From Rickettsiales bacterium (GTDB lineage Bacteria; Pseudomonadota; Alphaproteobacteria; Rickettsiales; SXRF01), in NCBI GenBank assembly GCA_021299465.1, contig JAJTHB010000011.1:1-64000 (forward strand): DNA of 64,000 bases, written 5' to 3'. Below, piece after piece: positions 1-64,000 of this stretch (positions are counted from its first letter, which is position 1; each line of letters begins with the position of its first letter). Made by a program: the position numbers and the translations under genes. The notes beneath the pieces were generated by a model, which saw only the letters and a program-made list of their open reading frames with translations, had not been told where the DNA came from and made no database searches.

Positions 1-840
1 CACCACGCCTTTTTTACGCAGCATGTTGGTGACGGTGAGGACGAGGTCGGTCGCGGTGGTGCCTTCCTTCAGTTTGCCGGTGAGCTTAAAGCCCACCACT
101 TCTGGAATAAGCATGGATACAGGCTGGCCAAGCATCGCCGCTTCCGCTTCAATACCGCCCACACCCCAGCCAAGCACGCCAAGGCCGTTGATCATCGTCG
201 TATGCGAATCGGTGCCAACCAGCGTATCGGGATAGGCGACATCATCCTGCACCCAGACTGCCTGAGCTAGATATTCAAGGTTCACCTGATGACAAATACC
301 GGTTCCGGGAGGAACCACACGGAAGTTATTGAATGCATTCTGCCCCCAACGCAGGAACTCATAGCGCTCGCCGTTTCGCTGCATTTCGAGATCGACATTC
401 TGCGCGAATGCACCATCGGTCGCATAATGATCCACCATCACTGAGTGGTCGATCACGAGATCAACAGGAGATAGAGGGTTGATTTTTTCTGCATCGCCGC
501 CGAGCTTGGCCATGGCATCGCGCATCGCCGCTAAATCCACCACCGCCGGAACGCCGGTAAAATCCTGCATCAGCACGCGCGCGGGGCGGAAGGCAATCTC
601 GCGGTCAGACTTTTTATTCACGTACCACTCGCCAAACGCTTCGATATCGCCTTTCGACACGCTGACATCATCTTCCCAGCGAAGGAGGTTTTCCATCAGG
701 ATTTTGATGGAATAGGGGAGCCGTGATAAATCCTGCTTCAGCGCTTTGTAGGCTTTTGGCAGGTCGTAATAGGTGTAGCTCTTGCTGCCGACCTTAAGTT
801 CCGCCTCAGCGCCAAACGAATTCTTCGACTTGTGTTTCAC
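1..840 (-). CDS. acnA: Aconitate hydratase A, N-terminal part (cut by window start)
   Basis: TCA-cycle enzyme that isomerises citrate to isocitrate using a [4Fe-4S] cluster in the cytosol. The reading frame is open from a GTG codon at 840 to base 1, giving about 280 N-terminal residues of a protein normally near 900. It shows the family blocks [19 protein letters not shown] and [16 protein letters not shown], and the IDHSVMVD block. The GTG start is chosen because AAGGAG lies 7 bases upstream, and the family's N-terminal region ([19 protein letters not shown]) follows within a few residues. The cluster cysteines lie beyond the window. It diverges from ccmA across a 77-base gap. Family assignment is very secure; only the exact start is inferred. 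Confidence 0.96.
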
Positions 841-917
841 GGGGATGCTCCTTATGAATAGGGATAGAATATTAAAAGACTAATCATTTCTAACGGTTAA
901 AGGTTAAATGTTCGTTT

Positions 918-1547
918 ATGCTGGTGGCTGAAAACCTGACATGCAGACGTGGGGAACGAACAATATTCAAGGGCTTAGGCTTTTGCTTACAGGAAGGGGC
1001 GCTGCTTCTCCTTAAAGGCGCTAACGGCAGCGGAAAAACAAGCCTTCTTAAGATGATAGCGGGGCTGATTACGCCGGAAGAGGGCTCTATTTCTTGGGAT
1101 GGCGTGTTGATTTCCGGTCAGGATCTCCTTGTGCGAGGGGATAATACTGATTTCAAGCGAAGCCTGATGATGGTCGGGCATAAAAGCGCTGTGAAGCTGG
1201 ATTTGACCGTGGAAGAAAACCTCCGCTTCTGGGGTAGGCTGTATGGCACTGAAATGCTGCTGCCCGCCGCGCTTAAATTCTATGAACTGACCAAGTATAA
1301 GGACACGCCATGCAAGGAACTCTCTGCCGGCTGGCAGCGTCGCGTGGCGCTGGCGCGGCTCATTATTGCGCCATGTAAACTCTGGCTGCTAGACGAGCCC
1401 ACCAATTTTCTGGATGAAGAAGCGGTGCTCCTGACCGCGAGCCTGATTGAAAGCCGCGTGAAGCAGGGCGGCATCGTCATCGCCGCCAGCCACAGCATGA
1501 GCTCCGGCGTGGCGAGCCATGTGCTGATGGTGGAGGATTTTGTTTAA
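918..1547 (+). CDS. ccmA: Heme exporter ATP-binding protein CcmA
   Basis: ATPase of the CcmABC(D) transporter that releases heme-loaded CcmE for cytochrome c maturation at the inner membrane. The 209 residues match the usual CcmA length. They carry Walker A GANGSGKTS near residue 35, the ABC signature with the Gly-to-Ala variant LSAGWQRRVALARL near 133, Walker B LWLLDEP near 154 and an H-loop ASHS near 190. LSAGQ/W is typical of CcmA and separates it from other ABC ATPases. The upstream gap shared with acnA holds a perfect tandem 7-mer, GGTTAAA twice at 895-908, just before the start. The stop overlaps the ccmB start (TAATG), so the two are coupled. Confidence 0.93.
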   Translation: MLVAENLTCRRGERTIFKGLGFCLQEGALLLLKGANGSGKTSLLKMIAGLITPEEGSISWDGVLISGQDLLVRGDNTDFKRSLMMVGHKSAVKLDLTVEENLRFWGRLYGTEMLLPAALKFYELTKYKDTPCKELSAGWQRRVALARLIIAPCKLWLLDEPTNFLDEEAVLLTASLIESRVKQGGIVIAASHSMSSGVASHVLMVEDFV

Positions 1548-2176
1548 TGTTCCAACTCGTCCTCTCGCAATCTATTTCGCAATCATTCCGCCGAGGCGGC
1601 GGGGCGTTTGGTGCCTGTGCGTTTTACATTATTATTGTGACGCTGTTTGCCTTTGCGCTTTCGCCGGACACTCTCAGTAAACATGCGGGCGCGGTGATGT
1701 GTGTGGCGATGCTGCTTGCGAGCATCACCGCCATGCCACTGCTGTTTGAGCGCGACCATGAGGATGGCACGCTCGAGCAATACCTTTTATGGCCGGTGGC
1801 GCTTGAATTGCTAATGCTCGCCAAGATTGCCGGCCAGTGGATTGCTGTTACGCTGCCAATTCTACTTGCTTCACCCTTGATGGCGATGTTCGCAGGGCTG
1901 GAGTTTGAGACGGCGCTGAGCGCGATGCTCCAGTTGTTACTCGCCTCGTTTTCGATGATCGCGGTGGGGAGTATCGCCGCCGCACTCACACTCGGGGCGA
2001 GGCGAGGCGGATTGCTGCAGGCACTCATTACGCTGCCACTTTATGTACCGATTCTTATTTTTGCATCAGCAAGCAGTGGGGCGGGTATTCTTTTATTTTT
2101 AAGTGCTATGGCGCTAGTTTTATGGCCGCTTTCGTGCTTTGTGTGCGGCGCTATTTTACGCATTGTGTCAGAATAA
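1547..2176 (+). CDS. ccmB: Heme exporter membrane protein CcmB
   Basis: Integral membrane partner of CcmA in the heme-handling ABC complex. At 209 residues it is close to the usual 215-220, and shows about six hydrophobic segments. The early FERDHEDGTLEQYLLWPV block is the recognisable CcmB motif (E-x-DGTLEQ), and the C-terminal half is almost entirely hydrophobic. It starts one base inside the ccmA stop codon. ccmC, which often follows, is absent here: the gene stops directly against the stop of a convergent pilin-like gene with no bases between. The other Ccm proteins must lie elsewhere if the system I pathway is complete. Confidence 0.93.
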   Translation: MFQLVLSQSISQSFRRGGGAFGACAFYIIIVTLFAFALSPDTLSKHAGAVMCVAMLLASITAMPLLFERDHEDGTLEQYLLWPVALELLMLAKIAGQWIAVTLPILLASPLMAMFAGLEFETALSAMLQLLLASFSMIAVGSIAAALTLGARRGGLLQALITLPLYVPILIFASASSGAGILLFLSAMALVLWPLSCFVCGAILRIVSE

Positions 2177-3073
2177 TTATTGATAACTATAAGAAATCGT
2201 ACAGTAAAATTTATTTGCGCTATCGCCTTTTAATCCATAGCGAACAAGATCCGCGTTAGAATCAAGATAACCGGATATACCGGCGATGGTCGAAACATCG
2301 AAGCATGATTCTCCGGTGGTGGTCTGCCCGATATCACCAACAACGCGATTATTACCCGCCAGGTCCGAAATGTAGGAAGCCTGCACCCGACCATTCAGGG
2401 GAATACCATCGTCCATTTTATTATCAATGGCAAAGGCCTGCAACGCCGAGAATGAACCCTGGCGAATATCATACTGCCCTAAGGTGATAGTGCTTCTCAT
2501 CGAATTGATAGAAAAACAGAAAGGACCGGGGCAATCCACTGCCATAACAGGATTTTGTCCACGAAGGTCATCGGAGTATATAGCAACGTAGTTATTGCCG
2601 CCAAACTTCGCCTTTGGAAAATAAGCAGCTAATCGATCCGATGGCACGGTCAAACCAGAGGTCCCGGCAAAATCATCAACATTAAAAATATAGGTCCCTT
2701 CAATAAGGCCCGCATAGCCTAGATCATTCCAGAACATCGCAATTTCACAGCCAAAATTTGTGGTGCTGCGGTTTGCGCTTACGCAGGATTGCAACTTCTC
2801 GTTGCCATCGCCGCGCCTAGCCGCACCGGAACGCGGCGTCATGCCAAAAGCGGCAGCCTTGTGAGAAGCTAAATCCCCGGGGAGGCCATTATATTTCAGG
2901 CGAAAAGTGTTGACCGCGCTATTCATATTCTCGATTTGCGAAATTTGCGCACGAATCCTTGCGGCATTGATCAAATCCGTGCCCACCAAAATACCAGCGG
3001 CGATGAGGCCTATAATGACAATAACAATAGAAAGCTCAATAAGCGTAAATCCATTTCGATTCATAATCATCAT
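2177..3073 (-). CDS. Prepilin-type (type IV pilin-like) protein
   Basis: The N-terminus has a class III prepilin signal: a short basic leader MNRNG, then FTLIELSIVIVIIGLIAAGI, a hydrophobic stretch with Glu at +5. This is the substrate of prepilin peptidase PilD and builds type IV pili or type II secretion pseudopili. The remaining roughly 260 residues (family pilins are often 130-170) are a soluble domain with several Cys (near 89, 100, 175, 180 and toward the end), so disulfides in the periplasm are plausible. Three ATGs are available (3073, 3070, 3064); 3073 forms ATGA with the stop of the upstream G1P-dehydrogenase-like gene. No other pilus gene is in the window, so whether it is a major, minor or pseudopilin cannot be told. 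Confidence 0.8.
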   Translation of the reverse strand: MMIMNRNGFTLIELSIVIVIIGLIAAGILVGTDLINAARIRAQISQIENMNSAVNTFRLKYNGLPGDLASHKAAAFGMTPRSGAARRGDGNEKLQSCVSANRSTTNFGCEIAMFWNDLGYAGLIEGTYIFNVDDFAGTSGLTVPSDRLAAYFPKAKFGGNNYVAIYSDDLRGQNPVMAVDCPGPFCFSINSMRSTITLGQYDIRQGSFSALQAFAIDNKMDDGIPLNGRVQASYISDLAGNNRVVGDIGQTTTGESCFDVSTIAGISGYLDSNADLVRYGLKGDSANKFYCTISYSYQ

Positions 3074-4287
3074 CCTTGCGAAAGATCTAAAAACGTAAAA
3101 CGCTCTCTCGTATAGCGCGCGAGGCTTAGGGCATTTGCAAAATCTGCATCCGCCCAGCCAAGCTGGGACACATGTGTCGGCGCGTCGGCTGATTCCAGCG
3201 CCTTTTTGATTCGCTCAACCGGTATGGTAATTTTTGCTATTTTCTCTGCAACACTTACCCAATCAGGTTTGGCAGCGATTTTCACGAGCGCCATTTTACC
3301 ATCAAACGCCTTACGGCACGTTGTTGTAACTTCGCTGCCAAAAAAATGGATCATGCGCTCGGTACTAAAATCATCCGGACGAAACGAAATTTTGCCCTGA
3401 AGCAATTCCTGCTGCATCGCGGCCATGAGCAGTGTGGTCACGCCAATTGCTTCGCCGTGCAGCGGGTGTTTTGCCTTTTTATGCCCCAGCATCTCCATGG
3501 TATGGGCGATCATGTGTTCACCCTGACTGGCAGGATAACTGCCACCGGCGATGGTCATGCCCATTCCAGAGAGCAGCAACGTTTTGATGAGCAGGCTGAT
3601 GCTTGTTTTGTCATGCTTCGCTATGCCCGCGCCAAGCTCCATAAGCTCTGGTTCATAGGGCGCAAGAAGCTCAAACGGCACGTCGTCATAATGTGTATCA
3701 AAGAAGAGGTGAGAAAGCAGCCAGTCCGCCTGAGCGGTAGAACGTGCCAGCGCATCACCAAAACCGCTTTGTGAGAGGCGAAGTGGTGCTTCCGTTATCA
3801 CCGAAAGATCACAAAACACCGCCTGTGGCATCATCGCCAGCATGGTTTTTTTATGGCCACCAACTGTGATCGAAGCATTGGCCGATAGATAGCCATTCAT
3901 CGAAGCGGCAGTTGGAAAGACCAGATACGGTTGGCGATCCAGATGCGCGACATATTTACATAAATCATTCACGGTGCCGCTACCCACCGCTATAAGCGCA
4001 TCCGCCGATAGCGTTTGCGCGCGAAGGCTGGCCACCGCTTTGTCATCAGCGATAAGTGGCGATTGCAGAGTCACATGCGTGCTAGGGAAGCGCCCCTTGA
4101 GCGCACGAAAAACTTCGTCACCCAGAGCGTCAGCCGTATGGCGATCATCCACAATCGCGAGGCGCATCGGCGCAAAAACTTCCGCTACCAGCTCATCGAG
4201 ATCACGCCTTAGATCATCCTCGCAGATAATCTTTGGCAATCTTGGTAAATGTTTTTTGATGAGTGATTGGGTGCTGGCCGTAAACAA
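3070..4287 (-). CDS. sn-Glycerol-1-phosphate dehydrogenase-like (AraM/EgsA family) enzyme
   Basis: Member of the iron-containing alcohol dehydrogenase superfamily, 405 residues. NAD-binding block VGSGTVNDLCKYVA lies near residue 102 and FPTAASMNGYLSANASI near 124. Likely metal ligands are Asp in SGFGDALAR, His in GEHMIAHTMEM and His in PLHGEAIGV. In archaea G1P dehydrogenase makes the backbone of ether lipids; bacterial AraM homologues reduce DHAP to G1P in Gram-positives. No GGGP synthase lies nearby, so product use is unknown and a related polyol-phosphate activity is possible. The first in-frame start is a TTG at 4287; no ATG exists upstream before a break in similarity. It is coupled (ATGA) to the downstream pilin-like gene. 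Confidence 0.82.
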   Translation of the reverse strand: MFTASTQSLIKKHLPRLPKIICEDDLRRDLDELVAEVFAPMRLAIVDDRHTADALGDEVFRALKGRFPSTHVTLQSPLIADDKAVASLRAQTLSADALIAVGSGTVNDLCKYVAHLDRQPYLVFPTAASMNGYLSANASITVGGHKKTMLAMMPQAVFCDLSVITEAPLRLSQSGFGDALARSTAQADWLLSHLFFDTHYDDVPFELLAPYEPELMELGAGIAKHDKTSISLLIKTLLLSGMGMTIAGGSYPASQGEHMIAHTMEMLGHKKAKHPLHGEAIGVTTLLMAAMQQELLQGKISFRPDDFSTERMIHFFGSEVTTTCRKAFDGKMALVKIAAKPDWVSVAEKIAKITIPVERIKKALESADAPTHVSQLGWADADFANALSLARYTRERFTFLDLSQG

Positions 4288-4365
4288 GAGACAACTTTCT
4301 AACTTGTGAATTGTAAAACGAGCGTTATGGTATCTTCATTGATTCCTCCTGTCAGGTTTTTTTTT

Positions 4366-5187
4366 ATGCGCCGATTTTTACTTGTCTGCTTCAGCTCACT
4401 CTTACTGACCTCGTGCGCCGCAGAGCCGCCCAAAGAACAACCAGCCAGCTCCATACCTGCTCCGCCAAGTGACGCCGCATTCAACCAGTGGCTTAAAGGC
4501 GTGAAAAAAGAAGCAAGCAGCAAGGGCATTTCTAAGGCCACAATTGATGATGCGCTGACCGGTATCGCCCATGATGACCGCGTGATCCGTCTTGATCGCA
4601 GGCAGCCCGAAACCAAGCTTACGCTGGAAGAATATCTGGCCAAAGTCATCAGCGACCAACGTATTAATCGCGGCCGCGAGCTGCTTGCCGAGCATCGCGC
4701 CTTGCTGGAGCCGATCAGCCAGAAATATGGTGTGGCGTCGGAATTCATCGTGGCGCTATGGGGTATCGAGACCAGCTATGGAAATAATACCGGTAGTTTC
4801 TCGGTCATCGAATCGCTCGCAACCCTTGCTTATGACGGCCGCCGCAGCCAGTATTTTCGCGGTGAGCTGATGAATGCACTGCGTATTATCGAGGAGGATC
4901 ATATCAGCGCTTACGCCATGGAAGGTTCATGGGCGGGCGCGATGGGGCAGTGCCAGTTCATGCCATCAAGCTTCCTTGCTTATGCTGTGGATTATAACGG
5001 CGATGGCAAACGCGACATATGGAATACCGAGGCTGATGTGTTTGCGTCCATCGCTAATTACTTAAACCAGCATGGCTGGAATCAAGACAAAGAAAACCAG
5101 TTTAATGTTATTTTAAAATGGAATCGCTCGCGCTATTTTGCCACGGCCGTGATGCAGATTGCAGAGCGTATTAAGGAGGGAGCATGA
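4366..5187 (+). CDS. Membrane-bound lytic murein transglycosylase (MltB-like lipoprotein)
   Basis: Cleaves peptidoglycan glycan strands to 1,6-anhydro products in the periplasm. I place the start at ATG 4366 because it gives a clean lipoprotein signal MRRFLLVCFSSLLLTSC with lipobox LTSC; the frame is also open from 4306 and an ATG at 4327 is possible. The catalytic Glu is in WGIETSYGNNTGSF. Family blocks VIESLATLAYDGRR, GSWAGAMGQCQFMPSSF, the Ca-loop-like DYNGDGKRDIW and the terminal WNRSRYFATAV all follow in order, so the SLT_2 domain is complete. There is no C-terminal peptidoglycan-binding domain. The stop overlaps the next gene start (ATGA), coupling it to RlpA. Confidence 0.9.
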   Translation: MRRFLLVCFSSLLLTSCAAEPPKEQPASSIPAPPSDAAFNQWLKGVKKEASSKGISKATIDDALTGIAHDDRVIRLDRRQPETKLTLEEYLAKVISDQRINRGRELLAEHRALLEPISQKYGVASEFIVALWGIETSYGNNTGSFSVIESLATLAYDGRRSQYFRGELMNALRIIEEDHISAYAMEGSWAGAMGQCQFMPSSFLAYAVDYNGDGKRDIWNTEADVFASIANYLNQHGWNQDKENQFNVILKWNRSRYFATAVMQIAERIKEGA

Positions 5188-6284
5188 GACCGATAAAATG
5201 GATCGCTGCAGCAATGTTACTTTTAACAGCCTGCGCTGAACAACCAGCACCGCCGGGTGTTAAGATCGGCAAACCTTATGTGATTGCCGGCAAAACCTAT
5301 TATCCTTCTTACGACCCCACCTATGATAAAACCGGTGTCGCCTCCTGGTATGGACCGGGCTTCCACGGCAACCGCACGGCCAACGGCGAAAAATATGATA
5401 AGTATGACTTAACTGCTGCCCACCCGACGCTGCCGATGCCGTCGCTGGTGCGTGTCACCAATTTAGACAATGGCAAATCGTTGGTGGTTCGGGTTAATGA
5501 CCGTGGGCCATTCGCCGAAAACCGCATCATCGATCTTTCCAAACGATCGGCGCAGCTGCTCGGTATTACAGGCCTTGCCAAAGTGCGGGTGCAGTTTCTG
5601 AAAGAAGAAACCGAGCGCTACCTCGCTGAGCGCGAGCAGCGCGGCGGCGAAATCGATATGTTCGCTTATAATGAAGAGATCAAAAACCGCACCGATAGAT
5701 CGATTGCGCGATCCACTGAGCCAGAAGAATCAACGATTGTCGAAAGCAGCATCTCTACCAGCGGCCGAGGCCAGCAAGTGGCAAGCGCCGCGCCGGTGAT
5801 GTCGGTCGGCAGCGGTGATCTTGTCAGCCAGCCATCGGTAGGCGCGCGTGGCAAAGAAGTGGTGCTGCAGAAACCGAGCGCGCCATCGCCCATCAGCGAA
5901 GCAGCAGCCGAAACCAGCGTAGTGGACGTGGCTGAAGAAGCACCGGAGCCGGGCGCCGTTGTGCTGAGCTCGCCTGAAGCTGCGCCCATAAAAATGGCTG
6001 AAAAAAAGCCAGTTTCACCTAGGCGCGAAATGACGCCATCTGCCGGCGCGCCAAGCTCCGGCTATTTCATTCAGGCCGGCTCATTCGCAAGCGAAGTGAA
6101 TGCAGAAAAACTAAGAGGCAAATTATCTCACCTCTCTGATGTTCAAATTGAAAAAATTGACATGGCAGATAAAACCTGGTGGCGCGTTCGTGTCGGTCCG
6201 TTTGCAGAAAAAACAGCTGCGGATATGACACTTGCGGAAGTACGTTCCAGCGGCGCGTCCGATGCTCGTATTGTGCAGCAGTAG
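5184..6284 (+). CDS. rlpA: RlpA-family septal ring lipoprotein with DPBB and SPOR domains
   Basis: Periplasmic lipoprotein of the RlpA family, lytic transglycosylases or septal proteins acting on denuded glycan at division sites. Signal MRPIKWIAAAMLLLTAC ends in lipobox LTAC. The double-psi beta-barrel domain (about 48-140) includes ASWYGPGFHGNRTANGEKYD and VRVNDRGPFAENRIIDLS with the conserved Asp. A low-complexity Ala/Pro/Glu linker (about 160-285) leads to a C-terminal SPOR domain (about 292-366, GYFIQAGSFASEVNAEKL, WWRVRVGPF) that binds denuded peptidoglycan. It is coupled to the MltB-like gene and followed by a D,D-carboxypeptidase, a cell-wall cluster. Confidence 0.92.
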   Translation: MRPIKWIAAAMLLLTACAEQPAPPGVKIGKPYVIAGKTYYPSYDPTYDKTGVASWYGPGFHGNRTANGEKYDKYDLTAAHPTLPMPSLVRVTNLDNGKSLVVRVNDRGPFAENRIIDLSKRSAQLLGITGLAKVRVQFLKEETERYLAEREQRGGEIDMFAYNEEIKNRTDRSIARSTEPEESTIVESSISTSGRGQQVASAAPVMSVGSGDLVSQPSVGARGKEVVLQKPSAPSPISEAAAETSVVDVAEEAPEPGAVVLSSPEAAPIKMAEKKPVSPRREMTPSAGAPSSGYFIQAGSFASEVNAEKLRGKLSHLSDVQIEKIDMADKTWWRVRVGPFAEKTAADMTLAEVRSSGASDARIVQQ

Positions 6285-6290
6285 AGGTTT

Positions 6291-6316
6291 ATCATCCCCG
6301 CGAAAGCGGGGATGAT
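6291..6316. repeat. G+C-rich palindrome between rlpA and the carboxypeptidase gene
   Basis: ATCATCCCCGC-GAAA-GCGGGGATGAT is a perfect 11-bp stem with a GAAA loop, 7 bases after the rlpA stop. There is no T-run on either side, so it is a weak candidate for rho-independent termination and looks more like a dispersed palindromic repeat; related sequences occur at 60733-60752 and 60832-60851. Confidence 0.75.
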
Positions 6317-6353
6317 GTAGGCGGATCACGATAAAAACATGATAGAGAATTCA

Positions 6354-7469
6354 ATGAAAAGATTTTTTCTGATAATGGTTGTTGGCGTTTGGTCGAGTAC
6401 GGCCCATGCAATCGAAACCTCGGCCAAGCACGCTTACCTCATTGATGCAACGACAGGTACAGTCCTGCTGAATAAAGACGGTGAAGTGGCGATGCCGCCT
6501 TCTTCGATGAGCAAGCTGATGACGGCATATGTGCTTTTCTCACGGCTTAAAGAAGGCCGCGTCAAGCTGACCGATGAATTCACCGTCAGCGAAAAGGCGT
6601 GGCGCACACAAGGCTCCAAGACATTCGTGCATGTCGGCGATAAGGTGCCGGTGGAAACGCTAATTCGCGGTATTATTGTTCAATCCGGCAATGATGCTTG
6701 CGTGACGGTTGCCGAAAATATTAGTGGCTCAGAAGAGGCGTTTGCCGCCGAGATGAACCGTATCGGCAAAGAAATTGGCCTCACCGGTAGCAACTTCGTT
6801 AACTCTACCGGCTGGCCGGATGAAGGCCATGTGATGACCGCGCGCGATCTTGCGCATCTGGCGAGCCGCCTCATCATGGATTTTCCAGAATATTATCACT
6901 ACTATTCTGAACGCGAATTCACCTACAACAAGATCACCCAGCAAAATCGAAACCGTTTGCTTGCCAGCGATATCGGCGTTGATGGCCTGAAAACCGGACA
7001 TACGGAAGTGGCTGGCTATGGCATCACATTATCTGCAAAAAAAGGTGAGCGCCGTGTGATTTTGACAGTCAACGGCCTTGAGAGCGATAATGCAAGGGTG
7101 GAAGAGGGTGATCGCCTGCTTCGTTGGGCGCTGCGGGAATTTGAAAATAAAAAGCTCCTGAGCGCTGGCCAAAAACTGGACGATGCGCCAGTGTGGTTCG
7201 GTACATCCCAAACGGTTTCACTGGTTGCAAATGATGATGTGCTCATGACACTTCCCGTTTCAGCCGCGAGCAATCTAACGATGACACTTAAATATAACAG
7301 CCCGATTGCCGCGCCGATTGTTAAAGGCACTCATGTGGCGGATGTTATTGTTTCTGCGCCCGGGCTTGAACCTCAAACCATTCAGATTGTTGCCGGTGAA
7401 GATGTTAGCAAGCTCTCCGGCATTGCATATTGGTGGGCAAAGATTCGCTACCAGATCACCGGCTCCTGA
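6354..7469 (+). CDS. D-alanyl-D-alanine carboxypeptidase (PBP5/DacA-like)
   Basis: Penicillin-binding protein that trims the terminal D-Ala of peptidoglycan pentapeptides in the periplasm. The start at 6354 gives a Sec signal (MKRFFLIMVVGVWSSTAHA); an upstream in-frame ATG at 6339 only adds five residues. The three active-site motifs are present: SMSK near residue 50 (S-x-x-K), SGN near 107 and KTG in DGLKTGHTEVAG near 210. The peptidase S11 C-terminal beta domain follows (about 255-355). The last residues (AYWWAKIRYQITGS) resemble the amphipathic membrane anchor of PBP5. The stop overlaps the tmk start by one base (TGATG). Confidence 0.92.
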   Translation: MKRFFLIMVVGVWSSTAHAIETSAKHAYLIDATTGTVLLNKDGEVAMPPSSMSKLMTAYVLFSRLKEGRVKLTDEFTVSEKAWRTQGSKTFVHVGDKVPVETLIRGIIVQSGNDACVTVAENISGSEEAFAAEMNRIGKEIGLTGSNFVNSTGWPDEGHVMTARDLAHLASRLIMDFPEYYHYYSEREFTYNKITQQNRNRLLASDIGVDGLKTGHTEVAGYGITLSAKKGERRVILTVNGLESDNARVEEGDRLLRWALREFENKKLLSAGQKLDDAPVWFGTSQTVSLVANDDVLMTLPVSAASNLTMTLKYNSPIAAPIVKGTHVADVIVSAPGLEPQTIQIVAGEDVSKLSGIAYWWAKIRYQITGS

Positions 7470-8101
7470 TGGCTGGGCATTTTATTACGCTCGAGGGTGG
7501 GGAAGGCTGTGGCAAAACCACACAGATCAAGCTGCTCGCAGATTCGCTTGCTAAAGCGGGTTTGGACTGTCTCACCACACGCGAGCCGGGTGGATCTGAG
7601 GGTGCAGAAAAAATCCGCGAGCTGCTGGTGACCGGCGCTGCCGACCGATGGGATGCAAAAACCGAAACCCTGCTTTTTTATGCTGCGCGCGCTGATCACC
7701 TGATGCGCACGATCAAGCCTGCGCTTGCCGCAGGTAAAAGTGTGATCTGCGACCGATTTGCTGATTCCACACGCGTTTATCAAGGCCTTGGCAAGGCAGT
7801 CGATACCGCATTTATCGATAAACTGCATGAGCTTGTGCTGGCAGATTTCAAGCCGAACTTAACGCTCATTCTTGATATCGACCCAACCATTGGCCTTGCG
7901 CGCGCGGCATCTCGGCGTGGCAGTGAAATGCGCTTCGAACAGCTCCCCACAGAGTTTCATCAGCGTGTGCGTGATGGCTTTCTTGTGATTGCCAGAAAAG
8001 AACCTGAGCGCTGCGTAGTGATTGATGCATCGAGGCCTGTGGATGAGGTAGCGGCCAATATTCGTGATATCATATCAAAAAAATTAGGTATCACATGCTA
8101 G
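7469..8101 (+). CDS. tmk: Thymidylate kinase
   Basis: Phosphorylates dTMP to dTDP. The start at 7469 overlaps the carboxypeptidase stop and puts FITLEGGEGCGKTTQIK (P-loop) at residue 5 as usual; a longer in-frame extension from 7430 lies inside the upstream gene and is rejected. Other family marks are the TREPGGSEGAEKIRELL block (about 36), DRFADSTRVYQGLG (DR-Y motif, about 92) and a lid region with RASRRGSEMRFEQ. The 210 residues match the bacterial family. It overlaps holB by seven bases, the usual tmk-holB pairing. Confidence 0.95.
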   Translation: MAGHFITLEGGEGCGKTTQIKLLADSLAKAGLDCLTTREPGGSEGAEKIRELLVTGAADRWDAKTETLLFYAARADHLMRTIKPALAAGKSVICDRFADSTRVYQGLGKAVDTAFIDKLHELVLADFKPNLTLILDIDPTIGLARAASRRGSEMRFEQLPTEFHQRVRDGFLVIARKEPERCVVIDASRPVDEVAANIRDIISKKLGITC

Positions 8102-9105
8102 TTGGGCATGACAAAGAGTGGCAGCAACTACTGACTGCTAGTGCGCGCGGCACGCTGCCGCATGGCCTGCTAATAAGCGGCGCACGCGGCATCGGCAAAG
8201 GTACGCTGGCAAGGCAGTTTGCGCTGCATCTTCTTTCTTCAGGCGGCAGGGATGAAAGCGCTGTCCTCAGCCGTATGAAAAGCGGCGGCCATAGCGATTT
8301 CCTGCTGGTGGAGCAGGAGATCGACCCAAAAAAAGATGAGCTTAAGGCCGAAATTTCGGTGGAGCAGGCGAGGGAGGTGGCGCAGTTTTTATCAATGACG
8401 CCTGGCGAAAGCAGCTGGCGCGTCGTCATCATCGACAGCATCGATAACCTGAATGTAAATGCCGCCAACGCCATCCTTAAAATCCTTGAAGAACCGCCGC
8501 CACAGTCAATCTTGATGCTGATATCCCACACGCCTGGCAGGCTGCTTCCAACGATTCGATCGCGCTGCCGGAGCCTCAAACTTGCGCCTTTGTCGCGCGA
8601 GACGTTTCATGAGGTGATGCGCGACTACGCGCCGGAGCTGGATATTCACCAGCGAGAAAGCCTTGGGCGCTTAAGCGATTATTCGCCTGGTGTTGCCGCT
8701 CAGCTATCCCATGCTGGCGCACTGGAGACTTATGCCTCACTTCTTGGGTTGCTGAGACATTTACCCAGCATCGACCACAGTGCACTTCATAGCTTTGCCG
8801 ATAAGATCGGCAGTGGTTCAGCACACCAAAACTGGCAGCATTTCAGCTTGCTTGCACTCGTACTACTTTCGAGGCTATGCAAGGCTGCATCCGGCATCTC
8901 ACAGCCGGAGATCAGCGATGGTGAGCAAGATATACTGATTAGCACCAGCCGTTTGCAACCGGCAGCGGTTTGGGCCTTAAAATGGCAGCAAACCCAAGAG
9001 CAGCTGGCTTTAGTGAGCTCGCGTCATCTGGATGCCAAGCAGGCCGCCATTGCATGGGTGCATGGCTTATCCGATAGCGAAACAAAGTGGCTGGTTGCGA
9101 GTTAG
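8095..9105 (+). CDS. holB: DNA polymerase III subunit delta-prime
   Basis: Clamp-loader subunit that helps open the beta sliding clamp. It begins with LLISGARGIGKGTLARQFA, a P-loop-like segment, then SVEQAREVAQFLSMTP, the DSIDNLNVNAANAILKILEEPP block and LMLISHTPGRLLPTIRSRC (SRC motif with the conserved Arg), all in the order of the HolB/DnaX family. Length 336 is normal. It overlaps tmk and is followed after 24 bases by metG, forming tmk-holB-metG-tatD-MBL, an order common in alphaproteobacteria. The C-terminal collar domain diverges, as is usual. Confidence 0.92.
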   Translation: MLVGHDKEWQQLLTASARGTLPHGLLISGARGIGKGTLARQFALHLLSSGGRDESAVLSRMKSGGHSDFLLVEQEIDPKKDELKAEISVEQAREVAQFLSMTPGESSWRVVIIDSIDNLNVNAANAILKILEEPPPQSILMLISHTPGRLLPTIRSRCRSLKLAPLSRETFHEVMRDYAPELDIHQRESLGRLSDYSPGVAAQLSHAGALETYASLLGLLRHLPSIDHSALHSFADKIGSGSAHQNWQHFSLLALVLLSRLCKAASGISQPEISDGEQDILISTSRLQPAAVWALKWQQTQEQLALVSSRHLDAKQAAIAWVHGLSDSETKWLVAS

Positions 9106-9129
9106 CAAAATTTCTCTACACTCACGCCC

Positions 9130-10674
9130 ATGAATTTTTACATCACCACCCCAATTTATTATGTGAATGACCGGCCGCATATCGGCCATGCCTATACCTC
9201 GGTCGCGTGCGATGTGCTGGCGCGCTACAAGCGCCTGTGCGGCGCAAACGTTAAGTTTCTGACCGGCACCGATGAACATGGCCAGAAAGTCGAAAAATCC
9301 GCTGCCACCGCTGGCACTACGCCAAAAGCGCTGGCGGATAGCAATTCACAGCATTTCCGCGATATTACCCAGCTGCTTAACCTCAGCAATGATGATTTCA
9401 TCCGCACCACCGAGCCGCGCCATATCACCTCGGCGCAAGCACTTTGGCAGCGTATGCAGAGTAATGGCCATATTTATGAAGGTAAATATGCCGGCTGGTA
9501 TGCGGTGCGCGATGAAGCTTATTATGCCGAGTCTGAACTGGTGGGTGGCAAAGCCCCAACCGGCGCTGATGTTGAGTGGGTGGAAGAGCCGAGCTATTTC
9601 TTCAACCTCTCCAAATGGCAGGAGCCATTGCTTGCCCATTACGCCGCGAATCCGGGCTTTATCCGCCCCGAATCTCGCTATAACGAGATAGTGAGTTTTG
9701 TAAAAGGCGGGCTTAAAGACCTCTCCATCTCGCGCACGACTTTTTCGTGGGGCATTCCTGTCCCGGGCGATACGAAACATATCATGTATGTGTGGCTGGA
9801 TGCGCTGGCGAATTATCTATCGGCGCTTGGATTTCCGGATGAGCAGGGCGAGATGAAAGATTTCTGGCCTGCTAATTTACACATGGTTGGCAAAGACATT
9901 GTGCGCTTTCACGCAGTCTATTGGCCAGCGTTCCTGATGGCCGCAAACCTGCCCCTGCCAAAGCGGATTTTTGCTCATGGCTGGTGGACGATCGAAGGCG
10001 AGAAAATGAGCAAATCGCTGGGTAATGTCATCGCGCCACAAGCGTTGGTGGATGAATTCGGCCTTGACCAGACCCGCTATTTCCTGATGCGCGAAGTGCC
10101 GTTTGGTAATGACGGCAATTTTTCGCGCGAGCGCATGGTGACCGTTATTAATAGTGAACTCGCCAATACCATCGGTAACCTCGTGCAGCGAACGCTCTCC
10201 ATGGTACAGAAAAATTGCTGCGGTATGGTTCCGGATGCTCAGGGTGTGGCGCGCGATGAGCTTGACCTTGGTTTTCTGGAAAAAGTCTATGTGACCAAAC
10301 CGGAAACGCCGTTTGAGGTCGAAACAGCCTATATGGATTGCCGTTTTCATGAGATCGCGGCGGATATCGTCGCAATCGCCGCTGAGGCGAACCTCTACAT
10401 CGATCAGAAAGCACCCTGGAAGCAGAAGAAAATCGACGAGCGGCTCATGAATGCCACACTGTATCATTTACTGGAGGCAATACGCTGTATTGCCATTATG
10501 TTACAGCCATTTATTCCAGATGCAGCGGATAAAATCTTAAACCAGCTTGCTGTTTCATCCAATGAGCGTGGGTTTGATCGGTTGAATGAAGCCCATGCAC
10601 TTAAGTCCGGCCACCCGCTGCCAGCACCCGCACCTGTATTTCCAAGAATCCAGCAAGGCGATGCCGCAGCATGA
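9130..10674 (+). CDS. metG: Methionyl-tRNA synthetase
   Basis: Class I synthetase charging tRNA-Met. The HIGH motif occurs as RPHIGHAYTS near residue 17, TGTDEHGQK near 46, and KMSKS as GEKMSKSLGNV near 292. The connective peptide (AGWYAVRDEAYYAESEL) lacks the zinc-knuckle cysteines, fitting the zinc-free short MetG class common in alphaproteobacteria. At 514 residues it has no C-terminal EMAP/Trbp111 dimerisation domain. The start follows a short gap after holB; its stop overlaps the tatD start by four bases (ATGATG context). Confidence 0.95.
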   Translation: MNFYITTPIYYVNDRPHIGHAYTSVACDVLARYKRLCGANVKFLTGTDEHGQKVEKSAATAGTTPKALADSNSQHFRDITQLLNLSNDDFIRTTEPRHITSAQALWQRMQSNGHIYEGKYAGWYAVRDEAYYAESELVGGKAPTGADVEWVEEPSYFFNLSKWQEPLLAHYAANPGFIRPESRYNEIVSFVKGGLKDLSISRTTFSWGIPVPGDTKHIMYVWLDALANYLSALGFPDEQGEMKDFWPANLHMVGKDIVRFHAVYWPAFLMAANLPLPKRIFAHGWWTIEGEKMSKSLGNVIAPQALVDEFGLDQTRYFLMREVPFGNDGNFSRERMVTVINSELANTIGNLVQRTLSMVQKNCCGMVPDAQGVARDELDLGFLEKVYVTKPETPFEVETAYMDCRFHEIAADIVAIAAEANLYIDQKAPWKQKKIDERLMNATLYHLLEAIRCIAIMLQPFIPDAADKILNQLAVSSNERGFDRLNEAHALKSGHPLPAPAPVFPRIQQGDAAA

Positions 10675-11471
10675 TGCTGGTTGATTCGCATTGCCATTTG
10701 AATTTTCCGGAGTTCAGGGATGATCTGGATGGCATCATTGCCCGAGCGCGTGCTGCAGGCGTGAAGGTGATGCAGACGATCTGCACCGAAATGGCAGAGT
10801 TTGATGAGGTGCATGGCATCGCCCAGAAATATGATGGGGTGTATTGCTCAGTCGGCGTGCATCCGAATGATTCCGGAGATGAAAAACAGGTTACGGCCCA
10901 GGAGCTTATAGACAAATGCCATCATCCCAAGGTTATCGGCATCGGTGAAACTGGCCTTGATTTTCATTATGAAACAGCCAGCCGCCAGCTACAGGAACAA
11001 AATTTCAGGGAACATATTCATGCGGGTAGGGTGTGCGGCCTGCCAGTGATCGTCCATAGCCGCGATGCTGACACTGATACGATTCGTGTGCTCGCGGACG
11101 AAATGAAAAAAGGCGCGTTCAAATTCCTGATCCATTGCTTCACCGGCACCAAGGAACTTGCTGACGAATCAGTCAAAATGGGTGGGTATATTTCGCTATC
11201 GGGTATCATATCCTTCAAGAATTCAGGTGCCATACGGGAGGCGTTAAGTGATGTGCCGCTTGACCGGCTGCTGGTTGAGACGGATGCACCATTTCTTGCT
11301 CCCGTGCCTTATCGCGGCAAACGAAATGAGCCATCATATACCATATATACCAACAGGATATTGGCAGAACTTAAATCTCTACAAGAACACGAGATGGCAG
11401 CTCTAACTACCGAAAATTTTTTCCGACTGTTTAGTAAGGCCAAAAAGTCAACCACAGACTTATCCACATGA
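10671..11471 (+). CDS. TatD-family metal-dependent hydrolase
   Basis: Amidohydrolase-like TIM barrel of the TatD/YcfH/YjjV DNase family; members act as 3'-5' DNases or peptide/tRNA quality-control enzymes. Metal-binding HSHCHLNF-type motif (VDSHCHLNFPEF) opens the protein, with the Glu motif GIGETGLDFHY near 95, His in VIVHSRDA near 129, His in FLIHCFTGT near 154 and the terminal Asp in LLVETDAPFLAP near 204. All five ligands are visible. Two adjacent ATGs exist (10671, 10674). It overlaps metG and the following MBL-fold gene (ATGA), consistent with one transcript. Confidence 0.92.
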   Translation: MMLVDSHCHLNFPEFRDDLDGIIARARAAGVKVMQTICTEMAEFDEVHGIAQKYDGVYCSVGVHPNDSGDEKQVTAQELIDKCHHPKVIGIGETGLDFHYETASRQLQEQNFREHIHAGRVCGLPVIVHSRDADTDTIRVLADEMKKGAFKFLIHCFTGTKELADESVKMGGYISLSGIISFKNSGAIREALSDVPLDRLLVETDAPFLAPVPYRGKRNEPSYTIYTNRILAELKSLQEHEMAALTTENFFRLFSKAKKSTTDLST

Positions 11472-12247
11472 AAGTAACCATTCTTGGCTGCGGCAGCTCA
11501 ACCGGAGTGCCGATGATTGGCTGCGGGTGCGAGGTATGCACCTCAGACAACCCAAAAAACAAGCGCAGCCGCGTTTCTTCATGGATTGAAACCAGAGGAA
11601 AAAGCCTGCTAATTGATAGTTCGCCAGACCTTAGGCAACAGGCCTTAAAACACAATATCAGGCGCGTTGACAGCGTGCTTTATACACATGACCATGCTGA
11701 CCACACGCACGGGCTCGATGAGCTACGGTCATTCAATTACTTATCAGATGAAGCTATACCAATTTACTGCGATAGGCAGACATATGCCTCAATTTACAGC
11801 AAGTTTGGCTATGCATTCCAAGAAAAGCCGCCGGTATGGTTTCGACCATGCCTAACCGCCAATATTCTAGAAGAGGGGGATGTCGGGAAAGTACTTATTC
11901 AGGATATTACAGTTACTTATTTTAAGCAGCTCCATGGAAAAGTAACCACACTCGGATATCGCATTGGAAATATGGCTTATTCAACTGATACGGATGGATT
12001 GCCAGAATCTGCCTTCAAGGCGCTTGAGGGGGTGGAGATTTGGATCGTGGATTGCCTGCGCTACAGTAAATCGCCGACTCATGCGAGTTTAGAAATGACG
12101 CTTGGCTGGATCGACCGTGTGAAGCCAAAGCTTGCCATTCTGACCCATATGGCACACGAATTTGATTACGAACAGCTATCAAAAGAGTTGCCGGCAGGGG
12201 TCGTGGCGGGCTATGACGGTATGGCGATAGAGCTGGAGGATCCATAA
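11468..12247 (+). CDS. MBL-fold metallo-hydrolase (PhnP/RNase Z-like)
   Basis: Metallo-beta-lactamase fold protein with LGCGSSTGVPMIGCGC at the N-terminus and the zinc motif THDHADHTHGLDELR near residue 74, then His in LHGK, Asp in YSTDTDG and a late His in LTHMAHEFDY. The N-terminal Cys-rich CGCEVCTSDNPKNKRSR segment is typical of the group that sits behind tatD in alphaproteobacteria and is related to PhnP (phosphoribosyl cyclic phosphodiesterase). Substrate cannot be read from sequence. It is coupled on both sides: ATGA with tatD and TAATG with the peroxidase gene. Confidence 0.88.
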   Translation: MKVTILGCGSSTGVPMIGCGCEVCTSDNPKNKRSRVSSWIETRGKSLLIDSSPDLRQQALKHNIRRVDSVLYTHDHADHTHGLDELRSFNYLSDEAIPIYCDRQTYASIYSKFGYAFQEKPPVWFRPCLTANILEEGDVGKVLIQDITVTYFKQLHGKVTTLGYRIGNMAYSTDTDGLPESAFKALEGVEIWIVDCLRYSKSPTHASLEMTLGWIDRVKPKLAILTHMAHEFDYEQLSKELPAGVVAGYDGMAIELEDP

Positions 12248-12813
12248 TGAAGAAACCACTGCAATTTATTGTTTTTTTAGGAGCAACCCTCATGACAAGC
12301 CTCGCTGGCCAATCAATTGCCAAACCAACAGATAAAATCGCATATGATTTTGAATTTGAATCACTTACCGGCGATCCAATGCCATTGTCAGCCTATAAGG
12401 GGAAGGTGATGCTGGTTGTAAACACCGCATCCAAATGCGGCTTTACCGGCCAGTATAAAGGCCTACAGGCACTACATGAGGCCTACAAGGATAGAGGCCT
12501 TATTGTAATCGGCGTGCCATCGAATGATTTTGGTGGTCAGGAGCCCGGAAATGAAGAGCAGATCAAACAATTCTGTGAGCTGAATTATGGTGTCACATTT
12601 CCCATGACCGGCAAAACCCAAGTTACCGGCAAAGATACACATCCGTTTTATCAATGGATTACGGAAACACTGGGCTTTGGCTCAGGACCAAAATGGAACT
12701 TTCATAAGTATTTGATTGGTAAGAATGGCCTTCCAGTTGATCATTTCAGCTCCATTACCTCGCCAGACTCAGATAAGCTGAAAGCCGCCATTGATAAGGA
12801 ACTCGCTAAATGA
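12247..12813 (+). CDS. Glutathione peroxidase family protein, probably exported
   Basis: Thiol peroxidase reducing hydroperoxides. The peroxidatic Cys is in VNTASKCGFTGQYKGL (Cys rather than selenocysteine). The Gln/Trp partners are in NDFGGQEPG and PKWNFHKYLIG, so the catalytic tetrad is complete. Before the catalytic domain is a 26-residue extension MKKPLQFIVFLGATLMTSLAGQSIAK that looks like a Sec signal peptide, so the enzyme is probably periplasmic; an internal ATG at 12292 would remove most of the hydrophobic part. Coupled to the MBL gene by TAATG. It is the last gene of the tmk-to-gpx run. Confidence 0.9.
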   Translation: MKKPLQFIVFLGATLMTSLAGQSIAKPTDKIAYDFEFESLTGDPMPLSAYKGKVMLVVNTASKCGFTGQYKGLQALHEAYKDRGLIVIGVPSNDFGGQEPGNEEQIKQFCELNYGVTFPMTGKTQVTGKDTHPFYQWITETLGFGSGPKWNFHKYLIGKNGLPVDHFSSITSPDSDKLKAAIDKELAK

Positions 12814-12825
12814 AACTGCCAATCT

Positions 12826-12854
12826 TTGTCTATTTTTTCCATAATATATATTAT
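12826..12854 (+). promoter_or_regulatory. Putative sigma-70 promoter
   Basis: TTGTCT at 12826-12831, 17 bases, then TATTAT at 12849-12854, inside an A+T-rich palindrome (ATAATATATATTAT, 12841-12854). A start near 12861 would leave a leader of about a dozen bases with no clear ribosome site for the next gene. Inferred from sequence only. Confidence 0.4.
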
Positions 12855-12872
12855 ACGACTAATTGATCGATC

Positions 12873-13652
12873 ATGATGCATCCCGTTATTGAATCCATAC
12901 TAAAAACCATTTGCACGGAATATGAGGCGCTCCCTAGCGCAGCACAGAATCAACGCATTTATGCCATCAAAGATCCGCGTGAAGCTAAGATGTTCTTTGA
13001 TCTTCTCGTCATGATTGGTCTGGTCGCCAAGCTGTATCATGAAACTTCACAAAGCAAAGTTTATGTATCACCACCTAAAAACGCCATTAAATCCAGCCAT
13101 GAGCTAGTGGCTGAGATAACCGCCTATGCCTCATCTGCCCGATCAATAAAAGAACATCTCGATACGCTGCTTGCTCAAGGTAAGCTTGGCGCATCAGACT
13201 ATTCTCTTTCCCTGAGTCAGACACCTGCAATGGATAAACAGATTACTGTTCATTTGGTCTCAGAAAATCGTCAGGTCCCAAAAGACCAAAACAACCCAAT
13301 CGCTTTACAAACTCAAGAAAAGCCAAACTATAAAGGCTCGGTCAATCCTGGCAGCACCTCCAAAGAAGATGATATCTTTACGGGCCCAGCTGTTATGAAC
13401 CCTATCGGGATCACACGCGCTAAGCTTATGAAAGTTGACGAAAATCCCGATACACTATGGAAACAAATGAAGCTTTATATCAAAGGTAATGCGCTTTACA
13501 GCTCGATGGTATTCATTGCCTGTGTTATTGCCCTGATTAGCTTCTTCTCGATGTTTGTTGTTTCCAAAGCGTTTTTATGCCCTGACTTTGCTTCGATGAA
13601 GGACAAAAATCCACCTTGGTATTGCACGTATAAAACGGATGAAAACAACTAA
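12873..13652 (+). CDS. Unknown protein with one C-terminal membrane segment
   Basis: I do not recognise a family. The 259 residues begin with a helical soluble region (MHPVIESILKTICTEYEALP), continue through a polar, Lys/Ser/Pro-rich middle (about 100-190) and end with one strong hydrophobic segment around 213-236 (SSMVFIACVIALISFFSMFV), followed by a short tail with Cys-Pro-Asp and a second Cys. The likely topology is a cytosolic N-domain with a small periplasmic tail. No Shine-Dalgarno is evident. Its end overlaps the aroA-cmk start by 14 bases, so it is probably cotranscribed with it from the A+T-rich promoter just upstream. Confidence 0.7.
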   Translation: MMHPVIESILKTICTEYEALPSAAQNQRIYAIKDPREAKMFFDLLVMIGLVAKLYHETSQSKVYVSPPKNAIKSSHELVAEITAYASSARSIKEHLDTLLAQGKLGASDYSLSLSQTPAMDKQITVHLVSENRQVPKDQNNPIALQTQEKPNYKGSVNPGSTSKEDDIFTGPAVMNPIGITRAKLMKVDENPDTLWKQMKLYIKGNALYSSMVFIACVIALISFFSMFVVSKAFLCPDFASMKDKNPPWYCTYKTDENN

Positions 13653-15639
13653 TCATATCCCCTTACCGCTTGCTTCAGAACCAATAAAATCGCTGCTTGG
13701 CGACGTGATGGTGCCTGGCGACAAGTCAATTTCACACCGCGCTTTGATGCTGTCATCACAAGTGCCTGGCACTACGACAATCTATGGTTTGCTTGAAGGT
13801 GAAGATGTGCTGAATACCGCCTCAGCACTTCGTCAGCTAGGTGTAAGGATTGAAAAAAAAGCTACTCACTGGCTGGTCGATGGTGTGGGCGTCGGTGGGT
13901 TAACCCCGAGCAAAGATGTGCTGGATATGGGTAATTCCGGCACAAGCACCAGACTGCTCATGGGGCTTGTCACCCCCTATCCTTTTACCACGTTCTTTAC
14001 AGGTGATGATTCCCTGCGCTCGCGCCCGATGAAGCGCGTGATGACGCCGCTGGCTGATATTGGCGCTCGCTTTACCGCTCGTGATGAAAATTATTTGCCA
14101 ATCGCACTTTCCGGAACCGCTGAACCAAAAGCAACCCAATACAGATTGCCGGTTGCTTCCGCACAGGTCAAATCTGCCATTCTGCTTGCTGCACTAAACA
14201 CGCCAGGCACAACCACCGTTATTGAGCCACACGCAACACGTGATCATACCGAAAACATGCTGCGTGGGCTTGGATTTAAAATCGAAACACAAAAAGGCAG
14301 AGATGGCGAAACCATCATCTCAATCGCCGGAAAACAGTCTATAAACGAAGCGAACCGCCAGATTGATGTGCCTGGCGATCCCTCTTCTGCTGCTTTTGTC
14401 GTTGTCGCAGCCTTGATTTGCCCGGGATCCAACATCACTATTCGCAGTGTCTGCATGAATCCACTAAGGACCGGTTTATTCACGACACTGTTAGAAATGG
14501 GTGCCAATATTTCATTTCAGAATGAGCGCGTTATCGCCGGTGAACCAGTAGCCGACCTCACCGTAAGAAGCAGCAAGCTTAATGCCGTGAGTGTCCCGCC
14601 AGATCGTGCGCCAAGCATGATTGATGAATACCCGATTCTTGCTGTGGCAGCAGCTTTTGCTGAGGGTGAAACCGCCATGCACGGCCTTTCTGAACTAAGA
14701 GTGAAAGAAAGCGATCGGCTCAGCGCAATCATTGAATGCCTGAATGCCTGCGGCGCCCACGCACGCGCCGAGGGCGACAGCCTGTTTGTAAGGGGTGGCA
14801 AGGTGCGCGGCGGAACAAAAATCCGTTCGCGCTATGATCATCGTATTGCCATGAGTTTTCTGGTACTTGGCATGGCAAGCGAGCAAGCCGTTGAAGTCGA
14901 TGATGCCAGCGCAATTGCTACCAGCTTTCCTCATTTTGTTGAGCTAATGAATGGGCTTGGCGGAAAAATAGTATCAATTGGTCAGCCCGTTGCATCCGGC
15001 CAAAAACCACTGGTTATCGCGATTGATGGACCGGCCGCCAGCGGCAAAGGCACCCTCGCCCGCCGTCTCGCCGAGCATCTTGGGTTTGACTATCTTGATA
15101 CCGGCAGCCTGTATCGCGCGGTTGGCATGAAGCTCATTTATGGCGGCAAAGACCCTGCTGATCGCGAAGCGGCCATGCATGCCGCAGAAACCATCGATAC
15201 CGATGACCTGGCCAATCCACGCCTCAGACAGGAACGCATCGGTCAGGCCGCCTCCATTGTTTCCGCCTATCCGGAAGTGCGCGGTGCACTACTTGAGTTT
15301 CAGCGTAACTTTGCCAAAGGTAAAAAAGGCGCTGTTCTTGATGGGCGGGATATTGGCACCGTTGTTTATCCGCAGGCCGATTTCAAATTCTTCATTACTG
15401 CCACGCTTTATGCACGCGCTAAACGCCGCCACCGCGAGCTGACAGGCGAAGGGATTGAAGTGATTTTTGAGTCGGTGCTTGAAGATTTGCGGGAACGGGA
15501 TGAAAGGGATGCTAAGCGCGCTATTGCCCCCCTGAAACCAGCCGCAGACGCTATCGTTATGGATACTTCTGACATGGATGCGAGTACCGTGTTCGCAAAA
15601 GCCTGCGCTGTAATCGATAAAATGGTCAAAAAAGCTTGA
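13639..15639 (+). CDS. aroA-cmk: Fused EPSP synthase / cytidylate kinase
   Basis: A single 666-residue frame joins two normally separate neighbours. Residues 1-445 are 3-phosphoshikimate 1-carboxyvinyltransferase (shikimate pathway): GDKSISHRALML near 29, MGNSGTSTRLLMG near 98, RPMKRVMTPL, VPGDPSSAAF and LRVKESDRLSAI. After a short linker (about 445-456), residues 457-666 are cytidylate kinase (CMP to CDP): P-loop AIDGPAASGKGTLARRLA, YLDTGSLYRAVG and DGRDIGTVVYPQADFKFF. No stop or restart codon with a ribosome site lies at the junction. The conserved aroA-cmk-rpsA order makes loss of the aroA stop an easy route. Both halves keep their active-site blocks. Confidence 0.95.
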   Translation: MKTTNHIPLPLASEPIKSLLGDVMVPGDKSISHRALMLSSQVPGTTTIYGLLEGEDVLNTASALRQLGVRIEKKATHWLVDGVGVGGLTPSKDVLDMGNSGTSTRLLMGLVTPYPFTTFFTGDDSLRSRPMKRVMTPLADIGARFTARDENYLPIALSGTAEPKATQYRLPVASAQVKSAILLAALNTPGTTTVIEPHATRDHTENMLRGLGFKIETQKGRDGETIISIAGKQSINEANRQIDVPGDPSSAAFVVVAALICPGSNITIRSVCMNPLRTGLFTTLLEMGANISFQNERVIAGEPVADLTVRSSKLNAVSVPPDRAPSMIDEYPILAVAAAFAEGETAMHGLSELRVKESDRLSAIIECLNACGAHARAEGDSLFVRGGKVRGGTKIRSRYDHRIAMSFLVLGMASEQAVEVDDASAIATSFPHFVELMNGLGGKIVSIGQPVASGQKPLVIAIDGPAASGKGTLARRLAEHLGFDYLDTGSLYRAVGMKLIYGGKDPADREAAMHAAETIDTDDLANPRLRQERIGQAASIVSAYPEVRGALLEFQRNFAKGKKGAVLDGRDIGTVVYPQADFKFFITATLYARAKRRHRELTGEGIEVIFESVLEDLRERDERDAKRAIAPLKPAADAIVMDTSDMDASTVFAKACAVIDKMVKKA

Positions 15640-15653
15640 TTTACCGCTTTTTT
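15628..15653 (+). terminator. Rho-independent terminator after aroA-cmk
   Basis: AAAAAAGC (15628-15635), ten-base loop, GCTTTTTT (15646-15653): an 8-bp stem ending in a T-run that overlaps the aroA-cmk stop codon. Being A/T-flanked on both sides it could act in either direction. Confidence 0.6.
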
Positions 15654-15853
15654 TGAGTATAGCTATGCGCCTATTTAACCAATAGCGGGGCAGCCGGCGG
15701 GCTCGCCCTTCGTTTTTTCGTCTTTGTTGCATGGTGCAGCTCTGGCGACATATTTAAACCCGAAGCAGCCGCCGCTGTTTTTTAAACTAGGATGGTTTCA
15801 GGCGTCAGGTTGACGGCTTAAAGCCTAAACCCAAAGCCCAAAGCCCAAACAAA
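15654..15853 (+). promoter_or_regulatory. rpsA leader region with hairpins and a 7-mer repeat
   Basis: 200 bases ahead of rpsA. It holds a second terminator-like hairpin at 15763-15783 (7-bp stem AAGCAGC/GCTGTTT with a CGCC loop and six Ts), a small palindrome GGCTTAAAGCC at 15815-15825, and a short tandem repeat of AAGCCCA-like heptamers at 15820-15850 running right up to the start codon. There is no Shine-Dalgarno, which is usual for S1 messages that are autoregulated by S1 binding. The hairpin plus T-run could be an attenuator or the end of readthrough from upstream; the promoter itself I cannot place. Confidence 0.45.
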
Positions 15854-17569
15854 ATGGCTCAAGCAGCTCAAGCATTTAATATGGAAACAGAAGATTTTGG
15901 TGCATTATTTGAAGAGTCGGTGAAGCGTACCGGCAAACTCGAAGGCGCGGTTGTTCGCGGTGTCGTCGTTGCGATTGAAAAAGATGTCGTTGTGATCGAT
16001 GTCGGCTTGAAATCCGAAGGCCGTGTTCCCTTAAAAGAATTTACCATCGGTGGCGCTTCCGCAGAACTTCGCACTGGCGATGAAGTTGAAGTTTACCTCG
16101 AAAAAATCGAAAACAGGAATGGTGAGGCAGTATTGTCTCGCGAAAAAGCACTGCGCGAAGAAGCGTGGGTGAAGCTTGAAAAAGCATGCGCCAATAACCA
16201 GCGCGTTGAAGGCGTGATCTTTGGCCGTGTTAAAGGCGGTTTCACAGTGGATATTCAGGGCGCTGTCGCGTTCCTGCCCGGCTCTCAGGTTGATATTCGT
16301 CCGATTCGTGATGTTGGCCCGCTGATGCACATCACCCAGCCGTTCCAGATTCTGAAAATGGATCGCAAGCGAGGCAACATTGTCGTATCGCGTCGCGCGG
16401 TGCTCGAAGAATCACGCAGCGAACAGCGCGACCAGCTGCTTGGCAAAATCAACGAAGGCCAGACGCTTGATGGTATCGTTAAAAACATCACTGATTACGG
16501 TGCATTCATCGATATGGGCGGCATTGACGGCCTGCTCCACGTCACCGATATTTCGTGGCGCCGTATCAGCCATCCATCGGAAGTACTCGCACTCGGACAG
16601 ACTGTCAAAGTCATGGTCACCAAGTTTGACCCCGCAACCAAACGCGTATCGCTTGGCATGAAACAGCTTGAAAGCAACCCATGGCAAGGCGCTGATGTTA
16701 AATACCCAACCGGCACCAAACTCTCCGGTAAAATCACCAACATCACGGATTACGGTGCGTTCGTTGAACTCGAGCCTGGCATTGAGGGTCTTGTTCACGT
16801 ATCGGAAATCTCGTGGGTGAAGAAATCAGCACATCCGTCCAAAATGGTGTCAGTCAGCCAGGAAGTGAATGTGGTGGTTCTCGATATCGATGCTTCAAAA
16901 CATCGCATCAGCCTTGGCATGAAACAGTGCGAGGAAAACCCATGGGCGAAATATGCGACCAAGGTGAATGTGGGTGATGTTATCGAAGGCGAAATTCGCA
17001 ATATTACTGATTTCGGCCTGTTCGTTGGCCTTGACACCGACATTGACGGCCTTGTTCACCACTCGGATATCAGCTGGTCAGAACCAGGTGATAGCGCGAT
17101 CAAAAACTTCAAAAAAGGCGATACTATCAAAGCCAAGATCCTCGCTGTTGATGTTGAAAAAGAGCGTATCAGCCTTGGTATCAAGCAACTCGATAACGAT
17201 CCGTTTGAAGGTGAATTTGAAGGCATCCGCAAAGGCGCAACTGTAACCTGCACCGTGACCAAAGTTGAAGACGATGGCATTACGGTTAAAGTCACCGACA
17301 ACATCACCAGCTTCATCAAGAAGACTGATCTCGCGCGTGAACGCTCCGAACAACGTCCGGATCGTTTCGCGGTTGGTGATCGTATCGACGCTAAAGTCAC
17401 CGGCGCAGACAAAGAAACGCGGAAAGTCAGCGTTTCGGTTAAAGCGCTGGAAGCTGATGAGCACAAAAAAGCCATCGCTGAATACGGCTCTGAGTCTAGT
17501 GGTGCATCGCTGGGAGATATTCTCGGCGCAGCGCTCGATGAAGCAAAGAGCAAGAAGAAAAAGGGATAA
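15854..17569 (+). CDS. rpsA: 30S ribosomal protein S1
   Basis: Binds mRNA leaders and delivers them to the 30S subunit. The 571 residues contain six OB-fold S1 motifs: about 33-103, 120-186, 205-273 (GQTLDGIVKNITDYGAFIDM), 290-360 (GTKLSGKITNITDYGAFVEL), 377-447 (GDVIEGEIRNITDFGLFVGL) and 463-533, each ending in the family's RISLGMKQ-type strand. The C-terminus is a short basic tail SKKKKG. Position after cmk is the conserved bacterial order. Start ATG 15854 is preceded by a repeat-rich leader without a ribosome site, as expected for S1. Confidence 0.97.
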   Translation: MAQAAQAFNMETEDFGALFEESVKRTGKLEGAVVRGVVVAIEKDVVVIDVGLKSEGRVPLKEFTIGGASAELRTGDEVEVYLEKIENRNGEAVLSREKALREEAWVKLEKACANNQRVEGVIFGRVKGGFTVDIQGAVAFLPGSQVDIRPIRDVGPLMHITQPFQILKMDRKRGNIVVSRRAVLEESRSEQRDQLLGKINEGQTLDGIVKNITDYGAFIDMGGIDGLLHVTDISWRRISHPSEVLALGQTVKVMVTKFDPATKRVSLGMKQLESNPWQGADVKYPTGTKLSGKITNITDYGAFVELEPGIEGLVHVSEISWVKKSAHPSKMVSVSQEVNVVVLDIDASKHRISLGMKQCEENPWAKYATKVNVGDVIEGEIRNITDFGLFVGLDTDIDGLVHHSDISWSEPGDSAIKNFKKGDTIKAKILAVDVEKERISLGIKQLDNDPFEGEFEGIRKGATVTCTVTKVEDDGITVKVTDNITSFIKKTDLARERSEQRPDRFAVGDRIDAKVTGADKETRKVSVSVKALEADEHKKAIAEYGSESSGASLGDILGAALDEAKSKKKKG

Positions 17570-17573
17570 AACT

Positions 17574-17632
17574 TTTGTTGCTGGTTGCTGGCTGCTGGTG
17601 CTACATACTAGCAACCAGCAACTAACAACAAA
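17574..17632. repeat. 25-bp imperfect inverted repeat between rpsA and sppA
   Basis: Left arm 17574-17598 and right arm 17608-17632 pair over 25 positions with two C-A mismatches and two G-U pairs, around a 9-base loop. The left arm is built from three near-identical heptamers (GTTGCTG, GTTGCTG, GCTGCTG). It fills almost the whole gap between the rpsA stop and the sppA ribosome site. It may terminate or attenuate rpsA transcripts or stabilise their 3' end; the function is inferred. Confidence 0.7.
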
Positions 17633-17644
17633 TAAAGAGTCCCA

Positions 17645-18562
17645 ATGGCCATCAACGCAGATACTCTACTCGACAGACTCTATCTCAAAACGCAAATTAC
17701 CCGCTGGCGTTTACTTGCCATCGCATTTGGTGTGATCGCTCTTTTAATCGCAACGGATCGCTTTTCAGCCCACTCACCGATTGAAAAAGAATTTATTGCA
17801 CGCGTGCCAGTCGAAGGTTTCATTGGCGATGATCAGAAGTTTTATGATCTGCTGGCAGATGTCGAAGAAAACCAAAAAGCAAAGGCAGTCATAATCTGGA
17901 TCGATTCACCTGGCGGTAGCGCGGTGGGTGGGGAGGAAATTTTCCTCAGGCTTCGCCAAATGGCTGAGGTGAAGCCCGTGGTCGCCGTAATGCGCTCGAT
18001 GAGCACTTCGGCCGGCTATATGGTTGCACTCGGTGCGGACCATATTGTTGCCCGCGAAGGAACTATTACTGGTTCGATCGGGGTGTTAGTCGAAACCGCT
18101 GAGATTAGTGAACTTGTTAAAAAAATAGGCATTACCCCGATCAGCATTAAATCAGCGCCTCTTAAAGGCAGCCCATCCCTTTTCGAAAAAGCCACCCCAG
18201 AATCCGAACAGGTGCTGCGTAATGTGATCATGGATTTTTATGGCCGCTTTGTCGATATGGTAGCGGAAAGGCGCAAACTTCCCCGCGAAGAAGTAGTGCG
18301 TATTGCCGATGGGCGGGTTTATAGCGGCAAACAGGCATTTGAATATAAGCTGATTGATGCCATCGGCGGCGAGCGCGAAGCGCTGGCATGGCTCACGGAG
18401 CAACGAAAAATCAGCCCTGAACTTGAAATCAAGAATATAAAGTTAGAATTACACGAGGATTGGTTTTCGGGTGTTTCTGAGTCGATTGCCGGAAAATTTT
18501 TTCAAAAGAGCGGGTTAGGACTTGACGGCATGATCTCGATATGGCATCCTGAACTGAGGTAA
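17645..18562 (+). CDS. sppA: Signal peptide peptidase SppA (peptidase S49, short form)
   Basis: Inner-membrane serine protease that degrades cleaved signal peptides. One N-terminal membrane segment (about 22-38, LLAIAFGVIALLIATD) anchors a periplasmic domain. IDSPGGSAVGGEEIFLRL near 83 is the S49 oxyanion block; the nucleophile Ser is in MSTSAGYMVALGADHIVA near 122, and the catalytic Lys is probably in SAPLKGSPSLFEK near 177. ADGRVYSGKQAFEYKLIDAIGG is the conserved C-terminal block. At 305 residues this is the single-domain 36-kDa-type enzyme, not the tandem 67-kDa one. It sits in the usual rpsA-sppA-ihfB order. Confidence 0.92.
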   Translation: MAINADTLLDRLYLKTQITRWRLLAIAFGVIALLIATDRFSAHSPIEKEFIARVPVEGFIGDDQKFYDLLADVEENQKAKAVIIWIDSPGGSAVGGEEIFLRLRQMAEVKPVVAVMRSMSTSAGYMVALGADHIVAREGTITGSIGVLVETAEISELVKKIGITPISIKSAPLKGSPSLFEKATPESEQVLRNVIMDFYGRFVDMVAERRKLPREEVVRIADGRVYSGKQAFEYKLIDAIGGEREALAWLTEQRKISPELEIKNIKLELHEDWFSGVSESIAGKFFQKSGLGLDGMISIWHPELR

Positions 18563-18584
18563 CCACCTCAAAAATGGATAGAAT

Positions 18585-18881
18585 ATGACCAAATCCGAGC
18601 TCGTACTGCGACTGTCCAAAAAATATCCTCATCTCTATCAGCGTGACATCGAAACGCTGGTTAACACCATCTTTGATGATATTTCGACTACGCTGCTTGA
18701 TGGCGGTCGTGTTGAGCTTCGTGGCTTTGGTGCCTTCTCTATCCGCAAGCGCGAAGCCCGTAAAGCCCGCAACCCAAAAAATGGTCAGGAAGTTCGTATT
18801 GGCGCTCGCTATGCGATCTATTTCCGCACCGGTAAAGAGCTGCGTGAACGTATCAATAAAGCACCGGTGATGACGAACTAG
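18585..18881 (+). CDS. ihfB: Integration host factor subunit beta
   Basis: Small DNA-bending HU/IHF-family protein. It has 98 residues, with MTKSELVLRLSKKYPHL at the N-terminal helix, VELRGFGAFSIRKREARKARNP (the DNA-binding beta-arm region with the RNP tip) and FRTGKELRERIN at the end. Position directly behind rpsA/sppA identifies it as IHF-beta (HimD) rather than HU. The ribosome site is weak (AAATGGATAGA). The next gene starts three bases after its stop. Confidence 0.94.
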   Translation: MTKSELVLRLSKKYPHLYQRDIETLVNTIFDDISTTLLDGGRVELRGFGAFSIRKREARKARNPKNGQEVRIGARYAIYFRTGKELRERINKAPVMTN

Positions 18882-18884
18882 CCC

Positions 18885-19241
18885 GTGCGCTACGTTAAAT
18901 ACTCATTTTTCCTCATTTTTACTGTCGCCTTTGTATTGTTTGCCGTAGCAAATCGGGCGCCGGTTGAGCTTAGTTTTTTCCCGCTGCCCTATATGGTCGC
19001 GATGCCTCTTTTTCTGTTTACCATGCTGTGCATTGCGAGCGGCGTGGTGCTTGCTGGCATAGCGCTTGGACTTCGCACATCCAAGGCAAGGGGGCAGTAT
19101 AAAGCTGAGCATAAGCGCGTGATGGCGCTGGAAAATGAACTGGAAGGCATGCGCGCTGAAAAGCAGCTTCTTGCCGCGCCTGAAGCCGAAGAAAAACCAA
19201 AGCAAAGCCTTGCCGCCCGCCTCTTCAGGAAAGCCGCGTGA
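18885..19241 (+). CDS. lapA: LapA-domain (DUF1049) inner-membrane protein
   Basis: A 118-residue protein with two hydrophobic segments (about 6-24 and 36-60) joined by FPLPYMVAMP, followed by a charged coiled-coil-like C-terminus (about 68-105). This matches LapA/YciS-like proteins, which in enterobacteria work with LapB on LPS assembly. Here no LapB follows. The start is a GTG at 18885. Its end overlaps trpF by four bases (GTGA), making it part of the ihfB-lapA-trpF-trpB transcript. Confidence 0.8.
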   Translation: MRYVKYSFFLIFTVAFVLFAVANRAPVELSFFPLPYMVAMPLFLFTMLCIASGVVLAGIALGLRTSKARGQYKAEHKRVMALENELEGMRAEKQLLAAPEAEEKPKQSLAARLFRKAA

Positions 19242-19879
19242 CTGCTATCAAAATCTGCGGGCTGACCGATGAAAGGGGCATCGAAGCCGCAAATCGCCTG
19301 AAACTGGATTTTATCGGCTTTGTTTATTTCCCTGCCTCGCCCCGTCACATTCCGCTGATGACGGCCGCCGCGCTTAAATCCATCCTTGATCCTTCTATCA
19401 AAACAGTCAGTGTGCTGGTTGACCCGTCTGACGCGTTGATCGATGAAGTCATGGCTTCACTTACGCCCGATTACATCCAGCTCCATGGCCGCGAGACCAG
19501 CGAGCGCATCAGCGCCATCAAAGCGCGCTATACTGATCTTCGAATCATCAAAGGAATTCAGGTTTCATCGTCCGATGATGTGGCAAGAGCTATGCATTTT
19601 GGTACTTCTGCCGATTTGCTGCTGTTTGATGCCAAGCCACCCACCGCTGCGATACTACCCGGCGGCAACGGTCTGCCTTTTGACTGGGCGCTGCTAAAAC
19701 ACCGAACCTTCCCTCTGCCCTGGATGTTATCGGGTGGTTTGAATGAGGCCAATGTTGGTGATGCGATTTATGCCAGCGGGGCGACCATGGTCGATGTTTC
19801 CTCTGGCGTTGAGTCTGCGCCAGGGGTAAAAGACCCGCAGCTAATGGAAGCTTTTGTAAGAGCAGTACGAGGCGCATGA
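19238..19879 (+). CDS. trpF: Phosphoribosylanthranilate isomerase
   Basis: Third step of tryptophan synthesis, Amadori rearrangement of PRA to CdRP. The TIM-barrel marks are [12 protein letters not shown] (catalytic Cys) at residue 4, [15 protein letters not shown] near 27, QLHGRET near 83, LLLFDAKPP near 129 (catalytic Asp) and [10 protein letters not shown] near 166. It has 213 residues. The start is GTG at 19238, overlapping the lapA stop. The stop overlaps the trpB start (ATGA), so the pair is coupled; trpC, trpD and trpE are not in this window. Confidence 0.94.
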
Positions 19880-21069
19880 AGAATTCTCTACCCGATGACA
19901 ATGGCCATTTTGGCATCTATGGCGGCCGCTACGTCGCCGAGACGTTGATGCCACTTATCTTGCAGGTTGAAGCCGCTTATGAAACCGCGAAAAACGACGC
20001 AGAATTTACGCGAGAGCTGGATTATTATTTTGAGCATTATATCGGCCGCCCCAGCCCGCTTTACCATGCCGCGCGGCTGACGGAGCATTGCGGCGGCACC
20101 AAAATTTATTTCAAGCGCGATGAGCTAAACCATACCGGCGCGCATAAGATCAATAATTGCATCGGTCAGATTTTGCTGGCGCGGCGCATGGGCAAAAAAC
20201 GCATCATCGCAGAAACGGGCGCGGGGCAGCATGGCGTCGCCACCGCTACGGTCTGCGCGCTGTTTGGTCTTGAATGCATCGTTTATATGGGCGCTAAGGA
20301 TATCGAACGGCAGGCGCCGAACGTGTTCCGTATGAAGCTGCTCGGCGCGACCATTGTTCCGGTGACGTCCGGTAGCCAGACGCTGAAAGACGCGATGAAC
20401 GAAGCACTACGCGACTGGGTGACGAATGTTGAAACAACCTACTACCTGATCGGCACTGCCGCAGGTCCACATCCTTTCCCGATGATGGTGCGCGATTTTC
20501 AATCGGTGATCGGCCGCGAGACGAAACAACAGCTAAAAAAAGCTGAAGGCCGACTACCCGATTCGCTGGTCGCCTGCATTGGCGGCGGCAGCAATGCCAT
20601 CGGATTATTTCATCCATTTTTGGAAGATAGTGCAGTTCGCATCATCGGCGTTGAAGCGGCAGGCCACGGGCTGGATAAAGAACATGCCGCATCGATTGCG
20701 CGTGGAAAGCCCGGTGTGCTGCATGGCAGCCGCACGTACTTACTACAAAGTGATGACGGGCAGATTCTCGATGCGCATTCCATTTCTGCCGGTCTTGACT
20801 ATCCCGGCATCGGCCCGGAACATTCCTGGCTACATGAGAGCGGCCGGGTGGAGTATGTGTCGGCAACCGATGATGAAGCGCTTAGTGCGTTCCAAACCGT
20901 CTCCAAACTTGAAGGGATCATTCCGGCGCTGGAACCATCGCATGCACTGGCGCATGTCATCAAACTCGCCCCTACCCTGCCCCGCGACCACCTGATGGTC
21001 GTCAATCTCTGCGGCCGGGGGGATAAGGATATTTTTACAGTGGCGAAAGCATTGGGGATAAATTTATGA
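19876..21069 (+). CDS. trpB: Tryptophan synthase beta chain
   Basis: PLP enzyme joining indole and serine. The 397 residues start with the family block [17 protein letters not shown]. The PLP lysine is in [14 protein letters not shown] near 88, with [12 protein letters not shown] near 110, [15 protein letters not shown] near 233 and [13 protein letters not shown] at the end. It is complete, and type TrpB1 by its [11 protein letters not shown] and GAGQHG marks. The stop overlaps the start of an unknown gene (ATGA) that separates it from trpA, which normally follows directly. Confidence 0.96.
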
Positions 21070-21632
21070 AGTTATTTTCTAAGTTGGTGAATACATACAA
21101 TCGCCGCGAGATGGAAAATTTATGGTTCACTCACATATTCAAAGATGATTCGGACTTATATAAAATTGCAGCACTGGTGGAAGATAAAAAAAAAGATCAA
21201 GTGGCAATCATAAAAGAAGCCATTAAAAGAATGAATTTCTCAGGTAATCCTAGTGACTATGAAGGATTAGCTCATGAAGTCACAGCTAGAATGATTGATA
21301 CGGTAAAAGAGATCGTAATCGAGCGAATAGCTAAGATGGATCATCCCATGGACAAGCAGTTAGATTTTTTAATGTTTGTCTTAGATGAAAGCAACAAAGT
21401 TAGCTTTAAAAACCCTTACAAGATTAGAGCAACTCTCAGAGAAATGATGTTTAGTCCTGCAGAAATTCCCTTTACTGATATGGCAAGAATGAAGCCTGAA
21501 GAACTTGCTAATTTGATGGTTCAATACGTTGATAACCACGGTCATGACGGCCCGCAGGAAACAACATGGAGAGATCGAGCGGACGAACCCGACCAGCCAC
21601 GGAATTCGTGTATTGCCCCAGGAATACAATAA
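21066..21632 (+). CDS. Unknown protein inserted between trpB and trpA
   Basis: 188 residues, no family recognised. Mostly charged and helical ([35 protein letters not shown]), with no signal peptide or membrane segment. The DNA is visibly A+T-richer than both trp genes up to about 21535, then changes to ordinary composition for the last 30 residues, whose Asp/Pro/Arg-rich sequence looks unlike the rest. That suggests an acquired gene whose end runs into older intergenic DNA. The ATG overlaps the trpB stop (ATGA), so it should be translated by coupling. A role in tryptophan metabolism is not supported by anything in the sequence. Confidence 0.65.
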
Positions 21633-21647
21633 TTAAAAAGATTTATT

Positions 21648-21667
21648 CCCCTCCCTTGCGGGAGGGG
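21648..21667. repeat. G+C-rich palindrome upstream of trpA
   Basis: CCCCTCCC-TTGC-GGGAGGGG, a perfect 8-bp stem with a four-base loop, 15 bases after the unknown gene. No T-run follows (TATGTGCC), so it is a dispersed palindrome or RNA-stability element rather than a clear terminator. Confidence 0.7.
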
Positions 21668-21702
21668 TATGTGCCTAACGGCAATTGTAAGGAAACTGTA
21701 CA

Positions 21703-21735
21703 ATGAAAAATAGCAATCTGCAAAGCAATCTATGA
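21703..21735 (+). CDS. Possible 10-codon coupling mini-ORF before trpA
   Basis: ATG at 21703 opens a 10-residue frame (MKNSNLQSNL) whose TGA at 21733-21735 overlaps the trpA ATG as ATGA. A TAAGGA ribosome site lies 9 bases before the mini-ORF start, while trpA itself has only a poor site. It contains no Trp codons, so it is not a classical trp attenuator peptide; its plausible role is to load ribosomes for trpA. Inferred from spacing alone. Confidence 0.4.
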   Translation: MKNSNLQSNL

Positions 21736-22520
21736 CCACACGAATTAACAACGTTTTCTCAGAACTTAAGTCGCAAAACCGCGCGGCGCTGATACCTTTC
21801 ATCATGGGATTTGACCCAGATGAAAAAGCTTCGCGTGAGCTGCTTAAGGCGCTGCCGGATGCCGGCGCGGATATTATTGAAATTGGCCTGCCGTTTTCGG
21901 ACCCAATGGCAGACGGCCCCACCATTCAGGCCGCCGGGCTGCGGGCGCTTAATGCCGGTGCGACGGCCCGGAAAATACTTTCTATGGTCGAAGATTTAAG
22001 GAAGCAGAATCAAACCACGCCAGTGATTTTGATGGGTTATTTCAACCCGATCTATTGTTATGGCTGCGAGGCTTTCTGCAAAGATGCCGCTAAGGCTGGC
22101 GTGGATGGGCTGATTATCGTCGACCTGCCGCCGGAAGAAGAAGCCGAGCTGACTTCCTCTATCGTCAGCAACAAGCTGAGTCTTATTCGTCTCGTTGCAC
22201 CAACCAGCCTCGATGATCGTCTTGAGCATCTCATGCATTCGGCTACTGGCTTTGTGTATTATATTTCTGTGGCGGGCATTACTGGCGCTAAAAGTGCAAC
22301 CAAAGATTCGCTATCAAGTGCGATCAGCAACCTGCGCCGCCACACCAAGCTGCCAATTGCCATAGGCTTTGGTATTAAAACCGCTGAGCAGGCAAATGAA
22401 GCGGCAAAACTGGCCGATGCCGTAGTAGTTGGATCGGCTTTGGTAGAGCGCTTTCATCAAGATGGCCATGATAGCGCTATCGATTTTGTAAGATCACTCG
22501 CTGCTGCAATGAAGCGCTAA
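21732..22520 (+). CDS. trpA: Tryptophan synthase alpha chain
   Basis: Splits indole-3-glycerol phosphate and passes indole to TrpB. The 262-residue TIM barrel has PFIMGFDPDEKAS near 24, the catalytic Glu in ADIIEIGLPFSDPMADGPTI near 50, the catalytic Asp in GVDGLIIVDLPPEE near 127, YYISVAGITGAK near 176 and IAIGFGIKTAEQ near 211. It is complete. It is separated from trpB by about 660 bases containing an unknown gene and a palindrome. The usual alphaproteobacterial follower accD is absent; the gene ends in a shared terminator with a convergent glutamine-synthetase-like gene. Confidence 0.96.
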   Translation: MTTRINNVFSELKSQNRAALIPFIMGFDPDEKASRELLKALPDAGADIIEIGLPFSDPMADGPTIQAAGLRALNAGATARKILSMVEDLRKQNQTTPVILMGYFNPIYCYGCEAFCKDAAKAGVDGLIIVDLPPEEEAELTSSIVSNKLSLIRLVAPTSLDDRLEHLMHSATGFVYYISVAGITGAKSATKDSLSSAISNLRRHTKLPIAIGFGIKTAEQANEAAKLADAVVVGSALVERFHQDGHDSAIDFVRSLAAAMKR

Positions 22521-22536
22521 AGAAATTTACTTTAGC
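22516..22536. terminator. Bidirectional terminator-like hairpin between convergent genes
   Basis: GCTAAAG (22516-22522), loop AAATTTA, CTTTAGC (22530-22536): a perfect 7-bp stem that contains both stop codons (trpA TAA and the minus-strand TAA). It is A/T-rich with no long T-run, so a modest terminator at best. Confidence 0.5.
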
Positions 22537-23300
22537 AGCGATGGCAGACCATACATCGGAAGCCTTGCATCACCGTAGATCTGCGGGCCCGGGTCAAGCT
22601 GCTGTTCTAATCCGCAAGCCACAGCAGCAACGATAGCTTCGATAACAAGTTTGGGATCCGCATCCGCCCCTGCAACGCGATGCTCAATATGTTTGAAATG
22701 GCGTCTGCCATCCGGCAGACGTATCGAGCAGGTACGATTATTAGCGCCCCAGCTGATGGTCGTCGGCGTATGGTCACCCGCATGGTGAAATCTTAAATAT
22801 GAATTCTCAGATGGCGCAAAAATTGCCATGTCAGCGGGCAGTTTTGCAAGCAAACCACCGATCGACCAGCGTAGCGCATCACTCATCTTTGTGTCATCTT
22901 TGGTATAAACATTCTGGCCGCTTTCATCTTCCAGATGAAGATGGATATGCAGGCCGCTGCCGGGCTGATCGGCAAAGGGCTTGGCCGAAAAATCTACTTT
23001 AAGACCGTAATGTATTGATTTCTCGGCAAGCCATGACTTAAGCCAAACAGATTGATGGCTGGCCTCCTCTACCCCACGAACAGGAGTGAGCGCCACTTCA
23101 TATTGCTCCGCCCCGCGTTCTTTTTCGATGTGATAAATGCCGATGGTATTTGCCTGACAAGCCACTCTTAAGTCACGAAAGAGAGGCTCAACACCAGCAG
23201 TCGATGCACCATGAAGGTAGAACTCTATTTCGCATGCGATGACGGGAATCAGTGCCCTTCCCGCAAAAACAAGCGGCAAGCTAGGCGACGACGGAATCAA
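22527..23300 (-). CDS. Glutamine-synthetase-like protein, catalytic domain only
   Basis: Resembles the catalytic domain of GS-I / gamma-glutamylputrescine-synthetase-like enzymes: CEIEFYLHG (metal Glu), [24 protein letters not shown] (metal/ATP region), [10 protein letters not shown] and [16 protein letters not shown] (substrate Arg block), ending with a [14 protein letters not shown] segment. At about 257 residues it lacks the N-terminal beta-grasp domain and is well short of the usual 440-470, so it is either a pared-down enzyme or a decayed gene with an intact frame. Possible starts are TTG at 23300 (inside trxA) or TTG at 23279; neither has a strong ribosome site. It is cotranscribed behind trxA. 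Activity is doubtful. Confidence 0.75.
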
Positions 23301-23601
23301 TCCACTCGACCAGTTTGCTCTTAGGCAGTGATCCTACTTTGGTGGATACAGCCTGACCATCCTTAAACAGAATCAGTGTCGGGATGCCACGAACACCGTA
23401 TTTTTGCGGCGTGCCTGGGTTTTTATCGATATTGACCTTAGCAACCGTGATTTTACCGGCACGTTCCTTAGCGATTTCATCGAGCACCGGAGCAATCTGC
23501 CTGCACGGGCCACACCATTCCGCCCAGAAATCAACCAGTACCGGCTCAGAAGATTTCAATACTTTCTGCTCAAATTCATTATCGTCAATATGGATACTCA
23601 T
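23281..23601 (-). CDS. trxA: Thioredoxin
   Basis: Cytosolic disulfide reductase of 106 residues. Active site [21 protein letters not shown] near residue 28 and the cis-Pro loop [13 protein letters not shown] near 72 are both present, with a normal C-terminus. The ribosome site is AAGGAAA upstream of ATG 23601 (with six bases between AGGAAA and ATG). It follows addA by 21 bases, the common addA-trxA arrangement of alphaproteobacteria, and overlaps the glutamine-synthetase-like gene downstream. Confidence 0.97.
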
Positions 23602-23622
23602 AGGTTTCCTTTCGCTAATTAA

Positions 23623-26600
23623 CTATATGTAGGAACTAAGTAAGGTTTCGTCAAGCAGCGCCTCATCGATAGGCATCATTTTCGGCACGCTGGTCCATAA
23701 CAAAGCACACCTGACCTTTTTATCAGGGTAAAGCTGTTTTAGCAGGCTCTTATAAAGGAAAAGCTGTCGCAGGTAAGCCCTGGGCACCTCAGCCACTGTT
23801 TTTGCTGGATTAAGGCTGGTTTTATAGTCAACCAGCCAAATTTCTTGCTGGCTTAAGACCAAGCGATCCATCCGGCCAGCCACGGCAATCGTTTTTCCAG
23901 CCAGCAGCACATGGCCAACGATGCTCGCTTCAGCGATACTTTCCTCACCAAAAATAAAAGACCAGTCCGGATGCTGAAGCACATGGGTAGCTTCCGCTAT
24001 CGCCTGCGCGCGCTCATCATGTGATAGATTATCGAAGCCAGCTGCTATCTGGTCAGCTGCCATTTGCCAATGCATGCGATCCAAGGCTGTTAAGCGTTGC
24101 AGCAGGTTATGAATTAAATGTCCACGTGCCGCACGCTTTGGATCGATCGATGGTGAAGCGGCAGCAGGTTCATGGTCAGCAAGCCGTGACGGCATTAGCG
24201 GCCTGATTGTGGCAGTTTCTTCAGGAACTGGCGACCTCAGGAAGCCCGGTTCATCCTGCGGCATTATTTTATTATCCCGCTTGATCGCCGGTTCGGATAA
24301 CATCACCTGACCATAAAGATACCCTACCCCTGGTGGGGTATCAACAGGGTGTGCGATTTTTTCTATGGCGGATCTGGTGTGATGGTACCAGCTTTCCTCA
24401 CTGATTTCTTTGCGGCCGGTATGGCCACAGATCAGCAAGTGATCTTCAGCACGGGTCAGCGCCACATAAAGCAGGCGGCGATACTCAGCATAGGCATCTT
24501 GTTTCTTTTGATTTCGAATCTGACGGCATAGCTCGTTATCATCCGCACTGGCTAATGCCAGAATAGGAATAGCATCACACCACAGGAGATGCTCCTTCTG
24601 ATTGGTTTTTGGCGCCTCAACGGTATCTGGAATAATGACGAGTGGCGCCTGCAGGCCTTTAGCCGCATGCACGGTCAGGATGCGCACGACATCATGCCCC
24701 TGCTCCATATCGCGCTTGATCTCACCCTTGCTGATTTCCAGCCAGTGCAAAAATCCCTGCATCGAGGAGGTTTGCTCACGCTCATAGATCAGTGCCTGAT
24801 CGAGAAACTCATCGATGACATCTGCATGTTCCTGTCCCATGCGACCCAAGATTTTTATTCGTCCACGGTGCGCTTCCAAAGCATCGCTGTACCATGCATA
24901 AGGCGAAATATAATCAACACGCGCTCTTAATTCATAAAGTAGAGCATAGACGGATTGATAGGGTTCTTGGTGCTTAAATTCCTGCAATCGCTGCCATATG
25001 CTTTGCTTGCCGCGATCCCAGCATAATGTGAGCAGCTCGTCTTCACTGAGGTTGCAAAGGGGGCTTTTTAGTAGCGCCGCAAGGTTTAGGTCATCCTCCG
25101 GTAAAAGCGCAAAACGCCCAAGCGCCAATAAATCCTGAACGACTAAATTGTCCAGCAATTGCATGCGATCCGTACCTGCCACGGGTATATGAGCACGCTT
25201 GAGTGCACGCACTAAATGATCGACTAATCCTGTACGCTGCCTGACCAAAATCATGATGTCGCTAGGCTGGGCTGCTCTTTTTTTACTCTCGAGCCATAAT
25301 CCCTGCGACAACCAGCTTTTAATCTGATCAGCAATCTGCCTCGCAAGCAATGATGCCGAAGATTGATAGCTATTTTCCTCCACTCTTGTAAGCGGCCACT
25401 GCATAACAAAACCCGAGGCATCCACTCGTTTAGGGCTATGATGAAGCAGTCGCTCGCCAGTTATTACGCCCTGCCTTGTGGAAGGATGAGAAAAAACGCT
25501 GTCAACGAACTCGAGCACCTGCGGTGTCGAGCGATAGGAATGCTCCAGCGCCATATGAACGATTGGTTTTCCTGCATCGGCAATACGCTTCGAAAAAAAG
25601 TTCTGCATGGTTAGCAGAGCCGTAACATCAGCGCCCTGAAAGCTAAAAATTGACTGTTTTTCATCACCAACAATAAATAGGGATCGTTCTTGATCAGAAC
25701 GCCCCTGCCCGGAAAAAAATTCTTCGCTTAGCTTTGATACGATATGCCATTGTTGTGGACTCGTATCCTGCGCCTCATCAATCATCAGGTGATCAATGCC
25801 GCCATCCAGTTTGAATAATACCCACGGCACCATCTGCGCGCCGTCAAGCATGGCGCAGCTATGGTCAATCAGGTCATCATAATCAAGCGCGGATCTCCAT
25901 GATTTAAGCTGATGGTAATGCCTCAGTAGATTGGTTGCGATGGTTAGCATCGCCGTTGATAACACCGCAAGCTTTTGTGATTTATATGACTCATCAAACC
26001 TGCTGACGCGCTCCTGCTCCGCAACAAACGCTTCAATTAAGGCCGCGTCGGTCAATGCATTTTTTGTAAAAAGCACCTCTCGAAGCGTATCATCTGCTTT
26101 GAAGAAAGTAGCGCGGTAATCATCGTAACTCTGATGCCAGTTATCAAGCGTTGATGAAAGCCATGAGGAAATTCTAGCCGCATATTTTTGGTCGTTCTTT
26201 GATGGGCTTGCTGAAAGCGCTAATGCGATCTGGCTGAGCTGCTGCTTTTCATACGAAGAATAATCAAAGTATTCCTGCACAAGATGCTGCACACCCAATA
26301 AATTATGCAAACCCAATTTTTCTAATAATTTTTTTTCTGCGAGCCCTGAATCCTGCAAGAGAGAGCCAAACTTGCGTTTATGATTGATGATTTCCTGAAG
26401 TAGTGTACGAAGCTGTTGCTCGGTGCAGTGATTTACTAGTGTGGTAAGCGCGGCTGCTAACTTATTATCACCACCTGCATCCTGATAAAGCCTCTGCAAT
26501 GATTCGCTGAGTAATGCTTTTTGTGTTGCGGATTCGATGATTTCAAAATGAGGGCTTACCTTAGCTTCCAGCGGAAAACGCTTAAGTAGTGATTGGCAAA

Positions 26601-26967
26601 ACCCATGCAGCGTGTGAATCCGAAGTCCTTCTGGTGCATCCAGAACATTGGCAAATAAAGCACGTGCCATGGATAGTTTTTGGGTATTTTGCTGAACACC
26701 AAGTAAATCCTCCAGCGTCGCTTGCAACGCAGCATCATCTTTCATCACCCATCCACCAAGAGCGGCGATGATACGGCTTTTCATTTCAGCAGCAGCTGCA
26801 TTGGTATAGGTCAGGCAAAGGATACGCTCCGGCCTAACCCCATGACATAAAAGGCTAAGTACTCGATTAGTCAGCAAGGTTGTTTTGCCGGATCCGGCGT
26901 TGGCCGATACAAAAACTGATGCATCAGGAGCGCCAAACGGTGGCTTTTTTGCTAGGTCGCTTTGCAT
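23623..26967 (-). CDS. addA: Double-strand break repair helicase-nuclease AddA
   Basis: UvrD-like helicase with a C-terminal RecB-type nuclease; with AddB it resects DNA ends for RecA loading. The 1114 residues show Walker A VSANAGSGKTTLLTNRVLSL near 20, CLTYTNAAAAEMKSRI, Walker B MIDEAQDTSPQQWHIV near 393, DEKQSIFSFQGADV, ILTVHAAKGLQAPLVII near 753 and RRLLYVALTRAEDHLL near 823. The nuclease motif GRMDRLVLSQQEIWLVDYKT lies near 1050. Typical alphaproteobacterial AddA. Unusually it is separated from addB by an opposite-strand rcdA gene, so addA must have its own promoter in the roughly 95-base gap before rcdA or be reached from addB through rcdA antisense. Confidence 0.94.
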   Translation of the reverse strand: MQSDLAKKPPFGAPDASVFVSANAGSGKTTLLTNRVLSLLCHGVRPERILCLTYTNAAAAEMKSRIIAALGGWVMKDDAALQATLEDLLGVQQNTQKLSMARALFANVLDAPEGLRIHTLHGFCQSLLKRFPLEAKVSPHFEIIESATQKALLSESLQRLYQDAGGDNKLAAALTTLVNHCTEQQLRTLLQEIINHKRKFGSLLQDSGLAEKKLLEKLGLHNLLGVQHLVQEYFDYSSYEKQQLSQIALALSASPSKNDQKYAARISSWLSSTLDNWHQSYDDYRATFFKADDTLREVLFTKNALTDAALIEAFVAEQERVSRFDESYKSQKLAVLSTAMLTIATNLLRHYHQLKSWRSALDYDDLIDHSCAMLDGAQMVPWVLFKLDGGIDHLMIDEAQDTSPQQWHIVSKLSEEFFSGQGRSDQERSLFIVGDEKQSIFSFQGADVTALLTMQNFFSKRIADAGKPIVHMALEHSYRSTPQVLEFVDSVFSHPSTRQGVITGERLLHHSPKRVDASGFVMQWPLTRVEENSYQSSASLLARQIADQIKSWLSQGLWLESKKRAAQPSDIMILVRQRTGLVDHLVRALKRAHIPVAGTDRMQLLDNLVVQDLLALGRFALLPEDDLNLAALLKSPLCNLSEDELLTLCWDRGKQSIWQRLQEFKHQEPYQSVYALLYELRARVDYISPYAWYSDALEAHRGRIKILGRMGQEHADVIDEFLDQALIYEREQTSSMQGFLHWLEISKGEIKRDMEQGHDVVRILTVHAAKGLQAPLVIIPDTVEAPKTNQKEHLLWCDAIPILALASADDNELCRQIRNQKKQDAYAEYRRLLYVALTRAEDHLLICGHTGRKEISEESWYHHTRSAIEKIAHPVDTPPGVGYLYGQVMLSEPAIKRDNKIMPQDEPGFLRSPVPEETATIRPLMPSRLADHEPAAASPSIDPKRAARGHLIHNLLQRLTALDRMHWQMAADQIAAGFDNLSHDERAQAIAEATHVLQHPDWSFIFGEESIAEASIVGHVLLAGKTIAVAGRMDRLVLSQQEIWLVDYKTSLNPAKTVAEVPRAYLRQLFLYKSLLKQLYPDKKVRCALLWTSVPKMMPIDEALLDETLLSSYI

Positions 26968-27062
26968 GGCCTGCCCGAATTAGATAAAAATTCATCAAAA
27001 CTTAACAAAAAATCAAGCTCAGCCTTGCTAAAATAGGGGGTAACGGTAAGGAAACTAACGTC

Positions 27063-27500
27063 ATGGCTACAGGACTTCATATTGATCGCAAGGCGCCAAA
27101 TGTGGTGTTCATGACTGGTATTTTTGACGAAACGATGAAGCTCCTCACCGAAGCACACGAGTATTTCTTTCTTTTTGGCCAGGACGACCAGAATCGTATC
27201 GAAGAAAATCTGAAAACGCTGTATTCCTGCGAAATGTCGCGCATCACGCTGCGCCTGTCGTCGGTGATGGCATGGATCATGATTCAGCGCGCGGTCTTTT
27301 CCGGTAAATTGCAGGCGCAGGAAGCTGCCAATCGTTACGGCCTTGATTTCCGTGACATCTGCCTGGTTGATAACCGAGTGTTGCACGGTGTATTGCCTAG
27401 CTATGTTTGTTTGCTCCTTGACCGAAGCCTTGAGCTTTATGAGCGCGTGATGCGCCTTGATGATAACATCAAAGAGCAATATAGCGGCTCGATACACTAA
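27063..27500 (+). CDS. DUF1465-family protein, RcdA-like
   Basis: The 145 residues match the alphaproteobacterial DUF1465 family, which as I recall includes Caulobacter RcdA, the adaptor needed for regulated ClpXP degradation of CtrA. Recognisable blocks are the helix FDETMKLLTEAHEYFF, MSRITLRLSSVMAWIMIQRAV and SYVCLLLDRSLELYERVMRLD; the mostly helical make-up fits the three-helix RcdA fold. The start has GTAAGGAA 12-15 bases upstream. It lies alone on the plus strand between addB and addA (minus), five bases from the addB stop. If it is RcdA it implies a CtrA-type cell-cycle circuit; orthology versus paralogy cannot be decided here. Confidence 0.8.
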   Translation: MATGLHIDRKAPNVVFMTGIFDETMKLLTEAHEYFFLFGQDDQNRIEENLKTLYSCEMSRITLRLSSVMAWIMIQRAVFSGKLQAQEAANRYGLDFRDICLVDNRVLHGVLPSYVCLLLDRSLELYERVMRLDDNIKEQYSGSIH

Positions 27501-27505
27501 GCTCA

Positions 27506-30412
27506 TCATAGACTATCCCACTCTGCACGCCGATTTAAATGCTCATAGGCGCTGCCCCGAAAACCAATTGTCGGATCGTCATGGCTTTCAAATGCATAAT
27601 CAGGATCGCGGTAGCGCTTGATAACCTCCGTGAGCTTTTCCCTAGCCTGACCAAGATCAGTTATCACCTGCTGACTAACACAATCACTCACACGCCCTGC
27701 AAGCCGCCAGTAATGAAGCGTGTAGCTCGCATAATCATGCGGCATGCTGTGCCCATCAACGAGCAGTTCGCCATGAGATAAGCATAGCGCGTAAAGCGCC
27801 AGTTGATTTATTTCAGCTCGGTCAATATCCGCCTTAGTGGGCGGGCTTCCCGTTTTATAATCGACAATGCCGATGGTGCCATCATGGCGAATATCCAACC
27901 GATCAATCCGTGAGGTAATGGCAAAATGACTATCGCCGCAAGGCAATTGCCACTTAACATTTTGTTCGGCAAGCACCGTGCTTGATAAAACCCTGCTTTC
28001 GCGCTCCGCCTGCTCAAGCCAGGGTAGTATCGATTCAAAACGCGGCCACCACAGCGCTTTAACTGCCGGCCAATGCAGCATCTGGGCAAAAGCCACCATA
28101 GCGCATTCACGAAGCTCATTTCGAATATTTGCTGGCAAACCCTTTGGGTGGCGTTTGCTAAATTGCTCCATCGTGCGATGGATAACCTGCCCGAAATGCT
28201 TGCTAGATGGCTCTTCTTCCAGGGGATCCAGCGGTCTTAACCGCAAGATTGTCTCGGCGTAACAGTCATAGGGATTACGTGTAAATTTCTCAATGGCGGT
28301 GGTGCTGAGCGATGTCGGCCGCATCGCTATGGGCGGTAAAGGCTTGGGTTTAGTGTAGGCAGGAAGCAATTCGGGTTTATCCAAGAACGATAGAAGTGTC
28401 CGGTAATGATCAGTTACCTGCATCGATTGCCACAACTCTGGTTGCTGACCTTCGACCAGAATCTGCATACGCACCAACCAGCGCGAAGGCACTTGCACCA
28501 CGCCCGATATCTTGCGCGCACGTGTTAAAAAAACCTCGCCACTTGCCATAAGCTGGAACACATCATGCGCCGATTGCCCTATGCTTCGCTCAAGGGGCGG
28601 CAAACCAAAATCAGCTCTCATCGAATGGCTAAGCCATGGATTGCCCTGTAACGGCGACGGCCAGATGCCTTCATTAAGGCCGGCAAGAATCACGCGGTCA
28701 TAGTTTTGTAGCCGCGCTTCCATCGGGCTTAGAATTGACACACGCGGGTGCTGGCCAAACGAAGGCCTGAAGACATGCTGTGAGAGCATCGAGCGAAATA
28801 ATGCGCCGTATGAAGAGGGCTGAATTGCTGGCAGGTAATGCACTGCAGCCATGATCTCCGTAAGCGCCTCGGCAAGTTTATTGCCTGATTCTTTTTTCCA
28901 GAGAACTTCTGCGCCGTCCTCATGATTGGTGGATGCTAACGCTTCGCAGAATGCAATGTGGGCATGCATCAACTCTGAAACCTCGGCGCGCGGAAGATCA
29001 TGAAGTCGCCGCAGTGGCGATGAAATGCGCTCAAGCTGGCGAAGCAGATGAGCCAGATCAGGATTGCCACAAAGCGATGCCATATGCTCGAGCGAATCAT
29101 GTCGCCTCAGGCCACGAAGCAGTTTCACTTCTAATTCTCTTGATAATGCTCGGCACTGAGCACTATCAATACCCAATCCCACCAGTGGATGGCGCAGCAA
29201 CGCAAGTAACACCACTGGGGAAAGATCAGAATCTATCCAGCTCACCGCAAGCTGCATTAACCCACCCGCAGGAGTATCCAGAAGGGGTATGCCGGCTGAA
29301 TCATCAACATGAACTCCGAAGCGCTGCATCTGCGCGATTACCATGGTTGCCAGCGCGCGATCCGGCGTGACTAACGCAACCGTTTTATCAGGATCTTCAA
29401 GCGCTTCCCGCAGCAATACGGCAATGAATCTTGCTTCCTCTGATTGTGTGTCCGCTATCAATAGCCTGATGGGCTGTAATGCTTCTGCCGGAATGGATGG
29501 GTGCTTTTTCCAGCGCGCAGTTGCCTCTGCGGGTGCAAATACCAATCGCAGCATGTCTTGTCTTGCATCAGGACGTAAGGATAACGGCCTGACATCTGCG
29601 CGAGCCAATCCAATACGCTCCAGCAATTCTTTAAACGCATATTGTGGATGGGTCGGTGTCAGCGCCTCCCAATCAGACGCACTTAGTTCCTGATCAAGCC
29701 CCGGGAGTATCACCACACCATCCGGCAAACATGAAATTGCGCCAAGCAGTGCTGCGGTCGCTGGCTGGCTACCAGTTGAACCTGCAGCAATCACTGGGTA
29801 AGGTGGTGGCTGACTGCGCCAGAGCGAGGCGAGTGATAGATAAGCCTGATGACGTTGCCTTGACGCATCAACCAGACCCTCCTCTTCAAGAATTCTTGGC
29901 CAATGCTGAGTGAGGAGTTTCAGGAAATCAAGCGTGCGCTGCCAATGGGCCGATAGATGATCCGGCGCCAGTTTCGTTAATGCCCCCATATCGAGTTCAT
30001 GCCGTATGGCGTCATCCATGAAGCTTGCAAGCTCTCTGGCTAACTCAAAGGCATGGGCTGGGCTATAATCCTGCTCCAATGCCAGAATAAGTTTAGTGAG
30101 TAAAAATTGTCGCCGCTGCGGCGAAATGCTGGCCTGTGGGGAAATATCCGGCATCCAGACGGGTGAGCCAGCATCCAGATCATCAACCAGATCGCCAAGT
30201 GAGTGAATTCTCGGTAGCAGCTGTGGTTTACCGCCGGAGATACGCAAAAAAGTTTCGCGCAGGGCACGGCATGAGCGACGATTTGGTAGCAAAACCAGCG
30301 TTTCCGCCAGCTTAAGCGGTGACTGGCCGTGATTCTGCATGAGCCAGGTTGCCAGCACTTCAAGAAAGGGCTCACCTGATGGAATCGCAATGCAATTTGC
30401 CTTATTATTCAT
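27506..30412 (-). CDS. addB: Double-strand break repair protein AddB
   Basis: Partner of AddA: an inactivated helicase fold that scans for Chi-like sites, with its own nuclease domain. The 968 residues show ETLVLLPNRRSCRALRETF near 38, VALVTPDRALATMVIAQMQ near 345, RVSILSPMEARLQNYDRVIL and LAGLNEGIWPSP near 572-590, and the C-terminal nuclease motif ITSRIDRLDIRHDG...GIVDYKTGSPPTKAD near 860. Those blocks are diagnostic of the alphaproteobacterial AddB. It diverges from the RepA-like gene across 42 bases, and its stop is five bases from the convergent rcdA stop. Confidence 0.93.
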   Translation of the reverse strand: MNNKANCIAIPSGEPFLEVLATWLMQNHGQSPLKLAETLVLLPNRRSCRALRETFLRISGGKPQLLPRIHSLGDLVDDLDAGSPVWMPDISPQASISPQRRQFLLTKLILALEQDYSPAHAFELARELASFMDDAIRHELDMGALTKLAPDHLSAHWQRTLDFLKLLTQHWPRILEEEGLVDASRQRHQAYLSLASLWRSQPPPYPVIAAGSTGSQPATAALLGAISCLPDGVVILPGLDQELSASDWEALTPTHPQYAFKELLERIGLARADVRPLSLRPDARQDMLRLVFAPAEATARWKKHPSIPAEALQPIRLLIADTQSEEARFIAVLLREALEDPDKTVALVTPDRALATMVIAQMQRFGVHVDDSAGIPLLDTPAGGLMQLAVSWIDSDLSPVVLLALLRHPLVGLGIDSAQCRALSRELEVKLLRGLRRHDSLEHMASLCGNPDLAHLLRQLERISSPLRRLHDLPRAEVSELMHAHIAFCEALASTNHEDGAEVLWKKESGNKLAEALTEIMAAVHYLPAIQPSSYGALFRSMLSQHVFRPSFGQHPRVSILSPMEARLQNYDRVILAGLNEGIWPSPLQGNPWLSHSMRADFGLPPLERSIGQSAHDVFQLMASGEVFLTRARKISGVVQVPSRWLVRMQILVEGQQPELWQSMQVTDHYRTLLSFLDKPELLPAYTKPKPLPPIAMRPTSLSTTAIEKFTRNPYDCYAETILRLRPLDPLEEEPSSKHFGQVIHRTMEQFSKRHPKGLPANIRNELRECAMVAFAQMLHWPAVKALWWPRFESILPWLEQAERESRVLSSTVLAEQNVKWQLPCGDSHFAITSRIDRLDIRHDGTIGIVDYKTGSPPTKADIDRAEINQLALYALCLSHGELLVDGHSMPHDYASYTLHYWRLAGRVSDCVSQQVITDLGQAREKLTEVIKRYRDPDYAFESHDDPTIGFRGSAYEHLNRRAEWDSL

Positions 30413-30454
30413 GATATTTTAATACATCAAACGCACACTGGAATCGAACATAAT

Positions 30455-32113
30455 ATGGCTATCGCTCCGCTAGAATCTGTATCTTCCATGATCCGCCAGG
30501 AATTGGCGATGCTTTGGGCTGCGCACCATGCGGTCGGGCTTAAAGGATATATGCAGCTTTATAGCCCCAAAACACAAATACCTTTTCGCTCGAAAGAGGC
30601 GGGCGTGGAATTCTGGTTTGGATCTGATGACGTAGACGCCGCTATTGACCAGATTATTCAGTTTTATAATCAGGGACAGCTTCCTAATACACCATTGCTG
30701 CTCAACCCGATCGTTCACCATAAAAATACCGATGGGTCTTATCAACCAGTTGGTTCCGGTATTATCTGGTGCAGCGCCTTGTCGCTCGGGGTTGATGTGC
30801 TGAAAGATGAATCCGCCTCGCGCATCTGGCAACTTGGGCTCCTCGCCAGTACCTTCCATCGCGGCGATAACGAACGCGCCGGTTTAAAAATCATCGGTAT
30901 TTGTGATGAAGCACAACCGGTCATTGATGGTGAAATCAGGGTGCGTGGCTGCCAGGAAGTATACGAACTGGCTCATATTAGCAGTGATCAGTATAAGTAT
31001 AGCTACCTCTTATCTGGCATTTCTTACCTTACCAACAATGGGCTTTTCCAGCATCCAAGCTTTGAAAATCTTTTTTCAAACGAAGACAACCCATCCAACA
31101 ATCCCAAGATTCTGGTCGAAAAAAAGGCCCTATCAGTACAAAAAATACTGGATGCCGCCTATTGCTGGAATGCTTATGAACGGCATCATTCGCTGTATGA
31201 AAAATTTGGTACGAATCCGGACAATGTTGCAGAAAATATGCGCTTCTTTGACATGGTGGCGCATGATGTTGAATTATTCGATGCCACCGGCCCGATGCGA
31301 AAAGATGCCGATGATATGTTTGAGTTCATCGTGCCGGGCCTTATTCCTCGCGGCAGTGTCACGCTGCTTGCTGGAACCGGCGGCAGCGGCAAAAGCAGCC
31401 TGGCCCATCTTCTATGTGTGCTTGCCGCAACGGATTACGAGCCAGGCCAGGAAGCGCCACGCTGGCTTGGACAAAGGCTTGCGATTGAGAAATGCCAGGG
31501 TATCTCGATTTATTTTGCTGGTGAAGATGGCCCACCAATTATCAATGCCCGCGCGTCGATTTTTGATCCTAAAGGTCGCGCACGTCGCCTGATGTTCCAG
31601 CGCACTGATTTCGGCGATGGCACAAACTTTTCTGGGCATCTGAAGCGGCTCTATAAAGTGCCCGACGTGCCGATCATGGTCATTGATCCGGCAAGAAAAT
31701 ATCTTACCGGTGAAGAAGATGATTCTCAGGCTGTCAGTGATTTCTTTGAGGCAGCAGAAGAATTTGCAATCAAGAAAAATTGCGCCGTGGTGGTGGTTCA
31801 CCATCTGCAGAAGGCCGCGAAGCCTAACTCTGCCTCTGATGTGCTGGATATGATTCGTGGATCACAGGTATTTATTGATCGTTCGCGTGTGATCATCGGC
31901 ATGTTCCGCGATGGGCCTTACACAATTGCGGGACTTGCGAAAAACAACATTCCACCCAATATGGGCATGGTAACGGAAGAACGTGTATTTGCTCGTGATC
32001 CAAAACGCTTGCAGCTCGTCTGGCTGCCAGGCCACGAGGGCGTTCGCAACGCTAACCTCACCACAGAAGAAATCGAAAAAATCTCTGAAGCAGCCCGCGA
32101 AGAAGGGCGTTAA
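30455..32113 (+). CDS. RepA-like AAA/RecA-fold ATPase
   Basis: The C-terminal half is a RecA-fold ATPase of the RepA/AAA_25 group: Walker A LLAGTGGSGKSSLAHLL near 308, EDGPPIINAR near 352, Walker B VPIMVIDPARKYLTGEEDDS near 406, VVVVHHLQKAA near 445 and DMIRGSQVFIDRSRVIIGM. Plasmid RepA members are replicative hexameric helicases. The N-terminal roughly 290 residues show no domain I can name. There are no iterons or other origin signals around it, so a chromosomal role is more likely than plasmid replication. It diverges from addB, and its stop codon overlaps (TTAA) that of the convergent small lipoprotein at the end of the T4SS operon. Confidence 0.78.
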   Translation: MAIAPLESVSSMIRQELAMLWAAHHAVGLKGYMQLYSPKTQIPFRSKEAGVEFWFGSDDVDAAIDQIIQFYNQGQLPNTPLLLNPIVHHKNTDGSYQPVGSGIIWCSALSLGVDVLKDESASRIWQLGLLASTFHRGDNERAGLKIIGICDEAQPVIDGEIRVRGCQEVYELAHISSDQYKYSYLLSGISYLTNNGLFQHPSFENLFSNEDNPSNNPKILVEKKALSVQKILDAAYCWNAYERHHSLYEKFGTNPDNVAENMRFFDMVAHDVELFDATGPMRKDADDMFEFIVPGLIPRGSVTLLAGTGGSGKSSLAHLLCVLAATDYEPGQEAPRWLGQRLAIEKCQGISIYFAGEDGPPIINARASIFDPKGRARRLMFQRTDFGDGTNFSGHLKRLYKVPDVPIMVIDPARKYLTGEEDDSQAVSDFFEAAEEFAIKKNCAVVVVHHLQKAAKPNSASDVLDMIRGSQVFIDRSRVIIGMFRDGPYTIAGLAKNNIPPNMGMVTEERVFARDPKRLQLVWLPGHEGVRNANLTTEEIEKISEAAREEGR

Positions 32114-32247
32114 GCACGATCCTGATTGACCGGACGGCGGTCACAAGGCCCATCTTCAGCACTCACGCAGGGGCTTTTCAAATCCTCAACTTTGTTGCTG
32201 CACGCAGGTGCGATCAAAACCAACGATAACAAAAGAAGCACTCTCAT
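32110..32247 (-). CDS. Tiny lipoprotein at the end of the T4SS operon (VirB7-like candidate)
   Basis: A 45-residue frame with signal MRVLLLLSLVLIAPAC, one Cys at the lipobox-like position, then a short mature part SNKVEDLKSPC...GPCDRRPVN with two further Cys. The start at 32247 has AGGAG seven bases upstream; an ATG at 32253 is too close to it. It follows the last virB6 gene by 53 bases on the same strand. Size, lipoprotein signal, extra Cys and position fit VirB7, which stabilises VirB9 in the outer-membrane core complex, but VirB7 proteins share almost no sequence, so the name is inference. An entry-exclusion-type small lipoprotein is the alternative. Confidence 0.62.
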   Translation of the reverse strand: MRVLLLLSLVLIAPACSNKVEDLKSPCVSAEDGPCDRRPVNQDRA

Positions 32248-32300
32248 CTTCATTCTCCTAAATGCCACATGAATATATGTTAAAAGCACGCGTTATTCAA

Positions 32301-33815
32301 CTATCGCCTTCCTGGACCACCACGGTTGGTTGGCATGTTTTGCATTGCCTCCTTCACCGTATCCATCATACCCTTCTTAGCAAGTTCATTTCTGGCCTTA
32401 TCAAAACTGCCCGCTGAAGGGGCCCCGGTAGAACCGCCCGGGGTTGGCCTTGAACCAACACCACCCGCTGCTGCAGGACTACCGCTTCCACCACCGCCAG
32501 AGCCACCACTCATCCAGTCCGATAGCGGGCCTTGGAAGTCTGAGAGCTTGGTGCTGGCGCTCGCAATCTCGTTGGCAATCATCGTCACTACATTATTAAA
32601 CCTGCCCGCGAGTTCAGCCAGAATAAGGAAAATAATAATCGACATGATATCAATCGGGAAGATAGGCGCGGTTGCATTACCCGGAATGCCTGTGAAGTCA
32701 TAGTTTCCTGAATAAGGCTCCCAGTTTCCTGATGAGTTTCTAACCGCAAACCGCCAGTAATGGACTGCAAATGGCGTTCCGCGAACACTATCCATCCATT
32801 CGGTCCAGCAGACGGGCGTTTTGAGGATGTTGTTGATGGAGGCCTGAAGTAGCGCCACGAAAAATGCAAAGAATAAAAAGACAAAAATAGGTTGCAGACA
32901 CGCATTCACCAGCTGGTTAAGCCAGCCATCAAAAAGATGGCGGGTGCGGTCGAAGAGCAGGAAGGCAATGAATAGTGGCGCGAGTGCAATCAGCAGCATC
33001 TTAAGCACCAGCCCCATCAGGTACACCCATATGGCACTAAATAATGCCTTCAGCATCGCCCCTAACGATAATAAGATAAGTATCCCAAACATTAAACCAT
33101 AAGGGCCAGTAAAGAAGGTGGCGAGTATGGTGACCGCCATCTTTGCGGATATTGCCGTCGCGATCAACCCATCCAGCGCCTTAAAGGGTGCTGCCTGATC
33201 ATAAGGCGCCGATACACCTCCCACCATGATCACGGTAGCCTGCGCTATAATGGCATCCGTGCCATCGACAAAAAACAATATAAGCGTGTCATAAACGCTA
33301 AGCCACCAGCTTGGATTGATGATAACAAAGCCGGCAACGACACCAAACTTAAGCATGCGCATGAAGAAATCATAGACCGTAACCTGCACCATGCCGAATG
33401 TGAATAACACACCGTAAACGGCAATATAGATCGTCATAGCAACACTTACCGCAGTAGAAAACGAGCTGCTCTCCAGCAGATTTCTATACATTGGGTAAAC
33501 CGTTGCAGTTAGCACACTCCTGATATCCAGAACAATCCTTGAAATCATTCCGCTACCTGGCGTAATCACTGCATAAGGCACGTCGAATTGCGGGTCAAAT
33601 GTACAGGTTCCGGGAGGACGGCTTGGCGGTGGTGGCGTGGCTGCCCAAACCTCTGCAGGCAGCGCCAAGGTAACCAATATCACCAAGGCTAATGCCACCA
33701 GAGAATACATGGCAATAAGTCGAGACTTTATGCTTCGTAGGCTCAATGAATGAGGCTGCGCTGCATTATACTTGTTTTTATTATTTGTTTTTTCTTGCAT
33801 GTTTGCGCTCATCAT
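32301..33815 (-). CDS. VirB6/TrbL-family T4SS membrane protein (third copy)
   Basis: Polytopic inner-membrane component of the vir-type translocation channel. The 504 residues start with a polar cytosolic stretch and a signal-like hydrophobic segment (about 34-55, MYSLVALALVILVTLALPAE). A periplasmic loop rich in Pro and about six membrane segments follow between 110 and 330, with the family's cluster of Trp/Phe near SIWVYLMGLVLKMLLIALAP and FDRTRHLFDGWLNQ. The end (about 430-504) is a Gly/Ser/Pro-rich low-complexity tail. It overlaps the preceding virB6 copy by four bases. Identity as VirB6 rests on topology, this block and operon position. Confidence 0.85.
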   Translation of the reverse strand: MMSANMQEKTNNKNKYNAAQPHSLSLRSIKSRLIAMYSLVALALVILVTLALPAEVWAATPPPPSRPPGTCTFDPQFDVPYAVITPGSGMISRIVLDIRSVLTATVYPMYRNLLESSSFSTAVSVAMTIYIAVYGVLFTFGMVQVTVYDFFMRMLKFGVVAGFVIINPSWWLSVYDTLILFFVDGTDAIIAQATVIMVGGVSAPYDQAAPFKALDGLIATAISAKMAVTILATFFTGPYGLMFGILILLSLGAMLKALFSAIWVYLMGLVLKMLLIALAPLFIAFLLFDRTRHLFDGWLNQLVNACLQPIFVFLFFAFFVALLQASINNILKTPVCWTEWMDSVRGTPFAVHYWRFAVRNSSGNWEPYSGNYDFTGIPGNATAPIFPIDIMSIIIFLILAELAGRFNNVVTMIANEIASASTKLSDFQGPLSDWMSGGSGGGGSGSPAAAGGVGSRPTPGGSTGAPSAGSFDKARNELAKKGMMDTVKEAMQNMPTNRGGPGRR

Positions 33816-35308
33816 GACGGTTTACCGAGGCTTGTAATAGCTTTTCTCATGCCACTTTCCAGCGTAGCAGCAGGAGCACCGATATTAATGCTTGCTTTCG
33901 CAATACCTTGTACCACACCCGGAATAAGGTTAAGCATGGATTTCAGCAGTGCCGAGAAAATCCAGAGTGAAACAAAACCAAGCACAAGCTGTTGCTCAAC
34001 TTTTGTTCCTGAAGGCCCAAAGTTAACCCCGGGTGCCACAATAAAGCTCGTGGCATCCATCGCTCTTCGGGCATAAGGGTTAATGAATGTCTGCACCGAT
34101 GGGCTGCCGACGATATCCGTTTTAGTAATATCTTCAAAATCCTGAGCCAGATTTGGATCAGAAGGCAGCAACCATGAAAACTTTGGCTCATTGATGCGCC
34201 AGTAAGCATCAAACTGCGGCTGGCCAGTCGGATCCAAACCACCCAAGATGATAAAGATGCGATCAATCAGCAGATCAAAAATGCCAATAAACATACCAAC
34301 AAAGGCAAAAACCATCATCGGAAGCAACATGGCCACCATCACGATTCGAAGCCATGAAGTGAAATAATTTTCTCGCGTATAAAAAAGTGCCATGGGAATA
34401 ATCAGTGGCGAGATAATGATCATAAACGCCAGCACGAGCACCGACGTTAGATACATAAACACCACGCGCAATATCACAAAGATGATATCGAGAAACGCCA
34501 TAACACCGGCAAGGAAGATCAATATACCGATGGTTGAAGAGAATGTTGCAGCGGAGACAAGCCCCATCAGACCGCTGGCCAAAACAAGGTTTTCGCCAAA
34601 GCCCATAAGGCGACCAAGAAACCTATCAATAAACACCCAAGGATAACAGGTCTGAAAGACGCCGCCAGACATGTATTTTATTGTTCTATTAGCCTCAGGC
34701 CAGATTCCTTCCAGTTGCACTTGTTGTGAAATTACAGCAGGCGGCGCACTCCATGAGGGAATGGTTACAAGACATACTAATTCATCCATTACAGCGAACA
34801 TCTTGAGTGCAAAACCGCCAAGGTTATAAGCGAAAAACCATACCAGCCCCAAGCGAATGAGAAAACCAATAGCTTTTGGCTTGAGATCAGGCTCGCCACC
34901 AAAAATGCGGATGCCAAAGACCATCACAGCAAACACAATCATCACCGCAACGAGTGGTGTCATGTATGTAGACATCGCGGGCAGGAAACCCTGTGTTGGG
35001 TTGTTTGGATTGACAACAGCGGTAACCACTGCACTTTTCAAACACGCCACAATTTTGGTGGTAAAATGCCATGGCTTGAATGTCACGGAAGGATTGACTT
35101 GGTTGTTACATTCATCAATCGTAAATTCTGGTGGATCAACAGGATCAACAGGCACTCCCCCTCCTGAGGAAAAACCACCACCTGGCGTAGCACCCGCAGA
35201 ACTTGCCATTGAAGAGGAGGCAGGCCACATCAATACTAAAAACAAAAACAGAACCGCCAATATCTGCCAGCCTAAATTGTTCTGTGTTTTTTTTATGCGC
35301 AGCATCAT
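33812..35308 (-). CDS. VirB6/TrbL-family T4SS membrane protein (second copy)
   Basis: The 498 residues begin with a signal-like segment (about 12-32, LGWQILAVLFLFLVLMWPAS) followed by a Gly/Pro-rich periplasmic start with CNNQVNPSVTFKPWHFTTK. A membrane block of about six helices (about 105-330) includes MTPLVAVMIVFAVMVFGIRI and VLVLAFMIIISPLIIPMALF plus FTSWLRIVMVAMLLPMMVF, the region most like the other copies. A periplasmic loop with INEPKFSWLLPSDPN and a last hydrophobic helix near 440 follow. It overlaps the genes on both sides by four bases. Tandem VirB6 paralogues of this kind are typical of rickettsial rvh systems. Confidence 0.85.
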   Translation of the reverse strand: MMLRIKKTQNNLGWQILAVLFLFLVLMWPASSSMASSAGATPGGGFSSGGGVPVDPVDPPEFTIDECNNQVNPSVTFKPWHFTTKIVACLKSAVVTAVVNPNNPTQGFLPAMSTYMTPLVAVMIVFAVMVFGIRIFGGEPDLKPKAIGFLIRLGLVWFFAYNLGGFALKMFAVMDELVCLVTIPSWSAPPAVISQQVQLEGIWPEANRTIKYMSGGVFQTCYPWVFIDRFLGRLMGFGENLVLASGLMGLVSAATFSSTIGILIFLAGVMAFLDIIFVILRVVFMYLTSVLVLAFMIIISPLIIPMALFYTRENYFTSWLRIVMVAMLLPMMVFAFVGMFIGIFDLLIDRIFIILGGLDPTGQPQFDAYWRINEPKFSWLLPSDPNLAQDFEDITKTDIVGSPSVQTFINPYARRAMDATSFIVAPGVNFGPSGTKVEQQLVLGFVSLWIFSALLKSMLNLIPGVVQGIAKASINIGAPAATLESGMRKAITSLGKPS

Positions 35309-37092
35309 CGGTTTCTTCCAAACACAGAATTTGCTAATTTATTCTGAAAACTTTCAAATGAATTGCTGCCAGGCATAGCAAGCTTATCAATGCCAAGCTT
35401 AGGAATCGAAAGCGTTTCACCCGATATGCCAATACCAATATAAGGTAACGACCTAAGCATCATCATGAAAATGAACATGGTGACGATGCCCATTACAAGC
35501 GATGTCGCTATGCCAATGATATAAGGCCAGAAATATTTCTCTTCATATTCAAGAGGGTCGGGATTAATTTTACAGTCGACACTTGTACCATTAACAGTAC
35601 CAACGAATTTTTTATCTCTCCTGCAAAAATCGTAGGCCGTAAAGCTATCAATTAGATTATTCCATGTCCCAACTGGGGCATTTAGGTTGGAGCTAATCAT
35701 TAGATAGTCCCAGTTGACGTTCATGACAGGAATGCCAGTCTTGAATATATTTTTTCTATTAAGGAGTGTGTAGAGATCCACCTGATAATCGGTTACTCGA
35801 TCGCGCATCTCCTCGCCTATTGTACCCAATACACCAATGTCGCGCTTGTTGATCGTAGGCTCAACCTCGCATGCCGTCTCATCGCATTTATCGAGAACTG
35901 TATTATAATTCAGGTTAGCACCATACTCACTTTTCAGAGCAGGCTGATAGACGCCATATGAAGCTCGTCCAGCAACTGGAGGCGGACTAATCAGCCATTG
36001 GCCAATGGTTCTATATTCTGGTGTACCGTAACGGCTTGGTGAAACATGTGCGTTATAGGCAGAACCGGTAATAGAGCGGTAGAGTGACTTTGGCCCATCA
36101 AAAACCAATACATCAAACACGGCAAGCAGCATTGCCAAATACACGAACATGAAAATAGGCTGAAGAACCAGACCAAGCGTCACTTTCAGCCACTTGTCAA
36201 AATATGGTTTAGTGTAAGGAAAAAGAATGGTTGGAATCACCATGGGGGATATCAGCACCATCAAGGCGAACGCGATAAAGGCGCTTATAAAGATATAGAC
36301 CGACCGCGCGATCGCAACCAAAACCATGGCAATCAGCATGAAGCCCATGATGCCGATAAAAAAACCAAATGCGCTTGAAATCAACGCGGCTATCAAGAAA
36401 CCAACAATACCCGTTGTTAGGGTGATTGGCGAAAAAATACCACCAATCAACGTTTCAACCATGCAATCCAGCTTATCCCAAACCGTTAGGATATAAAGCG
36501 GTGAGTTTGGCGAAGGGGCATTTTGTGTGGCATAGCAGCTTAGCGAGAATGATGGAGAAACATCGGCATAACCAATGACGATGCCAATGAACTGCTCCAT
36601 GGAATCAAGAAGCAAGCCAAATAATCCGCCATCATCGCCTTCAGGATCAAAGAAACTGGCGGCAAAATTTGAGGTGAACATGATCACCAGGCCAATTTTG
36701 ATGGCTAGAACAAAAGCATCTCTTGTCGATACCATTCTTCGTCCCGCCATAGCCTGAAGCCCCCAAGCAACCACGGCTAGCGTACACATGATTGCAATCA
36801 GCCTTGCAAAAAAATTCGAAAACGGCGAAAGCACCTTATATGTTGCATATAAAACCGCTTCCTTCACACACAGCACGGTTCGCTTGATAATACCGAATTG
36901 CTTTCTGTTCTGATAAGTTGGCGCAACATCTTGAACTGCATTGTTGATTGCGCAGACACGAAAATTGGCATTGTTGAGAGTGTTGGCGGGGTTGGTAACA
37001 TCATAGACCCCATAGCGATTTTCGAAATTATAAGCATGTGAGGTCACTGGTAACATGGCTATTATAAAAGCCACGATTCCAAAAATCATCAT
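35305..37092 (-). CDS. VirB6/TrbL-family T4SS membrane protein (first copy)
   Basis: 595 residues, the largest of three copies. A signal peptide MMIFGIVAFIIAMLPVTSHA precedes a periplasmic N-domain with paired Cys (FRVCAINNAVQD). The core helices lie at about 85-330, including VYIFISAFIAFALMVLISPM and PTILFPYTKPYFDKWLKVTL, which matches the second copy's block. A long periplasmic loop (about 360-510) with several Cys (CDETACEVEP) precedes two final membrane segments. The extended loops are likely surface- or periplasm-facing and differ between the copies. It starts 13 bases after virB4 and overlaps the next copy by four. Confidence 0.86.
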   Translation of the reverse strand: MMIFGIVAFIIAMLPVTSHAYNFENRYGVYDVTNPANTLNNANFRVCAINNAVQDVAPTYQNRKQFGIIKRTVLCVKEAVLYATYKVLSPFSNFFARLIAIMCTLAVVAWGLQAMAGRRMVSTRDAFVLAIKIGLVIMFTSNFAASFFDPEGDDGGLFGLLLDSMEQFIGIVIGYADVSPSFSLSCYATQNAPSPNSPLYILTVWDKLDCMVETLIGGIFSPITLTTGIVGFLIAALISSAFGFFIGIMGFMLIAMVLVAIARSVYIFISAFIAFALMVLISPMVIPTILFPYTKPYFDKWLKVTLGLVLQPIFMFVYLAMLLAVFDVLVFDGPKSLYRSITGSAYNAHVSPSRYGTPEYRTIGQWLISPPPVAGRASYGVYQPALKSEYGANLNYNTVLDKCDETACEVEPTINKRDIGVLGTIGEEMRDRVTDYQVDLYTLLNRKNIFKTGIPVMNVNWDYLMISSNLNAPVGTWNNLIDSFTAYDFCRRDKKFVGTVNGTSVDCKINPDPLEYEEKYFWPYIIGIATSLVMGIVTMFIFMMMLRSLPYIGIGISGETLSIPKLGIDKLAMPGSNSFESFQNKLANSVFGRNR

Positions 37093-37105
37093 GTGTAAAA
37101 CATGA

Positions 37106-39538
37106 CTATTTTTTAGAGTCTTTACCAGAAAACTTCTCCTTTTCTATACGAACACGTTCCTGGAATGGCGCCATCCAGGCTTCCGGCGCATCGCCATATT
37201 GAGCACGCACATCATCCAGTAGCACGATGGTTTCAGCACGCGCTGACAGTACATTGATCACATCATCCATACCCGATAAATCAATACGCGCGACCACCAC
37301 ATCCTTGCCCTGCTTAACAAGGAAATAGCGGCTTGCCGGATCGGTGGTTTTGAGCAAATTAAACTCGCGGTCACTTACCATGAATGCTTTACGATACGCA
37401 TCCGTTGCCTTGGGGTTTGGCAGGAATATTTGCGTCGCAGTTTGCTGAATCAGCGTCTCACTGATCGTGCTGTTGGTGGCGTCTTCAACGCTTTGCGTCG
37501 CGAAAACCACCATGCCGTTGAGCTTACGCAGCGTCTTCAGCCAATCACGAATGCGGCCCGAGAAAATCTTGTTGTCGATGAGTGCCCATGCCTCGTCGAG
37601 AATGATAATAGTCGGCGTGCCATCAAGCGACAAGCTGATGCGGTGAAAGAGATAGAGCAGTGTCGGCTCAAGGCTCACGCGCTCCTTAAGCACCTCGCCC
37701 ATTTCAAAGCCAAAAGCATTACCTACACTGAAGTCAATGACATCCATCTCGTTATCAAACAACCCCGCATAAGGGCCCTCACCATGCCACATCTTCAAGC
37801 GGCCTGCGATCGTACCCGGCCCTTCGATACCAAGGAACGGCGCGATATTGCGCAGCATGCGATCTTTCTTTTCGAGTTTGTAATTACCGGCGATTGCTTC
37901 GCTGATACGATCCATATCATCGGCAGTAAACGGCTCATCATTGATGGTGACCAGCGTATGTAGCCACTCGGTAAGGAAGGTTCTGTTTTCAGGAGTGTCC
38001 GGCAGTTGCAGTGGATTGAAGCGACATTTCTTTCCGGGCTCAATCACGGTGAACTTACCACCAATTGCACGAATAAAAATTTCTGCGCCGCGATCTTTGT
38101 CAAAGAAGAAGGTTCGGCAATTATATTTCTGCGCCTGCGCGCAAAGGAAATTGAGTAGCACCGTTTTACCTGAACCGGTGGGCCCGATGATGGTGGTGTG
38201 CCCCACATCGCGGTTATGAAAATTGAAAAAGTATGGCGTGCCGGATGAGGTATCAAACACGGTTACCGCATCGCCCCAATGGTTACCGGACATTTTGCCG
38301 GTGGGATAGTTATGAAGGCTTGCAAAGCCGGAAAGATTAAGCGTGCTGATATCAGCGCCGCGCGCCACATATTCAAAATTCGCCGGAAGCTGCGCCCAGA
38401 ACATCGGCTCAAGTACAAATTTTTCACGCGTGGGGTTTATACCGACATTCACCAGCTCCGCAATCGCCAGCGACAAGACGCGTTCCAGATCCTGCATGTT
38501 TTCTTCAAAGCACATCACCGTTAATTGATGCGGGCCAAAGGCAACGTGACCGCTCATCGCCATATCCAGCGCATCGCTGATCTCAGCAATTTGCGAGATC
38601 GCTGCATCTTCCGCTGCCATCATGCGGCGCTGACGAATCTGCATCCGGCCAATATTCACGCTACGGTTATGGAAAGTGAACGACTGGGAAATAATGAACT
38701 CGAATGGAAGTTGCAGGAATCCATCAAGCAGGCCTGCCGCCGTGGCCGGCGCATATTCCTTGATGCTCACCAAACCGGCAAAGCGCTTTTTAGGCGCCCC
38801 CACCACCTCAATTACACGGTCGCTGAAATATTTTCTGTAAATTGGCAGCGAATGAGAAATCTCCGATGCGCCGTAACGAACGGGATGGGAGAAACCACAA
38901 TTAACAAGTTTGGATAAAAACTCGAGCGGCTCAGAAAATACGCCATGTTCGTTTTCATAGGTGGTGAGAAGTCGCGCACCATAATCGCGTAGCGTGGCCA
39001 CCAGACGATTGACCGTTTCCGCGAGTTCTTTATGCGCCTCATGCATCGATTCGATCTGAGAGGTTTTATCCGCCATCTCGGAGGCTTTTTTGAAAATATG
39101 CTGCACCCTTGCCGCACCCTTGGTGTCAGCCTTGCGAACCACGGTGATATAAAGTTCATTGATGTAAGAATCTTTTGAATGATGTTTCTCGTGCCAGAGT
39201 TTATCGACATAAGCGGCAAAGCCTGGCGGCTGCTTACCACCAGGATAAGCGCTCTGACGGCGACGAACCGTATGAAACCATAACGCAAAAGTGCCATCCG
39301 CCATACTTTTGAGCAGCGAATTGCGAACCATTTTTTTCATGTCGACGTCTTCGTCGTCAGCCGTCTCAAACGAAAAACCCTCCAGCTTGATGATCTGGAT
39401 GAATTCTTTTTTCTTCGTGACAATGGTTTCTTTATCCCAGTGATAACCGTAGGGAATAAAAATTGACTCAGAAACTTCCAGCTTCGCGTAGGGAGCTTTT
39501 TTGGTTCGACGGCGCTGAAAGTGATGGAGCATGGTCAA
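37106..39538 (-). CDS. virB4: Type IV secretion ATPase VirB4
   Basis: Cytosolic AAA+ ATPase at the base of the T4SS that powers assembly and substrate transfer. The 810 residues show an N-terminal VirB4 domain (about 60-420), Walker A IGPTGSGKTVLLNFL near 448, FFFDKDRGAEIFIRAIGG, Walker B TIIILDEAWALIDN near 645, and VFATQSVEDATNS with IQQTATQIFLPNP near 680-705, all characteristic of VirB4/CagE/TrbE. It overlaps virB3 by four bases and is followed by the virB6 series. virB8-virB11 and virD4 are not in this window, which fits rickettsial systems where T4SS genes are split among several loci. Confidence 0.95.
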   Translation of the reverse strand: MTMLHHFQRRRTKKAPYAKLEVSESIFIPYGYHWDKETIVTKKKEFIQIIKLEGFSFETADDEDVDMKKMVRNSLLKSMADGTFALWFHTVRRRQSAYPGGKQPPGFAAYVDKLWHEKHHSKDSYINELYITVVRKADTKGAARVQHIFKKASEMADKTSQIESMHEAHKELAETVNRLVATLRDYGARLLTTYENEHGVFSEPLEFLSKLVNCGFSHPVRYGASEISHSLPIYRKYFSDRVIEVVGAPKKRFAGLVSIKEYAPATAAGLLDGFLQLPFEFIISQSFTFHNRSVNIGRMQIRQRRMMAAEDAAISQIAEISDALDMAMSGHVAFGPHQLTVMCFEENMQDLERVLSLAIAELVNVGINPTREKFVLEPMFWAQLPANFEYVARGADISTLNLSGFASLHNYPTGKMSGNHWGDAVTVFDTSSGTPYFFNFHNRDVGHTTIIGPTGSGKTVLLNFLCAQAQKYNCRTFFFDKDRGAEIFIRAIGGKFTVIEPGKKCRFNPLQLPDTPENRTFLTEWLHTLVTINDEPFTADDMDRISEAIAGNYKLEKKDRMLRNIAPFLGIEGPGTIAGRLKMWHGEGPYAGLFDNEMDVIDFSVGNAFGFEMGEVLKERVSLEPTLLYLFHRISLSLDGTPTIIILDEAWALIDNKIFSGRIRDWLKTLRKLNGMVVFATQSVEDATNSTISETLIQQTATQIFLPNPKATDAYRKAFMVSDREFNLLKTTDPASRYFLVKQGKDVVVARIDLSGMDDVINVLSARAETIVLLDDVRAQYGDAPEAWMAPFQERVRIEKEKFSGKDSKK

Positions 39539-39843
39539 TAAGGATCGTAAGAGTTGTTATTACGGTGGTAGCCGCGATTAATGCAGCGCAAGCCCTTACT
39601 GGCCTTTACGACCAATAACTCAATGGCGCGCGGTTCTTTGAGACAGATCAGATAGCCGATCATATGAACAATCGGCGCGACCATCAGCAGGATCATGAAA
39701 TCCTGCAAATTGATGAACAAGATCAGGTTCACACCGGCGTTGATTACGAAATACATGTAGCTTACCCCCATGATCATGGTGGGACGCGTCAAACCTTGAA
39801 ATAAGGGGTCGGATTGCAAGCGACCTGAACCAGACATACCCAA
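39535..39843 (-). CDS. virB3: Type IV secretion protein VirB3
   Basis: Small inner-membrane partner of VirB4. The 102 residues contain the family's opening DPLFQGLTRPTMIMGV, two membrane segments (about 26-45 and 48-66) and the CLKEPRAIELLVVKAS block after them. Ribosome site AAGGAG lies seven bases before ATG 39843. It is the first gene of virB3-virB4-virB6-virB6-virB6-lipoprotein; no virB2 pilin is next to it. The stop overlaps the virB4 start (four bases). Confidence 0.9.
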   Translation of the reverse strand: MGMSGSGRLQSDPLFQGLTRPTMIMGVSYMYFVINAGVNLILFINLQDFMILLMVAPIVHMIGYLICLKEPRAIELLVVKASKGLRCINRGYHRNNNSYDPY

Positions 39844-40042
39844 ACTCCTTTTAGAAACTTTGTTTACAATAGGTTATTTAACAAAACATGAAGATAAATT
39901 GCTGGCTTCATGCCCCATAAAAAAGCTTAGCACAGAATTGTTGCAGTTTTGTGGCAATAGGCTTTTTTATCGGGCGCTAACGTCTCGTTAAGATTAGCCA
40001 TTTATGCTGGTTTTGAAAAAAAATCGTAACCAACTATTAAAT
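39844..40042. promoter_or_regulatory. Divergent control region of the T4SS operon and the oxidase gene
   Basis: An A+T-rich 199-base gap between virB3 (minus) and the FAD oxidase (plus). It must carry promoters for both. I see the virB3 ribosome site and A+T-rich -10-like stretches (for example TTAAATAA on the minus strand) but no promoter I can place with confidence, and no strong inverted repeat. Confidence 0.4.
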
Positions 40043-41284
40043 ATGAATATTTTAGTATTGGGCGCCGGACTGCTTGGAGTAAGTACCGCCTATGAGCTAG
40101 GCAGGCGCGGTTTTAAGGTCACCGTGGTTGATCGGCAGTCGCAACCTGCCGCGGAGGGAAGCTTCTCCAATGGCGCGCAGCTTAGCTACAGCCATGCGGA
40201 ACCCTGGGCAAGCCCACATGTTTTGCCCAAAATTCCCTTTTGGATTTTAAACCCTTCAGCGCCACTGGTTTATCGCCCTCGCGCGGATTTGGCGATGACC
40301 AAATGGGGCTTGCAGTTCCTCAGGAACTGCACCTCTGCTCGTGCAGCAGAGAACGCCATCAACATCCTGCGCCTTGGACTTTTCAGCCGCGAAAAACTTG
40401 CTGAAATACGCGCTGCAACCGGCATTGAATTTCATTTTTCAAATCGAGGTATTTTGCGCATTTATGGCAATAAAAGCGAATTTGATCATGCATGCAGGCA
40501 CTCCGAGCTAGAGGCTAAATATGGCTGCAAGGAGCGCATCGTTTCGCGTGATGAGTGCCTTGCGATTGAGCCGGTACTCGCACACACTAACCGCACCATT
40601 TACGGCGGCATTCATGCCATACTCGATGAAGTCGGCGATGCTAAACTTTATTGTGACGCACTTGCTGATTATGCCAGTAAGCAGTTTGGTGTCGTCTTTC
40701 GTTATGGCGTTGATGTTCAGGCCATCCAGGCAGAGAATAAAACCATTCGCGCCATTAAAATCGCTGGCGGTGATATCTCGGCAGATGGATTTGTTATGGC
40801 GATGGGTGCGTATAGCGCGCCGCTACTTAAAACCATCGGCATCACCTTGCCTGTCTACCCGATGAAAGGCTACAGCCTAACTTTGAAAGCGAATGATTAT
40901 TGCCCAATCTCCAGCATCACCGACGGCGAATATAAAATCGTCCATACGCGCATTGGCGACCAGCTGCGAATCGCAGGCACTGCAGAATTTACAGGCTATA
41001 ACCACGACATCAGTGAACACCGCATCCAAGCCATTATCAAGGCCGGCAAAACACTGCTGCCCAAAGCCGCATGGGACAGTGAAATTTCGAGATGGGCGTG
41101 CCTCAGGCCATCCACGCCCGATGGCCCGCCTGTTCTAGGCAAAACACCTTACGCTAATTTATTCCTGAATACCGGCCATGGCACACTCGGCTGGACGCAT
41201 GCAGCAGGAAGCGCTAGCATCGTCGCGGATTGTGTTGAAGGCAAACCTCCACCAATCAATATGCAAGGATACACGTTGCGATGA
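40043..41284 (+). CDS. D-amino acid dehydrogenase-like FAD oxidoreductase (DadA family)
   Basis: Flavoprotein of the DAO superfamily. Start 40043 places the Rossmann motif VLGAGLLGVSTAYELGRRGF at residue 3; an in-frame ATG at 40004 adds 13 residues of no similarity. DadA-like marks are SFSNGAQLSYSHAEPWASP near 46, the WGLQFLRNC region, FVMAMGAYSAPLL near 255 and LFLNTGHGTLGWTHAAGSA near 380. DadA oxidises D-amino acids (classically D-Ala) to keto acids with electrons passed to quinone, at the inner membrane face. No alanine racemase is adjacent. Coupled (ATGA) to the PAP2 gene. Confidence 0.88.
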   Translation: MNILVLGAGLLGVSTAYELGRRGFKVTVVDRQSQPAAEGSFSNGAQLSYSHAEPWASPHVLPKIPFWILNPSAPLVYRPRADLAMTKWGLQFLRNCTSARAAENAINILRLGLFSREKLAEIRAATGIEFHFSNRGILRIYGNKSEFDHACRHSELEAKYGCKERIVSRDECLAIEPVLAHTNRTIYGGIHAILDEVGDAKLYCDALADYASKQFGVVFRYGVDVQAIQAENKTIRAIKIAGGDISADGFVMAMGAYSAPLLKTIGITLPVYPMKGYSLTLKANDYCPISSITDGEYKIVHTRIGDQLRIAGTAEFTGYNHDISEHRIQAIIKAGKTLLPKAAWDSEISRWACLRPSTPDGPPVLGKTPYANLFLNTGHGTLGWTHAAGSASIVADCVEGKPPPINMQGYTLR

Positions 41285-42006
41285 CCGACACCGCCCCACA
41301 GCATACTCACACACTTGGCGACCGTGTCGATATGACACGTGAAGAATTGTTCCATGACTACCGCGATGTCGGCACGCTCAAGGACTGGTTCTATGATTGG
41401 CATGGTCTCAATGAGTGGCTGTTTATTCAGATCAACTCGATTCGAGAACCTTACTACGACCAGTTGATGCAGTTCATTAGCCTTATTGGCAATTACCGCC
41501 ATTTTCTTTTCTGGCTGGCGGGTATATTAGTTTATTCTCTGGCATCACTTAGCTACCGAAAAATCCGTAAAAAAGGTGCTGTACGCGGGCAAGCCGTTAT
41601 GTGGGTGGGTGTTTTTGTGGTGCTGCTTGTGGGTTTTGCTGCCAATGGCATCATGGTCAAAACCATGAAAGAATATTTTGAGTTTCCGCGTCCTTATGTC
41701 GCGCTTGCACAGGAGCAGGTAAATCTTCTGCAAACCAAAGATGCGGATGATGACATGAGGAGTTTCCCCAGCGGTCATATGGCTTTCATCACCTTTATCA
41801 TTGCCAGCCTATGGCCAGCATTTCGAGATGATTGGAGAAAATGGGCGCTGCTTCCGATTGCTTTGGTTGGATGGTCACGCGTATCACTTGGTGTTCATTT
41901 TCCGGCGGATGTGATTTGGTCATGTTTACTAACCACCCTGTTGATTATTATCGTCCGAAAAATCTGCTACTTCTTGCTGCATAAGCTATTCAGGCTAACC
42001 TGCTGA
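41281..42006 (+). CDS. PAP2-family membrane phosphatase
   Basis: Integral-membrane lipid phosphatase of 241 residues with the three PAP2 motifs: KEYFEFPRP near 133 (K-x6-RP), SFPSGHMAF near 162 (PSGH) and SRVSLGVHFPADVIWS near 200 (SR-x5-H-x3-D). About five membrane segments surround them. Such enzymes dephosphorylate undecaprenyl pyrophosphate, phosphatidate or lipid A precursors. There is a 55-residue hydrophilic N-terminus. It is coupled on both sides (ATGA with the oxidase gene, TGATG with the hydrolase). Confidence 0.9.
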   Translation: MTDTAPQHTHTLGDRVDMTREELFHDYRDVGTLKDWFYDWHGLNEWLFIQINSIREPYYDQLMQFISLIGNYRHFLFWLAGILVYSLASLSYRKIRKKGAVRGQAVMWVGVFVVLLVGFAANGIMVKTMKEYFEFPRPYVALAQEQVNLLQTKDADDDMRSFPSGHMAFITFIIASLWPAFRDDWRKWALLPIALVGWSRVSLGVHFPADVIWSCLLTTLLIIIVRKICYFLLHKLFRLTC

Positions 42007-42866
42007 TGAACTTTGAATCAAGACTGATCGCTATTCCTGCATCGGAATTCGTTCCCGCGCACAGACTTCATACTCTTGTTTGGAATTCTGATGCGATTCA
42101 AACCGTGCTACTTATGCACGGCCTGACACGCAATGCCCGTGACTTTGATTTTCTGGCAGAAACGCTGTCAAAGGACTGCCGGGTGATTGCACTGGATATG
42201 CCTGGCCGCGGACTTAGTGACGGGCTTAACGAACCTGCCCACTATCATTACGGAACTTATGTAACGGATACGCTTAATGCACTTTTTCAGCTAGGTGTTT
42301 CGCGTACACATTGGATAGGAACCTCGATGGGTGGCATCATCGGTATGATGCTCGCCAATGCCGCACCACAAATAATCCAAACACTAACGCTCAACGACAT
42401 AGGCTGTATGATTCCTGCCAATGGTTTATCTCGAATATTAAGCTATGCCGGAGTCAATACCTGCTTCGCCACCCGTATAGATGCCGAGGCGGCGATGCGG
42501 CAAAACTGTGCGCCGTTCGGCATTACTGACGAGCGCCACTGGCAGCATCTTTTTAAGCATGGTATTCGTGAGCATGTCGGTGGTTTTTCATTTACCTATG
42601 ATCCGGCTATCACGGCTTCCTTCCCCAAAGACAAACCCATCCAGGATGTAAATCTATGGGCGCTATGGGAAAAGATTCAGCCGATTCCAACCTTGCTACT
42701 GCGAGGTGAAAGCTCAGATATTTTAACACGAGAGACCGCGCTTTCCATGAAAGAGCAACATCCTCAGCTTCAGTTCGAAGAAATTTCAGGTTGCGGCCAC
42801 GCCCCCGCCTTAATGAATGACCAACAAAAAGCCCTGATCCAAAACTGGATCAGGGCCAGATCTTAA
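42006..42866 (+). CDS. Alpha/beta-fold hydrolase
   Basis: 286-residue alpha/beta hydrolase. The nucleophile elbow GTSMGGIIGMMLAN holds Ser near 102, an oxyanion-side HGLTRNARDFDFLAE motif lies near 38, ALDMPGRGLS near 64, a probable catalytic Asp in RGESSDILTRETA near 237, and His in ISGCGHAPALM near 263. Substrate cannot be predicted; the family includes esterases and C-C hydrolases. It overlaps the PAP2 stop by one base and ends the three-gene plus-strand run; 15 bases separate it from the convergent small membrane protein. Confidence 0.88.
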   Translation: MNFESRLIAIPASEFVPAHRLHTLVWNSDAIQTVLLMHGLTRNARDFDFLAETLSKDCRVIALDMPGRGLSDGLNEPAHYHYGTYVTDTLNALFQLGVSRTHWIGTSMGGIIGMMLANAAPQIIQTLTLNDIGCMIPANGLSRILSYAGVNTCFATRIDAEAAMRQNCAPFGITDERHWQHLFKHGIREHVGGFSFTYDPAITASFPKDKPIQDVNLWALWEKIQPIPTLLLRGESSDILTRETALSMKEQHPQLQFEEISGCGHAPALMNDQQKALIQNWIRARS

Positions 42867-42881
42867 CTCAAAGGATATTAA

Positions 42882-43091
42882 TTAGATCGGGCAAGCTGCC
42901 ATGTGATGAGCACCTTGCTGGGCAACAGACAAACCCATCAGCAGAAGAGCAAAGGCAAACGCCATCGTAATCTTAACGCGATCCGGATTGCCATACATAA
43001 AATCAACAAGTTTAAGAGCAGCATTCCGAGCAGAATCTAAAGCCGGAACTAGCGATGCATCACGAAGATCAATAATTGCTGTTTTAGACAT
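42882..43091 (-). CDS. Small single-pass membrane protein, unknown
   Basis: 69 residues from ATG 43091, chosen because AAGGAGTG lies just upstream; a longer frame from 43157 has no ribosome site and runs into the promoter. The N-terminal 40 residues are soluble (MSKTAIIDLRDASLVPALDS), then one hydrophobic helix about 43-58 (ITMAFAFALLLMGLSVA) and a short tail with two His and a Cys (AHHMAACPI). I do not recognise the family. It has its own promoter-like sequence, so it is probably a monocistronic expressed gene rather than noise. Confidence 0.65.
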   Translation of the reverse strand: MSKTAIIDLRDASLVPALDSARNAALKLVDFMYGNPDRVKITMAFAFALLLMGLSVAQQGAHHMAACPI

Positions 43092-43128
43092 ACACACTCC
43101 TTGTTGTTTTATAATTTTTATTTCCCAA

Positions 43129-43157
43129 ATCGTATCATAAATGCCACAGCGCGACAA
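43129..43157 (-). promoter_or_regulatory. Putative sigma-70 promoter of the small membrane protein
   Basis: On the minus strand TTGTCG (43157-43152), 17 bases, TACGAT (43134-43129); start of transcription would be near 43122, leaving about 30 bases of leader with an AAGGAG site. It begins right after the rpsU terminator. Confidence 0.45.
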
Positions 43158-43158
43158 T

Positions 43159-43191
43159 AAAAAAACGCATGACGCCTAAGCATCATGCGTT
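43159..43191 (-). terminator. Rho-independent terminator after rpsU
   Basis: Minus-strand AACGCATGA, ten-base loop, TCATGCGTT (43191-43164): a perfect 9-bp stem followed by a run of seven Ts (43165-43159). It lies 22 bases after the rpsU stop. Confidence 0.85.
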
Positions 43192-43213
43192 CTCTAACGA
43201 AACAGAAGGACGG

Positions 43214-43417
43214 TTAGTCGTTCTTGTCGGCGTTCTTGCGAGCGAGTTTGCGAGCCCTTCTTTGAGCCTCAGCAGCCTGACGCACACGGGCTTCAGACGG
43301 CTTCTCATAGTGGCGGCGCATTTTCATTTCGCGGAACAGCCCTTCGCGTTGCATCTTCTTCTTGAGTGCACGCAAAGCCTGATCGACATTATTGTCGCGG
43401 ACGATGACTTCTACCAA
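43214..43417 (-). CDS. rpsU: 30S ribosomal protein S21
   Basis: 67 residues with the S21 signature [32 protein letters not shown] and a basic C-terminus. The only sensible start is TTG at 43417 (TTG GTA GAA, giving MVEVIVRD). AAGGGGG lies about ten bases upstream. An ATG at 43425 is out of frame and is followed by seven Ts and then TGG TAG; slippage on the T-run by one base would join it to the S21 frame. A strong terminator follows. Confidence 0.93.
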
Positions 43418-43514
43418 AAAAACATACCCCCTTCCGGGATTTACAGATTTAAAGACGGACTACCAGTCTAACAAAGTACGTGCAGCGTGTCAAAGCACTA
43501 AAAAACAATATAGT

Positions 43515-45788
43515 TCATAGCGATAACACAACATTCCTTGCCGGATAACATTGATGCAGATCACAAGGCTGGTAGCCAAGCATGAGCTTCATGGGTGGAC
43601 GGACTGGTAAGTCTGGCGATAGGCTAAAGCGGATACGAATTTGCGCTTCACCCTCATAAATATCACTTTGTGCAGAGAATTTATTGGCCGCAGGATAATC
43701 AATGGACTCAATGATTACACCATCACCCTGCAGATCACATTGGGTAGGAATAAGATGCGGTTTGCTTACGCTAGAAGCATTGATATGATAGCCCCGTCTG
43801 ATAATGAGCCGACAGGTGAGCTCGCCCTTCTCTCCCGGTAATATATCCTCAGGCACCAAGTCGCATTCAACCTTAACCGCTTCATCAGCGATCTGAGCTT
43901 TGTTTCCATCTTCAAACGGGGCAATGACAGGTCGCTCTTTCAAAGGCTCGAGTGAAGCAATCGCGGCTGCAATCATACTCGCTGACTCCGGCTGTATGCG
44001 TTCAATGCCGGAAAGAAAATACTCAATCATAGTTTCCGCACGCTTTTTATATGCAGCGCTGGCTGTCAACTCCGAGAGTGCTATCAAATTTTCAATCATG
44101 ACAGCATTTGCGCACGGCAATGTAGAGTCATCATGGCTTTTAATGCGCAGCAGCATGAGATTATCTTCTGCTACCGTTGCAAAATAACCGGGATGGAGAG
44201 GATCCGAGAACAAATCTTCTACGCGGCCAGCAAGCATCACCGCGGCCTCCAAAAACTCTTTACTTTGGTTGGCGCGATGCAAACTGATTAGCCCCTTGAT
44301 GAGGTATGCATAATCCTCCAGCGTACCATCAAATTGCGCTTTGCCACCTGCAATCACACGACATAGCGAGGATTCATTGCCAATCGCATACTCAAGCATA
44401 AAATTAGCGGCGCGCTCTGCAAGCTTGATATAGTGCGGATTAGCCAGCAACTTACCAGCATGAGAGTATGCATCGATCATCATGCCGTTCCAGCTTACAA
44501 TAATTTTATCATCTACCGGCGGAGCTTTTCGCATATTGCGTTCAGCAAGCAGCTTGTTCATGACATGCGCGACCATCGCCGATAGTTCGTCATACGGCAT
44601 GTTATTTTCGACCGCCGCCTGATCCATCGGCTTTCGCATAATAATCACCTGACCTTCGGGATGCTTATGGCCAGGAAATGATGGAATATCGGCAAGCGCA
44701 AAGAAATGAACAAAGAAATTTGCTTCTTCAGGTGTGAGAAGGGCTTCCAGTTGTTCAGGTGTCCACGCATAAAACGCACCCTCGACTTGATCCGTTTCAG
44801 CATCAATCGACGAAAAAAACGCGCCATTACCACTCGTGAGCGGCCCCGCAACAAAATCTAAAATACTTTGCGCAATATTGGCAAAGTAATGATTGCCGGT
44901 AAAATGAAACGCGTCAAGATAGCAACGCGCCAGCATGGCTTGGTTGTAGAGCATTTTTTCGAAATGCGGCACCATCCAGTCCTTATCCACCGCGTAACGA
45001 TGAAAGCCACAGCCGACATGGTCATTGATGCCTCCGGCAGCCATCTTGCCAAGCGAATGAGCGGCGATGTTCAGTGCTTCGATATCGCCGCTATAGGCAT
45101 GATAGTTTAGTAAAAACTGCAGGTAGCATTCATGCGGAAATTTAGGCGATTGATAAAAACCGCCGCTACGCTCATCATGATGTTTGCTGAAAAGCCGCCT
45201 AAGCTCGAGCGCCTGTTTGGTAATATCAATCTCGGTTGATTTGCTGGGTTTTTGATAAACCAGAAATGGTGTCATTGTCTTGGTAATTTCCAGAGCTTGC
45301 GCGCGAACCGTTTCCTCTTGCGTTGTCCACGAGTAATGAAGCCATTCCAGAAGGCGTGGAAAGGACGGTTTACCATATGATTCATGCGCACCATACGTAC
45401 CGCCGGCATAAAATGGCTGAAGATCGGGCGTAAGAAATACGTTGTTTGGCCACCCCCCCTCATTCGTCATGAGCTGGCGCGCAACCATGTAGAGCTCATC
45501 AACAGCCGGATGCTCTTCGCGATCAACCTTGATGTTGATGAATAAACGGTTCATCAGCGACGCAATGGAGAGATTTTCAAACACCTCGCGTTCCATCACA
45601 TGACACCAGTAACAGCTCGAGTAGCCGACCGAGAGTAAGATTGGCTTATTTTCTTTGCGCGCTCTATTAATCGCCTCTTCATCCCAGGGATACCAAAACA
45701 CCGGATTGTGTGCATGCTGCCTGAGATAAACGCTGGTAGAATCAATCAGCTTATTGGCAAATGCCGGATTACGCTCAATCATCTCCAT
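43515..45788 (-). CDS. Thioredoxin-domain protein of the YyaL/SPATA20 family with an extra C-terminal DsbD-like domain
   Basis: The first 180 residues are a thioredoxin-like DUF255 domain with NPVFWYPWDEEAINRA and the redox pair SSCYWCHVMEREVF near 55. The middle (about 200-620) is an (alpha/alpha)6-type barrel like N-acylglucosamine epimerases, with the block GGINDHVGCGFHRYAVD and PHFEKMLYNQAML near 255-285. The last roughly 110 residues (about 645-757) look like the N-terminal domain of DsbD: ELTCRLIIRRGYHINASS and YQPCDLHQCYPARNVVL with paired Cys. The usual protein ends before this. No signal peptide. Biochemical role unknown. It follows the NUDIX gene by three bases. Confidence 0.85.
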   Translation of the reverse strand: MEMIERNPAFANKLIDSTSVYLRQHAHNPVFWYPWDEEAINRARKENKPILLSVGYSSCYWCHVMEREVFENLSIASLMNRLFINIKVDREEHPAVDELYMVARQLMTNEGGWPNNVFLTPDLQPFYAGGTYGAHESYGKPSFPRLLEWLHYSWTTQEETVRAQALEITKTMTPFLVYQKPSKSTEIDITKQALELRRLFSKHHDERSGGFYQSPKFPHECYLQFLLNYHAYSGDIEALNIAAHSLGKMAAGGINDHVGCGFHRYAVDKDWMVPHFEKMLYNQAMLARCYLDAFHFTGNHYFANIAQSILDFVAGPLTSGNGAFFSSIDAETDQVEGAFYAWTPEQLEALLTPEEANFFVHFFALADIPSFPGHKHPEGQVIIMRKPMDQAAVENNMPYDELSAMVAHVMNKLLAERNMRKAPPVDDKIIVSWNGMMIDAYSHAGKLLANPHYIKLAERAANFMLEYAIGNESSLCRVIAGGKAQFDGTLEDYAYLIKGLISLHRANQSKEFLEAAVMLAGRVEDLFSDPLHPGYFATVAEDNLMLLRIKSHDDSTLPCANAVMIENLIALSELTASAAYKKRAETMIEYFLSGIERIQPESASMIAAAIASLEPLKERPVIAPFEDGNKAQIADEAVKVECDLVPEDILPGEKGELTCRLIIRRGYHINASSVSKPHLIPTQCDLQGDGVIIESIDYPAANKFSAQSDIYEGEAQIRIRFSLSPDLPVRPPMKLMLGYQPCDLHQCYPARNVVLSL

Positions 45789-45791
45789 GGA

Positions 45792-46385
45792 TTACTCCTT
45801 ATAGAATAAGGAGAGTTTAGCATCGATATCACTTAGGATATAACGATGATCCTCTCTGCCAATTGCAGTAAATTCCGAGAGCTCAAACCATCTGCATTCA
45901 GCCGTTGTGGAGGCTATTTCATTTGCCGGGAGAAAATCCTTCTCATCCTTTATTTCGGCGGCATAGAGCCACATGGATTTACTCCGGCCAGTGGTCACCG
46001 ATGCAAAACCATAACCGCCTAGCTCGATAATACGGATAACATTGGATAGCTTGAGGCCCATTTCCTCAATGCCTTCACGCAAAGCTGTTTGCAAAAGTGT
46101 TTCGACCTTTGGCAAGCGATCAGCTGGTTTTCGAATGTCATGCCAACCATGCTCCTTCGAAAAATGCATACGCGTACCCTTACATATTTGAAACGGAGCG
46201 TCGCCAAGACCGGCAATTTTAGAGGCTGGACGCATCATATAATGGCGCCGTGGCATACCACGCATAAAGGGAATCACGCCCGCTTTATTATGGTTTTCCA
46301 TGCCGGTTCTGCCATCCTCCGCAACCATCGTGCTTTGGCTTATCTGTTGCAGAAACTGGGAAATCGAGGCATGAGTATCGTCCAT
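45792..46385 (-). CDS. NUDIX hydrolase
   Basis: About 197 residues. The Nudix box reads ETLLQTALREGIEEMGLKL near residue 105-123; the core REGIEEMGL and the preceding Glu are intact, but the first Gly of the canonical box is Asp, so metal geometry should hold while the loop differs. Substrate is unknown; a long N-terminal region with KGTRMHFSKEHGWHDIRK precedes it. Start uncertain: ATG 46385 is taken here, and a TTG at 46421 only three bases from the divergent exoD-like start is possible. Cotranscribed with the thioredoxin-domain gene (three-base gap). Confidence 0.82.
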   Translation of the reverse strand: MDDTHASISQFLQQISQSTMVAEDGRTGMENHNKAGVIPFMRGMPRRHYMMRPASKIAGLGDAPFQICKGTRMHFSKEHGWHDIRKPADRLPKVETLLQTALREGIEEMGLKLSNVIRIIELGGYGFASVTTGRSKSMWLYAAEIKDEKDFLPANEIASTTAECRWFELSEFTAIGREDHRYILSDIDAKLSLFYKE

Positions 46386-46424
46386 ATCATTATTGCTAAC
46401 AAACTCGCCTAAGAAAGACAACCT

Positions 46425-47042
46425 GTGAGAGATGAAAACGAAAAAAGCTCCGACGTACTGAGCGATCTGCTAAGAGAACATTCAGGCGAGACCATCAGCA
46501 TGCATGATATTACTGAAGGGCTTCGTGATCGAGGCTTTGCAGTATTATTACTACTCTTTGCCTTTCCGATGGCATTGCCATTGCCCTACCCGCCTGGCTT
46601 TAGCTCACTGGTAAGCCTGCCACTGCTTTTTTTATCGATGCAAATGACGTTTGGACGCCAAAGCCTGTACCTGCCAAAGTTTGTTGGCCGTAAAACCATG
46701 AGAACCGAATCATTGCGAGCGGTCATTGGCAAAGTGCTGCCTTATCTACAGAAGCTCGAGCTTTATTTTAAACCTAACCGCGAACATTTTTTCAGTAGCC
46801 GTATGGAGCAATTAATCGGCTTTTTTTCACTAATATTAGCATGCTGTATTCTGCTGCCGCTTTCGGTGCTTAGCAATACGATTCCCGCCGCCGGCATCAG
46901 CATTATGGCCCTTGGCATGTTAGAGCGTGACGGAAGAGCAGTTATCGCTGGTTTTGTGGTCGGGTTAATTGGATTTATCGTTACCATCCTGGCGGTCGCG
47001 GTGATTTTCTTTGGCGCCAAAGCGATTATCAGCGGCCTATGA
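46425..47042 (+). CDS. ExoD-family membrane protein
   Basis: 205 residues of the exopolysaccharide-synthesis ExoD family. N-terminal soluble block SDVLSDLLREHSGETISMHD, then the hallmark GLRDRGFAVLLLLFAFPMAL and PYPPGFSSLVSLPLLFLSMQM near 33-75, and two further hydrophobic regions (about 130-160 and 172-200). ExoD of Sinorhizobium affects exopolysaccharide and alkali tolerance by an unknown mechanism. The start is GTG 46425. It overlaps the phosphatase gene by four bases (ATGA). Confidence 0.85.
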   Translation: MRDENEKSSDVLSDLLREHSGETISMHDITEGLRDRGFAVLLLLFAFPMALPLPYPPGFSSLVSLPLLFLSMQMTFGRQSLYLPKFVGRKTMRTESLRAVIGKVLPYLQKLELYFKPNREHFFSSRMEQLIGFFSLILACCILLPLSVLSNTIPAAGISIMALGMLERDGRAVIAGFVVGLIGFIVTILAVAVIFFGAKAIISGL

Positions 47043-47848
47043 ACGATCAGAAGATCATAGCATTCATGCATAAACTAGCCGATGAGGCAGGCATCATCGC
47101 GCGTCGCTATTTCAGGTCTGGCATCACATCAACACTTAAAGCAGACCAAAGCCCGGTTACACTGGCTGATCAGGAGATCGAGCATAAGATCAGAGAACTC
47201 ATCAGAGGCCATTTTCCTGATCACGGCATTCTTGGCGAAGAAGAAGAAGCGCATTTACCGGATGCACCTTATCAATGGGTGATCGACCCAATCGACGGCA
47301 CACGCGCCTTCATGGCAGGTATTGCTACCTTCACCACACTGATTGCGCTCTGCGAAAATGGCGTGCCGATCACCGGTATCATTGACCAGCCGATCCTGAA
47401 TGAGCGCTGGGTTGGAAAACCTAATAGTGTCATTCCGAGCGCAAGCGAGGAATCTTTGATAGATAAGATCCCTCGACTCCCCCCGCAGCAAGTGCGGGGT
47501 GCGCTCGGGATGACATCCCTTGCCACCACCTCAACCGCCTATTTCACGCCTACTGAAAGAACCGCTTTTGACCTGCTGCAAAAAAATGCGGCGAGCACGC
47601 TGCTCGGCGGCGATGCGTATCTTTATGCGATGCTGGCGAGCGGACATCTGGATGTGGTGGTAGATAGCGGCCTAAAACCTTATGATTTCGCTGCGCTGGT
47701 ACCGGTTGTAACATCACATGGTTGTATGATCACCGATTGGCAGGGAAAGCCGCTGACGCTTGCCTCAAGCGGGCGAGTGCTCGCCGCTCGCACGGCGCAG
47801 TTGCATCATGAAGCGCTTGGTATCTTAAAAACAGCCCAGCCAGTATAG
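47039..47848 (+). CDS. Inositol-monophosphatase-family phosphatase, HisN-like, carrying an in-frame palindromic element
   Basis: 269 residues of the Mg-dependent IMPase fold. Metal motifs are GEEEEAH near 66, DPIDGTRAF near 83 and the late DSGLKPYDFAALVPVV near 212. GIIDQPILNERWVG near 113 is typical of the histidinol-phosphatase (HisN) branch, so the likely job is the penultimate step of histidine synthesis. Residues about 130-159 are encoded by a structured palindrome and replace or interrupt the loop that normally holds a conserved TTFNG-like segment; the frame stays open through it and the rest of the enzyme follows normally. It is coupled to the exoD-like gene, and its 3' end overlaps a convergent gene by 24 bases. 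Confidence 0.87.
   Translation: MNDQKIIAFMHKLADEAGIIARRYFRSGITSTLKADQSPVTLADQEIEHKIRELIRGHFPDHGILGEEEEAHLPDAPYQWVIDPIDGTRAFMAGIATFTTLIALCENGVPITGIIDQPILNERWVGKPNSVIPSASEESLIDKIPRLPPQQVRGALGMTSLATTSTAYFTPTERTAFDLLQKNAASTLLGGDAYLYAMLASGHLDVVVDSGLKPYDFAALVPVVTSHGCMITDWQGKPLTLASSGRVLAARTAQLHHEALGILKTAQPV
47428..47515. repeat. Cruciform palindromic element inside the HisN-like gene (RPE-like)
   Basis: An 88-base structured repeat. The outer stem pairs 47428-47443 with 47500-47515 (16 positions, one G-T). Inside are two hairpins: 47446-47456 with 47465-47475 (one mismatch, eight-base loop) and 47481-47487 with 47493-47499 (perfect, loop GCAAG). All three stems are well formed, so this is a repeat unit, not chance. 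Its translation in the host frame begins VIPSASEESL. The design matches Rickettsia palindromic elements, which insert in frame into genes. Confidence 0.85.
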
Positions 47849-48349
47849 TTTCAAAAGAAGCAGCCAGCGTTTCGCAGCGCCGTGCTTTTTCCTGTGAGCG
47901 GCGATCAGCTCGCGGGCTTTGTTCCAGTTTGCTGCGGCGGCTTCGCAATGTGCAGCCACCCATGCGCCTGCTATATCGTTAAGCATCGTGGGTTCATCAG
48001 GTAAGCGCGGATAACTGATGCGGTAGTGATGAACAAGCGCAGCCAGCGGGTCATAAGAAAAAGTGCCGCGCTGAACCAGCTCCGCGAGCGACTGCACCAC
48101 CGGATGAGCGCGAGGCGCGTCACCGGACTTTATTTGATCCAGACTTTCCTGCCACCACGCATAGCGAATATGCGCCGTTATCTCTTCTGAAACAGCCGCA
48201 TGAACATGGCGAAGCTCGGCATCAAGCGCGTAAAGTACGAGTAAACCAGAGCGTTTATCTCTTGGGATAAATAGCGCAGCAAGATAGTTATCGGGCGCGA
48301 GCTGGCGCACTAAATCTTCACAATAAGACTCGGTAGTTGAATTTTGCAT
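47825..48349 (-). CDS. Squalene/phytoene-synthase-family protein, short
   Basis: Only about 174 residues from ATG 48349, versus roughly 270-300 for the family. It keeps the N-terminal block CEDLVRQLAPDNYLAALFIP, the Asp-rich YALDAELRHV (first substrate motif position) and YAWWQESLDQI, then a second region GAWVAAHCEAAA. It ends with a basic/hydrophobic RKKHGAAKRWLLLLKLYWLG and lacks the later catalytic part. It resembles the NDUFAF6-like branch linked to complex I assembly rather than a true synthase. It overlaps the HisN-like 3' end by 24 bases and diverges from the superoxide dismutase with 22 bases between starts. Confidence 0.75.
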   Translation of the reverse strand: MQNSTTESYCEDLVRQLAPDNYLAALFIPRDKRSGLLVLYALDAELRHVHAAVSEEITAHIRYAWWQESLDQIKSGDAPRAHPVVQSLAELVQRGTFSYDPLAALVHHYRISYPRLPDEPTMLNDIAGAWVAAHCEAAAANWNKARELIAAHRKKHGAAKRWLLLLKLYWLGCF

Positions 48350-48371
48350 CAAAAGAGCATACATACACCAT

Positions 48372-49082
48372 ATGAAAACCACCAGACGCGAATTTTGCCA
48401 GTTTGCCGCTGGCGCACTGCTTACCACTTATTTTGGAGGAACCATGTCACCTGCTCTCGCCGTAGCCAACCAACAGCCGACCAACGCCGCTTTCATCCTG
48501 CCGCCGCTTCCCTATGCGCCAACCGCGCTGGAACCACATCTATCGGCAAAGACTTTTTCCTTCCATTATGAGAAGCACCATAATGCCTATGTCGTGAACC
48601 TCAATAACCTGATCAAGGATACGCCGCTCGCCAATGCCTCGCTGGAAGAGATCATCATGGCGTCAGCCAAGGATCCGTCCAAGGCCGGTATCTTCAACAA
48701 TGCAGCGCAGGTCTGGAACCATACCTTTTACTGGCACTCCATGAAGCCGAATGGCGGCGGCGCGCCTTCGGGCAAGCTTGCCGATAAAATCAATGCTGAT
48801 TTCGGTAGTTTTGATGCATTCAAGGACGCATTCAAACAAGCCGCCACGACTCAATTCGGCAGTGGCTGGGCATGGCTGGTGCTCGATGGCGACAAGCTGA
48901 AAGTTACCAAAACCGGCAATGCCGACCTGCCGATGGCGCATGGCCAGAAGGCACTACTCACCATCGATGTGTGGGAACATGCCTACTATATCGATTACCA
49001 GAACCGCCGCCCAGACTATGTCACGACCTTCCTCGACAAGCTGGTGAACTGGGAGTTTGTAGAGAAGAATCTAAACGCCTAA
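48372..49082 (+). CDS. Superoxide dismutase (Fe/Mn type) with Tat signal
   Basis: Converts superoxide to peroxide. The N-terminus MKTTRREFCQFAAGALL has a twin-Arg motif and hydrophobic core with an ALA cleavage site near 34, so the long form should be exported folded to the periplasm. Metal ligands: His in FHYEKHHNAYV, His in WNHTFYWHSM, Asp and His in DVWEHAYYIDYQNRRPDYV. ATTQFGSGWAWL (Gln in that position) points to the Fe type. A second start, ATG 48444, has GGAGG just upstream and would give a cytosolic enzyme lacking the signal. Complete at 236 residues; its end overlaps the convergent unknown gene by 12 bases. Confidence 0.92.
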   Translation: MKTTRREFCQFAAGALLTTYFGGTMSPALAVANQQPTNAAFILPPLPYAPTALEPHLSAKTFSFHYEKHHNAYVVNLNNLIKDTPLANASLEEIIMASAKDPSKAGIFNNAAQVWNHTFYWHSMKPNGGGAPSGKLADKINADFGSFDAFKDAFKQAATTQFGSGWAWLVLDGDKLKVTKTGNADLPMAHGQKALLTIDVWEHAYYIDYQNRRPDYVTTFLDKLVNWEFVEKNLNA

Positions 49083-49823
49083 TCCTTCGACACCGAATGC
49101 TTTCGTTATGGCCGATGTGATCTGTCGCAGTAGCAACTCGTTACTTTGTTTTTTGCCACTTGGATTGATCTCATTAATTTTTTCTAGTAATAGACTGCGA
49201 GCATCAAAGTGAGTTTCGCCAAACCCACTATCTCCAGGGTGGCGCCACATCTCTTTATCAGTAGTGACCAGATTTTTCAGGAGCAGCTGAAGAGCTGCCC
49301 TTTGCTCTTCGGTGACAGTAACTTTAAATTTTTCCAGCCCGGATTCAAAGATATTCTGCGCAGCTTTTAGCGCATTTTCTTCCTGATCTTTTGTAATAAC
49401 CACCTTTACCTGACGATGATATGCGCCAGAAAATGATTGAGACGTGTTACCGGCAGCCATTTGTGGATTAAGCTTTTCGATAACGGCTTCATAGGCTTTG
49501 GTAATACGGTCTTTTGGCAGTGCTATTTCATCAAACTTTTTCTTTAATGATTCACTGTTGCGCAAGTCAATCCGAGGATTGCGCTCAACTAATATATTAG
49601 CATAACGTACGGCTCTTTCAAATTTCTCTCTGATATCCTGTAATTCAGAATCGCTTAGATTAAGACCATTAATCATCTCGTTATAAACAATCTCAAATTT
49701 CTCGAATGATAAAGGCGTATCAATGCTATTCACGCCATTATCGTTGCCAACTTTTTTACGCAGCAACGCATCTAGAGCTTTTTTGGTGATGCTATCGTTC
49801 CAACCCAACCAATCTTTAGCCAT
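49071..49823 (-). CDS. Unknown soluble helical protein
   Basis: 250 residues, no family recognised. Charged and mostly helical (SDSELQDIREKFERAVRYAN, EKINEINPSGKKQSNELLL), no signal peptide or membrane segment, no cysteines seen. Strong ribosome site (GGAGG, six bases before ATG). It sits alone between Mth938 and the superoxide dismutase. Convergent overlap with sod is 12 bases. Composition is lower in G+C than secD. Could be lineage-specific; a secreted substrate of the T4SS is possible but unsupported. Confidence 0.65.
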   Translation of the reverse strand: MAKDWLGWNDSITKKALDALLRKKVGNDNGVNSIDTPLSFEKFEIVYNEMINGLNLSDSELQDIREKFERAVRYANILVERNPRIDLRNSESLKKKFDEIALPKDRITKAYEAVIEKLNPQMAAGNTSQSFSGAYHRQVKVVITKDQEENALKAAQNIFESGLEKFKVTVTEEQRAALQLLLKNLVTTDKEMWRHPGDSGFGETHFDARSLLLEKINEINPSGKKQSNELLLRQITSAITKAFGVEGLGV

Positions 49824-49915
49824 AATAAACCTCCAGCGGCTGCTTATTATCCGTTATCTTCGCTAAATGTTGTGTGAAGATTGTGTGAATTTATTAATTA
49901 TTATATATCAGCCGG

Positions 49916-50284
49916 TTATATAGAAATAACCAGCGCCGCCGCTCTTCTTTCCTCACCAAGCAGCACATTATAGGTGCGGCAGGCGGCGCCAGTATCCATC
50001 ACATCACAGGCAATGGATTTGGCTTTCAGCGCGCCACGTATAACAGGTTCGATGGGGCGAATCTGCTTGCCGGTTCCGATAATCAGCAGCTCAACGTCGC
50101 TGCGCGCCAGAACAGGCTGAATGTGACTAAGATCAATGATGCCGTCTTTGATATCGACAGGCATGACGCAATCCGCAAAAACCAGCATAGAGCCAAGAAT
50201 GAACTCGCCATTAATCTTAAATCCGCCAGCGCCATAGCCAGTGATGAGTTGCCTGGATTCCTTGATAACCGGCGTAATATCCAT
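49916..50284 (-). CDS. Mth938/NDUFAF3-domain protein
   Basis: 122 residues of the DUF498 family, related to the mitochondrial complex I assembly factor NDUFAF3. Recognisable blocks: SRQLITGYGAGGFKINGEF, LLIIGTGKQIRPI and ACDVMDTGAACRTYNVLLGE near the end. In alphaproteobacteria it follows secD-secF. Here it follows secD directly by two bases and secF is missing. Proposed role is help with respiratory complex I or membrane protein assembly; function in bacteria is not established. Confidence 0.88.
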   Translation of the reverse strand: MDITPVIKESRQLITGYGAGGFKINGEFILGSMLVFADCVMPVDIKDGIIDLSHIQPVLARSDVELLIIGTGKQIRPIEPVIRGALKAKSIACDVMDTGAACRTYNVLLGEERRAAALVISI

Positions 50285-50286
50285 GT

Positions 50287-51870
50287 CTAGAGCGGCAGCG
50301 CTTTCGGCTTTGTACGGCGCAGCCAGGTGACAACCATCAGGCGCGTTACCAGCACGGCGGTAAAGAGCGAGCAGGTCACGCCGATGCCGAGCGTCACCGC
50401 AAAGCCTTTCACTGCACCAGAGCCAAACTGGAAAAGAATCAGCGCAGCGAGCAAAGTGGTTACGTGGCTATCAAAAATGGTGCCGAAAGCAATCCGGAAA
50501 CCATCTTCCACCGCTGCGTAGGGCGATTTGCCATTTCTTATTTCTTCGCGCATACGCTCATAAATCAGCACGTTCGCATCCACCGCCATACCCACCGTGA
50601 GCACGATGCCAGCAATGCCAGGCAGCGTTAGCGTAGCCTGAAACATGGCGAGCAGCGCAATGGTCATGAAGGCGTTCACGATCATCGCGATATTGGCGAA
50701 TAAACCAAACAGGCCGTAAAAAAGTATCATGAAGAAAACAACAAGGCTGATGCCGATGATGGAAGCTTTAGTACCTGCCTCAATCGAATCCGCACCCAGA
50801 CTTGGACCAACCGAGCGCTCTTCAATGATTTTAAGTGGCGCAGGTAATGCACCCGCACGAAGTAACAATGCCAAATCATTTGCAGATTCTGTGGTGAAAC
50901 TACCGCTGATAATACCGCTTCCCCCTAAAATCGGGGTACGAATGACGGGCGCGGTGATGATTTTATTGTCGAGTACAATGGCAAAAAGTTTACCGGTATT
51001 TTCTGTGGTAATTTCAGCAAATTTGCGCGCGCCTGCATTATTGAAGCGGAAAGCAACTACTGGCTCACCGGTTTGTTGATCGTAGCTGGCGTGAGCTTCA
51101 ACAAGCAAATCACCCGATAGCATCACACGGCTTTGAATCGCATATTTATTAGGGCGGCCACTACTATTTTCTTTAAGATCGGAAGATAAAATGCGTGTTC
51201 CAGGTGGCACAAGCCCCGCTTCGACATCAGACTGGCTTATGGACTCATCCACCATGTGAAAGGTCATTTTTGCGGTACGCCCAAGCAGACGTTTAAGTTG
51301 CTCCGGATCAGCAAGACCAGGCACCTGCAATAAAATACGCTCCATACCCTGACGCTGGATAATGGGTTCCTTAGTACCGGTTTCATCGATACGGCGGCTT
51401 ACTATCTGGAGGGATTGCTCGATCACCTGCTGCTTGCTGCGCTCTATCCAGCGATCATTGAAATGTACGCTATATTCCAGGTCATTTTGAGAAATTTCTA
51501 AGTCCGACTCGATCTTGTTTAATATGGCTGTGATGTCCTGCTCGGCAGTCGGCGCATCGCGCAAACTAAATACCACTTTACCGCCCGTTTGACTGAGGCC
51601 ACGATAACCAATACGTGCTTCACGGAAACTGGCGCGTATCTCATCCGCTAGATTGTTCATCTGCTCGCGAAGAAACGCATCATAATCCACCTCAAGCAAC
51701 AGATGCGAACCGCCTTGTAGATCAAGACCAAGATTCACCGCCCGCTTGGGAAAAAAATCCGGCAGCGCCTCACGCGTTTTCTCGGGAATAAAGGTAGGAA
51801 TCGCCATCACGACAAACATCAGGCATATGGCCGTGATCGTAATAATCTTCCAGCGCGGGAAATGAAGCAT
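50287..51870 (-). CDS. secD: Protein translocase subunit SecD
   Basis: Proton-driven motor of the SecDF complex pulling proteins through SecYEG into the periplasm. The 527 residues have a first membrane segment (about 9-28), the NLGLDLQGGSHLLLEVD block near 46, P1-domain VSRRIDETGTKEPIIQRQG, and RILLQVPGLADPEQLKRLLG near 183. RAGALPAPLKIIEERSVGPSLG near 330 leads into five C-terminal membrane segments (DANVLIYERMREEIRNGKS). It is complete. Usually secF follows or is fused; here the next gene is Mth938, so secF must lie elsewhere. Confidence 0.95.
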   Translation of the reverse strand: MLHFPRWKIITITAICLMFVVMAIPTFIPEKTREALPDFFPKRAVNLGLDLQGGSHLLLEVDYDAFLREQMNNLADEIRASFREARIGYRGLSQTGGKVVFSLRDAPTAEQDITAILNKIESDLEISQNDLEYSVHFNDRWIERSKQQVIEQSLQIVSRRIDETGTKEPIIQRQGMERILLQVPGLADPEQLKRLLGRTAKMTFHMVDESISQSDVEAGLVPPGTRILSSDLKENSSGRPNKYAIQSRVMLSGDLLVEAHASYDQQTGEPVVAFRFNNAGARKFAEITTENTGKLFAIVLDNKIITAPVIRTPILGGSGIISGSFTTESANDLALLLRAGALPAPLKIIEERSVGPSLGADSIEAGTKASIIGISLVVFFMILFYGLFGLFANIAMIVNAFMTIALLAMFQATLTLPGIAGIVLTVGMAVDANVLIYERMREEIRNGKSPYAAVEDGFRIAFGTIFDSHVTTLLAALILFQFGSGAVKGFAVTLGIGVTCSLFTAVLVTRLMVVTWLRRTKPKALPL

Positions 51871-51923
51871 TAAATAAACCTATTCAGTCAACCAGATGCC
51901 CGCTTGCGCAGGAATTGAAGCCG

Positions 51924-52310
51924 TCAATTATCGTTAGCACTCGCACCAGAAGTCGCATCGTTCACCACATCGGTGATCGCGGAGCGAGCAATGCGCAGCT
52001 TAACACCTTGCGCGACCTCAAGATGGACAATGTCATCACCTTCAAATTTATTGATGACACCAATTACACCACCTGCGGTAAGCACTTTGTTGCCCTTTGC
52101 CAGCTCTTTGAGCATTTTTTGATGCGTTTTCAGCTTACGCTGCTGAGGACGGATCAGGATAAAATAAAAGATAAAAAACAACATGCCAAGGATGAGGAGG
52201 TTATCCATCATCATCTTCTCAGCTGATAGCTCGTAAGGCGTGGTAACCGCTGGCTGGGTTGTGCCAGCAGTCGTTGTTGCAGGCGCGGGCTGCGTGTTGT
52301 CAGCGGCCAT
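51924..52310 (-). CDS. yajC: Preprotein translocase subunit YajC
   Basis: 128-residue accessory subunit of SecDF. An Ala/Thr/Pro-rich N-terminus (about 1-28) precedes one membrane helix (MDNLLILGMLFFIFYFILI, about 34-52), then the hallmark RPQQRKLKTHQKMLKELAKGNKVLTAGGVIGVINK. Separated from secD by 53 bases, the normal yajC-secD order. The N-terminal extension is longer than in E. coli YajC. It starts two bases after the rpmG stop. Confidence 0.93.
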   Translation of the reverse strand: MAADNTQPAPATTTAGTTQPAVTTPYELSAEKMMMDNLLILGMLFFIFYFILIRPQQRKLKTHQKMLKELAKGNKVLTAGGVIGVINKFEGDDIVHLEVAQGVKLRIARSAITDVVNDATSGASANDN

Positions 52311-52312
52311 AG

Positions 52313-52480
52313 CTATTTAATTTTTCCTTCGTTAAACACCACGTGTTTACGAACAACCGGATCATACTTCTTAAGTTTAAGCTTCTCGGTTTTGGTTTTT
52401 GGATTTTTCTTGGTCACGTAATAAAAACCGGTATCAGCGGAGCTAACCAGCTTAACCAGCAGAATGTTCTTTTTTGCCAT
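52313..52480 (-). CDS. rpmG: 50S ribosomal protein L33
   Basis: 55 residues with [39 protein letters not shown] and [14 protein letters not shown]. These are the L33 motifs. It has none of the four zinc-binding Cys, so it is the zinc-independent (C-minus) form. It begins a minus-strand run rpmG-yajC-secD-Mth938 with only two bases to yajC. Confidence 0.95.
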
Positions 52481-52631
52481 ATGCCTATTCCTGAATAAAT
52501 GAGGCGCAGAGCATAGTCAGGGACATGCTACTGTCAAGTGCTAGTTGCGACATTTATCCACGGTTTGGCAGTGAGGTGCCAGATGGCTAAGCTATTGACT
52601 TTTTCATGATTTGGCTTTTGATTCACGCCTT

Positions 52632-53522
52632 ATGGCGCAAAAAATCAGAAAAGTGGTCTTTCCAGTTGGTGGCCTTGGCACAAGGTTCCTGCCTGCAACT
52701 AAATCCATGCCTAAAGAAATGCTGCCGGTTGTCAGCAAACCCCTCATTCACTATGCCTTTGAGGAAGCTAAAGCTGCGGGAATTGAGCAGTTTATTTTTG
52801 TCACTGGCCGTAACAAGGGTGCGATTGCTGATCATTTTGACCATGTCTATGAATTACAAAACGTCTTAAGCGCCAAAGATAAAAAATTTGAACTCGAGCA
52901 AACCAGCAGCTGGCTTCCGGAAGCAGGCAATATCCTGTTTACGCGCCAGCAGGAACCGCTGGGGCTTGGTCATGCCGTTTGGTGCGCGCGCCATTTGGTG
53001 GGTAACGAACCCTTCGCCGTGATACTGGCTGACGATCTGGTTCAATCCAATGTGCCCTGCCTTAAACAAATGGTGGATGCGCACGAAAGCGTTGGCGGCA
53101 ATATGCTTGGGGTGATGGATGTGCCCCGTGAGCAAACAAAAAGTTATGGTATCCTTGATATTGATAGTTCATCGAAGCCTGAAGATAGGCTGGTGAAAGC
53201 AAAAGCACTGGTTGAAAAGCCTGCACCAGAGGTTGCACCTTCGACACTATCCATTATCGGTCGCTATATTCTACAACCTCAGATTTTTGATGTACTTGGG
53301 CATCAGAAGGCTGGTGCTGGCGGCGAAATCCAGCTTACCGATGCTATTAATAGCACGGCAGGGGTGATTCCGACGCATGGTTTCCGCTTCGAGGGCACGC
53401 GATATGACTGCGGATCGGTGCCAGGCTATGTTGCAGCAAATGTGGCTTTTGCATTGCAGGATGATTCGCTGCGAGCGCCACTAACCACCCAGATTCAGCA
53501 GCTCCTGAAAGGTTTAGCATGA
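52632..53522 (+). CDS. galU: UTP-glucose-1-phosphate uridylyltransferase
   Basis: Makes UDP-glucose for envelope and capsule sugars. ATG 52632 gives the standard start AQKIRKVVFPVGGLGTRFLP; a TTG 21 bases upstream is rejected. Other marks are MLPVVSKPLIHYAFEEA near 30, the substrate block VILADDLVQ near 126, and GGEIQLTDAI near 235 with RYDCGSVPGY near 257. 296 residues, complete. The stop overlaps ugd (ATGA), so UDP-glucose synthesis and its oxidation to UDP-glucuronate are coupled. Confidence 0.95.
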   Translation: MAQKIRKVVFPVGGLGTRFLPATKSMPKEMLPVVSKPLIHYAFEEAKAAGIEQFIFVTGRNKGAIADHFDHVYELQNVLSAKDKKFELEQTSSWLPEAGNILFTRQQEPLGLGHAVWCARHLVGNEPFAVILADDLVQSNVPCLKQMVDAHESVGGNMLGVMDVPREQTKSYGILDIDSSSKPEDRLVKAKALVEKPAPEVAPSTLSIIGRYILQPQIFDVLGHQKAGAGGEIQLTDAINSTAGVIPTHGFRFEGTRYDCGSVPGYVAANVAFALQDDSLRAPLTTQIQQLLKGLA

Positions 53523-54886
53523 AAATCGCAGTCATTGGCACCGGTTATGTTGGGCTGGTATCGGGCGTTTGCCTGTCAGAGTTTGGTCAGCATGTGACTT
53601 GTGTCGATAAGCACAGTCAGAAGATCGCCCTGCTCCAGCAGCATGTAATGCCAATTTATGAGCCCGGGCTTGAGCAGATGGTGGAAAGCAACCGTAAGGC
53701 TGGACGGCTTTCTTTTTCAACCGATTTGAAGCAGGCTGTTGCCAATGCCGATCTGGTGATGATTGCAGTGGGCACGCCGCCGGATGAAAACGATGGTATG
53801 CCCGATATGCGCGCATTTGATGCGGCTGCTGAGGAAGTCGCTAAGGCACTTTCCAACTACACCGTGGTGGTGACCAAATCAACCGTGCCAATCGGAACCA
53901 ATCGTTCCTTGGCCAAACGCATTTCATCACTGAATCCAAATGCTGATTTCGATGTAGTTTCTAACCCTGAATTTTTGCGTGAGGGATCGGCGATTAAGGA
54001 TTTTATGTCGCCGGATCGTATCGTAGCAGGTGTGGATTCAAAACGCTCCCGCGATGTTATCGCTAAACTTTATGAACCGATTTGCTTAAACGGCGCGCAG
54101 CTTTTCTTTACCACCTTTGAAAGTTCTGAACTGGTAAAATACGCTTCCAACTGCATGCTAGCCGCACGCGTCGCATTTATTAACGAGATGGCCGATATTT
54201 GCGAAAAAACTGGCGCCAATATCCGTGATGTGGCGCGTGGCATTGGAATGGACAGTCGCATTGGCGATCAATTCCTTCGTCCTGGCCCTGGCTTTGGTGG
54301 CTCATGCTTTCCAAAAGATGCACTTGCTCTACAGCAAATGGCAAAGCGCGCAGGGTGCCACAGCCTGATGATCGATGCGATGATTGATGGCAATGAAGAA
54401 CGCAAAAAGCGTATGGCTGACAAAATAAGTATGGCTTGTGGTGGCAACATAAAAGACCAAACTATTGCTATTCTTGGTCTTACGTTTAAGCCAGGCACTG
54501 ATGATATGCGCGAAAGCCCAAGCCTGGTGATTCTGCCTTCATTACTGGAAAAGGGCGCAAAGCTGAAAGCCTACGATCCTGAAGGTATGAAAGAGGCAGC
54601 CAAGAATCTGCCTGCCGGCATAACGTTTGCTAACTCAGCCTATGATGCGATGAAAGATGCTGATGCGCTCGTCATCCTCACCGAATGGAATGAATTCCGC
54701 AGCCTGGATATGAAACAGGTGAAATCGCTGCTTAAGAAACCGCTCGTCATTGATTTACGCAATATCTACAAGCGACAGGATATGCAAAAATATGGGTTTC
54801 ATTATGTCTCTATCGGAAGACAGGATGTCGTGCCAGGCCAGCCATGGATAGCAGATCTAAATATTGACGACGAGAAGGCAGCCTAG
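53519..54886 (+). CDS. ugd: UDP-glucose 6-dehydrogenase
   Basis: Oxidises UDP-glucose to UDP-glucuronate in two NAD steps. The 455 residues contain the Rossmann motif [35 protein letters not shown] near 148, the catalytic Cys in [16 protein letters not shown] near 262 and a C-terminal block [18 protein letters not shown] near 318. It is complete. Behind galU it supplies uronic-acid precursors for capsule, lipid A or lipopolysaccharide. The stop overlaps by four bases the stop of the convergent queF. Confidence 0.95.
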
Positions 54887-55332
54887 CCGCGGCCGCGATA
54901 AGCCGGCACATCCTGCGCTGGAATCCATACGCCTTTTGGTGCATCACCACTCTGATAAAATATATCGATCGGGATACCCCCCCTTGGGTACCAATACCCA
55001 CCCATACGCAGCCATTTTGGCTTAGCCTCTTTAATCAGGCGCTTCGCAATCGCAACGGTGCAATCTTCATGAAATGCGCCGTGATTCCTGAACGACCCAA
55101 GAAAAAGCTTCAGCGCTTTACTTTCTATCAAATTATCTTTGGGTATGTAATCAATCACCAGATGAGCAAAATCTGGCTGGCCGGTAATCGGGCAGATGGA
55201 AGTAAATTCGGGGCACACAAAGCGCACAACATAATCTGTGCCCTTATGCGGGTTAGCCACAATTTCTAAAAGCGCTTCTTCAGGCGATGCAGGCAGCGCC
55301 GATTGTTTGCCAAGTTGTTTAAGTTTCTTCAT
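54883..55332 (-). CDS. queF: NADPH-dependent 7-cyano-7-deazaguanine reductase (type I QueF)
   Basis: Last free-base step of queuosine synthesis, reducing preQ0 to preQ1 for tRNA. The 149-residue length is the short unimodular type. The active-site Cys and Asp lie in [14 protein letters not shown] near 45; substrate block [20 protein letters not shown] near 70 and [17 protein letters not shown] near 113 follow. Other queuosine genes are not in the window. It follows the FkbM gene by 24 bases, yet is a housekeeping gene and seems unrelated to that cassette. Confidence 0.94.
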
Positions 55333-55356
55333 GCAGAGCTTGTAGCAGCGCAGGGG

Positions 55357-56016
55357 CTAGGCTGCAAGGCCTTCGGATTGAAGTTTATCAATCTCATTAA
55401 TACGAAGCCGGTGATAATTGCGGCCAGCAAACTGCTTCAGACGTTTTTTCATATCACTTTTAAGCATAGCATATTGAGGCAAATGGTGCAGTTCCAGCCT
55501 CAAATACTCAACTTTTTCATCGAGCAATTCGCTATTTAACAAAGCATCCCACTCTCCACCCTCGCAATCCAATTTCAAACATTTTACCTGCTCATGCTGC
55601 GTAAGGATTTCATCCAGCTTAAGTGTTCTAACTTTCTCTAAATCTGAAATAGCCAGCTTCATTGGGTAGTGTGATGACGAGCAAAAATCCTTATCACACC
55701 GATATTGCAGCCATTCATGTTCACCGCTTCCAACTGCGAGGCGATAAGCCGTAATGTTAGAAAATGGCGCAATATTCTCAGTCAGGTAAGAATAGGTTTT
55801 AGCTGCTGGCTCATAGGCATAAATCTGAACGTCCGGATGATGCGCGGCAACGTAGCAACTAAACAGTCCGATATGCGCACCGATATCAAGCACAACATCG
55901 CCTGCATTAAAATCGATAGCGGCCATGTCATAGCAATCATTTTGTATTTCACCCAGTACCTGAGCGAAATTATCACCGGCTATCTTGATATCGTGTTTTC
56001 CCAGACGATACTTCAT
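55357..56016 (-). CDS. FkbM-family methyltransferase
   Basis: 219-residue SAM-dependent methyltransferase. Motif I is VVLDIGAHIGLFSCYVAAHH near 38, YAYEPAAKTYSYLTENI near 64, and the FkbM hallmark LKLDCEGGEWDALL near 148. FkbM enzymes methylate sugar or polyketide hydroxyls and are common in glycan clusters. The start overlaps the previous gene by four bases. It is the last gene of the coupled cassette, so it likely caps or modifies the sugar added by the glycosyltransferase; that is inference. Confidence 0.85.
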   Translation of the reverse strand: MKYRLGKHDIKIAGDNFAQVLGEIQNDCYDMAAIDFNAGDVVLDIGAHIGLFSCYVAAHHPDVQIYAYEPAAKTYSYLTENIAPFSNITAYRLAVGSGEHEWLQYRCDKDFCSSSHYPMKLAISDLEKVRTLKLDEILTQHEQVKCLKLDCEGGEWDALLNSELLDEKVEYLRLELHHLPQYAMLKSDMKKRLKQFAGRNYHRLRINEIDKLQSEGLAA

Positions 56017-56360
56017 TCGGCCGCCTCGATGATACTACCGGCGTCTACCAGATTATTTTGCTGAAGATATTCATAAAGCGATTGCATCAGGTTTCGGTGT
56101 GCAACTTTTTGCGCCTGGGTTACTTCATCAATTTGCAAGCGCACAAATGATGAGCCAAGCGGAACCTGCTTGCCTTGCTCATTAAATGTCTTGATTTCAG
56201 TGCCATTATGCTCACATGCCGCAACATACATACTAAGATGCGGCTCAAAAATGGCGTTCTCGCGATTGGTCTCCATATCAATACGAAAGATGTTTAAGTG
56301 TTGATAGCTAATGCCGCTTTGGCTAAGCGGCGTACTGAGTTGGTAGATGATGCTCGGCAT
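56013..56360 (-). CDS. Unknown protein between glycosyltransferase and FkbM methyltransferase
   Basis: 115 residues, no family recognised. Starts MPSIIYQLSTPLSQSGISYQ, with a middle of alternating polar and hydrophobic residues (beta-like) and a helical end (SLYEYLQQNNLVDAGSIIE). The size and layout resemble small phage tail or baseplate chaperone-like proteins, but that is a weak impression. It overlaps the glycosyltransferase by 38 bases and the methyltransferase by four, so it belongs to the same cassette. Confidence 0.6.
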   Translation of the reverse strand: MPSIIYQLSTPLSQSGISYQHLNIFRIDMETNRENAIFEPHLSMYVAACEHNGTEIKTFNEQGKQVPLGSSFVRLQIDEVTQAQKVAHRNLMQSLYEYLQQNNLVDAGSIIEAAE

Positions 56361-57507
56361 GAATTCTCCTGTAAAATGCTAGGTAATCGTTGGCTGCGCG
56401 CGCCCAATTATAATATTGAGCGGTTGCATATGCGTTTTTAATTTTTTGTTCACTACGTTGATGCTTAACAATAGCCTCCACCAAGCTCTCAGCGGTAGGT
56501 TGGCAAAGATCGCTATTGCCTGCATGGCAATAATCCGAAAGCCCACAAATACCTGTCGTTATCAGTGGCACCTTGGCCGCCATAGCTTCAAGTGCGGTAA
56601 TTTCAAATGGTGCAAAATTAATACTTGGCACCAGTGCTAGGGTTGATGATTTCAGGTATCCAAACTGCTTACACATGGGAAAATCATTAAACCATGTGAT
56701 GTTATCAAGCACATATTGCGCTGATTTCATCTCGCGTGATAGCGGTGTGTAGTCCTTGTGATCATTGCTGATTGTTGAAAAAATCAAAAAATGATAGTTC
56801 GGTAACCTACGAGCAGCCTCAAGTATTAACTTAAGACCTTTGCTTTCAACCAAGCGACCACAAAAATAAACCGGCTTTCTGCCAGAAACCAGACCTGATA
56901 GGTCAACAGCAGGCTGCTCACCAATAGCTTGCACATCGACACCATTGGCGATGATTGCGCAAGGTCTATGCGGCATAAGTGAATCCAGCGAAAAGAGTTT
57001 GTTTATGCGCTGTGCATAGGCATGCGAGACAAATGTCTGATAACATTCCCTGATGACAGCAGCCTCTAGCATTGCTTCCTGAGAACTAACGCGGTTCCAG
57101 CCCTGCCAGCCAATATTTTCAGATAGAAATGATAGATGGTGTGTGTAAACAATGGGGCAATTAAACATTGCTCTTGCCTGCTCCGCAACGGGCCAAAGCC
57201 ATGAATCATGCAGATGAATGATATCAAATTTCTCACTGCGCAGATGCTTGCAAAGCTCCAGAGACATCGCCTGCCAAATTGTTTTTTGGTAGGCCATATC
57301 GACGCCTTTGAAGTTAGAATCCGTTATTTTAGCGCAAATGATATTTCTTCCATCATCAAACCTGCCCCCATCTTCATTGGATTCATCAAAACAAAGAATA
57401 TGAATACGAACTTCTTTCGCCTGAAAGGCTGTAATATGGTGAAGCGCCACACCAAGTCCGCCAGTTGGCGCATTTGGATTGTTAATCGCAATATGCAGAA
57501 TATTCAT
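56323..57507 (-). CDS. Glycosyltransferase family 4 protein
   Basis: 394-residue GT-B enzyme. N-domain LHIAINNPNAPTGGLGVALH near 4 (glycine loop), DIIHLHDSWLWPVAEQARAMF near 96, then C-domain KPVYFCGRLVESKGLKLILE near 222 and the donor-binding E-x7-E motif INFAPFEITALEAMAAKVP near 322. All marks of a retaining GT4 are intact. Acceptor unknown. It is four bases from the tail-fibre-like gene (ATGA) and overlaps the next gene by 38 bases, so it is translated with them. Confidence 0.88.
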   Translation of the reverse strand: MNILHIAINNPNAPTGGLGVALHHITAFQAKEVRIHILCFDESNEDGGRFDDGRNIICAKITDSNFKGVDMAYQKTIWQAMSLELCKHLRSEKFDIIHLHDSWLWPVAEQARAMFNCPIVYTHHLSFLSENIGWQGWNRVSSQEAMLEAAVIRECYQTFVSHAYAQRINKLFSLDSLMPHRPCAIIANGVDVQAIGEQPAVDLSGLVSGRKPVYFCGRLVESKGLKLILEAARRLPNYHFLIFSTISNDHKDYTPLSREMKSAQYVLDNITWFNDFPMCKQFGYLKSSTLALVPSINFAPFEITALEAMAAKVPLITTGICGLSDYCHAGNSDLCQPTAESLVEAIVKHQRSEQKIKNAYATAQYYNWARAANDYLAFYRRIHAEHHLPTQYAA

Positions 57508-58304
57508 GCGTTGACCTGATCACCGCGCCATAAAAACCAACGCATACGGGTATTAATCGTACGGCTTAGCGATGTAAAATTACGCCAGACAATCTCAATT
57601 GCACTGCCATTGATTCGCACAGAGTTAATGCGGATTTCATAGGTATTGGTGCTGCCAGCAAAAATGTTGTCAGTGAGATGGCCATCGAATATCGAAAGCC
57701 TAACCCTTGCACCTGCTATCCATGCGCCAGCCGCCGTGTAAAATGGATTACCACCAAGCCCTGCGGCTTTATTAGTTTCCGTTGAGAAAATAATCAGCGC
57801 ACCACAATTTAAACCAGGGTTGTTATCACGCACCATCAGGATGCCATGAGTCCAGCTGGCGCTGTTAAGCGGGATGGACTGAAGAAATGTAGAAGATGCC
57901 GAGATTGTCTGGTTAATTGACGTTTCTCCTGCAGTACTGAGACCATGCTGAAACCCAATCATATCTCGTATCTGGGGTGTGGTTAGCGCCTCGATATCAC
58001 CGATCCCCGCGCCCTGCCTGCCAAGGATTGTCTGGCTTGCAATATCAGCAATATTAGCAAATGGCAGATTGCCTGCTACTTGTGTTGCTAAATCGACCTC
58101 CCCCCAAACCGTATCAAAATCTGTTTTTGAATTTTTTGATAATAGCTGGCCTGCTGTCCCACCTGCTGGAACTCCCTGCCCTGCTGGCCCCTGCAGGCCC
58201 TCGCTAACCAAGGATATGTGATCTTCAACCGCCACAGCTATCGATGGTTGATTAACCAATATCGTCTGAGTATTTGAAACTGCTGTAACAATTGTTTCGC
58301 TCAT
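57504..58304 (-). CDS. Phage tail-fibre-like protein
   Basis: 266 residues. The segment SEGLQGPAGQGVPAGGTAGQ followed by LLSKNSKTDFDTVWG is the collagen-like and repeat-like signature of phage tail fibres, and DLATQVAGNLPFANIADIAS continues that pattern. The C-terminal half (about 120-266) is a beta-rich domain with WRNFTSLSRTINTRMRWFLW, unrecognised. No other phage structural genes surround it, so it is a domesticated or stray fibre. It overlaps its neighbours by four bases on each side. Confidence 0.8.
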   Translation of the reverse strand: MSETIVTAVSNTQTILVNQPSIAVAVEDHISLVSEGLQGPAGQGVPAGGTAGQLLSKNSKTDFDTVWGEVDLATQVAGNLPFANIADIASQTILGRQGAGIGDIEALTTPQIRDMIGFQHGLSTAGETSINQTISASSTFLQSIPLNSASWTHGILMVRDNNPGLNCGALIIFSTETNKAAGLGGNPFYTAAGAWIAGARVRLSIFDGHLTDNIFAGSTNTYEIRINSVRINGSAIEIVWRNFTSLSRTINTRMRWFLWRGDQVNA

Positions 58305-58657
58305 CTTGTGACCTCAGGGCTCACCACGATATTACCCTGTAGTAAGCGAGTCACTTTAGCCGCGCCATCGACCAGCTCTAAATCATAAACTCCATTGATG
58401 GGGCTGAGTAGAGCCGTCTGCGAGTCGCTCATGTTAAGCGTAATGGTACCTGCCGCGCCACCAAGCGTGATGCCACCATTCGTATTGGTTAAGTTGATAA
58501 AAGGCGAAGATGCATCAATACTGCTTCTTGCCATCATACGCGCGCTATAACCCGTCAAATTGATTGGGTTGTTAGCCTGGTCTTTCCAGGTGAATTGCTG
58601 ATTATAGGTCGCACCTTGGTAGATAGTAATATCATACTGGCCTGGTGAAATGGTCAT
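58301..58657 (-). CDS. Phage baseplate/tail-adaptor-like protein
   Basis: 118 residues with YDITIYQGATYNQQFTWKDQ and NPINLTGYSARMMARSS, a pattern common in small phage proteins next to tail fibres, often an N-terminal fibre-support domain. Predominantly beta. Ribosome site GGAGG precedes ATG 58657. It begins the five-gene minus-strand cassette. The 140-base gap to the ABC-F gene is shared with that divergent gene. Confidence 0.75.
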   Translation of the reverse strand: MTISPGQYDITIYQGATYNQQFTWKDQANNPINLTGYSARMMARSSIDASSPFINLTNTNGGITLGGAAGTITLNMSDSQTALLSPINGVYDLELVDGAAKVTRLLQGNIVVSPEVTR

Positions 58658-58797
58658 GGTTCCTCCGCTGGTTGACCTAACGGTATGAAGGAGCGCCTTG
58701 CTCAGGAAGGGGGAAAAATATAATTGGCTATTGAAATTGACGTATCGCGCGTAAAACTATAGGTTTCGCGCCTTCTAAAGGCTAAGGACAGTGCCGC

Positions 58798-60639
58798 ATG
58801 CTTTTTATTCAAGATTTAACGTACCGCATCGCCGGCAGAGTGTTACTCGATAAAGCATCGGTCTCTATTCCTGCTGGCTACCGCGTGGGTCTGGTAGGAC
58901 CCAACGGTACTGGCAAGTCCACCCTATTTAAACTCATCTCTGGTGAGTTGAGCGCTGATGGCGGCGAGATTACACTACTCAAAGGCGCACAGATGGGGAT
59001 GGTTCGTCAGGATCTACCCGATGATGATACCACCCTGATTGATATTGTACTGGCTGCTGATCTTGAACGTGCGGACCTCCTTAAAGAAGCAGAAACGACC
59101 GAAGACGCAGAACGCATCGGTTACATTTACACTAGGCTGGAAGAAATCCGCGCTTATGACGCCCCTGCCCGCGCCGCAACCATTCTTGCAGGCCTTGGTT
59201 TTAACGAACAGGCGCAGAATAGCCCGATTTCGTCTTTCTCCGGCGGTTGGCGAGCACGGGTGGCATTGGCGGCAGCGCTGTTTCGTGAGCCGAATTTACT
59301 GCTGCTTGATGAGCCCACCAACCATCTCGATTTTGAGGCAATGGTCTGGCTTGAAAACTTCCTGATTCGCTATCCACATACGCTGGTGATTATCAGTCAT
59401 GACCGCGATATCCTGAACAAAACCACCAATCATATCGTGCATTTAGAGAACCAGAAACTGACGCTTTATACCGGTAATTATGATTATTTTGAGCGTAAGC
59501 GCGCAGAGCAGCGGCTCGGCCAGCAGGCGCTACGCGAAAAACAACTGGCGCAAAAAGCGCATATGATGAAATTCGTTGAACGCTTCAAGGCCAAGGCCAG
59601 CAAAGCGCGGCAAGCGCAAAGCCGCCTTAAGATGATCGAGAAGATGGATATTGTCGATGCGGTTATGGCTGAGCGCGTAACAGCTTTTACCTTCCCGCAG
59701 CCTGACGAAGAAAAATCACCGATGATTGTGCTGGAACGCGTAGATACTGGGTATAGCGCCGAAAAGCCGGTCTTAAAAAACCTTGAGCTTCGTATCGATG
59801 CCGATGATCGTATTGCGCTGCTCGGCGCCAACGGTAACGGTAAATCGACCCTCATGAAGCTAATTTCCGGCAGGCTTGATCCGCTTAAAGGACAGATCCA
59901 TAAATCTGGGCGACTACGTGTAGGATATTTCGCACAGTTTCAAACCGATGAGTTAGACACCGATCAAACGCCTTTTGAAATCATGCGTCGCGCCATGAAA
60001 GGTTCGCCGGAAGCCAAAGTGCGCGCTGCGATTAGCAAGTTTGGTTTCGATAAATTCAAGGCTGATACTAAAATTGGCGAACTCTCAGGAGGCGAGAAAG
60101 CGCGCCTGCTCTTTTGCCTGATGAGCTTTGATGCGCCGCATATCATGCTTCTTGATGAACCAACCAACCATCTTGATATCGATGCGCGCGAGGCGCTGAT
60201 GCAGGCACTTAACAACTATGAAGGCGCGGTAATTTTGGTGAGCCATGACCCGCATCTGGTAGAGTGTGTAGCCGATCGGCTGTGGCTGGTGGCCGATGGC
60301 ACCTGCAAACCCTATGATGATGATCTGGATGCTTACCGCGAGCTGGTCATCCAGCAGCGAAGGCGTGAAAAAGAAGCAGGAAAACAGGAAGCCAAAAGTA
60401 GAAAATCTTCCAGCGAGAAAAATATGTCGCCTGCTGATCTGGAAAAAGAAGCAGCAAGGCTAGAGGTTCTTATCAAAGGTCTTAACCGTGAAAAAGAGCA
60501 GCTCGAAAGCGAGATGGCGGATTGCCATGCTTCTGGTGACTCCAAGAACATTAAAAATCTGAATATCAAAATCAGCAAAACAGAGAAGAAGCTATTGGCA
60601 GCCGAAAGTGAGCTAACAGCCATCATTTCGAGACTGTAA
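58798..60639 (+). CDS. ABC-F family ATP-binding protein (Uup-like)
   Basis: Soluble 613-residue protein with two ABC cassettes: P-loops GLVGPNGTGKSTL near 34 and ALLGANGNGKSTL near 340, signatures SSFSGGWRARVALAAAL near 147 and ELSGGEKARLLFCLM near 425, and Walker B LLLLDEPTNHLDF and IMLLDEPTNHLDI. The linker between them carries the YERKRAEQR region. A C-terminal coiled coil (about 545-605, LEKEAARLEVLIKGL) is the Uup/EF3-type tail. ABC-F proteins act on ribosomes or in DNA-precise excision (Uup). Complete. The gene runs toward the tRNA-His on the other strand. Confidence 0.92.
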   Translation: MLFIQDLTYRIAGRVLLDKASVSIPAGYRVGLVGPNGTGKSTLFKLISGELSADGGEITLLKGAQMGMVRQDLPDDDTTLIDIVLAADLERADLLKEAETTEDAERIGYIYTRLEEIRAYDAPARAATILAGLGFNEQAQNSPISSFSGGWRARVALAAALFREPNLLLLDEPTNHLDFEAMVWLENFLIRYPHTLVIISHDRDILNKTTNHIVHLENQKLTLYTGNYDYFERKRAEQRLGQQALREKQLAQKAHMMKFVERFKAKASKARQAQSRLKMIEKMDIVDAVMAERVTAFTFPQPDEEKSPMIVLERVDTGYSAEKPVLKNLELRIDADDRIALLGANGNGKSTLMKLISGRLDPLKGQIHKSGRLRVGYFAQFQTDELDTDQTPFEIMRRAMKGSPEAKVRAAISKFGFDKFKADTKIGELSGGEKARLLFCLMSFDAPHIMLLDEPTNHLDIDAREALMQALNNYEGAVILVSHDPHLVECVADRLWLVADGTCKPYDDDLDAYRELVIQQRRREKEAGKQEAKSRKSSSEKNMSPADLEKEAARLEVLIKGLNREKEQLESEMADCHASGDSKNIKNLNIKISKTEKKLLAAESELTAIISRL

Positions 60640-60646
60640 AAAGAAA

Positions 60647-60724
60647 TGGGGCGAATGAGGGGACTTGAACCCCCGACATCCAGAATCACAATCTGGCGCT
60701 CTAACCAACTGAGCTACATCCGCC
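60647..60724 (-). tRNA. tRNA-His (anticodon GTG), CCA encoded
   Basis: Minus strand from 60724 to 60647. The acceptor pairs as GCGGATG with CATTCGC, and an extra 5' G (G-1) faces the discriminator C, the identity element of tRNA-His. Anticodon loop TTGTGAT with anticodon GTG on the stem CCAGA/TCTGG; T-arm GGGGGTTCAAGTCCCCT. The 3' CCA is encoded. A T-rich stretch (TTTCTTTTT) follows. Confidence 0.97.
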
Positions 60725-60732
60725 ATAACTTT

Positions 60733-60779
60733 ATCCCCGCGTACGCGGGGATCCTGACCTATAAACATGTATTGTCAGG
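60733..60779. repeat. Palindromes between tRNA-His and coaD
   Basis: ATCCCCGCGTACGCGGGGAT at 60733-60752 is a perfect 20-base palindrome. A second arm pair CCTGAC (60753-60758) and GTCAGG (60774-60779) follows directly around a 15-base loop. The first resembles the palindrome at 6291-6316. Confidence 0.7.
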
Positions 60780-60831
60780 GGGCTTATGCATAAGTTCAAG
60801 AATCTTAAAGGTCAAGTCCGATAAGCAAAAT

Positions 60832-60851
60832 ATCCCTGCCTTCGCAGGGAT
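60832..60851 (-). terminator. Terminator-like palindrome after coaD
   Basis: ATCCCTGC (60832-60839), loop CTTC, GCAGGGAT (60844-60851): perfect 8-bp stem four bases past the coaD stop on the minus strand, followed in that strand by ATTTTG. It has the terminator position, but it also belongs to the local palindrome family. Confidence 0.55.
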
Positions 60852-60854
60852 TTA

Positions 60855-61352
60855 TCAATGAACCTGTGAAAAATGAGCTTTTAAATGCTTGGCAACATTA
60901 GGGGAAACAAAACTCGAAATATCCCCGCCCAGCCTAGCGATTTGCTTTACAAAGCGCGAAGAAATGAAATGTGTATCCTCGGATGCAGTCAGAAATACAG
61001 TCTCAATATCGGGCTTAAGGTGGCTATTCATGCAGGCCATTTGAAATTCATACTCAAAATCAGACACAGCGCGCAGGCCGCGAATAAGAAGGCTAGCCTG
61101 GTTCTCTTGAGCAAAATTAACAAGCAAGCCAGAAAATGTTTTAACCTGAATACGATTTGCATCCTGGCCAAACGCCCGAACATCTTCTTCTACCAGCTGT
61201 GCCCTGAATGACATATCAAATACCGGCGCTTTACCGGTATCTAGCGCCACAGCGATAACCAGCTTATCGACGACATTCATCGCACGCTTGATGATATCTA
61301 GGTGCCCTTTAGTGATAGGATCAAATGTTCCTGGATAAACACCGATTCTCAT
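60855..61352 (-). CDS. coaD: Phosphopantetheine adenylyltransferase
   Basis: Transfers AMP to 4'-phosphopantetheine in coenzyme A synthesis. It has 165 residues. The nucleotidyltransferase motif is [20 protein letters not shown] at the start (TKGH), with [19 protein letters not shown] near 88 and the adenylate-side block [18 protein letters not shown] near 128. The start overlaps the gyrA stop by four bases, the usual gyrA-coaD coupling in alphaproteobacteria. Confidence 0.95.
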
Positions 61353-64000
61353 GCACCCTCTACATCTTCAGCGAAAGTATGCTCACCAGACTCTTCAATT
61401 GTTTCGCCCTCGGGTACGGTAACCACCGAGACGACCTTTTCATTCGAGTCGGTTTTAAGAATGGTTACACCTTGGGTGTTACGACCGGCGATGCGAATGC
61501 CGTCCAGCGGGCAGCGAATCACAGTAGCTCGGTCGGTCATCAGCATAATCTCGCCAGTTTTTGCGACCGGCTGGCTGGCTACAACCTTGCCGTTGCGCTC
61601 GCTGGTGACAATACCAACAATACCCGAACCACCACGTCCTGTGGTGCGGTATTCATAAGCAGAGGAGCGCTTGCCATAGCCATTTTCCGTCACATTCAGA
61701 ATAAACTGTTCTGCTGCTTCCAGCTCATTGAAACGCTCCGGAGAAAGTGCCACTTCCTGAATATTTTCCTCGTCTGAAGCGGTGACTTCTTCGGCTTCTC
61801 CGCCGGCAGCCCTTCTTTTTGCCGCCGCCATCTTCAGGAAGCTGTAACGCTCTTCAGCAGTGGTTTCGATACCGGATAGAATGCTCATCGAGACCACCTC
61901 ATCGCCATCGGCAAGCCTCATACCGCGTACGCCATCCGATGTACGGCTTTTAAACACGCGCACATCATTCACCGGAAAGCGGATACATTTGCCACCTTTC
62001 GCTGATAGCAGAACATGATCGTTTTCGCCGCAAACCTTAACGCCAATCAGCTTGTCGCCTTCATCAAGACGGATAGCGATCTTGCCGTTAGCACGGATAT
62101 CATGGAAATCGGAAAGGTCGTTGCGGCGCACATTACCCTTGGCGGTAGCGAAGAAAATATGCATCGCATCCCATTTAGATTCATCTTCGGGTAGAGGCAT
62201 GAAGGTCGTAATCGTCTCGCCCTCTGAGAGTGGGAAGATATTGATGAGAGCCTTGCCACGCGTATTGGCTGCACCAAGCGGCAGGCGATACACTTTGAGT
62301 TTATAAACCTGCCCCTTGTTTGAGAAGAACAGTACGGGCGTATGGGTATTCACCACGAGCAACTCGCTGGTGATATCTTCGTCGCGCACATCCATGCCCG
62401 CCCTGCCCTTGCCGCCGCGCTTCTGCGCCCTGTAAGTGGAAAGTGCGGTACGTTTGATATAACCGTTTGCGGTAACGGTGAGCACCATATCTTCCTTCTG
62501 AATAAGGTCTTCGATATCGGCTTCGAATTCTGACAATTCGATGGTGGTACGGCGAGGTACGGCGAACTGTTCTTTAACAGCGAGCAGTTCGCTACGTAAA
62601 ATGCCATAGAGTTTTTCGCGGCTACCGAGAACAGAGAGATACTCTGCAATTTCCGCCGCCAGCTCTTTCATTTCTTCGTCGATTTTTTCGCGCTCAAGAC
62701 CGGTTAAGCGTTGCAGGCGAAGCTCAAGAATAGCGCGGGCCTGCGCTTCCGTGAATTTGATTTTACCACCCTCAACACGGTTGCCGGAATCATCAACCAG
62801 CTGAAGTAGTGGCAGAACATCCCCCGCATCCCAACTACGCTTCATAAGTTCTTCTCGCGCGACATTTGCGTCTGGCGAGGCTTTAATAAGAGCAATAACC
62901 TCATCGATATTGGCCACCGCAATCGCAAGCCCGACCAGCACGTGCGCGCGGTCTCGGGCTTTGCCTAGCAGGAAGTTCGTGCGACGAGTGATGACTTCTT
63001 CGCGGAAGGCGATAAATGAAGTTAGCACGTGCTTCAGGTTCATGAGTTCCGGACGGCCATTATCGAGCGCGAGCATATTCACGCCAAAGCTGGTTTGCAG
63101 CGGGGTGAGCGCATAAAGCTGGTTGAGAACGATATCGGCCTGTGCATCCTTTTTCACCTCGATCACCACACGCACGCCCTGCTTGTCGGACTCATCGCGA
63201 AGATCTGAAATGCCTTCGATTTTTTTCTCGCGCACCAGCTCAGCCATGCGCTCGATCATCTTCGCTTTATTCACCTGATAAGGGATTTCATTCACGATAA
63301 TTGCCCAGCGGCCAGGACGAATTTCTTCAATCTCGCATTTACCGCGCATCACTACTGAGCCACGGCCGGTATGCATCGCCGAACGGCAGCCGCTGCGCCC
63401 CAGGATAATACCGCCCGTTGGGAAATCAGGCCCCGGGCAAACCTCAAGCAGTTCATCAATCGTCACCTCGGGGTTATCGAGTACCATCGAGCAGGCATCG
63501 ATCACTTCGCCAAGATTATGTGGTGGGATATTAGTCGCCATACCCACCGCAATACCGCCGCCACCATTCACCAGAATATTTGGGAATGCAGCAGGTAGAA
63601 CGGTTGGTTCTCTTTCGGAGCCATCATAGTTGTCCTGCCAATCGACAGTCGCCTTATCAATGTCTTCAAGTAGCGCATGAGCCGCTTTAGACAGGCGCGA
63701 TTCAGTATAACGCATCGCGGCGGGGTTATCGCCATCCATCGAACCGAAATTGCCCTGACCATCAACAAGCATCAGGCTCATCGAAAACGGCTGAGCCATA
63801 CGCACCAATGCATCATAAATAGCCGAGTCGCCATGTGGGTGGAATTTACCCATCACGTCACCGACGATACGTGCTGATTTCTTATAGGGCTTATTAAACT
63901 CGCAGCCCAGTTCGAGCATTCCGTAAAGAATGCGGCGGTGCACCGGCTTGAGGCCGTCGCGCACATCAGGAATCGCGCGCGACACGATCACGCTCATCGC
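61349..64000 (-). CDS. gyrA: DNA gyrase subunit A (N-terminus beyond the window)
   Basis: Type II topoisomerase subunit introducing negative supercoils. The frame is open to base 64000; the visible part starts at [20 protein letters not shown], so roughly 30-40 residues are missing. Active Tyr is in [28 protein letters not shown] keeps Ser and Asp at the quinolone-resistance positions (E. coli 83 and 87), the susceptible form. The GyrA box reads [10 protein letters not shown], so the C-terminal pinwheel can wrap DNA. An acidic tail ([17 protein letters not shown]) ends it. Complete at the 3' side. Confidence 0.97.

Follow-up and report, generated by a model that had tools for sequence, protein, structure and literature searches.

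The palindromic element inside the hisN-like gene described here is, with high confidence, a head-to-head dimer of a TGTC-tagged selfish REP that has spread through its host genome and is kept in frame in a tolerant loop of the HisN protein. The gene lies in a 64,000-nt stretch of DNA (the window) from the genome denoted G000; among the genomes used for comparison, G001 belongs to the same genus and G002–G015 to the same family (f1), and the others represent the same order. This order is probably Rickettsiales: HisN of G329 and of the public MAG UBA6187 are identical over the part compared, and Schoen et al. (PMC9352585) assign UBA6187 to the Athabascaceae within Rickettsiales. In window coordinates, the relevant features are:

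47039..47848, + strand: intact hisN-like CDS (histidinol-phosphatase/IMPase fold, 269 aa), based on the ORF, Pfam/NCBIfam models, an AF2 model and PDB matches
47411..47533, + strand: HisN loop, after ERWVG to ATTS, occupied by other palindromes in G001, G007, G313 and G321
47428..47515, + strand: TGTC-tagged REP head-to-head dimer, 88 nt, encoding residues 130–159 (S-VIPSASEESLIDKIPRLPPQQVRGALGMT) in frame in hisN
47428..47443, + strand: left outer arm TGTCATTCCGAGCGCA, from arm complementarity
47500..47515, − strand: right outer arm TGCGCTCGGGATGACA, from arm complementarity
47428..47456, + strand: one REP half-unit with a TGTC tag, stem ATTCC-GA-GC/GC-GA-GGAAT (tandem G.A), GCAA loop and CTT tail, from the sequence and the consensus of 58 half-units
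47444..47478, + strand: core inner hairpin (..GAGGAATCTT/AAGATCCCTC..)
47479..47499, + strand: accessory GC hairpin CCCCCCGCAGCAAGTGCGGGG

The outer arms, 16 nt each and 94% complementary, enclose two hairpins, in agreement with the 88-base unit of the original prediction. The minimum free energy of the region 47408–47535 is −62.2 kcal/mol, compared to a mean of −34.9 kcal/mol for dinucleotide shuffles (z = −7.3), and 0 of 200 shuffles fold as stably. The half-units conform to a consensus TGTC-ATCCC-GA-GC-loop-GC-GA-GGGAT-CTT, and 54 of the 58 begin with TGTC (51) or CGTC (3). Stems of TGTC half-units almost universally start with AT and span about nine positions with a tandem G.A, loops are variable, and tails read CTT or CTA in all 31 readable half-units, a CCA tail being absent. 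The two-hairpin layout held only in part, as essentially every copy bears a core hairpin but only about six copies have the second, GC-rich hairpin, located on either side of the core. We rejected this accessory hairpin as a separate family, given that GTCATYCCCGC... patterns gave just two weak matches. An Rfam search of the element returned chance-level matches only, and a known structured RNA was therefore likewise rejected.

The arm motif GTCATYCYGAGCG, with at most one mismatch, has 71 matches in the G000 genome as opposed to 3 for a reversed control. Pairing of the arm matches gave 29 head-to-head dimers. Identical dimers reside at the end of contig C18 and the start of C34, and at the ends of both C11 and C28, so that the assembly breaks at TGTC repeats and raw pairing slightly over-counts. 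Removal of two dimers as contig-end duplicates leaves about 27 distinct dimers in the 1.95-Mb genome, a census obtained by pattern searches and pairing that decayed copies may escape. The majority of these copies are intergenic, while six, including the one in hisN, lie in frame within conserved genes. The other five are:

C9:52082: in-gene copy, PheT
C36:295346: in-gene copy, IleS
C16:42693: in-gene copy, RNase R
C26:45117: in-gene copy, MtaB
C23:15500: in-gene copy, YejF-type ABC ATPase

The entry frame reads VIPS in five of the six genes and LSSR in MtaB. Nine further in-gene copies were found across G001, G004 and G005, giving 15 in the four genomes with HisN included. The element is thus, as anticipated, a dispersed palindrome that can reside in frame. 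A native or lineage-specific expansion of the HisN loop that is palindromic by chance, and not mobile, would be in line with the varying loop length in the order (23–34 residues, and a 25-residue tandem repeat in G291); however, the matching DNA copies, most of them outside genes, already refute this explanation and the folding z score also argues against it, leaving it a negligible probability.

The hisN coding sequence starts with ATG, contains no internal stop codon and remains open through the element; the upstream gene (46425–47042) shares 4 nt with its start. Its product matches Pfam Inositol_P (E = 6e-46), and its top NCBIfam model is his_9_HisN (TIGR02067), matched over the full length with E = 2e-73 and a score of 247 bits, below the curated cut-off of 275 bits. 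The metal-site motifs GEE, DPIDGT and the Asp of PYDF are kept. Relative to the sister species G001, dN/dS is about 0.19 upstream of the loop and about 0.17 downstream. Purifying selection thus acts on the gene on either side of the loop, and on the basis of these values we consider hisN a working gene. The claim of an intact gene with the element in frame was thereby confirmed, and the outcomes that the original prediction had set against itself, an element found only here with its residues present in distant HisN homologues, or a frameshift, did not occur.

In an AlphaFold2 model of HisN built from 24 sequences, pLDDT is 90 overall and mostly above 90 outside the insert, and drops to 55–74 over residues ~130–159, a stretch flanked by strands 122–126 and 160–163. 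The model therefore supports placement of the element in a loop of the IMPase fold. Its best PDB matches are Zymomonas mobilis IMPase (4n81; 44% identity) and Medicago HPP (5eq9). We suggest that the insert forms a flexible, translated loop that is probably neutral to the enzyme. Retention of the palindrome for an RNA or cruciform role in the hisN transcript, such as attenuation, processing or transcript protection, would be consistent with the very stable coding-strand hairpins and with the activity in mRNA stability ascribed to REPs elsewhere (PMC3733652). Yet no Rfam family was matched, the HisN loops of relatives carry unrelated palindromes or, in most of them, none, and many unrelated genes contain copies at protein-loop sites, not just at 3′ ends; we regard such a role as very unlikely.

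Insertion of the 30 residues was not clean. Counted from RW to TTS, the HisN loop has about 28–34 residues in most relatives, as in the other alphaproteobacterial members read (80 loci), and 38 in G000, whose HisN lacks the native loop motif xAGxxTxxNGxxVxTRxC. As this motif is gone from the 38-residue loop, the element replaced native residues. While the prediction that the 30 residues are absent from most relatives was correct, they were not simply added: the native segment of about 25 residues is mostly gone, for a net change of about +9. HisN of the sister species G001 also lacks the native loop and carries a different, GC-rich palindrome (CTCCCTCCCCATTAGGGGGAGGG...) at this position, and among the orthologues none with an empty site was close enough for the exact junction to be read.

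Other occupants of the HisN loop are CGTC dimers. One resides in G007 (CGTCATCCCCGCGAAGGCGGGG...GGGAATGACA), another in G321, a member of another family, within an otherwise native loop, and a third in G313, whose congener G314 has a decayed copy. On the tree, native-loop genomes separate G007 from G000/G001, indicating that the respective insertions were independent. For the 97 genomes of the order in which HisN was matched, this amounts to at least four events at a single loop. Such occupation is not a general property of hisN, as no REP was found in the loops of the other alphaproteobacterial HisN proteins read. In HisN of G291 (locus L240), the loop is expanded by about 90 residues through tandem copies of a ~25-residue unit (QSRFNSDLPQQALLSANSRQTVGDA).

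The same reuse is seen in two other enzymes. After KYTDEIFDIP, the IleS loop of G000 is occupied by a TGTC dimer, and G001 and G005 have a GC-rich palindrome at this place. CGTC dimers are present in G006/G010 and in G009. G004 and G033 bear a DUF559 nuclease domain there, bounded by GC-rich palindromes, and G040 a GNAT acetyltransferase-like domain (L273); in G012, G013 and G015, the loop is short and native. In MtaB, G000, G004 and G005 have TGTC dimers in one loop, where G001 and G013 carry a ATTGCGAGG-type palindrome; G009 and G015 show sequence resembling simple repeats at this site, and the remaining genomes are native. The reused loops hold at least three palindrome families, and the earlier wording of a "parallel family" was in this respect too modest. 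Peptides resembling simple repeats (NADNWQLTT, NTQHSTLNTQ, SPTTNHQPPTTH, LAVGSWQ) also occur in loops at L295 and L296 (MtaB of G009 and G015), L075 (ABC ATPase) and L086 (IleS of G000), and may suggest a further class of in-frame repeats.

The lengths of the in-gene dimers follow a rule. Our analysis comprised 85 TGTC dimers besides that of HisN in G000, G001, G004 and G005, with a dimer classed as in-gene if conserved sequence was present on both sides. Dimer length is 2 mod 3 in 14 of 14 in-gene copies, hosted by PheT, RNase R, the YejF-type ATPase, MtaB (two), IleS (two), QueG, an APH-fold kinase, a COX1-like protein, Lnt, TruA, a ValS-like protein and acyl-CoA dehydrogenase; the MtaB dimers of G000 and G004 may go back to a single insertion in a common ancestor. 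The 71 other dimers split 25:24:22 over the length classes (Fisher p = 4e-6 compared to in-gene copies). Avoidance of stop codons was rejected as the whole cause, as the consensus halves permit frame combinations of all three classes; the two combinations in use, VIPS..ARDD and LSSR..GMT, both yield 2 mod 3. A single in-gene length class implies that a fixed number of bases is added beyond TGTC...GACA (1 mod 3; or none beyond GTC...GAC). Such a fixed increment is hard to obtain by random repair and points to a defined insertion reaction. No target-site duplications of 1 or 4 bp were visible at in-gene copies.

The sole exception to the length rule is the HisN dimer itself, whose 88 nt are 1 mod 3. 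All three measurable (T/C)GTC-type HisN inserts (G000, G007 and G321) fall in this class, and we conjecture that they reflect exchange of loop occupants in place. A more general version of this idea, in which occupants are exchanged by recombination or conversion via their (T/C)GTCAT...ATGAC(A/G) ends rather than inserted repeatedly and independently, also draws on the sharing of these ends by types A (TGTC), B (CGTC) and D (ATTGCGAGG-type) and on the MtaB loop, where type A is found in G000, G004 and G005 and type D takes its place in the sister genomes G001 and G013. We consider it possible but doubtful, as the GC-rich type C (HisN of G001, IleS of G001 and G005) does not have these ends, and the native-loop genomes lying between HisN carriers on the tree require at least some insertions to be independent.

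DUF559 (PF04480) comprises Vsr-like nucleases of the PD-(D/E)XK type (PMC12907096). Of 344 genomes of the order, 59 contain DUF559 domains, about 86 in total, and many of these lie within open frames of 300–1700 residues. Inverted copies of GC-rich palindromes flank 30 of 35 DUF559 domains examined, compared to 26 of 4012 random positions (0.65%). According to Pfam, the host's own domains lie on either side of DUF559 in many class I aminoacyl-tRNA synthetases and in DnaE, RecG (as also shown by flanking sequence), Mfd, S-adenosylhomocysteine hydrolase, PriA and Sua5; CarB, HolC, RecO and Pth are further hosts. DUF559-bearing loci, encoding IleS and related synthetases, DnaE, S-adenosylhomocysteine hydrolase, Mfd, CarB, PriA, Sua5 and others, include L320, L322, L325, L326, L338, L339, L344, L348, L349, L351 and L353–L366; the synthetases at L351 and L366 combine DUF559 with an Acetyltransf_3 domain.

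DUF559 is a candidate driver for the GC-rich palindrome class; where such palindromes occur without the nuclease, in the loops of HisN in G001 and of IleS in G001 and G005, they resemble non-autonomous versions. In the literature searched, we found no link of DUF559 to such insertions or repeats. Could the nuclease mobilize all palindromes, including that in HisN? The enrichment of inverted palindromes around DUF559 and the presence of the same palindromes, free of the nuclease, in HisN and IleS loops would agree with this possibility; however, the flanking repeats are of type C, not the TGTC type, and G000 lacks DUF559 despite its many TGTC dimers. We therefore consider it unlikely, and because DUF559 is absent from G000, the nuclease gives no direct account of the TGTC element. 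A RAYT/IS200 transposase was rejected as the driver as well, since Y1_Tnp (PF01797, RAYT/IS200-type transposase) is absent from G000 and from its TGTC-rich relatives G001, G004 and G005. Elsewhere in the order, contig C1 of G026, a 2.0-Mb single-contig genome, contains at least 64 near-identical IS200-type transposase genes (64 of 148 candidates scored).

Among known systems, the TGTC element is closest to the CGTC REPs. Di Nocera et al. (2013; PMC3733652) described the families CGTC-1 to CGTC-4, RPE-6 and RPE-4 included, and found no dedicated transposase for them. Shared traits are the CGTC/TGTC end tag, a stem starting with AT, head-to-head dimers, an alphaproteobacterial host range, occasional intragenic location and the lack of a dedicated transposase. 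The TGTC element differs in its CTT/CTA rather than CCA tail, the tandem G.A in its stem and the accessory GC hairpin of some copies. As the CCA tail is absent, it falls outside the four described families. It belongs with, or adjoins, the CGTC/TGTC REP superfamily. It resembles REPINs and the RAYT-mobilized GTAG REPs in forming dimers of imperfect palindromes and in its non-autonomous spread, but lacks the GTAG tag, and no Y1_Tnp gene accompanies it in the four TGTC-bearing genomes.

RPEs, described by Ogata, Claverie and co-workers as cited in PMC3733652 and PMC10969869, are Rickettsiales palindromes located in frame in housekeeping genes. Likewise, the elements described here are short, reside in frame in Rickettsiales housekeeping genes, are tolerated in loops and form several families per genome; they differ from RPEs in that unrelated families reuse one loop, in-gene copies fall into a single length class, and a nuclease gene is part of one family. 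This comparison with the ten RPE families was made by description. Two genomes sampled from family f20, which probably corresponds to the classical Rickettsiaceae, yielded no match to the TGTC motif. The proposal of a family parallel to RPEs is correct as regards an in-frame dispersed palindrome, but the design is not a separate one, given that the CGTC superfamily holds RPE-4 and RPE-6 and that the order itself is Rickettsiales.

Inteins and homing endonuclease genes likewise introduce a nuclease domain, in frame, into conserved essential proteins. The DUF559 elements share this arrangement (IleS, DnaE, RecG and others), but they have no splicing domain according to Pfam, bear palindromic ends, and the domain apparently stays in the host protein. 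Intragenic REPs and RPEs are already known. To our knowledge of the literature searched, three features are new: sister genomes that fill one loop with unrelated families, the single length class of in-gene copies, and a palindrome-flanked nuclease in essential genes.

Based on these results, we suggest the following course of events for the TGTC element. Movement would require a trans-acting enzyme, or host replication or repair acting on the folded single strand, and this trans-acting or host process would add a fixed increment upon insertion of the folded unit. The majority of in-gene insertions would be lost, and the survivors would be those whose frame stays open in a tolerant loop; in-gene copies may gather in the same loops because only such insertions survive. 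Selection for tolerance alone may be enough to explain loop reuse, and target preference may contribute. In hisN, the element would have inserted, or re-inserted, in a stop-free reading frame into a loop between two β-strands of the phosphatase, where extra residues are tolerated. Loop occupants would be replaced over time, and HisN has probably seen more than one event, which fits both the lost native residues and the exceptional length class.

With moderate confidence, we propose more broadly that certain surface loops of Rickettsiales housekeeping proteins are recurrent landing pads for unrelated mobile palindromes, with the HisN element as one occupant. One class would be autonomous by virtue of a DUF559 gene between its terminal palindromes, inserting in frame into essential genes as an extra domain in an intein-like manner but without splicing. 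Since 2000, it has been an open question how palindromes that encode protein, as RPEs do, move and why genes tolerate them. Sister genomes in which the same enzymes carry different palindromes at identical codon positions bear on RPE-type movement, and the repeat-flanked nuclease domain provides a candidate enzyme for at least one palindrome class. The findings also show one way in which essential proteins gain new loops and whole domains.
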